The position numbers were made by a program, and so were the translations under genes. Source: Clostridia bacterium (GTDB lineage: Bacteria; Bacillota; Clostridia; UBA1212; UBA1255). Taken from it: 43,091 nt of DNA. Every line of letters begins with the position of its first letter. The first letter of the stretch is position 1. The DNA lies in the NCBI GenBank assembly GCA_017935905.1, contig JAGBGO010000012.1, positions 1 to 43,091 of the forward strand, written 5' to 3'. The notes beneath the pieces are model-generated. The model searched no databases, had not been told where the DNA came from, and saw only the letters and a list, made by a program, of their open reading frames with translations. Positions 1 through 43,091 of the stretch are shown piece after piece.

Positions 1-285
1 GGTACCTACAAGAAGGAGAGACTTGAGGCTGGTAAGAAGTACTTCTCCGTAGCATCCGGCGGTGGTACAGGCCGTACCCTTCACCCGGACAACATGGCTG
101 CAGGTCCCGCTTCTTACGGCATGACCGACACAATGGGTCGTATGCACTCTGACGCACAGTTTGCAGGTTCTTCTTCCGTTCCGGCTCACGTTGAGATGAT
201 GGGCTTGATCGGTGCAGGTAACAACCCCATGGTTGGTATGACCGTTGCTTGCGCAGTTGCGGTTGAAGAAGCTTTGAAGAAATAA
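1..285 (+). CDS. C-terminal fragment, possibly GrdC-like subunit of glycine/betaine reductase component C
   Basis: This is the last 94 codons of a gene whose start lies before the window; the frame is open from base 1 to a TAA at 283-285. The readable part is very rich in Gly, Ala and Met. It carries the stretches GGGTGRTLHPDNMAAGPASY, DTMGRMHSDAQFAGSS and MMGLIGAGNNPMVG, and ends in an Ala/Val helix. From memory this resembles the C-terminus of the FabH-like beta subunit of glycine/sarcosine/betaine reductase component C (GrdC). That subunit works with GrdD to form acetyl phosphate in Stickland fermentation. The assignment rests on recall of a short tail and no other grd gene is visible, so it is tentative. 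An intrinsic terminator follows 36 bases after the stop, so this is the last gene of its transcript. Confidence 0.4.
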   Translation, partial: GTYKKERLEAGKKYFSVASGGGTGRTLHPDNMAAGPASYGMTDTMGRMHSDAQFAGSSSVPAHVEMMGLIGAGNNPMVGMTVACAVAVEEALKK

Positions 286-320
286 GGTTTCTGAAAAGTT
301 TTCGGACAAGCGAAATAAAA

Positions 321-366
321 CAGACACATCATTTGAGGAATTTCTCGGATGATGTGTCTGTTCTTT
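321..366 (+). terminator. Intrinsic terminator after the partial left-edge gene
   Basis: A perfect 12-bp stem (CAGACACATCAT at 321-332 with ATGATGTGTCTG at 349-360) is followed by TTCTTTT. It closes the transcript of the left-edge gene. Confidence 0.9.
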
Positions 367-544
367 TACATTATAAACCTAATTATTTAGACTGAATCGC
401 AATCGTACACAAAAGTATGATTATTGTCTTTCAAAATAGATGTGGTCGTATGGTTTGTCTCCAACAGACAAATTGATTTCCATTTTAGGAACTATATTAT
501 ATATCTTATGAAATTGCAATAAAAGTTCAGTGCGGGGAAAATTG
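367..544. other. AT-rich intergenic spacer with no recognisable gene
   Basis: Between the terminator and the promoter of the next gene I see only AT-rich sequence and a small hairpin (TTTGTCT 454-460 with AGACAAA 466-472). An open frame on the minus strand here (421-603) shows no recognisable protein features. It also runs through the promoter of the gene downstream. Confidence 0.5.
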
Positions 545-573
545 TTGACTTTGTTTGCACCTTGGCGTAGAAT
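545..573 (+). promoter_or_regulatory. Vegetative promoter of the 79-residue membrane protein gene
   Basis: TTGACT at 545-550, a 17-bp spacer, and TAGAAT at 568-573, about 30 bases before the start codon. Confidence 0.7.
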
Positions 574-606
574 ATAGAAGAAATTATTTATAAAGGAGAT
601 CATATT

Positions 607-846
607 ATGGATTTGCTTAAGAAATTTTTCCCGTTTTCTTTTACACCGAAGAAGGATGTAGCAGCGTTGGTTATTAACGTAGTGATTATGATTGTAATCG
701 GTTTTGTTATTGGCTTGGTTATTGGCCTTCTTTCCGGCATTCCGGTTTTGGGATGGATTATCGGTATTTTAGGCGGCTTGGTTGACTTGTACGTAACAGC
801 CAGCATTGTACTTTCTTTCTTGCATTATTTTAAGGTTTTGAAGTAA
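607..846 (+). CDS. Small two-helix membrane protein, function unknown
   Basis: A 79-residue protein that I do not recognise. It starts with a basic amphipathic stretch (KKFFPFSFTPKKD, residues 5-17). Two long hydrophobic segments follow: about residues 18-42, rich in Val/Ile/Gly, and about 46-72. A short basic tail ends it. The ATG is preceded by AAAGGAG at 592-598 with normal spacing, and by a clear promoter at 545-573. A terminator follows directly, so the gene forms its own single-gene transcript. The pattern suggests a small inner-membrane protein. No catalytic or binding motif is visible and the neighbours give no hint of function. Confidence 0.75.
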   Translation: MDLLKKFFPFSFTPKKDVAALVINVVIMIVIGFVIGLVIGLLSGIPVLGWIIGILGGLVDLYVTASIVLSFLHYFKVLK

Positions 847-868
847 GTATCGCGTCAACGCAGCACAT

Positions 869-903
869 AAGGACTGTCTCGGAAATGGGACGGTCCTTTT
901 TTA
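869..903 (+). terminator. Intrinsic terminator after the small membrane protein gene
   Basis: Stem GGACTGTC (871-878) with GACGGTCC (889-896), one G-U pair, extended by AA/TT, then a run of T. It separates this gene from the T-box unit. Confidence 0.85.
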
Positions 904-926
904 TATGGACGACCTGCATTTTACCC

Positions 927-955
927 TTGACATCCAGAAATCTCCGTGCTATTCT
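927..955 (+). promoter_or_regulatory. Promoter of the T-box/trpB transcript
   Basis: A consensus -35 TTGACA (927-932), a 17-bp spacer and TATTCT (950-955). Transcription should begin near 963, just before the T-box stem I. Confidence 0.8.
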
Positions 956-962
956 ATATTCA

Positions 963-1260
963 CTTAAAGATTTGGTAAACCGTTGAAGCGGAAGTAAAGG
1001 TGTTTATGATCCTACAGAGAGTTCGGGAAGCTGAGAGCCGGATGGAAGTACAGAATATCAAATGGGCCGCTGAGGGTACAGTCAAATGGACGAGACGTCC
1101 AAAGTATTCTGTAACGTAAGAAGGCATACGTCAGTTGCCGGGGGTATGGAAGTACCTAAGAAGGGTGCGACGCTATTTGTCGCAAAGCAAGGTGGCACCG
1201 CGGATAGCAAGATTATTCGTCCTTGGCAGAGAACGACCTCTGTCAGGGGTTTTTGTTTAT
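963..1260 (+). promoter_or_regulatory. T-box leader, tryptophan specifier
   Basis: The leader shows the landmarks of a T-box riboswitch, which senses uncharged tRNA. They are an AGAGAGTTCGGG/GAGAGCCGG stem I region (about 1014-1042), the conserved T-box sequence AAGGTGGCACCGCGG at 1189-1203, and a terminator hairpin. In that hairpin CCTTGGCAGAG (1221-1231) pairs with CTCTGTCAGGGG and then TTTTT (to about 1256). The best specifier codon is TGG (Trp) at 1063-1065, just before GCCGCTGAGGG. The acceptor-binding bulge reads TGGC, whose C would pair with discriminator G73, the base known for bacterial tRNA-Trp. The downstream gene is trpB, so specifier, bulge and gene agree. When charged tRNA-Trp is scarce the terminator should open and trpB be read. 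Confidence 0.92.
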
Positions 1261-1362
1261 TTGGAGGTAGACACTATGCAATTAACCAAACGATGGCGAA
1301 AGGGACAATCGCATCAATAAAGAAGAAACATATTTTTGTATTTATATAGGGAGGAAATTACC

Positions 1363-2580
1363 ATGATTTATAACGGCATTGATTTTGACACATATTTAAA
1401 GAACTATCCGGACGAGAATGGCTATTTTGGCAAGTACGGCGGAAGCTATATTTCCGATGACTTAAAGGCGGCGATGGATGAAATTACGGAAGCCTATTTT
1501 ACCATCTGCAAATCCAGAAAATTTATCAGTGAATTGCGTCGGATTCGCAAAGAATTCCAGGGACGCCCTACGCCTATTTCTTACTTGGAACGTTTATCCG
1601 GTAAGATCGGAAACGTTCAGCTTTACGTGAAACGTGAAGATTTGAACCACACCGGTGCCCATAAACTCAATCATTGTATGGGTGAAGTTCTTTTAGCTAA
1701 ATACATGGGTAAGAAGAAAGTGATTGCGGAAACCGGTGCAGGTCAGCACGGTGTTGCAATGGCAACGGCGGCTGCTTACTTTGGTTTAGAGTGCGATATT
1801 TATATGGGTTCCGTAGACATTAAGAAACAGGCGCCCAACGTTGCCAGAATGAAGATATTAGGTGCAAACGTTGTAGAAGTTACCCACGGTTTGGCAACGC
1901 TGAAAGAAGCCGTTGACGCGGCTTTTGAAGCCTATGCCAAGGATTACAAGAACAGCATGTACTGTATCGGCTCCGTAGTAGGTCCGCATCCGTTCCCCAT
2001 GATGGTGCGGGATTTCCAAAGCATCGTAGGTATTGAGGCCCGTGAGCAGTTCGTAGGTATGACAGGGGAACTTCCCGATGCCATCGTTGCCTGCGTAGGC
2101 GGCGGTTCCAACGCGGCAGGATTTTTCTCCGGATTCTTAAACGATCCTGTGGAGATTTACGGTGTTGAGCCTTTAGGAAGAGGCACCAAATTAGGAGATC
2201 ACGCAGCCAGCTTGCAATACGGCACGGAAGGTGTTATGCACGGTTTTAACAGCATTATGCTCAAAGATGAGAATGGAGAACCGGCGCCGGTTTACTCCGT
2301 TGCCAGCGGTCTTGACTATCCTTCTTCCGGTCCGGAACACGCATTTCTCCATGAGTTGGGTCGCGTGAAGTACGACGTTATCGGTGACGACGATACCATT
2401 GATGCTTTCTTTGAGCTTTCCCGTACGGAAGGTATCATTCCGGCGATTGAAAGCGCCCACGCAGTCGCTTACGCCATTAAACTGGCCAAAGAAATGGGGA
2501 AAGGCTCCATTTTGATTAACCTTTCCGGTCGCGGAGACAAAGATATGGATTATATTATTGAACAATACGGCATTCGGTAA
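1363..2580 (+). CDS. trpB: Tryptophan synthase beta chain
   Basis: This enzyme joins indole and L-serine to make L-tryptophan with pyridoxal phosphate, in the cytoplasm. The 405-residue protein is normal length for the TrpB1 type. It shows GRPTPI (68-72), the PLP-lysine motif [10 protein letters not shown] with the Schiff-base lysine near residue 101, [10 protein letters not shown], and the phosphate-binding GGGSNAAG stretch. I chose the ATG at 1363 because GGGAGG lies at 1349-1354 with proper spacing; the frame continues upstream to 1336 without a better start. Expression is controlled by the Trp T-box in front. No trpA or other trp gene is nearby, so the enzyme may act as an indole-salvage synthase or pair with a TrpA encoded elsewhere. 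Confidence 0.97.
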
Positions 2581-2611
2581 GATGCTGCAGAAATGAAAGG
2601 AGCTCCTTTCT

Positions 2612-3424
2612 ATGGACAGTAAAGAAACACAGGCCCGTTGGGCGCTGCGCTACGCAAAGAGAATCGTTATCAAAATCGGAACATCTTCCTTAACCTATGA
2701 TTCGGGGAAGATGAACCTTCGACGTATTGAGAAATTAGCCCGTGTTATTTCTGATTTGATGAATGCAGGGAAGGAAGTAATCTTGGTTTCTTCCGGTGCC
2801 ATCGGTGTGGGTACCGACGTGATGAAACTGCCGGAAAGGCCTAAGACCGTGGCGGGGCGTCAGGCTGCCGCTGCAGTCGGTCAGGTAAGTTTGATGCAGG
2901 TATACAGCCGTATGTTTGGCGATTATGGGTACAACGTAGCCCAGCTTTTGATTACCAAGGATACCATTGATAACCCGGAATCCAAACAGAATGCAGTGAA
3001 TACTTTTACCGAGCTTATCCGTATGCGTGTGCTTCCGGTTGTCAACGAGAACGATACAGTGGCAGTAGACGAAATTAAATTCGGTGATAACGATAACCTT
3101 TCTTCCATCGTTGCCCGTATTACCGGCGCGGATTTGCTGGTTATTCTCACGGATATTGACGGATACTATATGGAGAATCCCAATGAAACACCGGATGCCC
3201 GGATGTACCACACCATTACGGATTTATCTGAGGAAATTGAACGGGCCGCAGGGGGTGCCGGCAGTAAGTTGGGAACCGGCGGTATGCTCACTAAAGTACA
3301 CGCATCTCGACTGGCCGCAGCAAGCGGTATTCACGCCGTTATCGCCAACGGAGAGGATCCGGATATTATTCACAGTATCTTAGACGGAGAGGACGTGGGT
3401 ACGCTTTTCGTACCCCACGAGTAA
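2612..3424 (+). CDS. proB: Glutamate 5-kinase
   Basis: ProB phosphorylates L-glutamate to glutamyl-5-phosphate, the first step of proline synthesis. The 270-residue protein has the amino-acid kinase fold. Visible motifs are VIKIGTSSLT near the N-terminus, VSSGAIGVG, VNENDTVAVDEIKFGDND (substrate and phosphate binding) and GTGGMLTKVHA. It ends right after the kinase domain, so the C-terminal PUA domain of the longer E. coli-type enzyme is absent; this short form is common in Firmicutes. The start follows AAAGGAG at 2597-2603. It lies 31 bases after trpB and just before proA. I see no terminator between trpB and proB, so read-through from the T-box transcript is possible. Confidence 0.96.
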   Translation: MDSKETQARWALRYAKRIVIKIGTSSLTYDSGKMNLRRIEKLARVISDLMNAGKEVILVSSGAIGVGTDVMKLPERPKTVAGRQAAAAVGQVSLMQVYSRMFGDYGYNVAQLLITKDTIDNPESKQNAVNTFTELIRMRVLPVVNENDTVAVDEIKFGDNDNLSSIVARITGADLLVILTDIDGYYMENPNETPDARMYHTITDLSEEIERAAGGAGSKLGTGGMLTKVHASRLAAASGIHAVIANGEDPDIIHSILDGEDVGTLFVPHE

Positions 3425-3442
3425 GAAAGGGTGACGGGTAAA

Positions 3443-4699
3443 ATGACTTTAGAACAATACGGACAATTAGCCAAACAGGCATCCTATATATTGGCGCAGG
3501 CTGCACCTTCTCAGAAGAATCAGGCATTGATTCATGCGGCGGCTCTTTTACAGTCGGAAACGGAGGCAATCCTTGCCGCCAACGCCCAGGACCTTGCCCG
3601 GGCAAAAGAGAAGGGAATGACGGAAGCGATGCAGGACCGCCTTCGTTTGACCGCTTCACGCATAGAAGGTATTGCAGAAGGCGTTCGGCAGGTGACGGAA
3701 CTTGCGGATCCTATTGGTGAAATTGTGGAAGGCACCAAGCGCCCCAACGGCCTTGAAATTATCAAGAAACGTGTTCCTTTGGGCGTGCTGGGCATCATTT
3801 ATGAAGCCCGTCCTAACGTAACGGCGGACGCGGCGGCTTTGTCTATTAAATCCGGTAACGTTTGTATTCTTCGGGGCGGCAGTGAAGCTATTTGCTCCAA
3901 TATCGCTATCAGTAAAGTATTTCGCCGTGCTTTAGCAGAAGCCGGCTTTCCGGAAGACTGCGTTCAATTGATTGAAGATACGTCCCACGAAACGGCGCAG
4001 GCCTTGATGCGGATGAATCAATACGTGGATGTTTTGATTCCACGGGGTGGCGCTCGTTTAATCCAAACCGTGGTACAGCAAGCTACGGTGCCGGTGATTC
4101 AAACCGGTACGGGTAATTGCCACGTGTACGTGGATAGTTATGCACAGCTCCCTATGGCACTGGACATTGTTGACAATGCCAAGACGCAGCGGCCTTCCGT
4201 TTGTAACGCGGCGGAAACGCTACTAGTGCACAAGGACGTGGCGGCGGAATTTTTACCCCAAGTTGCACGGCTATTGCGCTCCAAGAACGTGGAATTGCGC
4301 GTCTGCGCGCAAACTGCTGAAATTTTGCGCGGGGCAGGAATTTCTGACTTTGTTCCGGCAACGCCGGAGGATTGGGCAACGGAATATAATAACCTGATTT
4401 TGACAATCGGGGTTGTGGACTCTTTGTGGGCAGCCATTGACCATATTCAAAAATACAGCACCCATCATTCGGAAGCGATTGTAACGGAGAATTACGGCCA
4501 TGCAAGAGCCTTCCAAGAGCGAATTGATGCGGCTTGCGTGTACGTCAATGCGTCTACCCGTTTTACCGATGGTTTTGAATTTGGTTTTGGTGCGGAAATT
4601 GGTATCAGCAACCAAAAACTCCACGCAAGAGGTCCTATGGGATTAAAGGAACTGACTACGTACAAATATTTGATCAACGGAAACGGACAGGTTCGCTGA
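3443..4699 (+). CDS. proA: Glutamate-5-semialdehyde dehydrogenase (gamma-glutamyl phosphate reductase)
   Basis: ProA reduces glutamyl-5-phosphate with NADPH to glutamate semialdehyde, the second proline step. The protein of about 418 residues matches the family length. It contains VPLGVLGIIYEARPNVTADA, LRGGSEA and the catalytic-cysteine region QRPSVCNAAETLL. An in-frame GTG at 3431 also exists, but it abuts the Shine-Dalgarno AAAGG (3426-3430). The ATG at 3443 leaves about 12 bases and is the better start. It sits 18 bases after proB, so the two are co-transcribed. The unit ends at the strong terminator at 4721-4760. Confidence 0.96.
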   Translation: MTLEQYGQLAKQASYILAQAAPSQKNQALIHAAALLQSETEAILAANAQDLARAKEKGMTEAMQDRLRLTASRIEGIAEGVRQVTELADPIGEIVEGTKRPNGLEIIKKRVPLGVLGIIYEARPNVTADAAALSIKSGNVCILRGGSEAICSNIAISKVFRRALAEAGFPEDCVQLIEDTSHETAQALMRMNQYVDVLIPRGGARLIQTVVQQATVPVIQTGTGNCHVYVDSYAQLPMALDIVDNAKTQRPSVCNAAETLLVHKDVAAEFLPQVARLLRSKNVELRVCAQTAEILRGAGISDFVPATPEDWATEYNNLILTIGVVDSLWAAIDHIQKYSTHHSEAIVTENYGHARAFQERIDAACVYVNASTRFTDGFEFGFGAEIGISNQKLHARGPMGLKELTTYKYLINGNGQVR

Positions 4700-4720
4700 A
4701 ACCCATACAAGAATAAAAAT

Positions 4721-4760
4721 AAACCGCCGAAGCGTAAGCAATTACGAATCGGCGGTTTTT
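4721..4760. terminator. Bidirectional terminator between proA and the penicillin-binding protein gene
   Basis: AAACCGCCGA (4721-4730) pairs with TCGGCGGTTT (4749-4758). T tracts lie on the right for the plus strand and A/T-rich flanks on the left for the minus strand. It can serve both converging genes. Confidence 0.88.
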
Positions 4761-4774
4761 CATTTGTAATTGTA

Positions 4775-7126
4775 TTAATGATATAACTCGCAAACGTGGC
4801 AGGGATTGGGTGCAATCCGATCTGCGGATGTAATGATGGTTCGTACGTAAGCGGGAATGCAAGTATCTTTTGCCAAATAGTAGCGTTCTTCCTCGTCCCG
4901 GGCACCGATCAAACAAACTTTGTAAGCTTTGTGGCTGGTGCAGTATTCTGTAGGTGCCGTGCTGTCCGTGTAACGTTCAATACTGGTTTTGTCGCCTAAA
5001 ACGTCCTGTGCGCAAAATTCGGTAGCTAATTTACCTGTTTTCAAACACACGTTATATTCGTTGCCGACTTCAATAGCACCGTGGGTAAGTGGGCGAATGG
5101 GCAAGTCCTTGTGAATTTGTTCCATTACTTTCTTCCAAATCTTTACGGCAGAACCAATCTCGGACATTTGCATGGACGTTTGTTTGGGATATCCGTACCA
5201 AACCGTTGCTGTGTAGTAACCGCTGTATCCGGAGAACCAAAAGTCGTAGTTGCTGGATGTGGTACCGGTCTTTCCTGCAATGGGTACGTGTTCCCCGGCT
5301 TTGTTCTGGAAGTTAGCGCCGGCTGCCGTTCCGCCGTATAGCGGATCCACAACTGCCTCTAACATATACGTCATAACGGAAGCTGTTTGAGAATCCTGAT
5401 ACACAACGTGACTCTTGGGCGTGTTGTCCAGCAATACTTTGCCGTCTTTATCCAACACCTTTGTGAACGTAATCGGCTCGTAATATACGCCGTTTCCGTT
5501 GGCGAAGGGTACGTAGGCCGCAGTCATTTGCATAGCAGATACGCCTTTGGTGAAGCCACCTAATGCCATAGATAATTGGGGCTCGTTGGTCCTGTCAATA
5601 CCAAGGCTCTTCAAATAGGATAAGCCTAACTGAATGTTGTTTTGGTATAACGTGACTGCTGCAACGTTACTGGAAATTGCCAAAGCCTTTCTTAAGGAAA
5701 TCGTACCCTGATAGTAAGGATAGGAGTTCTTAGGCCACACGTCCTCCGGATGCTGGGGATCCAAAAAGACTTCTTCGTCCTCGATGGTCTGCCCCAATGT
5801 GATAATATGTTGGTCGATTTGCGGCGCATATACCAAAAGGGGTTTCACGGCAGAACCGGGCTGACGCTGTGCATCCGTTGCGTAGTTGTAACCGAATTTG
5901 GTTGTCTTCTCTCCGTATCCGCCGTAAATTGCTTTCACTTGGCCGGTATATTGGTCCATAATTACAATAGCAGCCTGGGCCATGTCAGAAGCGGATTCAT
6001 AGTATTTGTTTGCTGGGAAGTTGTTAATATCGTTAAATTCTTTATCGACAATAGACTGGATATGTTTATCCTGGGTAGTCATAATGGTAATACCGCCGCC
6101 GTAAATCAAACGGTTTGCTTCTGTTTCCGTGTATCCTTGCTCGATAAATTTCTCCCGCACGTCCTTAATGGTGGTCTCTACGAAGTAGCTGTATACACCG
6201 GAAGAACTGTGGGTTACGTAGTTGTCATTAAATACCAATTCTGTTTGAATGGCTTCAATGTATTCGTCTTTCGTAATCATTTCCAACTTCAGCATCTGGT
6301 CTAAGATTGTAATTTGACGCTGGTAAGCATTGGTACGACCCTTGGTGGTAAAAGGATTGAATTTGGCCGGATTGTTGGTAATGCCGGCGATAAATGCACA
6401 TTCCGCTAAAGATAAGTCGCCTACGTCTTTGTTAAAGAATGCGCCGGCTGCCGCTTGCACGCCGTACACGTCTCTGCCCATATAAATCAAGTTCATATAG
6501 TATTCCAGCACTTCGTCTTTGCTGTACTCTTGCTCTAGCAGATAAGCGCGCCAGGCTTCACGAATCTTCCGGGGAATGCTGGAAGCGTTGTCGCCGGTTG
6601 CGTTCTTTACTAATTGTTGCGTAATGGTACTGCCGCCGAAATCCCGCATACCGGGCATTACATAGGAAACCACGGCGCCCAAAGAACGTTTGATATCCAC
6701 GCCGCTGTGACTGTAGAAACGCTCGTCTTCAATAGCGATAAAAGCGTTGGGCAGGTCTTTCGGAATATCTTCCAAATCCACCAATACGCGATTTACGTTC
6801 TCAGAACCTTTCAATTTGATGACTTCTTCATTGCCGTCTTCCGTGGTGTAAGTAATCGGTGTGCCGTCTGAATAGTATACGAAAGAGGTGAGGGAGGATG
6901 TGGTTAAATCCTCAATTGTTAAAGCGTCAGTCGTTGTTACGCAAGCCGCTACAACGCCAATGAGTAGTCCGCCTGCCATACAGCAAAGTATTAGCACAAC
7001 GATCAAAGCGGACTTTACAGTGATTTTCAATCCGCTCCAGGCTGTTTTTATATAAAAATTCTTCCGCTCTTCCGGCGTCATATCCGCGAATTTTTGTTTC
7101 TTCGTTTTGGGGTTTTTCTTGTCCAT
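4775..7126 (-). CDS. Class A penicillin-binding protein (transglycosylase/transpeptidase)
   Basis: This bifunctional enzyme polymerises lipid II glycan strands and cross-links peptides at the outer face of the membrane. Of about 783 residues, 1-37 are cytoplasmic and basic and about 38-62 form the membrane anchor. The GT51 domain follows, with the EDERFYSH motif (catalytic Glu near 133) and GGSTITQQLVKN (164-175). The transpeptidase has all three motifs: SAVK (Ser 425), SSN (485-487) and KTG (619-621). A Cys-containing tail of roughly 110 residues follows. I chose the second ATG (7126) because GGAGG at 7134-7138 sits only one or two bases from the first ATG at 7132 but about 7 from this one. 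The gene stands alone, convergent with proA and divergent from the thioesterase. PbpA/PonA-type naming is uncertain. Confidence 0.95.
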   Translation of the reverse strand: MDKKNPKTKKQKFADMTPEERKNFYIKTAWSGLKITVKSALIVVLILCCMAGGLLIGVVAACVTTTDALTIEDLTTSSLTSFVYYSDGTPITYTTEDGNEEVIKLKGSENVNRVLVDLEDIPKDLPNAFIAIEDERFYSHSGVDIKRSLGAVVSYVMPGMRDFGGSTITQQLVKNATGDNASSIPRKIREAWRAYLLEQEYSKDEVLEYYMNLIYMGRDVYGVQAAAGAFFNKDVGDLSLAECAFIAGITNNPAKFNPFTTKGRTNAYQRQITILDQMLKLEMITKDEYIEAIQTELVFNDNYVTHSSSGVYSYFVETTIKDVREKFIEQGYTETEANRLIYGGGITIMTTQDKHIQSIVDKEFNDINNFPANKYYESASDMAQAAIVIMDQYTGQVKAIYGGYGEKTTKFGYNYATDAQRQPGSAVKPLLVYAPQIDQHIITLGQTIEDEEVFLDPQHPEDVWPKNSYPYYQGTISLRKALAISSNVAAVTLYQNNIQLGLSYLKSLGIDRTNEPQLSMALGGFTKGVSAMQMTAAYVPFANGNGVYYEPITFTKVLDKDGKVLLDNTPKSHVVYQDSQTASVMTYMLEAVVDPLYGGTAAGANFQNKAGEHVPIAGKTGTTSSNYDFWFSGYSGYYTATVWYGYPKQTSMQMSEIGSAVKIWKKVMEQIHKDLPIRPLTHGAIEVGNEYNVCLKTGKLATEFCAQDVLGDKTSIERYTDSTAPTEYCTSHKAYKVCLIGARDEEERYYLAKDTCIPAYVRTIITSADRIAPNPCHVCELYH

Positions 7127-7144
7127 AGTCATACCTCCGCTTCT

Positions 7145-7153
7145 ATTATACCA
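7145..7153 (-). promoter_or_regulatory. Extended -10 promoter of the penicillin-binding protein gene
   Basis: On the minus strand TGGTATAAT (7153 to 7145) is a perfect extended -10 element about 20 bases before the start codon. No good -35 is seen, which suits a TGn-type promoter. Confidence 0.6.
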
Positions 7154-7183
7154 TAAATTCTAAGAAATGCATCTTTCTTTTTC

Positions 7184-7213
7184 TTGACAGATTAGTGACA
7201 ATCATTTTACAAT
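7184..7213 (+). promoter_or_regulatory. Promoter of the thioesterase gene
   Basis: TTGACA (7184-7189), an 18-bp spacer and TACAAT (7208-7213), 23 bases before the start codon. It is divergent from the penicillin-binding protein promoter. Confidence 0.7.
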
Positions 7214-7235
7214 AATCCGGCAGAAAGGCAGGCGT

Positions 7236-8054
7236 ATGCAAACTATGAATTTATATAATGAACCGATTGGCCAGTTGGAAGACGGTCGCTATGCTAAATA
7301 CGTACAACTTCAGGCGCGAGACGTGGATTTAAACGATCGCTGGAAGATGGCTTCCGTGTTCGAAACCTTCCAGGAAATTGCGGGAGAGCAATGTGGAGGT
7401 TTGGGCTTCGGGTGGAATCGATTGATGGAAGAATACGGATATTGTTTTGTTATTGTTCGCATGTACGTGGAAATGGATGCGTATCCCGGTGCCAACGAAA
7501 CGGTTCGTGTGGAAACGTGGCCGGAGAATAAACTTCGCTTGATTTTTACCCGTTATTTCCGCATTATTGACCAAACCGGCCGCGTAATCGGCAGGGCCGT
7601 TTCCAACTGGGTGCTGTTTGATATGAACTCGCGCAGTGTGGTGAAACCGCAATCCTGTCCCATTATTCAAACACCGGATACGGACTCCCTGGAACCGCCG
7701 GTTTTAATGCCCCGAGGCAAGACGGAAGCGCTATCTGAATCGGAAGATTGTACCGTTGTTCAAAAAGCGCGCGTGCCCGGATACAGTGATTTTGACTACA
7801 ACCGGCACGTCAACAACGCTCGGTACGTAGAGTGGGTGCAAGATGCACTGCCGGCGTCTTGTTATGGCCATTTTACCCAAACGCTGGATATTCATTACGA
7901 GCATGAAATTGAATGGGCTGCTTTTGAACAAAATCCTGTTGCTGTTTCTTTGCAAGTAGCGGTATCGGAATCTAAACAAAAATTCAGCGTAGTGGCAAGT
8001 GGCGCGGAGGATCGGAAGCATTTTACCTGTGCCGGTACCTGGCGTTCTATTTAA
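7236..8054 (+). CDS. Acyl-ACP thioesterase, FatA/FatB-like double hotdog
   Basis: The family hydrolyses acyl-ACP, releasing a free fatty acid and ending chain growth. The 272-residue length and two hotdog halves fit bacterial acyl-ACP thioesterases. The first half holds ARDVDLNDRWKMASVFETFQ with a central helix. The second opens with GYSDFDYNRHVNNARYVEWV, which carries the Asn-x-His-x-x-Asn core used in catalysis. The ATG at 7236 follows AAAGG (7225-7229); an in-frame ATG at 7245 is possible. The stop codon overlaps the stop of the converging LCP gene by 8 bases and no terminator is visible there. It is a single-gene unit with its own promoter. The chain-length preference cannot be read from the sequence. 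Confidence 0.88.
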   Translation: MQTMNLYNEPIGQLEDGRYAKYVQLQARDVDLNDRWKMASVFETFQEIAGEQCGGLGFGWNRLMEEYGYCFVIVRMYVEMDAYPGANETVRVETWPENKLRLIFTRYFRIIDQTGRVIGRAVSNWVLFDMNSRSVVKPQSCPIIQTPDTDSLEPPVLMPRGKTEALSESEDCTVVQKARVPGYSDFDYNRHVNNARYVEWVQDALPASCYGHFTQTLDIHYEHEIEWAAFEQNPVAVSLQVAVSESKQKFSVVASGAEDRKHFTCAGTWRSI

Positions 8055-9024
8055 ATTCGATATATAAACACCCGTCGTCCGTAGGTCGGATTTCCGGTCC
8101 TGTAATGCTGTGGGTTTCAAAAGATACGGTTCCCGCGGCGACTTCCTGGATGAGTTTGTAGTAACGGTAGAAATCTCCAATGCTGAAACTGTGGCGCACT
8201 TCTTTTCGCACGATTTGCACGATGCCGGGCAGTTTGGTGACCCCTGCATTTTGCATCAGTTGGGGGATGATCTCTCGCATCATGGCAAGTTGGTGCTCTT
8301 TTCGGGTAAAATCGCCGCCGGATGGAAGCATATTTCCATCAGCGTCGTAGAATTTACGGGTGCGGGCATACAGCAAAGCCTCTTTTCCGCTTAACTTTCT
8401 TGTACCTTCCGGCAAAATCAATTCGCCTTTTGCGTTTCGGATATCGCAGGGAATCTGCAAGGTGATGCCGCCTACGGTATCTACCAGTTTCTCAAAGGTT
8501 TGAAAATTCACAACGGCGTATTCGCAAATCGCCACGCCTGTCATTTCTTTCAATACGTCTGCAATAAAAGAAATATCTCCGTCTTCAAAAACGGTGGCGG
8601 GATATTGCATCTTTTTGCCGATAAAGCCGGCTACGTTCAATTTGTAAATACCTTTTTCTCGGGATAAGTTCAGCATTTCTAACTGTTTTGTAATTTCTTC
8701 CCCGTAAGGCACGTATAAATCTCGGGGCAGACTGATGACTTTGACGGTCTTATTTTGCCGGTTATGAGCAATGATAAAAATACTGTCGTACAGCATGCCA
8801 CTTGCGTCCGTGCAGAGAATCAATGTGTTTTTACATGTCGGCTCGACGATTTGCTGCAACGTATCCGGTTTCATAAACGTGTCTTCCAGAATCGTCTGTC
8901 CAGTGGTTTGCATGCAAGGAATTTGTTCGTCCTCGAAAACAGTTTCCTGCTTTGTGTTTGTAGGCACCGAATAAAAAAGGCTGCACGCAATTGCGGCAGC
9001 CAAACAAGTTTTCAGTAATTTCAT
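8047..9024 (-). CDS. LCP (LytR-CpsA-Psr) family protein
   Basis: LCP proteins are membrane-anchored phosphotransferases that attach polymers such as teichoic acids or capsule to peptidoglycan. This 325-residue protein has an N-terminal hydrophobic stretch (residues about 3-20). It then shows the LCP core: DSIFIIAHNRQNKTVKVISL, PRDLYVPYG with the conserved Arg-Asp, KLNVAGFIG, VDTVGGITLQIP, LSGKEALLYARTRK and DFTRKEHQ. The gene follows the membrane-protein gene by 33 bases on the same strand, so the two are very likely one transcript. A GC-rich hairpin (CCCGC/GCGGG, 9037-9051) sits in that gap near the ribosome site. The N-terminus is short compared with many LCP proteins. The attached polymer is unknown; sporulation or envelope roles are both possible. 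Confidence 0.88.
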   Translation of the reverse strand: MKLLKTCLAAAIACSLFYSVPTNTKQETVFEDEQIPCMQTTGQTILEDTFMKPDTLQQIVEPTCKNTLILCTDASGMLYDSIFIIAHNRQNKTVKVISLPRDLYVPYGEEITKQLEMLNLSREKGIYKLNVAGFIGKKMQYPATVFEDGDISFIADVLKEMTGVAICEYAVVNFQTFEKLVDTVGGITLQIPCDIRNAKGELILPEGTRKLSGKEALLYARTRKFYDADGNMLPSGGDFTRKEHQLAMMREIIPQLMQNAGVTKLPGIVQIVRKEVRHSFSIGDFYRYYKLIQEVAAGTVSFETHSITGPEIRPTDDGCLYIEFK

Positions 9025-9057
9025 AAGCCAATCACTCCCGCCGGACGCGGGTTTGGA

Positions 9058-9888
9058 TTATTTCTTTTCTTTCTTTCCGGGGAGAAGTTTTCGAATTAAA
9101 GAATAGTCTTGTTGAGGAAATTCGAAGAACAAATGTTTCTCTTCATCCCGGATTTCAATGATGACCGCGTCCTGTCGTATCTTTCCACCGCCGGCGGAAT
9201 TTATACAAGACGCATACTGGGGAAATCTTCCGAACGAAACAACGTCTGCAAGATCGCAGGAAATCTGTCCTTTCGCAGATTGCCAATCGGAATCAAAGAA
9301 AATCAACTGATCTCCGTCCACTTTCATATAAAGGCGATGACGGGGTTGGGTAAAAATCTCTCCGGTTGGGGTGATCAGTTTGCAAAGCGGCAACTCCGGA
9401 TTATTGACGTGAATTAAATCTTCTGCGATAGACCGAATGGCGGTGTTGTAGATGGTGTCGTTCTGTTTTCCCAATAAAGGACGTACCTTGTCCTGTAATT
9501 CAGCGGCTGTAGACGTAGCAGGAACTGCATCAAATCCGCCGAATAAAGAGAAGAATGCTAATTTCTTTTGGGCAATGGTGCTGGGCTTTCCGGCGGCTTT
9601 CAAATATTCTTTACGGGCTTTCAAGTAGCGGAACAGCAATCTTCCGATTAAAAAAACGAAAATGGCAACCAATAAGTACCAAGTATAGTCATTGGGATAG
9701 CGAAAGGCGGTAAGCAGAAGCATTCCGATTACCAACGCCATACTGATGATACTGAATATCAAGGTTGCCTTATCCGGCGGTGCTGCTTCCTGGGCATCGG
9801 CGTACCGGCTGTATGCCCGTTCGAAAGCCTCGGACAGCATATCTTGTGCGTATACGTTATATTGTTTGGTCTCCTCAACGTGAATCAT
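9058..9888 (-). CDS. Two-helix membrane protein of unknown function, upstream of the LCP gene
   Basis: I do not recognise this 276-residue protein. Residues 1-40 are polar and acidic. Two hydrophobic helices span about 41-61 and 69-87, joined by a short FRYPNDYTW loop. A soluble domain of roughly 185 residues follows and ends in a very basic GKKEKK tail. The soluble part contains a RHRLYMKVDGDQLIFFDSDW stretch and several beta-rich segments. These could be a PH-like or small barrel domain, but that is only an impression. The start is well supported: AAGGAGG sits 7 bases before the ATG, and a strong promoter lies at 9929-9957. It leads a two-gene unit with the LCP protein, suggesting an envelope-linked role. 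Confidence 0.8.
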   Translation of the reverse strand: MIHVEETKQYNVYAQDMLSEAFERAYSRYADAQEAAPPDKATLIFSIISMALVIGMLLLTAFRYPNDYTWYLLVAIFVFLIGRLLFRYLKARKEYLKAAGKPSTIAQKKLAFFSLFGGFDAVPATSTAAELQDKVRPLLGKQNDTIYNTAIRSIAEDLIHVNNPELPLCKLITPTGEIFTQPRHRLYMKVDGDQLIFFDSDWQSAKGQISCDLADVVSFGRFPQYASCINSAGGGKIRQDAVIIEIRDEEKHLFFEFPQQDYSLIRKLLPGKKEKK

Positions 9889-9928
9889 GGGAAAACCTCC
9901 TTGACGTCAAAATTTAGAAACAAAGAGA

Positions 9929-9957
9929 ATTATACTATAATTTGTTTCCTTTTTCAA
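9929..9957 (-). promoter_or_regulatory. Promoter of the membrane-protein/LCP unit
   Basis: On the minus strand TTGAAA (9957-9952), a 17-bp spacer and TATAAT (9934-9929). It is back to back with the rnpB promoter. Confidence 0.8.
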
Positions 9958-9965
9958 GGCGAATG

Positions 9966-9974
9966 TGTTATAAT
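9966..9974 (+). promoter_or_regulatory. Extended -10 promoter of rnpB
   Basis: TGTTATAAT at 9966-9974 is a perfect extended -10 (TGn TATAAT), 7 bases before the first paired base of the RNase P RNA. The -35 region is weak. Confidence 0.7.
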
Positions 9975-9980
9975 GGTGCC

Positions 9981-10326
9981 CGCAAGTACGCCTGACGGTC
10001 GCGGATATGACTCGAAAGGGTATATCTGAGGAAAGTCCGGGCTCCATAGGGTAGGGATGCCGGCTAACGGCCGGTGGAGGTGACTCCAAGGAAAGTGCAA
10101 CAGAAAATTACCGCAATCGTTTAGGTTGTAAGGGTGAAAAGGCGAGGTAAGAGCTCACCGCCGCTATGGTAACACAGCGGGCTGTGTAAACCCCATCCGG
10201 AGCAACACCGCAGAAGAAACACGTAGGTTGACCCGACCGTTTCAAAGGTGGCTAAAGCTGCACGGCAACGTGCATGCGCAGATAGATGACCGTCCACGAC
10301 AGAACCCGGCTTACGGCGTGCTTGCA
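9981..10326 (+). ncRNA. rnpB: RNase P RNA, bacterial class A
   Basis: This is the catalytic RNA of ribonuclease P, which removes 5' leaders from pre-tRNAs together with RnpA. Universally conserved blocks are present: GAGGAAAGTCCGGGCTCC (10030-10047), AGTGCAACAGAAA, GGTAAGAGCTCACCGC, GGTAA-type core, ACTCCA/CCCCATCCGGAGCAA and the 3' end CACGACAGAACCCGGCTTA. The ends are fixed by an 11-bp P1 helix: GCAAGTACGCC (9982-9992) pairs with GGCGTGCTTGC (10315-10325) with one G-U. The overall layout matches the ancestral A type rather than the Bacillus B type. There is no terminator after P1: trmB begins 32 bases later, so the RNA probably matures from a longer transcript. Confidence 0.97.
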
Positions 10327-10357
10327 TATTATATTAGGAATAACGGAGGGATTGGAC

Positions 10358-10990
10358 GTGCGTCCAAGAACAAAGAAACATTTTGAAGAGCGTTTTGAGA
10401 AGTGTCGCTATTTAGTGGTAGAGGCGCCGGAGGAGAATAAGGGGAAATGGCGCAGTGTGTTGGGGCGTGAAAATGCACCCATGCATCTTGAAATCGGTTG
10501 CGGTAAAGGCGCTTTCATTACGGGAAAAGCACTGCAACACCCAGAGGTCTCTTTTGTGGCTATGGAGTTGGTGCCCAACGTGTTGCTTGCGGCCCTTGAG
10601 AAAGTTGACGGGGATCCGGAAATTCAAAACGTACGCTTTATCAGCGGAAATGCCCGGAAGTTAGGGGAGTATTTTACCGAGGGAGAATTGGACGCGATTT
10701 ATCTGAATTTCAGTGACCCTTGGCCCAGACCGAAACAGTTTAAGAATCGTCTGACCCATCCGGATTTTTTGGAGATCTATAAGAAAATCTTAAAGCCCGG
10801 CGGAAAGATTTATCAAAAGACAGACAATAAAGGCTTATTTGATTTCTCCGTGCGAAAATATCAGGAGTGTGGTTTCCAAATTGAAATTTTGGAAGATGCA
10901 CCGGCGGATAACGTGATGACGGAGTATGAAACCCGTTTTACCGGAATGGGTATGCCCATTTATCGGGTTACAGCCACAAAGCCGGAATAA
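10358..10990 (+). CDS. trmB: tRNA (guanine-N7-)-methyltransferase
   Basis: TrmB uses S-adenosylmethionine to methylate G46 in the variable loop of tRNAs. The 210-residue protein shows the SAM-binding HLEIGCGKGAFI motif, the FVAMELVPNVL acidic loop, and the family signature FSDPWPRPKQFKNRLTHPDF. It also has the C-terminal ETRFTGMGMPIYR. The GTG at 10358 is chosen because GGAGGG (10345-10350) lies 7-8 bases before it. An upstream in-frame ATG at 10286 falls inside the RNase P RNA and is not credible. The gene lies directly behind rnpB with no intervening terminator or clear promoter. Co-transcription of two tRNA-maturation functions is therefore likely. A terminator follows at 11016. Confidence 0.96.
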   Translation: MRPRTKKHFEERFEKCRYLVVEAPEENKGKWRSVLGRENAPMHLEIGCGKGAFITGKALQHPEVSFVAMELVPNVLLAALEKVDGDPEIQNVRFISGNARKLGEYFTEGELDAIYLNFSDPWPRPKQFKNRLTHPDFLEIYKKILKPGGKIYQKTDNKGLFDFSVRKYQECGFQIEILEDAPADNVMTEYETRFTGMGMPIYRVTATKPE

Positions 10991-11015
10991 ATTTTCTTCA
11001 ATATAAATACGTGCG

Positions 11016-11050
11016 AACCGGATGCGGGAAACTGTGATCCGGTTTTTTAT
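11016..11050 (+). terminator. Intrinsic terminator after trmB
   Basis: AACCGGAT (11016-11023) pairs with ATCCGGTT (11037-11044), followed by a T run. It isolates rnpB-trmB from the heat-shock operon. Confidence 0.9.
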
Positions 11051-11071
11051 TTATTTTTTGAAAAAAAGGTA

Positions 11072-11100
11072 TTGACAAACAATTTAGGGAATGATATATT
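11072..11100 (+). promoter_or_regulatory. Promoter of the hrcA-grpE-dnaK-dnaJ operon
   Basis: Consensus TTGACA (11072-11077), a 17-bp spacer and TATATT (11095-11100). The CIRCE operator begins 5 bases downstream, covering the expected transcription start. Confidence 0.9.
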
Positions 11101-11104
11101 GTTG

Positions 11105-11131
11105 TTAGCACTCAAACGAAGCGAGTGCTAA
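11105..11131 (+). promoter_or_regulatory. CIRCE operator (HrcA binding site)
   Basis: A perfect CIRCE element: TTAGCACTC, nine spacer bases, GAGTGCTAA. HrcA repressor, the first gene of this operon, binds here. Heat titrates GroEL, HrcA loses activity and the operon is derepressed. This is the established mechanism; the site itself is read directly. Confidence 0.98.
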
Positions 11132-11156
11132 CAATGAGAAGAAGGGAGCGGAACAA

Positions 11157-12221
11157 ATGGCAAACAATGAGTTAGACAGTCGTAAGATGCTGATTTTGAA
11201 AGCGATTATTGACGACTACATCGAAAGCAAAGAACCGGTTGGTTCCCGTACCATTGCCAAGAAATACGATATGGGTCTCAGTTCCGCAACCATTCGGAAC
11301 GAAATGGCAGACCTGGAAGAAATGGGCTACTTGACACAGCCCCATACTTCTGCCGGTCGTATTCCTTCGGAGAAGGGCTATCGTTTATACGTAGACCGTT
11401 TGATGAATTTGAAGGAGCAGGGGATTGAACCAACTTCGGAGGAATTGGGCGATATTAAGTCCCACATGCAACACAAAATCAGCGAGTTAAGCGAGCAGAT
11501 GCGCATGGCTTCTGAAATTGTTTCCCGCCTTACGGACTATACGGCCATCCTGGTTTCCGGCAGCGGCCGTCGTTCTATGAAGATTAAAGCCCTTCAAACG
11601 GTTCCGGTGGAAACCGGGAAAGCCTTGATTCTGATCGTGCTGGACGACGATACGGTAAAGAACAGTTTGGTATCGATTGATTCTGCTATTACACCGGAAA
11701 TGCTGATGCGTATCTCTGTTCAATGCAACTTGCTGTTCGCCGGACACCGGGTTGAGGATATCAACTTGGATATGATCGAGATGGTGGCGGAGAGTACCGG
11801 TGTGCCTCGGATGTTGCTGTACCCCATCGTAGAGGGAATTGTTGCCTGCATTCGCAAAGCGGAGAATACGGAAGTGCACACGGAAGGTGCATCCCGCCTG
11901 CTGGCCCATCCGGAATTCAATGATATTGGCAAAGCACGAAACGTATTGGAATTACTGAACAAAGAAGACTTGCTGGCGGATATGATTCAGGAATGTTCTT
12001 CTGCCGGTGGACTGGTGGTTCGAATCGGATCGGAGAACAAGATTCAGGATTTAAACGATTGCTCCGTTGTGACGGCTTCCTACAGTGTAAACGGTGTGGA
12101 ACTGGGAACAATAGGCGTGCTTGGTCCTACAAGAATGGATTATTCAAAAGTGATTTCTGCGTTGGAATACGTACGCAAAGGACTTGAGGAAGGTCTTGGG
12201 AAGAAGCCCAAGGCTGAATAA
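11157..12221 (+). CDS. hrcA: Heat-inducible transcription repressor HrcA
   Basis: HrcA represses class I heat-shock genes by binding CIRCE and needs GroEL to fold. The 354-residue protein has the N-terminal winged helix with YIESKEPVGSRTIAKKYDMG, SSATIRNEMADLEEMGYL and QPHTSAGRIPSEKGYR. A GAF-like dimer domain follows and the C-terminal VSALEYVRKGLEE. The ATG at 11157 follows GGGAG (11144-11148). It is the first gene of the operon and lies just after its own operator, so it is autoregulated. The gap to grpE is 11 bases and contains the grpE ribosome site. Confidence 0.97.
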   Translation: MANNELDSRKMLILKAIIDDYIESKEPVGSRTIAKKYDMGLSSATIRNEMADLEEMGYLTQPHTSAGRIPSEKGYRLYVDRLMNLKEQGIEPTSEELGDIKSHMQHKISELSEQMRMASEIVSRLTDYTAILVSGSGRRSMKIKALQTVPVETGKALILIVLDDDTVKNSLVSIDSAITPEMLMRISVQCNLLFAGHRVEDINLDMIEMVAESTGVPRMLLYPIVEGIVACIRKAENTEVHTEGASRLLAHPEFNDIGKARNVLELLNKEDLLADMIQECSSAGGLVVRIGSENKIQDLNDCSVVTASYSVNGVELGTIGVLGPTRMDYSKVISALEYVRKGLEEGLGKKPKAE

Positions 12222-12232
12222 GGAGGATATTA

Positions 12233-12835
12233 ATGGCTGACGAAGAGAAGAAAGATTTAGAAGAAGTAATCTCCGAAGAAGAAACGGTGGAAGAACCTGC
12301 GGCAGAAGCAACCCCGGAGCCGGAAACGGAGCAGGAAAAGCTTTCTTTCAAAGATAAGAAGAAACTGAACGGGGAATTGAAGAAATTACGCACGCAGGCA
12401 GAGGAATCTGCAAAGGCTGCAGAGGAAATGAAAGACCGCTACACCAGAATGTGTGCCGAGTTTGAAAATTACAAACGCAGAACAGGCAAAGAGTTGGATG
12501 CCCGCTACGCGGATGCCAAGGGAGACGTGTGGAAGAACATTTTACCGGTAGTTGATAATTTTGAACGTGCCCTTGCCCAGGAAGTTGATGAGGCCAACGC
12601 TTCTTACAAACAAGGCGTGGAGATGATTTATCGGCAGTTGATGGAAGCGATGAAGGCGGCCGGCGTGGAAGAAATTGAAGCTATGGGTGCTGAATTCAAT
12701 CCGGAACTTCACAACGCCGTTATGCACGTGGATGACGAAACGGTAGGAGCCAACGTGATCGTGGATGTCTTTGCAAAAGGATACAAGATGGGCGATAAGG
12801 TACTTCGCTACAGTATGGTAAAGGTCGCAAATTAA
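12233..12835 (+). CDS. grpE: Nucleotide exchange factor GrpE
   Basis: GrpE releases ADP from DnaK to reset its cycle. The 200-residue protein starts with about 45 very acidic residues rich in Glu. The long coiled coil (about 45-90) follows, then RYTRMCAEFENYKRRTGKE, the LPVVDNFERAL helix and a C-terminal beta domain with FNPELHNAVMHVD and the ending KGYKMGDKVLRYSMVKVAN. These are the family signatures. AAGGAGG precedes the ATG at normal distance. It sits between hrcA and dnaK in the standard Gram-positive order. Confidence 0.97.
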   Translation: MADEEKKDLEEVISEEETVEEPAAEATPEPETEQEKLSFKDKKKLNGELKKLRTQAEESAKAAEEMKDRYTRMCAEFENYKRRTGKELDARYADAKGDVWKNILPVVDNFERALAQEVDEANASYKQGVEMIYRQLMEAMKAAGVEEIEAMGAEFNPELHNAVMHVDDETVGANVIVDVFAKGYKMGDKVLRYSMVKVAN

Positions 12836-12891
12836 ATAAGTATTTCAGTTTAATTTAGATAAATATGAATTGTTTTATAAGGAGGAAATAA

Positions 12892-14745
<1,854 letters not shown>

Positions 14746-14767
14746 TCCAACGATGTAAATTTGGTGT

Positions 14768-14805
14768 CAGGTTTGGGTGCTCCGACAAAAGAGTGCCCAA
14801 ACTTG
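14768..14805 (+). other. Intercistronic hairpin between dnaK and dnaJ
   Basis: A 15-bp stem (14768-14782 with 14791-14805, three G-U pairs) has an 8-base loop. No T tract follows; instead the dnaJ ribosome site comes about 20 bases later. It is more like a transcript-processing or stabilising hairpin than a terminator, and could set the DnaK:DnaJ ratio. Confidence 0.6.
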
Positions 14806-14837
14806 CCCTATGTATGTGAATTAGGAGAGAACTCTAC

Positions 14838-15992
14838 ATGGCAGAGAAGCGAGATTATTATGAAGTCTTGGGCGTGTCTAAATCCGCCACCGACGATGAA
14901 ATTAAGAAAGCTTACCGTAAACTTGCAAAGAAATACCACCCGGACGTAAATCCCGGGAACCAGGAAGCAGAAGCGAAGTTTAAGGAAGCGGGAGAGGCTT
15001 ATGCCATTCTCAGTGATAAAGAAAAGCGTTCTCAATACGATCAATTTGGTCACGCTGCATTTGATCAAACTGCCGGTGGATATGGTGGACACGGCGGTGC
15101 CGGAGGCTTTGGTTTTGACGTAGGGGATATTTTTGAATCTTTCTTCGGCGGCGGTTTCGGCGGTCGTTCCTCACGACGCGGTGGTCCACAAAGAGGCGCG
15201 GATCTGAAATATACTTTGGAATTAACTTTTGAAGAGGCTGCTTTCGGCACTGAGAAAGAAATTACGCTTAACAAGAGTGTTTCTTGCGATGCCTGCGAAG
15301 GAACGGGTTCTAAATCCAAGAGCAGTGTGAAGTGTAGTGCCTGCGGCGGCACGGGTCAAGTGAACGTGCGACAAAACACGCCTTTTGGACAGTTTATGAA
15401 CGTACGTACGTGTGACCGATGCGGCGGAACCGGTAAGGTGATTTCGGATCCCTGTAACGTTTGCCAAGGTCGTGGTACAGTACGCAAATCCGTAAAGTTG
15501 AAAGTAAAGATTCCTGCAGGTATTGATAACGGCCAGGCCGTTTCAATGGCGGGCCAGGGTGAACCCGGCAGCCATGGCGGACCTGCCGGTAATTTGCTTG
15601 TATCTGTACGGGTAAAGCCTCATGGCATTTTAGAACGCGAAGGTTACGATGTTTTCTTGGATAAGAAGATTTCAATTATTCAAGCGACGTTGGGAGACGT
15701 TGTTTTGATTGATACCATTGATGGTAAAGTGGAATTAACGATCCCCGGCGGTACACAAAACGGTGCTATGTTTAAGATGCGGGGGAAGGGTATTCAAAAG
15801 CTTCAATCCAGCGCAAGAGGCGATCAATACGTACGTGTGACCGTGGAAGTTCCAAAGAAAATTTCGGAAAAACAGAAAGATTTGTTGCGTTCTTTTGATG
15901 AAATAGGCGGCGGCACTTTGGAATCTGTCAAGCGTGCAGAGGAAAATGGGGAGTCTACCGGAAAACGCTCGATTTTCGGAAAGAAGAAATAG
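14838..15992 (+). CDS. dnaJ: Chaperone protein DnaJ (Hsp40)
   Basis: DnaJ delivers substrates to DnaK and stimulates its ATPase. The 384 residues form a full type I DnaJ. It has a J domain with [10 protein letters not shown] (the HPD triad), a long Gly/Phe-rich region (about 75-120), and four CxxCxGxG zinc-binding repeats: [24 protein letters not shown] and CNVCQGRG. Two C-terminal beta domains and a basic GKKK end follow. GGAGAG precedes the ATG. It is the last gene of the CIRCE operon; a hairpin that may be a weak terminator follows at 16037. Confidence 0.98.
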
Positions 15993-16036
15993 TACTTATT
16001 AAAGTCGCAGAAAAAAGTAAAATGACGTATACAATC

Positions 16037-16075
16037 AAGTGCAAGCGTTTGAACCGCGCTTGCACTTATCTATTT
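16037..16075 (+). terminator. Probable terminator after dnaJ
   Basis: A perfect 11-bp stem, AAGTGCAAGCG (16037-16047) with CGCTTGCACTT (16057-16067), followed by ATCTATTT. The weak T tract makes it imperfect, so some read-through into ftsQ is likely. Confidence 0.6.
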
Positions 16076-16102
16076 GACTTTGAACCGGTTCTACGCTATA
16101 CT
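16074..16102 (+). promoter_or_regulatory. Promoter of the ftsQ-sbp unit
   Basis: TTGACT (16074-16079), a 17-bp spacer and TATACT (16097-16102), directly behind the hairpin that follows dnaJ. Confidence 0.8.
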
Positions 16103-16163
16103 GTTTGAGATATATTGTGCATCGGGTTACAAAAGATAAAGTTCTGTGAGAGGGTTCATTTTT

Positions 16164-17009
16164 ATGGAGAAAACAGCAGAGAAAGACAATCGATTTTCCG
16201 GCATCAAGAAGATGGTGCGAGAACATAAGCAAGCATGGAAGATTGGACTTCTTTGTGTTGCTGTGATTGTTTTGACGGTTACGTTATTGCTTTCGCCTTT
16301 GTGTGGCATTCGACGCGTTCAAACGTCTCCGATGGAACATTATACGCAAGAAGAACTATCGGTTTATTTGGAAGACGTGATGCACAAAAACGGATTTTTG
16401 GTGGTTGCTGATCAAACTACTTTACATCAAAGTGCCCATATTTTCAGTATGCGACTGCAAAAAATTGAAAATCGCATGTTATTTGAACTCCCTTATCTGG
16501 AAAGTGTGGTTGTTCGTTATTCTTTTCCTAATAAAGTGAAAATTGACGTAACGGAGCGGCAGGCATCGTTTTTGTTGGAACACTACGGTATTTATCTGTT
16601 GGTGGATACACACGGGGTGGTTTTGGAAACTTTTACCCAGGAAGATTGCCCGGATATGCCCGTTGTAAAGGGAATTGAATTTGACGCCTACAAAATTGGT
16701 GTTTCTATCAGCGAAAAGCAAAACGCTCATATCGATACGGCCATTGGCTTGTGCAATATGATGCATCAACTTTCTATGAGTTCTTATATTGATATTATTG
16801 ACGTTACGGATTATAATGATATTAAATTGTACTGTGCTCCTTCTCTTACCATTCTCTTCGGAAGCGGAAGCAACGTGGGAATGCGATTGACGGAATTGAA
16901 GGGGATCCTGGACAGTGATTTGAATGGTGACTCCAACGGTGTGTTGGATATGCGCAGCGGAGGGCATACCATTTTTACGAAGAATGAAGTGACGGAGGAA
17001 CAGACATGA
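16164..17009 (+). CDS. ftsQ: Cell division protein FtsQ/DivIB
   Basis: FtsQ (DivIB in Gram-positives) is a bitopic membrane protein of the divisome that bridges with FtsL and FtsB/DivIC. The protein of about 281 residues has a short basic cytoplasmic part and one membrane helix (about 27-46). Next comes the POTRA region, starting with GIRRVQTSP, with LPYLESVVVRYSFPNKVKI and VTERQASFLLEHYG typical of the family. The ATG at 16164 follows AGAGGG; an in-frame GTG at 16146 lacks a ribosome site. Its stop overlaps the start of sbp (ATGA). The usual neighbours murG and ftsW are not here. Confidence 0.9.
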   Translation: MEKTAEKDNRFSGIKKMVREHKQAWKIGLLCVAVIVLTVTLLLSPLCGIRRVQTSPMEHYTQEELSVYLEDVMHKNGFLVVADQTTLHQSAHIFSMRLQKIENRMLFELPYLESVVVRYSFPNKVKIDVTERQASFLLEHYGIYLLVDTHGVVLETFTQEDCPDMPVVKGIEFDAYKIGVSISEKQNAHIDTAIGLCNMMHQLSMSSYIDIIDVTDYNDIKLYCAPSLTILFGSGSNVGMRLTELKGILDSDLNGDSNGVLDMRSGGHTIFTKNEVTEEQT

Positions 17010-17356
17010 TTCCAATTATTGGTTTGATTATCGGTATCGTGATCGGCATCTTTTTGCCGTACCAAATTCCGGATGCCTATTCTATGTACGTGGCAGTAGG
17101 TCTTTTGGCTGCGCTGGACGCTGTTTTTGGCGGATTGGTAGCTTCCATGCAAGGTCGCTTTGTGCTTCGCACTTTCTTAACGGGCGCTTTCAGTAACGCA
17201 CTGCTTGCGATTTTGCTTACGTTTATCGGCGATAAGATGGGCTTGGAATTGTATCTGGCTCCAGTTATCGCATTTGGCGTTCGTTTGTTCGATAATTTTT
17301 CTATGTTACGAAGATTGTTTTTTAATAAATATTCTCGCAAAGGGGATTCTGAGTGA
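17006..17356 (+). CDS. sbp: Small basic protein Sbp (DUF1290 membrane protein)
   Basis: A 116-residue protein with three to four hydrophobic helices, starting with IPIIGLIIGIVIGIFLPYQI. It ends in a basic LRRLFFNKYSRKG tail. This matches the small basic protein found in the ftsQ-ftsA interval of many Firmicutes and Actinobacteria; its exact division role is not established. The start codon overlaps the ftsQ stop by four bases, so the two are translationally coupled. A perfect AT-rich inverted repeat begins two bases after the stop and runs into the ftsA promoter. Confidence 0.88.
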   Translation: MIPIIGLIIGIVIGIFLPYQIPDAYSMYVAVGLLAALDAVFGGLVASMQGRFVLRTFLTGAFSNALLAILLTFIGDKMGLELYLAPVIAFGVRLFDNFSMLRRLFFNKYSRKGDSE

Positions 17357-17357
17357 C

Positions 17358-17395
17358 ATTTTTTGTAAAAGTATATTGCCTTTTTTACAAAAAAT
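17358..17395. repeat. Perfect AT-rich inverted repeat in the ftsA promoter
   Basis: ATTTTTTGTAAAA (17358-17370) and TTTTACAAAAAAT (17383-17395) form a 13-bp perfect inverted repeat with a 12-base centre. The right arm fills most of the spacer between the ftsA -35 and -10 boxes. It could be a repressor operator or a weak hairpin ending the ftsQ-sbp message; no T run follows it. Confidence 0.7.
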
Positions 17396-17405
17396 AGAGT
17401 ATAAT
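17376..17405 (+). promoter_or_regulatory. Promoter of ftsA
   Basis: TTGCCT (17376-17381), an 18-bp spacer and TATAAT (17400-17405), 38 bases before the start codon. It is overlapped by the inverted repeat at 17358-17395. Confidence 0.65.
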
Positions 17406-17443
17406 GCTTATGACTTTTTTATGAAAGTGGGGATTCAGTCGTG

Positions 17444-18697
17444 ATGAAATACATTGCCGTTCTGGATTTAGGCACAACAGGTATTCGCGTTTTAGTTGCC
17501 AAGATTACAGAAAGTGGTGCGACACATATTATTGCGAAGGCATCGGTTGCTTGCCGGGGCATTCGCAAATTTCGGATAGAAAACAGTGCGGAGGTTAGCG
17601 AGTCGGTACGAAAAGTAATCCGCCGGATCCGCGAGCAGACGGATATTATTGTAAACTCTGTATACGTAAGTTTGTTCGGTTCTTACGTGGGCTATATCAA
17701 AAATACGGCCAGCGTTGACGTAGATGGGGAAGACGGTGTCGTTACGAGTTTGCATATCGCAACGCTTTTGGACAAGGTTGAAAGTGTTGAATTATACGAG
17801 AATGAATTCTTAGTGGGCGCGGTTCCTATGCGCTACGTAATTGATAACAGTATTCCGGCGGCATCGCCTTTCGGTATGCCTGCGCATACGCTTCGCGTAG
17901 ATGCACAAGTGCTTACCGCGGATTTGGATTTTGTGCAGGACGTAACCGAAGCATTGAAGGTCGCCGGTGTGGAAGTAGATGGATTTATTCCTTTGTCCGT
18001 TGCTATGCGCGGGCTGCTTCCGGAGAATGACACAGACAAGAGTACGTTACTCATCGATATGGGTGGTTCCGAAACGGAGTTCTGCGTTTATTTCAAGAAG
18101 TCTATTTATTACGCCTCTGCGATTCCCGTAGGTGGTGACAATATTACCAATGACGTAGCACAAGTATTAAACGTACGCAAGGAAGAAGCAGAAGGTCTGA
18201 AACGGGATTATTGCATTGCCGACACTTCGCTAGTAACCAATAATGTGGACGTTGCAATCTTCTCTTTGTCTTCGAATCAACAGGAATTAATCAAAGTGCA
18301 TGATATCGTTGAAGTGATGCAGGCGCGTATTGAAGACGTTTTAACTTTGATTCGCAACAAATTGGATGCGGAAGATATACAAACGGATTTGATTGACCGT
18401 GTTATCTTTACCGGAGACGGTATTATGGGCTTCAGCGGGCTTGATGAAGTTTGTCGCCGTGTTTTGGGTACCAAACAGGCAAACGTGGATTTCAGCCGAT
18501 ACACCGGTATGAAATCTGCTTACACCTATGCAAGCGGTATGGTGATGCACGTAGCGGCTATGCTTCCGTACGGTATGAAACAGTCTGCTATTGAGAAAAT
18601 ACAGGCACAGCCGGAGCCGACCAAAGAAAAAGGAAAGGGCGTGTTCGCTTCGATCCAGGATAAGTTCAAGGATTTAGTGGATCGGTTGCGGGATTAA
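17444..18697 (+). CDS. ftsA: Cell division protein FtsA
   Basis: FtsA is the actin-like ATPase that anchors FtsZ filaments to the membrane. The protein of about 417 residues begins with the phosphate-1 motif AVLDLGTTGIRVLVAK. It holds the 1C domain (SVYVSLFGSYVGYI) and the phosphate-2 motif STLLIDMGGSETEFCVY. The C-terminal end, FASIQDKFKDLVDRL, looks like the amphipathic membrane-targeting helix. The first codon is either GTG 17441 or ATG 17444; GTGGGGA at 17427-17433 suits the ATG. Its own promoter is upstream, and a second promoter separates it from ftsZ, so the two genes can be expressed at different levels. Confidence 0.92.
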   Translation: MKYIAVLDLGTTGIRVLVAKITESGATHIIAKASVACRGIRKFRIENSAEVSESVRKVIRRIREQTDIIVNSVYVSLFGSYVGYIKNTASVDVDGEDGVVTSLHIATLLDKVESVELYENEFLVGAVPMRYVIDNSIPAASPFGMPAHTLRVDAQVLTADLDFVQDVTEALKVAGVEVDGFIPLSVAMRGLLPENDTDKSTLLIDMGGSETEFCVYFKKSIYYASAIPVGGDNITNDVAQVLNVRKEEAEGLKRDYCIADTSLVTNNVDVAIFSLSSNQQELIKVHDIVEVMQARIEDVLTLIRNKLDAEDIQTDLIDRVIFTGDGIMGFSGLDEVCRRVLGTKQANVDFSRYTGMKSAYTYASGMVMHVAAMLPYGMKQSAIEKIQAQPEPTKEKGKGVFASIQDKFKDLVDRLRD

Positions 18698-18730
18698 AGG
18701 AATTTTCGTAAAATATTTCTGAACTAATAC

Positions 18731-18759
18731 TTGCGTATTTGGTTCAAATGATGTATATT
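18731..18759 (+). promoter_or_regulatory. Promoter of ftsZ
   Basis: TTGCGT (18731-18736), a 17-bp spacer and TATATT (18754-18759), 48 bases before the TTG start codon. Confidence 0.6.
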
Positions 18760-18807
18760 TATATAAGTAATATATTCTTTTAGAGTTTTTTTAAGGGGGT
18801 TTATACC

Positions 18808-19947
18808 TTGAGTATTGAATACGATAGCGAAGCAGGTAAGGATGCCAAGATCGTCGTGATCGGCGTAGGCGGCGGCGGAAACAACGCAGTAGACAGAATG
18901 ATCGATTCCGGTATGACCGGCGTTGATTTTGTAACGATGAATACGGACAAGGGTGTTTTGCTCCGTTCTAAAGCTGATACGAAGATTCAGTTGGGCGAGA
19001 AGTTAACACGCGGTCTCGGTGCCGGTGCCAATCCGGAGATTGGCGAGAAAGCCGCAAGAGAGTCTGTAGACGAGATTGTTAAGTTAATGGATAACGTAGA
19101 TATGGTATTCATTACGGCAGGTATGGGTGGCGGTACCGGTACAGGTGCAGCACCGGTTGTGGCTGAAATTGCAAAGTCCAAGGGTATCTTGACGGTAGCC
19201 GTTGTTACGAAACCTTTTGCATTTGAAGGCCGTCAGAAGATGATGTCTGCACTTCGCGGTATTGAGAAATTACAAGCAAGTGTTGATTCCTTGGTGATCA
19301 TTCCCAACGACAACATTATGAAAGTTGTGGATGAGAAAGTTACGATTTCCAATGCATTCAAGATGGTAGATGAAGTGCTGAGCAACTCCGTTCAGGGTAT
19401 CTGCGACATCATTACCAATGTAGCAGACGTAAACGTAGACTTTGCAGACGTTCGTGCAACGATGTCCGATAAGGGTATTGTACATATGGGCGTCGGACAA
19501 GCTTCCGGCAAGGATCGTGCGAAAGAAGCATTGAAGATTGCCGTTGAGAATCCTTTGCTTGAAACTTCTATTAAGGGTGCTAAATCCGTGCTTGTTTACT
19601 ACTACGGTGACAACATCAATATGTTTGAACTTTCTGAAGTAAACAATATGGTACACGAGCAAGTAGATCCGGATGCCAAGATTATCTTCGGTATTAAGGA
19701 TGCAGACGGAAGCGATGCTTCTATCAGCGACACGATGCAAATTACCATTATTGCTGCCGGCTTTGGCGATAGCGAGGAGGAACCTGTTCCGGCAATCGGT
19801 TTGAACTTTGATGCGCCCGTTACAGCAGCTCCTGCGAAACCTGCGGCACCGGTTGAGGATGACGCAGACGTTATTGTAAAGAAGTCCACGGATGACTACG
19901 ATGACGACTTTGACGTTCCTTCTTTCTTGAAAGGTTCGAAGCGTTAA
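18808..19947 (+). CDS. ftsZ: Cell division GTPase FtsZ
   Basis: FtsZ is the tubulin-like GTPase that forms the division ring. The 379 residues include VIGVGGGGNNAVDRMI and the tubulin signature GMGGGTGTGAAPVVAEIAK. The synergy-loop segment VNVDFADVRATMSDKG also appears. A variable Ala/Pro linker follows and then the conserved C-terminal peptide DDDFDVPSFLKGSKR, which binds FtsA and SepF. The start is a TTG at 18808, supported by AAGGGGG at 18793-18799 with 8 bases spacing. A rare start codon may help limit FtsZ level. A strong terminator follows. Confidence 0.99.
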   Translation: MSIEYDSEAGKDAKIVVIGVGGGGNNAVDRMIDSGMTGVDFVTMNTDKGVLLRSKADTKIQLGEKLTRGLGAGANPEIGEKAARESVDEIVKLMDNVDMVFITAGMGGGTGTGAAPVVAEIAKSKGILTVAVVTKPFAFEGRQKMMSALRGIEKLQASVDSLVIIPNDNIMKVVDEKVTISNAFKMVDEVLSNSVQGICDIITNVADVNVDFADVRATMSDKGIVHMGVGQASGKDRAKEALKIAVENPLLETSIKGAKSVLVYYYGDNINMFELSEVNNMVHEQVDPDAKIIFGIKDADGSDASISDTMQITIIAAGFGDSEEEPVPAIGLNFDAPVTAAPAKPAAPVEDDADVIVKKSTDDYDDDFDVPSFLKGSKR

Positions 19948-19970
19948 TTCTATTTATTACAAAGCGAAAT

Positions 19971-20011
19971 AAAACTGTCGGTTTGAAATTCATCAAATCG
20001 GCAGTTTTTTT
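19971..20011 (+). terminator. Intrinsic terminator after ftsZ
   Basis: AAAACTGTCGGTTTGA (19971-19986) pairs with TCAAATCGGCAGTTTT with G-U pairs, followed by more T. It ends the division transcript before the sporulation genes. Confidence 0.9.
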
Positions 20012-20040
20012 ATGCCGCCAACACGTTGGAAAAACAATTT

Positions 20041-20088
20041 TTCGTCAGTCGGCTTTCGTCATAATTCGTCGCAGAGAAAGCATATACT
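20041..20088 (+). promoter_or_regulatory. Putative Spo0A-controlled promoter of spoIIGA-sigE
   Basis: Three tandem copies of TTCGTC(A/G) lie at 20041-20047, 20055-20061 and 20065-20071. Reversed, the first two read TGACGAA, which fits the Spo0A box TGNCGAA exactly; the third has one mismatch. A -10 TATACT lies at 20083-20088 and there is no TTGACA at the usual -35. In Bacillus subtilis the spoIIG promoter is known to use tandem 0A boxes and a misplaced -35. The same logic here is inferred. Confidence 0.6.
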
Positions 20089-20109
20089 CATATTGGGTGG
20101 TGAGTGGGT

Positions 20110-21021
20110 ATGCAAGCGGTGTACATAGACGTGTTGATTGCCGAGAATTTTGTAATGGACTATTTTATACTCTATATGACGTCCAAAATTCTCTATCATA
20201 AAAAAGCGGTGCGTCCGCGTAGAATGCTGCTCCGCCTTGCCTTTAGCAGCGGATTAGGGGTTATTTACACGGTAACGTCCGTTCTGCTGCTCCATAGTGC
20301 GCTCTCTTTGTTTATATTCAAAGTCATTTTGTCTCTTGGTATGGTCTGGGTGGCATTTTACCCCAAAAACGTCCATCAAATCCTAAAGAGTGTGGGATGC
20401 TTCTACGGCGTGACATTACTGGCAGGGGGCGCAGCCACGGTTGTAGTCAGTGAAACCGGCACGGAACAATATCTGTTTATCGTGTTTGCGGTTGTAGCCG
20501 TGGTGGGCGACGTTATACTGAAATCGATTCGCCAACATCGCGCTGTGGAAAAATACAGTGTGGATTTGTACGTTCAATTTGAAGAAGCGGGCGTCTGGCT
20601 ACCGGCCTTGGTGGATAGCGGCAATGAACTGAAAGATCCTTGCAGCGGTCAACCGGTGATCGTCGTGGAGTTAGATGCCGTTCGCACCATTTTACCGCCG
20701 GAGATTGTAACGCTGCTCAAAACCACCGAGGGGGACGCTTTTTTCTCCCGGGAAGTCCTGGAACGGCTGGATACCTGGGCTACAAAACTCCGATTGGTTC
20801 CTTTTGCGTCTTTAGGGTGCAAAAGCGGCCTGCTGGTAGGTTTTCGGGCAGAAACGGTACGCATTGGAAATGGAACGGTAAAAGGGGAGGAATTGCACAA
20901 TTTGACGGTTTGTATATGCGCCCAAACATTATCTGCAGACGGATTATATAAAGGCTTATTGGGGCAAGAATTGCTTTCAAGCCGTGGAAACCAAGAAAAT
21001 TGCCAGGCGATTCCGGCGTAA
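20110..21021 (+). CDS. spoIIGA: Sporulation sigma-E factor processing peptidase SpoIIGA
   Basis: SpoIIGA is the membrane aspartic protease that cleaves pro-SigE in the mother cell after a signal from the forespore. The protein of about 303 residues has five hydrophobic segments in the first 140 residues, starting with [19 protein letters not shown]. The cytoplasmic protease half carries [12 protein letters not shown] with the catalytic Asp near residue 169. I chose the ATG at 20110 (start MQAVYIDV) over an in-frame GTG at 20104. It sits directly before sigE, its substrate, 29 bases apart, as in other spore formers. A Spo0A-type promoter lies upstream. Confidence 0.92.
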
Positions 21022-21050
21022 AATCAAAATACACAAAAGGAGTGGTACGT

Positions 21051-21782
21051 ATGAGAAACAAAATTATGCGCATTCGAATAACCCTTTTCCTTCGGCAACT
21101 GTGCCGACGGTTGGGGCTTATACCCAAAAACGGTATTTACTATATTGGTGGTTCGGAATCCTTGCCGCCTCCACTTTCGCAAGAGGAGGAGCAGTATCTG
21201 ATTTCCCGCTTTGAAGATCGGGAAATGGACGTGAAATCCGTGCTGATTGAACGAAATCTCCGCCTGGTGGTGTACATTGCCAAGAAATTCGAAAATAATG
21301 CCTATAACATTGAAGATTTGATTTCCATCGGCACCATTGGCTTGATCAAAGCCATACATTCCTTTGTGCCCAACAAAAATATTAAATTGGCCACCTACGC
21401 GTCTCGGTGTATTGAAAACGAAATATTAATGCATCTGCGCCGCAACAATAAATTGAAAGCGGAAGTCTCTTTGGAAGAACCGCTGAAAGTGGATTGGGAC
21501 GGTAATGAATTACTTCTGTCTGACGTACTCAGCAGCGATGCGGACGTGGTGTATCGTGAAATGGACAACGAATCCGACCGTGTTGCCTTGCATCACGCAC
21601 TGGATAAACTCAATACACGGGAACGCAGAATTATGGATTTGCGCTTTGGATTTGGCGGTGGCGGAGAGCGCACGCAGAAGGAAGTTGCGGATATGCTGGG
21701 CATTTCTCAGTCCTACATTTCCAGAATTGAAAAGAAAATTATGAACCGTTTGCGAAAAGAATTAATTAAAGAGGACGTTTGA
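21051..21782 (+). CDS. sigE: RNA polymerase sporulation sigma factor SigE (pro-form)
   Basis: SigE directs early mother-cell transcription in sporulation. The 243-residue protein begins with a basic, hydrophobic pro-sequence of about 28 residues ([19 protein letters not shown]). The cleavage region [15 protein letters not shown] follows, nearly as in Bacillus. Region 2 shows [19 protein letters not shown] and [17 protein letters not shown]. Region 4 shows [12 protein letters not shown]-like and [20 protein letters not shown] sequence. AAAGGAG at 21036-21042 supports the ATG. It is co-transcribed with spoIIGA. sigG follows 61 bases later with its own possible promoter. Confidence 0.97.
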
Positions 21783-21811
21783 ATAAAAGCGGGATAAAAT
21801 AGGCAATACTC
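21780..21811 (+). promoter_or_regulatory. Possible forespore-type promoter of sigG
   Basis: TGAATA (21780-21785) overlaps the sigE stop and is followed after 18-19 bases by CAATACTC (21804-21811). The known SigF/SigG-type pattern is roughly TGAATA, 17-18 bases, CATACTA. The match is partial, so this is a suggestion only. Confidence 0.35.
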
Positions 21812-21843
21812 ATAACAATACTACTTACTTGGAGGCTATTGTT

Positions 21844-22614
21844 ATGATCAATAAGGTGGAAATCTGTGGGGTCAATACGGCGAAATTGCCGGTACTTTCC
21901 GGGAAAGAGAAACAGGCATTGTTTGAACGAATTCAAGCAGGGGATGAAGAAGCCCGGGAGCTATTTATACAAGGCAATTTGCGTTTGGTTCTCAGTGTGA
22001 TTCAGCGTTTTTGGAATCGAGGGGAGCAAGCGGATGATCTGTTTCAAATCGGTTGTATCGGCTTAATTAAAGCCATTGATAACTTTGACGTAACACAAAA
22101 CGTACAATTTTCTACCTATGCCGTTCCAATGATTATAGGTGAAATTCGCCGATATCTGCGGGATAACAATGCCATTCGCGTCAGCCGGTCTTTGCGGGAC
22201 CTTGCCTATAAAGCCTTGCAACTTCGGGAAAGTTTGTGCAATCAAAACAACCGGGAGCCTACGGTGGATGAACTGGCACAACAATTGGAAGTGCCCAGAG
22301 AAGATTTGGTGGTGGCATTAGATGCTGTGCAGGACACGGTTTCTCTGTTTGATCCCGTTTTCCAGGACGGTGGGGATACTTTGTGCGTCATGGATCAAAT
22401 CCGGGATGAGAAAAATACTGCAGCTTCCTGGGAACAAACCCTTACCATTGAATCTGCTATGGATCGCTTGACGCCCAGAGAGCAAACTATTGTATCCATG
22501 CGTTTTTTTGACGGGAGAACCCAAATGGAAGTAGCGGAGGAAATCGGCATCAGTCAGGCACAAGTATCCAGATTGGAGAAAAACGCCCTGAAACATTTAC
22601 GCAAATATATTTGA
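21844..22614 (+). CDS. sigG: RNA polymerase sporulation sigma factor SigG
   Basis: SigG directs late forespore transcription. The protein of about 256 residues starts MINKVEICGVNTAKLPVLS, the distinctive N-terminus of SigG (the CSFB/Gin-contact region). Region 2 reads GNLRLVLSVIQRFWNRGEQ and DDLFQIGCIGLIKAIDNFD; the core-binding VQFSTYAVPMIIGEIRRYLR follows; region 4 reads TQMEVAEEIGISQAQVSRLE. The ATG at 21844 is preceded by TTGGAGG with 8 bases spacing; a further upstream in-frame ATG overlaps that site. The order spoIIGA-sigE-sigG is typical of Firmicutes. Confidence 0.96.
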   Translation: MINKVEICGVNTAKLPVLSGKEKQALFERIQAGDEEARELFIQGNLRLVLSVIQRFWNRGEQADDLFQIGCIGLIKAIDNFDVTQNVQFSTYAVPMIIGEIRRYLRDNNAIRVSRSLRDLAYKALQLRESLCNQNNREPTVDELAQQLEVPREDLVVALDAVQDTVSLFDPVFQDGGDTLCVMDQIRDEKNTAASWEQTLTIESAMDRLTPREQTIVSMRFFDGRTQMEVAEEIGISQAQVSRLEKNALKHLRKYI

Positions 22615-22626
22615 AGGAGTGTCTTC

Positions 22627-22899
22627 GTGGGTCGCATTAGCAAGCTGAAAAAGAAAACGGTCATTAACGTAAATGACGGCCGAAAGATTGGCTCAATCTG
22701 TGACGTGGACGTGGATTTGGAAGATGGTTGCGTCAAGGGGATTATGGTGCGTGTTTGTGCTTCCTATCAGCCTTGTGGGGGGAAATGCAAAGAAGTGATT
22801 ATCCCGTTTGATCGCGTGGTGCGCGCCGGGGGAGACGTGGTGCTGGTGCGGGCGGAAATGCAAAATATTCTCCGCTTTTTGGAGGCACCCCGCCCTTGA
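22627..22899 (+). CDS. YlmC/YmxH family sporulation-associated PRC-barrel protein
   Basis: A 90-residue protein with one PRC-barrel-like fold. It shows SKLKKKTVINVNDGRKIGS near the start, DVDVDLEDGCVKGIMV in the middle and VIIPFDRVVRAGGDVVLV towards the end. The KLKKKTVINVNDG pattern and length match the YlmC/YmxH group, which often follows sigG in spore formers; function is unclear. It has a four-cysteine character around CASYQPCGGKCKE that may bind a metal. The GTG start at 22627 follows AAGGAG with 7 bases spacing, 12 bases after the sigG stop. The -35 box of the pyr promoter overlaps the stop codon. Confidence 0.85.
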   Translation: MGRISKLKKKTVINVNDGRKIGSICDVDVDLEDGCVKGIMVRVCASYQPCGGKCKEVIIPFDRVVRAGGDVVLVRAEMQNILRFLEAPRP

Positions 22900-22924
22900 C
22901 TTTTACCGCTTGTCGTATTATACT
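22896..22924 (+). promoter_or_regulatory. Promoter of the pyr operon
   Basis: TTGACT (22896-22901), a 17-bp spacer and TATACT (22919-22924). It overlaps the stop of the YlmC-like gene. Confidence 0.8.
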
Positions 22925-22939
22925 TGACCCATAACTAAA

Positions 22940-23056
22940 TAACACCTTTAAGTTTGTCCTGCGAGGCAGTCAAGGTATTTTGAAACGGAGCAGTTGCTTC
23001 CTCGAAATTGTTGAGCGCAATACGGCGCGGACAAGCAAACGGGGGAGTTTTTTTAT
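22940..23056 (+). promoter_or_regulatory. PyrR-dependent attenuator of the pyr operon
   Basis: The leader carries the PyrR recognition loop GTCCTGCGAGGC (22956-22967) within a stem closed by ACCTT/AAGGT. A terminator stem pairs CTTCCTCG (22997-23004) with CGGGGGAG (23040-23047), including two G-U pairs. Internal TTGT/ACAA and GCGC/GCGC helices add to it, and seven T follow at 23048-23054. An antiterminator can form between GTTTGTCC-TGCG (22952-22963) and CGC-GGACAAGC (23026-23036), which breaks both other stems. UMP-bound PyrR would hold the first stem and so favour termination. The pairings are read directly; the mechanism is from the known Bacillus system. Confidence 0.9.
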
Positions 23057-23079
23057 TGTGTACATAATGGGAGGATCAA

Positions 23080-23637
23080 ATGGAAATACGCTTTGACGAG
23101 AAAGTGGTGCTGATGGATGAACCGGCTATGAACCGGGCCATTTGTCGTATTGCCCATGAAATCGTAGAGTACAATCAGGGCGTAGATAATCTGGTCCTGA
23201 TCGGTATTCAAAGACGGGGCGTTCCGCTGGCTGAACGTATTGCCCGGGAAATACAGCATTTTGAACAAATTAAGCCCGAGATAGACGTGTTGGATATTAC
23301 TTTTTACCGGGATGACCTGAGCAAGATGGCGGCCCAACCGGTGCTGCGAAAGCACCCTTTAACCGCATCCATTGAAGGTAAGACGGTGGTGCTGGTAGAC
23401 GACGTGATTTATACAGGCAGAACCACGCGGGCAGCGGTGGAGGCATTATTTGATGCAGGAAGACCGGAACGTGTTCAATTGGCAGTTCTGATAGACCGGG
23501 GGCACCGGGAACTTCCGTTTAAGCCGGATTACGTAGGAAAGAACGTGCCTACCAGCCGAAGCGAAACCGTCAGCGTTGAATTACAAGAAATTGACAATAG
23601 AAACCGTGTAGTATTAAAGGCAGAGGTGAAGGGATAA
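23080..23637 (+). CDS. pyrR: Bifunctional pyr operon regulator/uracil phosphoribosyltransferase PyrR
   Basis: PyrR binds the pyr leader RNA in the presence of UMP and promotes termination; it also has uracil phosphoribosyltransferase activity. The 185-residue length is normal. It shows NLVLIGIQRRGVPLAERIA and the PRPP-binding loop VVLVDDVIYTGRTTRAA. An RNA-binding basic face and DRGHRELPFKPDYVGKNVPT complete the family pattern. GGGAGG precedes the ATG. It is first in the pyr operon, right after the attenuator it is expected to control. One base separates its stop from the pyrB start. Confidence 0.98.
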   Translation: MEIRFDEKVVLMDEPAMNRAICRIAHEIVEYNQGVDNLVLIGIQRRGVPLAERIAREIQHFEQIKPEIDVLDITFYRDDLSKMAAQPVLRKHPLTASIEGKTVVLVDDVIYTGRTTRAAVEALFDAGRPERVQLAVLIDRGHRELPFKPDYVGKNVPTSRSETVSVELQEIDNRNRVVLKAEVKG

Positions 23638-23638
23638 T

Positions 23639-24559
23639 ATGAGCAGTCTTACATCGAAACATTTATTAGGACTTAGAGACGTTCCTGCTGAAGAAATTCA
23701 ATTGATTTTGGATACGGCGAAGGAAATGCGGAAGATTTTGGATTCCGACAACAAGAAGGCATCCCATTTACAGGGGAAATCCGTGGTGACACTTTTCTAT
23801 GAGAACAGCACCAGAACTCGTCTTTCTTTTGAAATGGCATCGAAATATTTGGGTGCAACAGCGGCGAATATTTCTGCATCCGCCAGTAGCGTTACCAAAG
23901 GAGAAACGCTGATTGATACAGGACGCACCATTGAACAGATGGGCACGGACGTAATCGTTATGCGTCATTCAATGTCCGGTGCCCCCCATTTGCTTTCCCA
24001 ATACGTCAATTGCTCCGTGGTGAATGCAGGCGACGGTATGAATGAGCATCCTACCCAGGCGCTTTTGGATATGTTGACTATATTAAATCATAAAGGCACC
24101 TTGAAAGGCTTGAAAGTGGCGATTACAGGCGATATTCTCCACAGCCGCGTGGCCCGCAGTAATATTTGGGGGCTTCGAAAGATGGGTGCGGAAGTTGTGG
24201 TGTCTTCACCTTCTACTTTACTTCCCGCCAATATTGAACAAACCGGCGTACGCCTTGCCAAAGACGTAACGGAGGCGGTTCAAGGCGCTGACGTCGTCAT
24301 GGGATTAAGACTTCAGTTAGAGCGCCAGAAGAAAGCTCTGTTCCCCACGGGCAGAGAGTATTCTAAGTATTTTGGTGTTGGCCCTGAAGTGCTTTCCCAT
24401 GCGGCGAAGGATTGTATCGTGCTTCATCCCGGTCCTGTAAACAGAGGGTTGGAATTGACTACCAGTGTTATTGATGCTGACAATTCCGTAATCAATGAGC
24501 AGGTTCATTCCGGTGTAGCAGTACGTATGGCCGTACTTCACTTACTGACCAGCAAATAA
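23639..24559 (+). CDS. pyrB: Aspartate carbamoyltransferase catalytic subunit
   Basis: PyrB condenses carbamoyl phosphate and aspartate to carbamoyl aspartate. The 306-residue protein shows the carbamoyl-phosphate site ENSTRTRLSFEMASK, VMRHSMSGAPHLLSQ, the HPTQALLDMLT motif and the C-terminal PVNRGLEL. No regulatory subunit PyrI follows, so it is the Bacillus-like catalytic trimer type. The start sits one base after pyrR and is probably translated by coupling, with GGTGAAGGGA upstream. Confidence 0.98.
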   Translation: MSSLTSKHLLGLRDVPAEEIQLILDTAKEMRKILDSDNKKASHLQGKSVVTLFYENSTRTRLSFEMASKYLGATAANISASASSVTKGETLIDTGRTIEQMGTDVIVMRHSMSGAPHLLSQYVNCSVVNAGDGMNEHPTQALLDMLTILNHKGTLKGLKVAITGDILHSRVARSNIWGLRKMGAEVVVSSPSTLLPANIEQTGVRLAKDVTEAVQGADVVMGLRLQLERQKKALFPTGREYSKYFGVGPEVLSHAAKDCIVLHPGPVNRGLELTTSVIDADNSVINEQVHSGVAVRMAVLHLLTSK

Positions 24560-24578
24560 GAAAGGGGCAAGATAGATT

Positions 24579-25841
24579 ATGTTGATTCTTCAAAATATCC
24601 GGGCGGTAGATCCCGGTGCGAATTTAGATAAAGTATGCGATATTGTGATTGAAGGTTGCCGGATCGTGAAGATCGCCGAGGCCAAGACGCAGAATGATTC
24701 CAACGCAGAAGTCATCGACGGCACAGGTCTTGTGGCTTTCCCCGGCTTGATTGATATGCACTGCCATTTAAGAGAACCGGGCCTTGAATATAAAGAAGAT
24801 ATTGAATCCGGTACCAAATCGGCAAGGGCCGGCGGCTTCACCGGTGTGGCTTGTATGCCCAACACAAAACCGGTGGTAGACAACAGCGCGATCGTTCGCG
24901 CCATTACCAGCCGGGCGAAAGAAGTGGGCAGCGTGAAGGTTTATCCCATCGGTGCCATTTCAAAAGGCCTTCAAGGTCAGGAACTGGCTGAAATGGGAGA
25001 TATGCAGGAAGCCGGCATTGTAGCCGTTTCCGACGACGGTCGCCCCGTATCTTCTTCCTCTTTGATGAAGAAAGCTATGATGTACGCCGCACAATTCAAT
25101 CTTCCCGTTATTTCTCACTGTGAAGATTTGGATTTGGTGGACGACGGCTACATGAACGAAGGTTATACCGCTACCGTGTTGGGCCTTCGGGGAAATCCTT
25201 GGGCTTCTGAAACCAATATGGTATCCCGTGAGCTCATTTTAGCAGAGTACTTAAACGTACCGGTACACATTGCTCACGTCAGTGCCAAACTGTCTGTGGA
25301 ATTGATCCGTGAAGCGAAGGCAAGAGGCGTGCAGGTAACGTGTGAGACGTGTCCCCACTATTTTACCCTGACGGAAGAAGCCGTAGGGAATTACGACACC
25401 AATGCGAAAGTCAATCCGCCTCTTCGAGCAAAAGAAGATCTGGAAGCCATTATTGCAGGCTTGCAGGACGGCACCATTGACTGTATCGCAACGGATCACG
25501 CACCTCACCACGTAGATGAGAAGCGTGTGGAATTTGCCCAGGCGGCAAACGGTTTGGTGGGCTTTGAAACGGCATTCGGCCTTTCGTACACGTACTTGGT
25601 TGAAACAGGCAAGTTGACACTTTCTCAGTTGGTGGAGAAGATGTCTTTGAATCCCGGCTTGATTTTGGGCGTTGGCACTCGTTTGGCAGAGGGCGAATGT
25701 GCGGATATTACCGTGGTGGATTTGAATCAAGAATATACAGTTGAAGTGGCGAAATTCCTTTCTAAGAGCAAAAATTCGCCCTATGACGGTTGGAAATTAA
25801 AGGGTCGTGTGGTACACACCATTGTAGATGGGAGGATTTAA
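24579..25841 (+). CDS. pyrC: Dihydroorotase
   Basis: PyrC cyclises carbamoyl aspartate to dihydroorotate. The 420-residue length marks the class I (Bacillus-type) amidohydrolase. It shows zinc ligands in DMHCHLREPGLEYKEDIESG, a conserved PVISHCEDLD, PVHIAHVSA, and ATDHAPHH with the catalytic Asp. The ending KFLSKSKNSPYDGWKLKGRV is typical. GAAAGGGG precedes the ATG. It lies 19 bases after pyrB and 2 bases before pyrF. Confidence 0.98.
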   Translation: MLILQNIRAVDPGANLDKVCDIVIEGCRIVKIAEAKTQNDSNAEVIDGTGLVAFPGLIDMHCHLREPGLEYKEDIESGTKSARAGGFTGVACMPNTKPVVDNSAIVRAITSRAKEVGSVKVYPIGAISKGLQGQELAEMGDMQEAGIVAVSDDGRPVSSSSLMKKAMMYAAQFNLPVISHCEDLDLVDDGYMNEGYTATVLGLRGNPWASETNMVSRELILAEYLNVPVHIAHVSAKLSVELIREAKARGVQVTCETCPHYFTLTEEAVGNYDTNAKVNPPLRAKEDLEAIIAGLQDGTIDCIATDHAPHHVDEKRVEFAQAANGLVGFETAFGLSYTYLVETGKLTLSQLVEKMSLNPGLILGVGTRLAEGECADITVVDLNQEYTVEVAKFLSKSKNSPYDGWKLKGRVVHTIVDGRI

Positions 25842-25843
25842 TC

Positions 25844-26782
25844 ATGGAGAATTTTGCAGATCGTTTACTTGGAAAGATTCAGGAGATGAAGAGTCCGGTG
25901 GTTGCCGGTTTGGATCCCAATTACGATAAGATTCCGGATTGTGTAAAGAAGAATTATAAGAGTGTGGGCTCTGCGTTGTTTGCATTTAACAAAGGCTTGA
26001 TTGATGCACTTTACGATATCGTTCCCGCCGTAAAGCCTCAGCTTGCGTACTACGAAATGTACGGACTTTCCGGTTTGATTGCTTTTAAGGCTACGGTGGA
26101 TTATGCCAAGTCTAAAGGCATGATCGTCATTGCAGACGGCAAGCGAAACGATATCGGCACCACTTCCGAAGCGTACGCTAAAGCTTATCTGGAGACTCTG
26201 GAGAAGGACAGCATTGCAGAAGATCCTACCATGCCGGTGAAAGAAGGCGCATTCGATTGCGATGCATTGACGGTGAATCCTTATTTGGGTGCAGACGGTA
26301 TTCTGCCTTTTGTCAAGTTGTGCGAAGCCAACGGCAGAGGTATTTTCTCTTTGGTCAAAACTTCCAATAAATCTTCCGGACAGCTCCAGGATCTGAAGAC
26401 GGAAAGCGGTCTTACCATCAGCGAAACCGTTGCTACGTTGGTAGATGAATGGGGTGCTTCTTGCGTAGGCAAGATGGGTTATTCTTCCGTAGGCGCCGTT
26501 GTAGGTGCTACGTATCCGGAAGAAGCGGAGAATCTTCGTAAGAAAATGCCTCGCGCCATCATTTTGGTGCCCGGTTACGGCGCACAAGGCGGCGATGCAC
26601 GCTCTGTATCCGTGAACTTTAACAAAGACGGTTTAGGCGCCATTGTAAACGCATCTCGCAGCATTATGTACGCTTACAAAGCGGACAAGCGTGCCGGCAA
26701 GTTTACGGAAGAACAGTACGCATTAGCGGCTCGGGATGAGGCGGCTGAAATGAGCAAAGCGATTATGGCGGCGATTTCCTAA
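25844..26782 (+). CDS. pyrF: Orotidine 5'-phosphate decarboxylase
   Basis: PyrF decarboxylates OMP to UMP. The 312-residue size fits the type 2 group of the family. It shows VVAGLDPNYDKIP at the N-terminus, the catalytic VIADGKRNDIGTTSEAYAKA segment with the Lys/Asp array, CDALTVNPYLGADG, and the phosphate-binding VPGYGAQGGDARSV. The ATG at 25844 follows GGGAGG (25830-25835) with 8 bases spacing; a longer frame exists upstream but overlaps pyrC and has no ribosome site. It is the fourth gene of the operon. Confidence 0.97.
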   Translation: MENFADRLLGKIQEMKSPVVAGLDPNYDKIPDCVKKNYKSVGSALFAFNKGLIDALYDIVPAVKPQLAYYEMYGLSGLIAFKATVDYAKSKGMIVIADGKRNDIGTTSEAYAKAYLETLEKDSIAEDPTMPVKEGAFDCDALTVNPYLGADGILPFVKLCEANGRGIFSLVKTSNKSSGQLQDLKTESGLTISETVATLVDEWGASCVGKMGYSSVGAVVGATYPEEAENLRKKMPRAIILVPGYGAQGGDARSVSVNFNKDGLGAIVNASRSIMYAYKADKRAGKFTEEQYALAARDEAAEMSKAIMAAIS

Positions 26783-26800
26783 GAAAGGGATTTAGGTAAG

Positions 26801-27589
26801 ATGGAGTATAATTTAACCATTGTTAAGACGGAACATTTACTTCCCAATATTGTATCCATGCTGCTGGATATTACGGAGGTTTCTGAGGAAATTCTTCCAG
26901 GACAGTTCTTCCAGGTTACTTGCGGCGGCGATACGTATTTACGGCGTCCCATCAGTGTTTGTGACGTAACCGAGTATGAAGGGACCAAGGTGCTTCGCCT
27001 TGTGCTGGAAGTAAAGGGAAAGGGCACCCATTTGTTGGCAGAGAAGAAAGTCGGGGACGTGCTGTGCGTCCTTGGACCTTTCGGCAGAGGCTTTAATTTA
27101 AACGACGTTGCGAAAGCAGATTTGATCGGCGGTGGTTTGGGTGTTTGTCCTTTGCTGTATTTAACTCGTGCGTTGGTTCAAAAGGGCGTGGAAACCTGTG
27201 TGTTCGTAGGTTTCAGAAATCAGGCGGCCATCTTCCTTACAGAAGATTTCAAGGCTTTAGGTGCCCACGTGGTTGTTTCTACGGATGACGGCAGTTTTGG
27301 CGAAGCCGGCTATGCTATTCAGGTCTATAAGAACCATTTTACCGAGAAACCGGATATGCTCTATACCTGCGGCCCGCAAGTGATGATGAACACGGTAGTG
27401 GCATTTGCGGACGAACAGGAAATTTTATATCAGGAATCCAGAGAAGAACGGATGGGCTGCGGCTTCGGCGCTTGCCTGGTTTGCGCTTGCAAGATGCAAG
27501 ACGATTCTATGGGACACGTTTGTAAAGACGGTCCCGTGTTCGGAACCGGTATGCTCAGCGTAGGGGGGAAGGTGGCACATCATGGCTGA
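26801..27589 (+). CDS. pyrK: Dihydroorotate dehydrogenase electron transfer subunit PyrK
   Basis: PyrK passes electrons from PyrD to NAD+ through FAD and a 2Fe-2S cluster. The 262 residues show the FAD-binding YLRRPISVCDV and GKGTHLLAEK, the NAD-binding GGGLGVCPLLYLTRAL, and the C-terminal iron-sulfur ligands in GCGFGACLVCACKM with a fourth Cys in GHVCKDGPVF. The stop overlaps the pyrD start by 8 bases, which suits co-production of two subunits of one complex. Confidence 0.97.
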   Translation: MEYNLTIVKTEHLLPNIVSMLLDITEVSEEILPGQFFQVTCGGDTYLRRPISVCDVTEYEGTKVLRLVLEVKGKGTHLLAEKKVGDVLCVLGPFGRGFNLNDVAKADLIGGGLGVCPLLYLTRALVQKGVETCVFVGFRNQAAIFLTEDFKALGAHVVVSTDDGSFGEAGYAIQVYKNHFTEKPDMLYTCGPQVMMNTVVAFADEQEILYQESREERMGCGFGACLVCACKMQDDSMGHVCKDGPVFGTGMLSVGGKVAHHG

Positions 27590-28502
27590 TTTGAATTTAT
27601 CGGTAGATATTGGCGGATTGAAACTTCACTCTCCGGTGATCGCGGCTTCCGGCACCTTTGGCTTTGGCCACGAATTTGAGCCTTATGCGGACTTAAACCG
27701 TTTGGGCGGCATTTCGGTAAAAGGTCTTACGTTGAAACCCAGACAAGGCAATCCGGCCCCTCGTATTGCGGAAACTGCAGGGGGTATCTTAAACAGTGTA
27801 GGGTTGCAGAATCCCGGCGTGGAAGCGTTCATTGAGAAAGAAATTCCTTATTTGAGACAGTTTAAGACCAAGATTATTGCGAACTTAGCCGGCTCTTGCG
27901 AAGATGATTACGTACAGGCTGCAGCGCTTTTGAATGAAGCGGACGTGGATGCGGTGGAGCTGAACGTTTCTTGCCCCAACGTGAAAGCGGGTTGCGCAGC
28001 ATTCGGTCAAGACCCTGTTGCTTTGGAAGGTTTAGTGAAAGCGGTGCGGAAAGTGCTTCCTGCCAAGCCTTTGATTATTAAACTGACCCCCAACGTTACC
28101 AGCATTGCGGAAACTGCCCGTGCTGCCGTTTCCGGCGGTGCAGACGCAGTATCGCTGATTAACACCCTCCTTGGGATGAAAATTGATGCAAGACGCATGC
28201 GCCCCGTACTTGCCAACGTAACCGGCGGTATGTCCGGCCCTTGTGTAAAGCCCGTAGCCCTTCGTATGGTCTATGAGGTGTCTAAGGCCGTTAACGTGCC
28301 TATTATCGGTATGGGCGGCATTGAAACAGGCGAAGATGCGGCAGAATTTATCTTAGCAGGTGCATCTGCCGTGCAAGTGGGAACCGCAAATTTAGTTCAT
28401 CCCAATGCGGTAACTAAGGTGGAAGATGGTTTGATTCAGTACATGCAAGATATGAAATTCACTTCTATTGCAGATTTCCGTGGGAAATTGCAGATTGGTT
28501 AA
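27582..28502 (+). CDS. pyrD: Dihydroorotate dehydrogenase (NAD+), catalytic subunit PyrD type 1B
   Basis: PyrD oxidises dihydroorotate to orotate with FMN. The 306-residue protein shows SPVIAASGTFGFGHEF, the catalytic-Cys segment VELNVSCPNVKAG, KLTPNVTSI and IGMGGIETGEDAAEFILAGA, which binds the FMN phosphate. The partner PyrK just upstream fixes it as the type 1B, NAD-linked enzyme. The two coding regions overlap by 8 bases. Confidence 0.98.
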   Translation: MADLNLSVDIGGLKLHSPVIAASGTFGFGHEFEPYADLNRLGGISVKGLTLKPRQGNPAPRIAETAGGILNSVGLQNPGVEAFIEKEIPYLRQFKTKIIANLAGSCEDDYVQAAALLNEADVDAVELNVSCPNVKAGCAAFGQDPVALEGLVKAVRKVLPAKPLIIKLTPNVTSIAETARAAVSGGADAVSLINTLLGMKIDARRMRPVLANVTGGMSGPCVKPVALRMVYEVSKAVNVPIIGMGGIETGEDAAEFILAGASAVQVGTANLVHPNAVTKVEDGLIQYMQDMKFTSIADFRGKLQIG

Positions 28503-28520
28503 GAGAGGAGACTTTGGATT

Positions 28521-29420
28521 ATGAAGAAAGATAAGTTGGTTGAAATGCTGTATCAGACGGAGGCTTTCAAAGTAGCCCCTGCTGACAAACCTTTTTGGTA
28601 CACGTCGGGTAAATTGGGACCTTTTTACATCAATACCCACTATTTGTACGGGTCCGGAAAGGCTGCAGAAGATTTGCTGGCGAAGATTGACAGCACCAAA
28701 GCGGGTATTGCAGACGAAACTTCGATGCAGAAGGCGATGACCGCCATGCTTTTGGAAGAAACCATGAAGACGTACAAAGAGAATGACGTTTATCATCAAT
28801 TGATCGATGGCTTGGTGGCAGAAATTCGTAACACCATGGATTTGGACGAGATTGACTTTATTTCCGGCGGCGAGCGTCGCGACTGGTTCTTCTCCATTCC
28901 TTGCGCTCAAATTTTGAAGAAGCCCCATTTGACGCTGTTTAAGGACGGTGGCGCTGTGATCGGCTACGGTGACACCATGATGCCCGTAGGAGACGACAGT
29001 TTGGGCGGCGCAGTTTGCCTGCACATTGCAGACCTTGTTACGGAGGCTTCCAGCTACGTGCGCGCTTGGATTCCTTTTATCGAGCGTATCGGCGGCGTGA
29101 TGAAAGATACGTTTGCCATCGTAGACAGACGCCAGGGTGGCGGCGAGATTCTGCGTAAAATGAACGTGAATCTGCATACGATGATGGCGGTAGAGGAAAG
29201 CTTCTTCTTGAAAGCGTTTGATTTGAAGTTTATTGACGAAGGACAACTTGCCCAGCTTCAGGCCTATGAGAAGAATCCGGATGCTGCTATGAAGACGTTC
29301 TTTAAGGAACACCCGGATTTCTTAGAGAAGACTTTGGCGGCTGACCCCGCTTATGGCGGAGAAAAAGCCAAGAAACGGGCAGAACTTTGCGTAGAAAAAG
29401 GATTTCATTTGCCCGCTTAA
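28521..29420 (+). CDS. pyrE: Orotate phosphoribosyltransferase-like protein, atypical
   Basis: By position this should be PyrE, which makes OMP from orotate and PRPP. At 299 residues it is about 90 longer than usual. The N-terminus has FWYTSGKLGPFYINTHY like OPRTs, and IVDRRQGGGEILRK matches the VDRxEGG strand that follows the PRPP loop. The loop itself, normally an acidic pair plus TTGGS, is replaced by IADLVTEASSYVR. An extra Lys/Glu-rich stretch (about residues 50-110) and a long C-terminal tail (from about 240) add length. GAGAGGAG precedes the ATG. It is the last gene of the operon; I see no second pyrE here. Function as OPRT is likely from context but not shown by the motif. Confidence 0.8.
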   Translation: MKKDKLVEMLYQTEAFKVAPADKPFWYTSGKLGPFYINTHYLYGSGKAAEDLLAKIDSTKAGIADETSMQKAMTAMLLEETMKTYKENDVYHQLIDGLVAEIRNTMDLDEIDFISGGERRDWFFSIPCAQILKKPHLTLFKDGGAVIGYGDTMMPVGDDSLGGAVCLHIADLVTEASSYVRAWIPFIERIGGVMKDTFAIVDRRQGGGEILRKMNVNLHTMMAVEESFFLKAFDLKFIDEGQLAQLQAYEKNPDAAMKTFFKEHPDFLEKTLAADPAYGGEKAKKRAELCVEKGFHLPA

Positions 29421-29431
29421 TCCCGCTTAAT
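29412..29431 (+). repeat. Tandem 10-bp duplication at the pyrE stop
   Basis: CCCGCTTAAT occurs twice in tandem (29412-29421 and 29422-29431), the first copy containing the pyrE stop TAA. The second copy joins a short inverted repeat (CCCG...CGGG, 29422-29441) that may act as a weak terminator. Confidence 0.6.
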
Positions 29432-29607
29432 TAAGAACGGGAAGATGCTTTTAATGCGAAACTTCCCAGTACTGCAACAATGGATGCAACACTTAGGAGC
29501 AAGATACTGTCAGGGTGTCTTGCTCCGATTTCTTCTGCGTAGAACAGGAAGCAGGCTGCGAACAAAGACAGAAACGTCATTAACAGATAACAAATATTTT
29601 GTTTCAT
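29431..29607 (-). CDS. Small two-helix membrane protein, function unknown
   Basis: A 58-residue protein starting MKQNICYLLMTFLSLF. Two hydrophobic helices lie at about 4-23 and 34-53, separated by EEIGARHPDS, and a short Ser/Arg tail ends it. The frame is open further upstream to 29733. The ATG at 29607 is chosen because AAGGAGG sits 7 bases before it. A TATAAT on the minus strand (29656-29651) could be its -10. It converges on pyrE and diverges from nfo. I do not recognise the family; DUF-type small membrane proteins of this shape are common in Clostridia. Confidence 0.65.
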   Translation of the reverse strand: MKQNICYLLMTFLSLFAACFLFYAEEIGARHPDSILLLSVASIVAVLGSFALKASSRS

Positions 29608-29661
29608 TTGATTCGCCTCCTTACAGATAGTTTGGCAAAGCAGAAAGGAAATTATACAATC

Positions 29662-29690
29662 TTGCACGGAAACTTGCTTTCGTTTATAAT
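29662..29690 (+). promoter_or_regulatory. Promoter of nfo-pgeF
   Basis: TTGCAC (29662-29667), a 17-bp spacer and TATAAT (29685-29690), 32 bases before the nfo start. Confidence 0.75.
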
Positions 29691-29722
29691 AAAACAAATG
29701 AAAAGAAGGGAGTAGAACCGCT

Positions 29723-30553
29723 ATGCTAACCATCGGTTGTCATCTTTCAAATTCAAAAGGATACGTCAATATGTGCAAAGAAGCACTGTCTATTGATGCA
29801 AATACGTTTCAATTTTTTACCCGGAATCCAAGAGGCGGCCAGGCGAAAGCCATTGACCCCGAAGACGCGGCTCGCTGTAGGGAGATGATGGCAGAACACC
29901 AATTCGGAAAGATCTTAGCTCACGCCCCCTATACCTTAAACCCTTGCGCAGAGAAGCAATACGTGCGGGAGTTTACCTGGAATACCATGGCAGACGACCT
30001 TGTCCGTATGGAAAGCACTCCGGGCAACTTATATAATTTTCACCCGGGCAGCCACGTAGGGCAGGGGATTGAAAAGGGCATTGAACTGATTACAGCCTGT
30101 TTGAATGACATTTTGAAACCGGAACAAACCACCACGGTACTTTTGGAGACTATGTCCGGTAAAGGCAGCGAAGTGGGCGGCCGTTTTGAGGAAATTGCAG
30201 CGATTATTCAAGGCAGCGAACTGGGCGACCATTTGGGTGTTTGCCTGGATACTTGCCACGTGTATGATGCCGGCTATGATATTGTACAGAATTTAGACGG
30301 CGTGCTGGAAGAATTTGACAAAGTAATAGGCTTGGAACGTCTGAAAGCCATTCATATTAACGACAGCAAGAATCCCTTCCAAAGCCATAAGGACCGCCAT
30401 GAAAAGATTGGAGAGGGGTCTATTGGAATTGAAGCTTTCTCTCGGATTATCAATCATCCTGCATTGCGGAATTTGCCCTTCTTCTTGGAAACCCCTAATG
30501 AATTAGACGGCTATGGAGATGAAATTCGCAGGTTGAGAGGACTTTACGTATGA
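29723..30553 (+). CDS. nfo: Endonuclease IV (AP endonuclease)
   Basis: Endonuclease IV cuts DNA 5' to abasic sites in base-excision repair, using three zinc ions. The 276 residues show the TIM-barrel metal ligands: [55 protein letters not shown] and [23 protein letters not shown]. All signature segments are intact. GGGAG precedes the ATG. The last four bases overlap the start of the next gene (ATGA type), so the two are translated together. Confidence 0.98.
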
Positions 30554-31305
30554 TTCGGTACGATTTCGGCGATTCCCGCGTCCGTTGCGGTTTCACAACG
30601 CGGGAAGGGGGCGTATCGCCTTTTCCGGTGCATGCTATGAATATGAGTTTCACCCGAGAGCCGAGTACGGCGAACGTATTGGAAAATTACCGCCGCGCAG
30701 CCGTGGAATTAGGCGTGGATTTTGAGGGGATGACCGGGGTGAAACAAGTTCACGGCCGGGACGTGTTGTTGGTGACCGGGGAGAACGTAGGATTGAATAA
30801 AAATGGCAATTACGATGCCATGATCACTCAAACACCGGGGATTACCCTTTGTACGGTGCATGCGGATTGCACCCCGATATTTTTGTATGACCCCAAGCAT
30901 TGCGCCGTGGCGGCCATTCATTCCGGCTGGCGCAGCACGGTTTTGAAAATTGCAAAAGAAACTGTGGAAGCTATGGAGAAACATTTTGGGACGTGTCCCC
31001 GGGATTTGCAAGCCGTGATTGGACCGGCAATCCATATCGATGCCTTCGAGGTGGATGCAGACGTTTATACAGCGTTTGGCGAGGCTTTTCCATGTTTGAT
31101 CGATGATCCTGCGTTATGCCGGAGAGCATCGGTTAAATGGCATTTATCCGTTCCCGGTTTTGTATATCATACGCTCATAGAAAGCGGTGTGCATCAAATT
31201 TATTGGGATCATCGTTGTACGTTTCAAAATGAACAGCTTTTCTTCTCCCATCGCAGAGACCGAGGTACAACGGGCGCGATGGCGGGCATCATCGGAATTC
31301 TCTGA
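30550..31305 (+). CDS. pgeF: YfiH/PgeF family protein (purine nucleoside phosphorylase/peptidoglycan editing)
   Basis: This copper/zinc-binding DUF152 family has been linked to removal of wrong amino acids from cell-wall precursors and to purine nucleoside phosphorylase and laccase-like activity. The 251 residues show [25 protein letters not shown] with the metal Cys/His, and [20 protein letters not shown], all family signatures. It ends in [18 protein letters not shown]. The start overlaps the nfo stop by four bases. Which activity matters here cannot be read from the sequence. Confidence 0.9.
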
Positions 31306-31345
31306 TTTGAATGTGGGCGGTATGTTAAATGGCTTGGAAAAGATA

Positions 31346-31376
31346 TTTACATACCGCAAAATGCGTTTTTACATAC
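31346..31376 (+). repeat. Direct repeat TTTACATAC upstream of lspA
   Basis: TTTACATAC occurs at 31346-31354 and 31368-31376, starts 22 bases apart. Between them CGCA-AAA-TGCG and a T run form a small hairpin that may end the nfo-pgeF message. Confidence 0.5.
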
Positions 31377-31391
31377 TTCTTAGCGTGTAAT

Positions 31392-31420
31392 TTGCAAAAA
31401 GTAACGATGTCCAGTATAAT
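31392..31420 (+). promoter_or_regulatory. Promoter of the lspA unit
   Basis: TTGCAA (31392-31397), a 17-bp spacer and a perfect TATAAT (31415-31420), 21 bases before the lspA start. Confidence 0.8.
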
Positions 31421-31441
31421 GTTGGATTAAGGAGGCGGGTT

Positions 31442-31999
31442 ATGAAGAAACCGGCGGTTGTAAGAGCAATGATTTATACTGCAATTTCTATTGGATTGGT
31501 GCTTTTGGATCAATTTACTAAATGGCTGATTACAATAACCATTCCCTATGGCAGTTTTGTATCTGTCATCGGTGATTTTTTCTCTATTTCCCACGTACTG
31601 AACACCGGCGCCGCTTGGGGCGTTTTGTCGGATTACACATGGTTGCTTTCCTGCGTCACGTTTGTAGCGTGCCTGATTTTGTGTTATTTGATTGCCGTAT
31701 CTACCCATAAATGGTTTACGGCGTCTTATATTATGATTTTAAGTGGTGCCTTAGGCAATTTAGTAGACCGAATTTTTCGGGGAGAAGTGGTGGACTTCTT
31801 GAGCTTCCGCTTTGGCACTTATGATTTTCCCAGTTTCAACGTGGCAGATATTTGTATTACTTGCGGTTGTATATTGCTGATGATTTTGGTGATACTTCCT
31901 TCCAAGAAAGACAAGCCCTTGTTTAAGCAGGGCAGTTTGGCGGCGCGCTTTTTAACGTCGGAGAAGAAATCGGAGGATTCAGATGCCTCTGTACAATGA
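31442..31999 (+). CDS. lspA: Lipoprotein signal peptidase (signal peptidase II)
   Basis: LspA removes signal peptides from prolipoproteins in the membrane. The 185 residues contain four hydrophobic helices. The signatures are LDQFTKWLI, HVLNTGAAWGVL, and the catalytic Asp pair in ALGNLVDRIFRGEVVDFLSF and PSFNVADICIT. The basic tail of about 35 residues is a little longer than usual. AAGGAGG precedes the ATG. The 3' end overlaps the next gene by 17 bases. Confidence 0.97.
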   Translation: MKKPAVVRAMIYTAISIGLVLLDQFTKWLITITIPYGSFVSVIGDFFSISHVLNTGAAWGVLSDYTWLLSCVTFVACLILCYLIAVSTHKWFTASYIMILSGALGNLVDRIFRGEVVDFLSFRFGTYDFPSFNVADICITCGCILLMILVILPSKKDKPLFKQGSLAARFLTSEKKSEDSDASVQ

Positions 32000-32942
32000 T
32001 TGTTTGGAAGACGAAGAACTGATCGCAAAAGCGCAAACCGATTTTACCCGGTTAGATGCGTTGCTGCCTGTTTTGTTTCCCGATGCCATTCCCAGCCGAA
32101 GCCGTGCTTGCAAATTGATTGAAGCCGGGCGGGTTTGGGTGAATGACAAATTAGGCAAGGCCAGCGGAAAGGGTAAAATGGGGGATGAAATTCGCATTTT
32201 ACTTCCGCCACCGGAACCTACCCAAGCAGAGCCGGAAGCGATTCCTTTGAATATCGTCTATGAAGATCATACGTTGATTGTGATCAATAAACCCAGGGGG
32301 ATGGTGGTCCATCCGGCTGCCGGGAATCCTACGGGAACGTTGGTCAACGGACTTTTGTACCACTGTAAAGATTTATCCGCCGTTGGCGGAGTAGTTCGTC
32401 CCGGCATCGTACACCGCATTGACAAAGACACCACGGGACTTTTGGTAGTGGCAAAAGATGATCAAACCCATTTGGCTTTGTCGGAACAACTAAAGGACCA
32501 TTCTATGCACCGCATTTACGTAGCGGTGGTAGAGGGGATTGTGAAAGACGACGTAGGTACCGTTTGCGCGGGAATCGGGCGAAGCCAGAAAGACCGGAAG
32601 AAAATGTGCGTTACGGATAAGGGGAGAGCGGCGACCACCCATTTTACCGTGCTGGAACGGAATTATCAAAGCCGCACCACCTTGATTCAGTGCCGTCTGG
32701 AAACGGGCCGCACCCACCAAATTCGCGTGCACATGGCCTACGTGGGACATCCCGTTGTAGGAGATCCCGTATACGGAATTAAAAATGCACGGGGCATAGA
32801 GGGTCAAGCCCTCCACGCAATGAAACTGATCTTGGTACATCCGAACACCCAGGAGCGTATGACCTTTGAAGCACCGGTGCCGGAAGATTTCAAACGATTG
32901 CTCAAAACGTGCCATTTGGAAGGAGAGGGGATTTTGTTATGA
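31983..32942 (+). CDS. RluA family 23S rRNA/tRNA pseudouridine synthase (RluD-like)
   Basis: The family isomerises uridine to pseudouridine in large-subunit rRNA. The 319 residues begin with an S4 RNA-binding domain (DALLPVLFPDAIPSRSRACK, EAGRVWVNDK). The catalytic domain follows with NKPRGMVVHPAAG, the catalytic-Asp motif VHRIDKDTTGLLVVAK and ETGRTHQIRVHMAYVGHPVVGD. Domain order and length match RluD/YlyB, which usually follows lspA. The ATG at 31983 uses GGAGG at 31974-31978 inside the end of lspA. The stop overlaps the start of the glycosyltransferase gene (ATGA). Confidence 0.94.
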   Translation: MPLYNDCLEDEELIAKAQTDFTRLDALLPVLFPDAIPSRSRACKLIEAGRVWVNDKLGKASGKGKMGDEIRILLPPPEPTQAEPEAIPLNIVYEDHTLIVINKPRGMVVHPAAGNPTGTLVNGLLYHCKDLSAVGGVVRPGIVHRIDKDTTGLLVVAKDDQTHLALSEQLKDHSMHRIYVAVVEGIVKDDVGTVCAGIGRSQKDRKKMCVTDKGRAATTHFTVLERNYQSRTTLIQCRLETGRTHQIRVHMAYVGHPVVGDPVYGIKNARGIEGQALHAMKLILVHPNTQERMTFEAPVPEDFKRLLKTCHLEGEGILL

Positions 32943-33955
32943 AGAAAGTCAGCATTATCGTGCCTTGTTACAATGAACAGGAATCGCTGCCTTATTTCTG
33001 GCAGGCGATTTCAGAGGTGGCAGAGAAACTTTCACAATACACTTTTGAATTTATTTTCGTAGATGACGGATCTCGGGACGAGACCCTTTCGGTGCTGCGT
33101 GCGATGGCGGCAGAAGATGCCCGTATTCGTTATTTGTCCTTTTCCAGAAATTTCGGAAAAGAGGCGGCTATGTTTGCAGGTCTTGAAGCCAGCCGCGGAG
33201 ATTACGTTGCCATTATGGATGCGGATTTACAGGATCCCCCTGCTTTGATCCCGGAAATGCTGGACACCTTGGAACGTGAACCTTATGACTGCGTAGCGAC
33301 CCGCAGAGTGGATCGGAAAGGGGAGCCGCCCATTCGCTCTTTCTTTGCAAGACAATTTTACAAGTTGATGCATAAAATCAGCAAAACGGACATTGTGGAC
33401 GGTGCCCGAGATTTTAGGCTGATGAAGCGTAAAATGGTGGATTCGATTCTATCCTTGAAGGAATACAACCGTTTTTCAAAAGGCATTTTCGGCTGGGTTG
33501 GCTACCGAACCAAGTGGCTGGAATATGAGAACGTGGCAAGAGCCCACGGGGAAACCAAGTGGTCCTTCTGGAAATTGCTGTTCTATTCTGTAGACGGTAT
33601 CGTGGCTTTCTCTACAGTTCCTTTGGCGATTTCCTCTATTTTGGGCATCGTTTTTTGCTTCTTGTCTTTTGCGGCTTTGATTTTCGTGTTTGTGCGCCAG
33701 TTGATATGGCCGGATTCTTCTGCCTACGGTTGGCCCAGTGCTATGTGTATTTTGTTCTTTATCAGCGGTATTCAACTGTTTTTCATGGGTGTTTTGGGTC
33801 AATATTTGGCAAAAACCTACTTGGAAGTAAAGAAACGCCCGATTTATATCGTAGGGGAGACGGAAGCGGATCTTACAGATTTGCCTCAAACGCCTTCCAT
33901 TCCGGAGGATACGGTGCCGTCAGATGCAAAGGCTCCTTCGAAATCGGATGGGTGA
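32939..33955 (+). CDS. Family 2 glycosyltransferase with two C-terminal membrane helices (GtrB/YkcC-like)
   Basis: Proteins of this type transfer a sugar from a nucleotide sugar to undecaprenyl phosphate. The 338 residues show VSIIVPCYNEQESLPYF, FIFVDDGSRDETL and the metal site VAIMDADLQDPPAL. Two long hydrophobic helices (about 230-260 and 270-300) follow and the end is a Pro/Thr/Asp-rich tail. The ATG overlaps the RluA-family stop, so it belongs to the lspA transcript. The last 83 bases overlap the coding end of the converging gene. The tail (LTDLPQTPSIPEDTVPSD) is not part of the normal fold and looks as if it grew by read-through into that gene. Sugar and acceptor are unknown. Confidence 0.92.
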   Translation: MKKVSIIVPCYNEQESLPYFWQAISEVAEKLSQYTFEFIFVDDGSRDETLSVLRAMAAEDARIRYLSFSRNFGKEAAMFAGLEASRGDYVAIMDADLQDPPALIPEMLDTLEREPYDCVATRRVDRKGEPPIRSFFARQFYKLMHKISKTDIVDGARDFRLMKRKMVDSILSLKEYNRFSKGIFGWVGYRTKWLEYENVARAHGETKWSFWKLLFYSVDGIVAFSTVPLAISSILGIVFCFLSFAALIFVFVRQLIWPDSSAYGWPSAMCILFFISGIQLFFMGVLGQYLAKTYLEVKKRPIYIVGETEADLTDLPQTPSIPEDTVPSDAKAPSKSDG

Positions 33956-34817
33956 AAGAAACCTCTCTTGCGTGGAGGGCTTGATGTGATAAATGACACG
34001 GAAGATCCGGCAGCTCATCTGCCGGGTTGTTTTGTATACCGTATAGGGTATCGCCCACTAAGGGAAAATGGCTGTATTTGCAGTGTACCCGAATTTGGTG
34101 AGTTCTGCCGGTTTCTAAGCGAAATTCCAATTTTGATACGGGGAGTTTGGCGCTTACGGACAGCACTTTGTAATGGGTTACGGCGGGCATGCCTTGGGGT
34201 GCAACTTCCCGCTCCATAATGCTGCCTTCTTTTCGCTGAATAGGGAGGGTAATCGTTCCTGCGTGTCCTTCTTGGCTGGTTTCCGGAATTAAATCGTTGC
34301 GCACGTATCCGTGGTAAATTTTGCGGAACGTGCCGTCTTGGGCTTGTCTTCTTAAATGCTCTTGTACGTAGCCGTTTCGGGCAATTAAAATGATACCGGA
34401 AGTGCCCACGTCTAAACGGCTGACAAAATGAAGTCCGGATTGAATTTGTGCTTTCGACCAATACCCTACCAATGCATTGGCAAGCGTACCGCTTTGATGG
34501 AAAACCGTAGGGTGTACCACCATGCCGGCAGGCTTGTTGATTGCCAGTAAACTGTCGTCTTCATAGAGGATTTCCAGCGGGATTTCTTCTCCGGAAATAT
34601 CCGGAAGGACTTCGCCTTTGTTCATATCTAAAGTGATTCGGTCTTTCTCCCGCACTTTGGTGCCTACCCGCACCGGAATGCCGTTCAGCAGAATGCCGTT
34701 CCGGTTCTTGAGAGCACGGATGGTGCCGGCGTAGAGGGATAAAGGGGTGTGGAGAATCTCTGAAATCATACGACCTTCATCGGTTTTCTTGCAAACGTAG
34801 GTGATGACAGACGGCAT
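33873..34817 (-). CDS. RluA family pseudouridine synthase, second copy
   Basis: A second RluA-family enzyme of 314 residues. An N-terminal S4-like segment (residues about 15-75, LYAGTIRALKNRNGILLNG) is followed by the catalytic domain. This has INKPAGMVVHPT, the catalytic-Asp motif FVSRLDVGTSGIILIAR, and ETGRTHQIRVHCKYSHFPLVGD. It is closer to the RluC/YtzG-type group than to the copy at 31983, and the two share little beyond the core motifs, so they are not a recent duplication. AAAGGAG lies 7 bases before the ATG. Its 3' end overlaps the glycosyltransferase gene by 83 bases, tail to tail. A good minus-strand promoter is at 34852-34881. Confidence 0.93.
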   Translation of the reverse strand: MPSVITYVCKKTDEGRMISEILHTPLSLYAGTIRALKNRNGILLNGIPVRVGTKVREKDRITLDMNKGEVLPDISGEEIPLEILYEDDSLLAINKPAGMVVHPTVFHQSGTLANALVGYWSKAQIQSGLHFVSRLDVGTSGIILIARNGYVQEHLRRQAQDGTFRKIYHGYVRNDLIPETSQEGHAGTITLPIQRKEGSIMEREVAPQGMPAVTHYKVLSVSAKLPVSKLEFRLETGRTHQIRVHCKYSHFPLVGDTLYGIQNNPADELPDLPCHLSHQALHAREVSFTHPISKEPLHLTAPYPPEWKAFEANL

Positions 34818-34851
34818 TTGAAACTCCTTTCCTCGGGTAAAAATCTTGTGT

Positions 34852-34881
34852 AGAATACCACATCTATGGGTCTTGCGTCAA
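34852..34881 (-). promoter_or_regulatory. Promoter of the second RluA-family gene
   Basis: On the minus strand TTGACG (34881-34876), an 18-bp spacer and TATTCT (34857-34852). Its -35 shares bases 34876-34878 with the -35 of the divergent promoter. Confidence 0.7.
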
Positions 34882-34901
34882 TTGGGTGTTTGCGATATAA
34901 T
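34873..34901 (+). promoter_or_regulatory. Promoter of the methionine gamma-lyase-like gene
   Basis: TTGCGT (34873-34878), a 17-bp spacer and a perfect TATAAT (34896-34901), about 50 bases before the chosen start codon. It overlaps the divergent minus-strand promoter. Confidence 0.75.
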
Positions 34902-34952
34902 AAAAATGATTTATATGAAATCATTTTTGTACGAAAGAAAAGGGCGACGAGT

Positions 34953-36233
34953 ATGCAGAACAAATTTTATCAATTCATGCAAGCTGAATACGGCATTTCA
35001 CCGGATTTATGCAGGCTTTGCGACGAAATAGAACAACAATTAGAACCACAATTTGCAAAGATACGGGAAATCCGGGATTACAATCAACTTCGGGTGCTTC
35101 GTGCTATGCAGCAAAACGGTTTATCAGATCGCCATTTTAATTTTTCGACCGGCTATGGCTACGATGATATCGGCCGGGATATTTTGGACCGTATTTATGC
35201 GGACGTATTCCACTGTGAAGATGCTTTAGTGCGCAGTCAGATTATTTCCGGCACACAGGCGTTAGCCGTTTGTATGTTCGGTATTTTACGCCCCGGAGAT
35301 ACCGTGGTGGCAGTCACCGGAAAGCCCTACGACACCTTAGAAAAAGTGATCGGTATTCGAGGCGAGGCGGGGCAAGGATCGCTGAAAGATTTCGGGGTAC
35401 GGTATAAGCAAGTGGATTTGCTCCCCGGCGGTGTTCCGGATTATGAAGGTATTCGAAAGGCGATTGGCCCGGATACCAAAATGGCCATTTTACAACGGTC
35501 CCGGGGTTACGACTATCGGGAAGCCCTTTCCATTGAAACCATTGAGAAAGTCATTGCGGCGGTGAAGGAAGTGAACCCGGACACGGTCGTTATGTGTGAT
35601 AACTGGTACGGCGAATTTGTGTGCGACCGTGAACCTACGGACGTAGGTGCGGATTTGATCGTGGGTTCTTTGATTAAAAATCCCGGCGGCGGTCTGGCAC
35701 AAATCGGTGGCTATATTGCAGGCAAGAAAGCATACGTAGAAATGTGTGCCTCTCGTTTGACGGCGCCGGGTCTTGGCAAACACGTAGGCGCGTCATTGGG
35801 CACGTCTCGGGCAATGCTGCAAGGATTCTATATGGCGCCCCACACGGTGGCAGAATGCTTGCAAGGTGCTGTGTTTACGGCAGCTTTGTTTGAGCGTTTG
35901 GGTTTTGATACGTCCCCTAAGGCGGATAGTCCACGCTCGGATATTATTCAAGCGGTTCGTTTTGAAGATGGAAAGAAGTTAGAGGCGTTTTGCCAGATGA
36001 TTCAAGCTGCAGCGCCGGTGGATTCTTTCGTAGTGCCGGAGGCTTGGGATATGCCCGGATACGAGGCACAGGTGATTATGGCGGCAGGTGCTTTCGTGCA
36101 AGGTTCTTCTATTGAACTTTCCGCAGACGGCCCTATGATTCCGCCTTACATTGCCTTTATGCAAGGTGGGCTTACGTATGCCAACGTAAAGCTGGCGGCG
36201 TTGATGGCGGCCGGCAAATTATTGGGTCAATAA
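34953..36233 (+). CDS. PLP enzyme of the 'aluminium resistance'/YnbB family, methionine gamma-lyase-like
   Basis: A fold type I pyridoxal-phosphate protein annotated in databases as methionine gamma-lyase family or aluminium resistance protein; the true reaction is not established. The 426 residues show FNFSTGYGYDDIGRDILDRI near the N-terminus and RSQIISGTQALAV for cofactor phosphate binding. VMCDNWYGEFV carries the Asp that contacts the pyridine N. The Schiff-base lysine lies in GSLIKNPGGGLAQIGGYI. The ATG at 34953 follows AAGAAAAGGG; the frame runs on upstream past the promoter, so longer starts are excluded. Co-transcribed with the HlyD-like gene 15 bases later. Confidence 0.9.
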   Translation: MQNKFYQFMQAEYGISPDLCRLCDEIEQQLEPQFAKIREIRDYNQLRVLRAMQQNGLSDRHFNFSTGYGYDDIGRDILDRIYADVFHCEDALVRSQIISGTQALAVCMFGILRPGDTVVAVTGKPYDTLEKVIGIRGEAGQGSLKDFGVRYKQVDLLPGGVPDYEGIRKAIGPDTKMAILQRSRGYDYREALSIETIEKVIAAVKEVNPDTVVMCDNWYGEFVCDREPTDVGADLIVGSLIKNPGGGLAQIGGYIAGKKAYVEMCASRLTAPGLGKHVGASLGTSRAMLQGFYMAPHTVAECLQGAVFTAALFERLGFDTSPKADSPRSDIIQAVRFEDGKKLEAFCQMIQAAAPVDSFVVPEAWDMPGYEAQVIMAAGAFVQGSSIELSADGPMIPPYIAFMQGGLTYANVKLAALMAAGKLLGQ

Positions 36234-36248
36234 GAAAGGGGGACACGG

Positions 36249-37907
36249 ATGAGCGACGAAAAACATCCAAATCAGGAAAAACGAAAACTTGTCCGTGTCA
36301 ATGGACGAGAACGGCAGCGACGCGTATACGATAGCTATGGACACGAAATTGAAGAGCCGGTTCGTAAGGCGACGTCAGCAGAGAAATCTCCGACCGGGGA
36401 AGAAACCCGTGAACGTAAACGCGTTCATCGCAGTCATACGGAGGAAGTGCGAAGAAATCTTGAAGCGGAAAGTACGCCTTCTGCGGAACAAGATCCTTTG
36501 GACGATTCCCACATTTACGGAGACGTACCCATTCGGAGTTCCTTTGTACGGGAAGATAAACTTCGTTCCTACCAAAATCGCCAGATACAACGCAAACAAG
36601 CGAAGAAAAGAACCCTTTTTACAGCCATGCGCGTGGGAATCTTTTTGCTGTGTATTGGGATACTGGTGCTGGTCGTGTTGTTGAGCGGTCGCGTAGGCAA
36701 ACAAATCAACACACAGTACGTCCAAAGAGGGTCTATTGATAATGCTGTGAAAGGCAATGTTTCATTTCTGCGAAACGAAATCCCCGTTACGACCGGTAAG
36801 AGCGGCACTTTTGTGCCCTACGTGAAAGAAGGGGACCGTGTGTCGAAAGATTCCCTGATCGGATACGTGATTCAACCCGGCTACGAAACACAACTTTCCA
36901 AGCTTCGTGAGGTGGAAAGTAAATTGATTGCCGCCCAGCAAGCTATGTCCTACGTAAGTGGTGCCAAAACACCGGAACTGCTTGCGGTGGAGGAAGCCAT
37001 TGAACAAGCATTCAGCCAACTTTCCGAAATGGCAACTTTGGGCAACATTACGGGGTATGACGCTTGTGCGAAAGAGTTAAATGCGCTGTATCAGGAGAAG
37101 AATGACCTGCTGATGAATATGGAAACAACGGATTCTTATTTGTCCGGTCTTCAACAGGAACGCAATCAAATTCTTGGACAAATTCAATCTTCTATGTTCT
37201 CTATTATTGCACCGGAATCCGGTATTGTGTCCTTCTACGTTGATGGCAAAGAACATGTGGTGGGTGCTGCGTGTGAAGCGCTACACAACCAAGTGGTAGT
37301 AACGGATTTTACGACGCCTTCTTCTTGCCGTATCGGCGACGCAGTATTGGATTTATTCCGTATTCCGGACAGCCGGTTGCATTCAATGACTGATTTGGCG
37401 GTTCGTCAGAATGATATCGTGGCGAGAGTTACACCGGACGTATCATATTACGCAACTATGGAAATCGAAACCACTGACGGACTTCAAATTACACCCGGAA
37501 ATACCGTTACGGTACGCGCCGGTACGGGTACGTTATCCTTTGAAGCGGAAATTTGCGGCGTGTACAAAAGCGAAAGCAGCCTTATGTTGGTATTGTCCTG
37601 CAAGAAAGCACTGATGGCAACGGTTTCTCAGCGATCGGTACAGGGTGAAATTGTATTTACGCACACGGAAGGAATTAAAGTGCCTCTTCGCGCGCTTGCT
37701 GAATGGGATGAGGCCGGTGTGACCGCGAGACTTGCTGTGGTTCGGGCCGGCTACGTGGAGTATGTTTACGTGAACATTTTGGCAAAAGACCATGATTATG
37801 CAGTGATTAACAGCAAAGCGACCATGGACGATCAGGGGATTTCTGTTCGTGTAAACGATATCTACGTAGTGGAACATGAAAAAGTCAAGGAAGGACAGGC
37901 ACTTTGA
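36249..37907 (+). CDS. HlyD-like membrane protein with long charged N-terminus
   Basis: The first 120 of 552 residues are highly charged (Arg, Glu, Lys) and low in complexity. One membrane helix follows (about 123-146). The remainder resembles a HlyD/membrane-fusion adaptor: a first lipoyl-like half (GKSGTFVPYVKEGDRVSKDS), a coiled coil with VESKLIAAQQAMSYVSG and a second half with IIAPESGIVSFYVDG. No transporter partner is nearby. In Clostridia a gene of this kind is often found before yggS-sepF, which suggests an envelope or division role rather than export. AAAGGGGG precedes the ATG. The stop is one base from the yggS start. Confidence 0.75.
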   Translation: MSDEKHPNQEKRKLVRVNGRERQRRVYDSYGHEIEEPVRKATSAEKSPTGEETRERKRVHRSHTEEVRRNLEAESTPSAEQDPLDDSHIYGDVPIRSSFVREDKLRSYQNRQIQRKQAKKRTLFTAMRVGIFLLCIGILVLVVLLSGRVGKQINTQYVQRGSIDNAVKGNVSFLRNEIPVTTGKSGTFVPYVKEGDRVSKDSLIGYVIQPGYETQLSKLREVESKLIAAQQAMSYVSGAKTPELLAVEEAIEQAFSQLSEMATLGNITGYDACAKELNALYQEKNDLLMNMETTDSYLSGLQQERNQILGQIQSSMFSIIAPESGIVSFYVDGKEHVVGAACEALHNQVVVTDFTTPSSCRIGDAVLDLFRIPDSRLHSMTDLAVRQNDIVARVTPDVSYYATMEIETTDGLQITPGNTVTVRAGTGTLSFEAEICGVYKSESSLMLVLSCKKALMATVSQRSVQGEIVFTHTEGIKVPLRALAEWDEAGVTARLAVVRAGYVEYVYVNILAKDHDYAVINSKATMDDQGISVRVNDIYVVEHEKVKEGQAL

Positions 37908-37908
37908 A

Positions 37909-38613
37909 ATGAGTATTCGAGAAAATTTAGAGAACGTTCACGCGCGGATTCAAGCTGCTCTTTCAAAATCCGGAAGGCCCGCAGACGCTGTTACGTTGGT
38001 GGCAGTAAGCAAATACTCCACTGCCCAAGACGTTTTGGAAGCGGTGGCTTGCGGTCAACGGATTTTTGCGGAAAACCGGGTGCAACAACTGTTGGAAAAA
38101 TGGGAAGCACTGAACGAATACAAAAAACAAGGTGTGGATATCCCTGAAATTACGTGGCATCTGATCGGTCATCTGCAAACGAACAAGGTGAAATACGTTG
38201 TGGGCAAAGTGGCGTTGATTCACTCTGTAGACAGTATTCGTTTGGCGGAGGAAATCAATCGCGTAGGGGAGAAGAAGGGCGTCGTGACCGATATTTTATT
38301 GGAAGTGAACGTGTCGGGAGAGGAAAGTAAAAGCGGTATTTCCCCGGAGGAAATTGACGATTTTGTAACGCAAATAGCTGCTTTTCAAAACGTTCGTCTG
38401 AAAGGTTTTATGACCATGGCACCCAAGGGGGCGGCGGAGCAAGAATTGCGAAAAATTTTTTCTTGCCTTTATGAAAAATTTATTGACAAAAAATGTACAA
38501 TGGTGCATAATGTTGATATGACTTATTTATCGATGGGTATGAGTGCCGACTTTGAGATTGCCATTGAAGAAGGTGCGAATATGATTCGTGTAGGTCATGG
38601 CGTATTTTTATGA
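37909..38613 (+). CDS. YggS family pyridoxal phosphate homeostasis protein
   Basis: YggS/PLPBP proteins bind PLP without known catalysis and keep its level in balance. The 234 residues show TLVAVSKYST with the PLP lysine, FAENRVQQLLEKW, the signature ITWHLIGHLQTNKVKYVV, and LSMGMSADFEIAIEEGANMIRVG at the phosphate-binding end. The ATG at 37909 comes one base after the HlyD-like stop; AAGGAAGGA lies upstream. A longer frame exists but overlaps that gene. A near-consensus promoter for sepF lies inside this coding region (38483-38511). Confidence 0.95.
   Translation: MSIRENLENVHARIQAALSKSGRPADAVTLVAVSKYSTAQDVLEAVACGQRIFAENRVQQLLEKWEALNEYKKQGVDIPEITWHLIGHLQTNKVKYVVGKVALIHSVDSIRLAEEINRVGEKKGVVTDILLEVNVSGEESKSGISPEEIDDFVTQIAAFQNVRLKGFMTMAPKGAAEQELRKIFSCLYEKFIDKKCTMVHNVDMTYLSMGMSADFEIAIEEGANMIRVGHGVFL
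38483..38511 (+). promoter_or_regulatory. Internal promoter in yggS, likely serving sepF
   Basis: Consensus TTGACA (38483-38488), a 17-bp spacer and CATAAT (38506-38511), 162 bases before the sepF start codon. It lies inside the yggS coding region. Confidence 0.55.
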
Positions 38614-38672
38614 TACGCGGGTAGGTTATACAAAAGAAATTGAGTTTACAAAAGATGAGGAGGATGCTGTCA

Positions 38673-39215
38673 ATGGCTGATTTGAAAGCACGTTTGAAGA
38701 ACTTTATCGGATTCTCGAACACTGCGGAGGATTACAATGTGTTTGATGATTATGACGATGAAGAAGAGGAAATGGTTCTTGAAAGTGACGAGTTTGACGT
38801 TACTACGAAGGATCAGTACGAGAGGGTTAGTGCCAAGAGTGCGGAAACGCGTACCACTGCTTCTGCCGGTGCTCGCAGTACGGAACGCTCCGGTGAGCGA
38901 GGCAAGGTTCTGAATATGGGAATGAATTCTTCCTTGCGCGTTGTTCTTTCCAAACCCACCGCATTTTCTAACTGTGAGGCAATTTGCTCTCATTTGAGAG
39001 GCCAGATGACCGTTGTACTGAACTTGGAATACGTATCGAATGCTGCAGATCGCAAGCGCATTTTTGATTTTGTTTCCGGTTGCTGTTTCGCATTGGATTG
39101 TACCATTCAGCGTGTGTCTGATTTGATTTACGTCATTGCACCTTCTCACGTAGACGTTTTTGCGGAGATTGGTGACGAGGAAGAAAACGCTGAGAAACCT
39201 TGCACAATCTTCTGA
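38673..39215 (+). CDS. sepF: Cell division protein SepF
   Basis: SepF binds the FtsZ tail and membrane and shapes the septum. The 180 residues start with the amphipathic membrane helix ADLKARLKNFIGFS. A very acidic linker follows (DDYDDEEEEMV), then a Thr/Ser/Arg-rich part and the C-terminal domain with RVVLSKPTAFSNCEAICSHL and KRIFDFVSGCCFAL. This layout is the family norm. The ATG at 38673 follows GAGGAGG; in-frame starts further upstream lack a site. It pairs functionally with ftsA and ftsZ 20 kb away. A strong terminator follows. Confidence 0.95.
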   Translation: MADLKARLKNFIGFSNTAEDYNVFDDYDDEEEEMVLESDEFDVTTKDQYERVSAKSAETRTTASAGARSTERSGERGKVLNMGMNSSLRVVLSKPTAFSNCEAICSHLRGQMTVVLNLEYVSNAADRKRIFDFVSGCCFALDCTIQRVSDLIYVIAPSHVDVFAEIGDEEENAEKPCTIF

Positions 39216-39246
39216 GAGCCGCAAGCGTAAGTTGATTAAATGAACC

Positions 39247-39288
39247 AAAACGCATACAAGGCAATTGCCGTGTCGTATGCGTTTTTTT
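39247..39288 (+). terminator. Intrinsic terminator after sepF
   Basis: AACGCATAC (39249-39257) pairs with GTATGCGTT (39275-39283), with a GGCAATTGCC inner palindrome and seven T. It ends the unit that began with the PLP enzyme. Confidence 0.9.
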
Positions 39289-39305
39289 CAAAGACAGAGG
39301 AAGAG

Positions 39306-39695
39306 ATGACGAAAGAAACCGTGGCAAGACGCAATTCTAATAATAAGAAAAGTGGCAGCCTGCCATACCAAACGCTGCTTTATGCAGTTGGTGGCATATT
39401 GATCGCAGATTTGCTTGTGATGGCCCTTGCGTTGTTGGGAATCGGGGGAGAAACAGGACGCGTTTACCTGCAAACTGTATTGTTTCCCTTGGCGGCTTTT
39501 GTAGGAGGTTTCTTTTCTTTAGTGGCAACACGCCACGTGCTGGTTTGTTTGACATCCTCACTTGTAGTACATGCACTGCTGTACTGTATTGCTTTGGGCT
39601 TCAACGTGGGTATGTTTTTGTGGTTGCTGCTGTATATGATTAGCGGTTTTGTGGGCTTGTCTATTGCTTATATTGTGCTGACCCACAAATCCTGA
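39306..39695 (+). CDS. Small four-helix membrane protein, function unknown (possibly TIGR04086-like)
   Basis: A 129-residue protein with a basic, Asn/Ser-rich N-terminus (KETVARRNSNNKKSG). Four hydrophobic helices follow at about 24-45, 54-73, 76-98 and 101-124. The frame is open from 39240, but that start lies at the left edge of the sepF terminator, so I chose the ATG at 39306 with GAGGAAGAG before it. The shape recalls the TIGR04086/DUF3792 membrane family, common near such genes in Clostridia, but I am unsure. No promoter of its own is clear, so it may depend on read-through. Confidence 0.65.
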   Translation: MTKETVARRNSNNKKSGSLPYQTLLYAVGGILIADLLVMALALLGIGGETGRVYLQTVLFPLAAFVGGFFSLVATRHVLVCLTSSLVVHALLYCIALGFNVGMFLWLLLYMISGFVGLSIAYIVLTHKS

Positions 39696-39704
39696 TTTGT
39701 GTAT

Positions 39705-39733
39705 TGTCCGTATTAAACGGGTAAGATATAGAA
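39705..39733 (+). promoter_or_regulatory. Promoter of the rubrerythrin gene
   Basis: TTGTCC (39705-39710), a 17-bp spacer and TATAGA (39728-39733), 25 bases before the start codon. Confidence 0.55.
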
Positions 39734-39757
39734 AGAATTTAAGGAGGATTTGATTGT

Positions 39758-40294
39758 ATGTCTAAGTATGCTGGAACACAAACAGAGAAGAATTTGGAGA
39801 TTGCTTTTGCAGGTGAATCTCAGGCAAGAAATAAGTACACTTATTTCGCATCCGTTGCAAAGAAGGAAGGCTATGAGCAGATTTCTGCGCTTTTCCTGAA
39901 GACTGCAGACAATGAGAAAGAACACGCAAAGCTGTGGTTCAAAGAGTTGGAAGGATTGGGCGATACAGCTGCCAACCTGGCAAATGCCGCTGACGGTGAG
40001 AACTATGAGTGGACGGATATGTACGACGGTTTTGCCAAGACCGCCGAGGAAGAAGGCTTCACGGCACTGGCTGCCAAGTTCCGTTTGGTTGCTGCCGTTG
40101 AGAAGCACCATGAAGAGCGTTACCGTGCACTTCTTAAGAATGTTGAAACCGCTCAGGTATTTGAGAAGAGCGAAGTGAAGGTATGGGAGTGCCGGAACTG
40201 TGGCCATATCGTAGTTGGCACCAAGGCGCCGGTTGTATGTCCTACTTGCGCACATCCTCAAAGCTACTTTGAGATTCACGCAGAGAACTACTAA
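39758..40294 (+). CDS. rbr: Rubrerythrin
   Basis: Rubrerythrin reduces hydrogen peroxide in anaerobes using a di-iron centre and a rubredoxin iron. The 178 residues form a four-helix bundle with ligand Glu in [34 protein letters not shown] and [17 protein letters not shown]-terminal rubredoxin-like domain has [10 protein letters not shown] and [13 protein letters not shown]. Both iron sites are intact. AAGGAGG precedes the ATG and a long hairpin terminator follows, so it is a single-gene unit. Its presence supports an anaerobic organism. Confidence 0.97.
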
Positions 40295-40320
40295 GATTTA
40301 AACCAAATAACTTGTACAAA

Positions 40321-40368
40321 GGGGCTGTCTCTTAACTACTCTTACTGTAGTTTTGAGACAGTCCTTTT
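40321..40368 (+). terminator. Intrinsic terminator after rubrerythrin
   Basis: GGGCTGTCTC (40322-40331) pairs with GAGACAGTCC (40355-40364), and an inner ACTAC/GTAGT helix lengthens the stem. TTTT follows. Confidence 0.9.
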
Positions 40369-40479
40369 CTGCGTCTTGAAAAATATTTTAAAAGTATGCT
40401 CTGTGCACAGGACTTTTGAAAATCCATATAGTACAATGACTTTGAGTTTATTTATATTTGCAAAGAAGAGGTGCACGGT

Positions 40480-41166
40480 ATGATGAAAATTTTTTCAAAA
40501 GTATTATTTATGACGGCTTTAATCGTTGCCTTGTTTACAGGAAATATTGTCTTTGCGCAGGAAGATGCAGAAGCAGAGAAACTCTATACTAATGGCGCAT
40601 ATGTATTTACAGTAAACGATGATAAAGTGACGATTGTGGAAGCCTCAGAAAGCCTTGCAGGCAGTGTTGTGGTTCCTTCTAATATACAGGGGTTGGTGGT
40701 CACGGAAATCGGCGCAGAAGCCTTTGCTTTTTGTACACAAATAACAGAAGTTATTGTACCCAACACCGTTTCTGTCATTGGAGAACGAGCTTTCGCCAAC
40801 TGCGTAGCGTTAAAGAATATCGTAATACCTACAAGTGTACGCTATGTTGGAAAAGGTGCCTTTCATGACTGCATTGCCTTTCACGATATTTGGTATCAGG
40901 GAACGGATTCCGCTGCCGGAAAGATCCATATAGACTCTAGTGATAATCAAATCTTTACACAAGCTAAATGGCATTACGATGCTTGTCTGGAAGCCCCTTC
41001 CTCTTGGAAGCATGTTTATAACAATGCGTTTGACAATCAATGCAATTTGTGTGGCGCTAACCGTACTGCATCTCATATTTGGATATGGGTTGCCCTCGTT
41101 GTGGGTATCTTGGTTGTGTGCCTTTGCGGTGCTGTTGCATACATATTGGCTCGAAAGAAGAAGTGA
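40480..41166 (+). CDS. Membrane-anchored BspA-type leucine-rich-repeat protein
   Basis: The 228 residues start with a signal peptide (KIFSKVLFMTALIVALFTG, cleavage probably after the Ala at about 27). A short BspA/LRR_5 repeat region follows at about 62-140, with VVVPSNIQGLVVTEIGAEAF, VIVPNTVSVIGERAF and IVIPTSVRYVGKGAF. A cysteine motif H-x-Y-x-N-A-x-D-x-x-CNLCG (178-192) lies next, then one membrane helix (199-223) and a KKK stop-transfer end. The domain should face the outside. The ATG at 40480 follows AAGAGGTG; the adjacent ATG at 40483 is equally possible. The TIR gene starts 20 bases after the stop, so both are probably one transcript. BspA repeats often mediate adhesion or ligand binding; the ligand is unknown. 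Confidence 0.8.
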   Translation: MMKIFSKVLFMTALIVALFTGNIVFAQEDAEAEKLYTNGAYVFTVNDDKVTIVEASESLAGSVVVPSNIQGLVVTEIGAEAFAFCTQITEVIVPNTVSVIGERAFANCVALKNIVIPTSVRYVGKGAFHDCIAFHDIWYQGTDSAAGKIHIDSSDNQIFTQAKWHYDACLEAPSSWKHVYNNAFDNQCNLCGANRTASHIWIWVALVVGILVVCLCGAVAYILARKKK

Positions 41167-41186
41167 AACGGTTATAGGAGGCTACT

Positions 41187-43091
41187 ATGTCCATCTTCAA
41201 ATGTAAAATGTGCGGTGGCACGTTAGAAATTCAAAACAACGAAACGGTCGCTGTCTGTGAATATTGTGGCACCAAACAGACTTTGCCCCGTTTGGACGAC
41301 GAGAAGCGGGCGAATCTGTACGACCGTGCCAACCATTTTCGTCGGAACAACGAATTTGATAAAGCCGCTGCGATCTATGAGCAAATCCTAAGCGAAGACG
41401 GGAAGGATGCAGAAGCCTATTGGTCTTTGGTACTTTGCCGCTACGGCATTGAATACGTAGAAGACCCTGCAACCCATAAGCGGGTGCCTACGGTCAACCG
41501 TGCCCAGTTTACGTCTATCTATGCGGATGCAGACTATCAGGCAGCTTTAGAACACGCAGACGGCTACCAAAGAACGGTTTACGAAGAAGAAGCCAAAGCC
41601 ATTTATGAAATACAAAAGGGAATTTTGGCGATTTATCAGAAAGAAGAACCCTTCGACGTGTTTATCTGCTACAAAGAAACGGACAATAACGGCCGCAGAA
41701 CGCCGGACTCGGTACTTGCCAATGATCTTTACCACCAACTCACCCAAGAAGGATTTAAAGTATTCTTCGCCCGTATTACGTTGGAAGATAAGTTAGGTTC
41801 TGCCTACGAGCCTTACATATTTGCCGCCTTAAATTCTGCCAAGGTTATGGTGGTACTGGGCACCAAACCGGAATACTTCAATGCGGTATGGGTCAAGAAC
41901 GAGTGGAACCGTTTCTTGGCATTAACAAAAGACGGCAAGAAGACGTTAATTCCTGCGTACAAAGATATGGATCCCTACTATTTACCCCCGGAGTTTGCCA
42001 GCCTGCAAGCCCAGGATATGAGCAAACTGGGCTTCATGCAGGATTTGATTCGGGGAATTAAGAAGATTATGGGGGAGGAGACCCATACGAGTGTGAATTT
42101 CTCGAATGCTGATAGTGCGAATAGAATGCCGGAGCGGAATCCACTCTTAGATCGCGCTTTCCTTTTTGTTGAAGAGGGGAATTGGCATAGTGCCGGTGAA
42201 TATTGCGAGAAAGTTTTAGATCAAAATCCTCGTGATGGTGAAGCGTATCTATGTAAGATGCTCATCGAACGAAAATTAAGTAAGCGCGAACAATTGGCAG
42301 AATGTGAACATTCGTTTGTAAACGATCTTAATTTCAAACGCGCAAAACAATATGGTAGTGCACTGCTTGTGGCAGAGTTGGATGGCTATACCACTGCAAT
42401 AGAACGACGCAAGGAAGAGATTCGTAAAGAGAAAATCTATCAAAGTGGAATTCGACTTTTAAATAAGACTGGAACTGAGGTAATATTATCATCCGCCTTA
42501 GATACGTTCAAAAGTATTTCCGGCTACAAAGATGCAGATGCACTGGCAGTAAAATGTGAGCAAGAACTTCACTACATACAATGTGAGAAAGTATATCTAA
42601 ATGCAGTAGCCTGTGCTAAGAACAAAAATGTGGAAAAGCAAACTGCGGCGATTGCTTTATTTGAGACGATTCGAAATTACAAAGATTCGGATGCGCGAAT
42701 TATATCCTGTAACAGAGAAATCGATAAAATTAATGCAGAATCAGAACAAGTACGTTACAAACAAGTCTTAGCTGCAGAAGAACAGCATCGTGCTGTATGC
42801 TATCGTGAAGCGAGTACTGCATTGAAGAAAGCAGAGACTGAGGCAGCATGTAAGGAAATTCGTGCTGTATTTGTAAGTTTAGATGACTATAAGGATTCGC
42901 GCGATATGGTTCAACTGTGCGACACCAAGATTCAAGATTTAAGATACGGCCCGACGTATAGGCAAGCAATTGCCTACGGCAAAAGTAAAAATGTTCAGCA
43001 GTTGGAAGAGGCTATTGCACTACTTGAAACGATTCGAACTTACAAAGATGCGGAAAAACGAATTGATGAATATAAAACACGTATAGAAGAA
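41187..43091 (+). CDS. Zinc-ribbon/TPR/TIR domain protein, cut off at the right edge
   Basis: The frame is open from the ATG at 41187 (TAGGAGG at 41175-41181) to the end of the window, 635 codons without a stop, so the gene is partial. Residues 6-27 form a zinc ribbon (CKMC and CEYC). Helical TPR-like repeats span about 40-100 and 130-150. A TIR domain spans about 154-290: EPFDVFICYKE, GFKVFFARITLEDKLGSAYE and NSAKVMVVLGTKPEYF. Glu 208 lies where TIR NADases have their catalytic Glu. From about 310 the protein is helical, with a YKD(A/S) motif at residues 447, 498, 568 and 619. TIR domains hydrolyse NAD or make cyclic ADP-ribose signals in bacteria. I have met this N-terminal architecture in gut Firmicutes; its role is not established. 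Confidence 0.85.
   Translation, partial: MSIFKCKMCGGTLEIQNNETVAVCEYCGTKQTLPRLDDEKRANLYDRANHFRRNNEFDKAAAIYEQILSEDGKDAEAYWSLVLCRYGIEYVEDPATHKRVPTVNRAQFTSIYADADYQAALEHADGYQRTVYEEEAKAIYEIQKGILAIYQKEEPFDVFICYKETDNNGRRTPDSVLANDLYHQLTQEGFKVFFARITLEDKLGSAYEPYIFAALNSAKVMVVLGTKPEYFNAVWVKNEWNRFLALTKDGKKTLIPAYKDMDPYYLPPEFASLQAQDMSKLGFMQDLIRGIKKIMGEETHTSVNFSNADSANRMPERNPLLDRAFLFVEEGNWHSAGEYCEKVLDQNPRDGEAYLCKMLIERKLSKREQLAECEHSFVNDLNFKRAKQYGSALLVAELDGYTTAIERRKEEIRKEKIYQSGIRLLNKTGTEVILSSALDTFKSISGYKDADALAVKCEQELHYIQCEKVYLNAVACAKNKNVEKQTAAIALFETIRNYKDSDARIISCNREIDKINAESEQVRYKQVLAAEEQHRAVCYREASTALKKAETEAACKEIRAVFVSLDDYKDSRDMVQLCDTKIQDLRYGPTYRQAIAYGKSKNVQQLEEAIALLETIRTYKDAEKRIDEYKTRIEE

Follow-up and report, generated by a model that had tools for sequence, protein, structure and literature searches.

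A zinc-ribbon TIR gene on a genomic island of a Clostridia bacterium and its relatives beside SPFH genes: a possible class of bacterial membrane immune receptors

Introduction

To our knowledge, most characterised bacterial TIR systems do their sensing inside the cell. Here we describe a TIR gene at the 3' end of the window, by which we mean the whole 43,091-nucleotide stretch that was analysed (the entire contig C40 of a 1.88 Mb Clostridia genome in 84 contigs), and compare it and its relatives with the closest described systems. The initial annotation read this end of the contig as an outward-facing LRR protein paired with a cytosolic TIR protein, and set the pair apart from Thoeris, TIR-STING and TIR-APAZ. 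Our analysis agrees on the outer sensor, the cytosolic TIR domain and the separation from these three systems; the unit of conservation and the catalytic residue had to be revised. No ThsA-type effector was found with the profiles used among the neighbours in the window (to position 43091) or at 64 related loci.

Thoeris (the TIR protein ThsB, or ThcB4 in type III) shares with our locus a bacterial TIR domain with a WxxxE glutamate. The likeness of the TIR profiles is weak (ThcB4 at 9e-7 and 28 bits, below the cut-off of 220; ThsB at 0.007), as are the PADLOC matches of the window's TIR protein (2e-6). The family described here differs from Thoeris in its zinc ribbon, TPRs, predicted transmembrane (TM) segment, outer domain and partner genes for an SPFH protein and a membrane protein (MEM), with neither ThsA nor another Thoeris effector at the locus. 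In B. subtilis, the soluble SPFH protein YdjI carries a zinc-finger motif close to the C-terminus, forms part of a PspA membrane complex and depends for its location on the membrane proteins YdjG and YdjH (PMC8581546). The combination of a soluble SPFH protein bearing a zinc finger with a membrane protein of the same operon recurs in our family, whereas TIR proteins and toxin-like genes replace PspA, and MEM, which has no Pfam family, is likened to the B. subtilis proteins by arrangement.

Biological conflict systems have been described that combine TIR effectors, exchanged effector modules and DGR/FGS lectin-fold ligand domains (PMC7159879). TIR effectors, module exchange and lectin-fold ligand domains are all found in our family, but an NTPase core, whether MoxR-vWA, STAND or another, was not seen here and the source genome has no DGR reverse transcriptase. 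DUF6273, the most frequent outer domain of the family, has a C-type-lectin-like fold and acts as a hypermutable ligand domain in phages; the phage receptor-binding proteins known as tentaclins share with our family this lectin-like outer domain and its variable C-terminal loop (PMC10743442, PMC11792537). Here, in contrast, DUF6273 is part of a TIR membrane protein of bacteria, and neither a template repeat nor a reverse transcriptase lies nearby. Animal Toll-like receptors likewise have an outer ligand domain (an LRR in our relative L111), one TM segment and a cytosolic TIR domain, although in our family the TIR domain lies on the N-terminal side, the LRR is of BspA type, and a zinc ribbon, TPRs and an SPFH partner are added. 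The resemblance is one of layout; common descent is not claimed.

The island and the LRR gene

By blastn of the window and of contig C4 against a locus of a same-genus genome (L149, genome G001), we located the left part of an inserted island at 40301..43091 (+). In G001, which has no TIR relative, miaB lies directly 3' of rubrerythrin; in the window, that place is taken by the LRR and TIR genes. Contig C4 (3,744 bp), when reverse-complemented, carries a 196-aa ORF, an SPFH gene, a MEM gene and the start of miaB. Homology to G001 breaks off at window position 40300 and is picked up again from base 2571 of the reverse-complemented C4, and these two breakpoints are 45 bp apart in G001. The rubrerythrin-miaB synteny and the proximity of the breakpoints together place C4 very probably downstream of the window. 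The insertion between rubrerythrin and miaB would then very probably read LRR-TIR-(gap)-196 aa-SPFH-MEM, and the gap may hold other genes. There is no exact end overlap that would join the contigs, and the last 192 bases of the window had no significant match elsewhere in the genome. A 10-base direct repeat, TTGTACAAAG, is present at both island ends (window 40312-40321, and from 2560 in the reverse-complemented C4) and missing from the empty site of G001, and could be an integration footprint or a product of chance. A phage or plasmid origin of the island was also considered and returned no matches.

The LRR gene (40480..41166, +) encodes a BspA-type protein of 228 aa from the ATG at 40480, which is better placed (AAGAGG upstream) than the GTG at 40471 that could also serve, and ends with the stop at 41164-41166. 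In a Pfam profile search it matched LRR_5 at 6.2e-17, with 62.1 bits against a cut-off of 27.7. Hydropathy predicts a signal-peptide-like N-terminal helix, the LRR, a TM segment at residues 205-223 and a short KKK tail, a layout which indicates that the protein faces outward. The LRR_5 repeats, with the N-terminal hydrophobic stretch as export signal, identify it as a BspA-type surface protein. The predicted topology of the pair, with the LRR protein facing outward and the TIR protein in the cytosol, is the one first proposed.

The TIR ORF starts at the ATG at 41187 with its own ribosome site (ATAGGAGG) and stays open up to the contig end. Both ORFs lie on the same strand at the coordinates originally assigned, and the 20-base spacing, from the LRR stop at 41166 to the TIR start, is exact. 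The absence of a terminator between them was borne out by a consensus scan, which found no terminator-like site in the gap and two weak stems within the LRR coding region. Farther upstream, RNA folding gave a strong hairpin 3' of rubrerythrin (40318..40368, +; -29.2 kcal/mol, z -7.9), which is probably a terminator and is situated within the island at its left end, so that the LRR and TIR genes start a unit of their own.

Alternatively, the LRR gene could be of an adhesin-like kind, have nothing to do with the TIR gene and lie at the island edge by chance, as might be expected where BspA LRR genes are common across the class and their pairing with TIR genes is rare. However, the source genome has only about four LRR_5 genes, which puts the chance of one adjoining any of its three TIR genes at about 1%, and this one shares a strand with the TIR gene, 20 bases away, within the island boundary at 40300. 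We therefore regard a chance neighbour as unlikely, if still worth serious consideration. The low chance of adjacency makes a link between the two genes plausible, not established. In the operon that it shares with the TIR gene, the LRR gene probably supplies an additional outer sensor, or an alternative one.

The TIR protein

The visible 635 aa of the TIR protein (41187..43091, +; 3' end lost at the contig end) have the order zinc ribbon-TPR-TIR-TPR according to Pfam, an alignment of 56 relatives and an AlphaFold2 model with a mean pLDDT of 90.7. The N-terminal zinc ribbon (41202..41269, +) consists of C6, C9, C24 and C27, all of which are kept in the 56 relatives; together with the TPR matches in Pfam, this upholds the earlier description of a TIR protein with a zinc ribbon and tetratrico-like repeats. 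The TIR domain occupies residues 158-280 (41658..42026, +) and belongs to the TIR superfamily by its match to TIR_2 (2.8e-13; 50.8 bits against a cut-off of 28), a domain present in every aligned relative. Foldseek matched the model to the TIR domains of SARM1, MAL and MyD88 with probability 1.0, at E-values that were weak (0.004-0.02) because the query was the whole protein, including the repeats.

The catalytic-type residue of TIR NADases is the glutamate of the C-helix WxxxE motif (PMC11374754). In the window's protein this motif is WVKNE (41889..41903, +), in which W235-E239 falls within helix 234-247 of the model and is invariant in the aligned relatives, and the putative catalytic E239 aligns with the corresponding glutamate of plant TIRs. 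The initial annotation was thus right that an NADase-type glutamate is retained but had placed it at residue 208. That residue, likewise an invariant glutamate, belongs to YEPYI, close to where helix 204-217 begins and outside WxxxE, and was rejected. The intact motif makes the window's TIR domain a candidate NADase as far as sequence can tell. The WxxxE glutamate and its surroundings are invariant even though the family diverges by up to 60%.

SPFH, MEM and exchangeable genes

A family scan of the genomes of 84,980 species yielded 54 loci, and gene neighbourhoods were surveyed at 64 related TIR loci, among which are a few duplicate records of one genome (L062/L110, L095/L096). The TIR operon family is common in gut Clostridia. 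Members also occur in contigs labelled as Methanocorpusculum and Flexilinea MAGs (L085, L107), through either binning contamination or transfer.

An SPFH protein (Band_7_1) is encoded beside the TIR genes at 46 of the 64 loci and MEM, a multi-TM protein of ~233 aa, at 44. The TIR loci are tightly packed on one strand, with SPFH and MEM mostly no more than 20 bases apart. Across 196 relative genomes, TIR was found in 17 and MEM in 18, with both in 11 (Fisher p 1e-9). The SPFH protein often ends in a C-terminal zinc ribbon (at L004, Band_7_1 at 1.2e-38 with a double zinc ribbon), and a structure model of MEM (pLDDT 84) had no meaningful PDB match. Band_7_1 and a membrane protein thus stand in one operon, as in an SPFH platform, which for the window holds by synteny only; the TIR gene also precedes SPFH-MEM at L084, L090, L091, L097, L101 and L113. 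The source genome has two further TIR copies, on contigs C26 and C32, and the latter, like some other loci, has no adjoining SPFH-MEM.

Often MEM and TIR, or two TIR copies, are separated by a gene whose identity varies by locus. These include RES (4.8e-15), DUF2971 (8.1e-13), RiboL-PSP HEPN (3.1e-14), DUF4365 (7.4e-17) and SIR2 (PADLOC, 2e-7) genes, as well as weak pEK499_p136 HEPN matches and unassigned ORFs. The C26 operon adjoins two DUF262 genes (L004 3617-7803) whose products are similar to defence proteins in PADLOC (SspE, HEC-06 and Orf5). At two loci (L134 5231-6982, L135 4517-6268), SPFH-MEM occurs without a TIR gene and is accompanied instead by a gene for a 583-aa TM protein with an N-terminal zinc ribbon and DUF6591. 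This replacement suggests a docking role for the zinc ribbon that the two kinds of protein have in common. The exchange of toxin-like genes and of outer domains would be as seen in biological conflict systems, and a defence reading gains support from the gene neighbourhood of the relatives, from which we infer that the system probably serves anti-phage or envelope-damage defence.

The same genes could instead form an envelope-stress platform, in which SPFH-MEM watches membrane integrity as YdjI and YdjGH do with PspA, and the TIR domain is a protein-protein scaffold without NADase signalling. Many TIR domains are pure scaffolds, and an SPFH protein with a C-terminal zinc ribbon next to a separate membrane protein matches the YdjI arrangement. 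Such a platform would explain neither the invariance of the WxxxE glutamate and its surroundings in so divergent a family nor the toxin-like genes in the variable slot, and we judge it improbable at roughly one chance in four.

Outer domains and the LRR-TIR pairing

The outer domains vary among the 56 aligned relatives: a C-terminal DUF6273 in 27, RCC1 repeats in 5, and LRR_5, WG repeats and SH3 in 1 each. A TM segment is predicted after residue 300 in 60 of the 79 complete TIR ORFs and is missing from the predictions for the other 19, so it is probable that the window's TIR protein is a receptor that spans the membrane itself, with the LRR protein as at most one sensor module. Within the source genome, the C26 copy (738 aa) has a TM segment, a T/P-rich linker and DUF6273, and the C32 copy a TM segment, a Thr-rich linker and a different outer domain. 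From these copies and the other relatives, the window's TIR protein probably ends in a TM segment and an outer domain encoded beyond the contig end.

The DUF6273 ends (L056, L062, L064, L066, L078, L112 and others) keep a WWLRSPG...VRPALWI frame and differ at positions scattered around it, and these variable 3' ends of the TIR ORFs resemble DGR variable regions. Diversification by a DGR was considered and rejected: no reverse transcriptase (PF00078) was found in the source genome, which is 92% complete, and no template repeat near the variable ends. The two tandem L062 copies differ without a clear A bias (14 and 13 of 45 differences). Some loci (L075 7108-17024; L111 from 5274 onward; L132) carry three to four TIR paralogues in tandem, with differing C-termini.

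The initial annotation had tied its reading to conservation of the LRR-TIR pairing in relatives, and the survey of the 64 loci largely went against this; the pair was rejected as the conserved unit. An LRR adjoins or is fused to the TIR gene at 4 of them, as a separate neighbour in the window and at L100 only and as a fusion at L073 and L111, with neighbours scored by motif count, which may miss degenerate LRRs. The L111 protein has the order zinc ribbon-TIR-TPR-TM-repeats-LRR_5, and LRR_5 is thus one of the outer domains used by the TIR family.

These LRR_5-TIR fusions, the 20-base spacing within one unit and the low chance of adjacency could also be taken to mean that the window's pair is an independent two-part sensor-effector unit, in which the LRR protein would signal to the TIR protein by way of its short tail or through lateral contact. 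Yet that protein has almost no cytosolic part, separate LRR neighbours are confined to 2 of the 64 loci, and the conserved partners are SPFH and MEM, which probably lie downstream of the window's TIR gene too; a self-contained pair is accordingly quite improbable. That the TIR protein targets an animal host by mimicking host TIR signalling, as the gut association of these bacteria and the nearness of the fold to animal TIRs might suggest, is extremely unlikely, as it has no secretion signal and its zinc ribbon, TPRs, TM segment and operon partners fit a bacterial membrane role.

Proposed mechanism and conclusions

We propose that the window's LRR gene and the gene of its zinc-ribbon TIR receptor open an inserted operon, which further encodes an SPFH protein and MEM. 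Recruited to the membrane by MEM, the soluble SPFH protein would form a scaffold there, and the TIR protein would dock on it, perhaps through its N-terminal zinc ribbon. The TIR protein's own TM segment would anchor it, with the variable outer domain (the DUF6273 lectin-like fold, LRR or others) outside. When phages infect the cell or other bacteria attack it, a bound ligand or a disturbed membrane would cluster the TIR domains, which would then consume NAD+ or make an ADP-ribose signal, and the interchangeable second effector (SIR2-like, RES, HEPN or nuclease-like) may add to the response. We give this operon and mechanism an even chance of being correct.

A literature search, which covered few subscription papers, found no paper on SPFH and TIR in one operon, and the larger SPFH-MEM-TIR system appears to be undescribed. 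Somewhat more tentatively, at a little under even chances, these genes may represent a so far undescribed class of bacterial immune receptors at the membrane of gut Clostridia. Its members would be TIR NADases that have a zinc ribbon and interchangeable outer domains (lectin fold, LRR, RCC1 and others) and are assembled on a flotillin-like SPFH platform, with an exchangeable second toxin gene, the whole being carried on a chromosomal island. If so, an outer ligand domain would be connected through the membrane to a cytosolic TIR domain on a flotillin-like scaffold, in a build like that of Toll-like receptors, and the surface sensing of attackers by bacterial TIR signalling would become testable.
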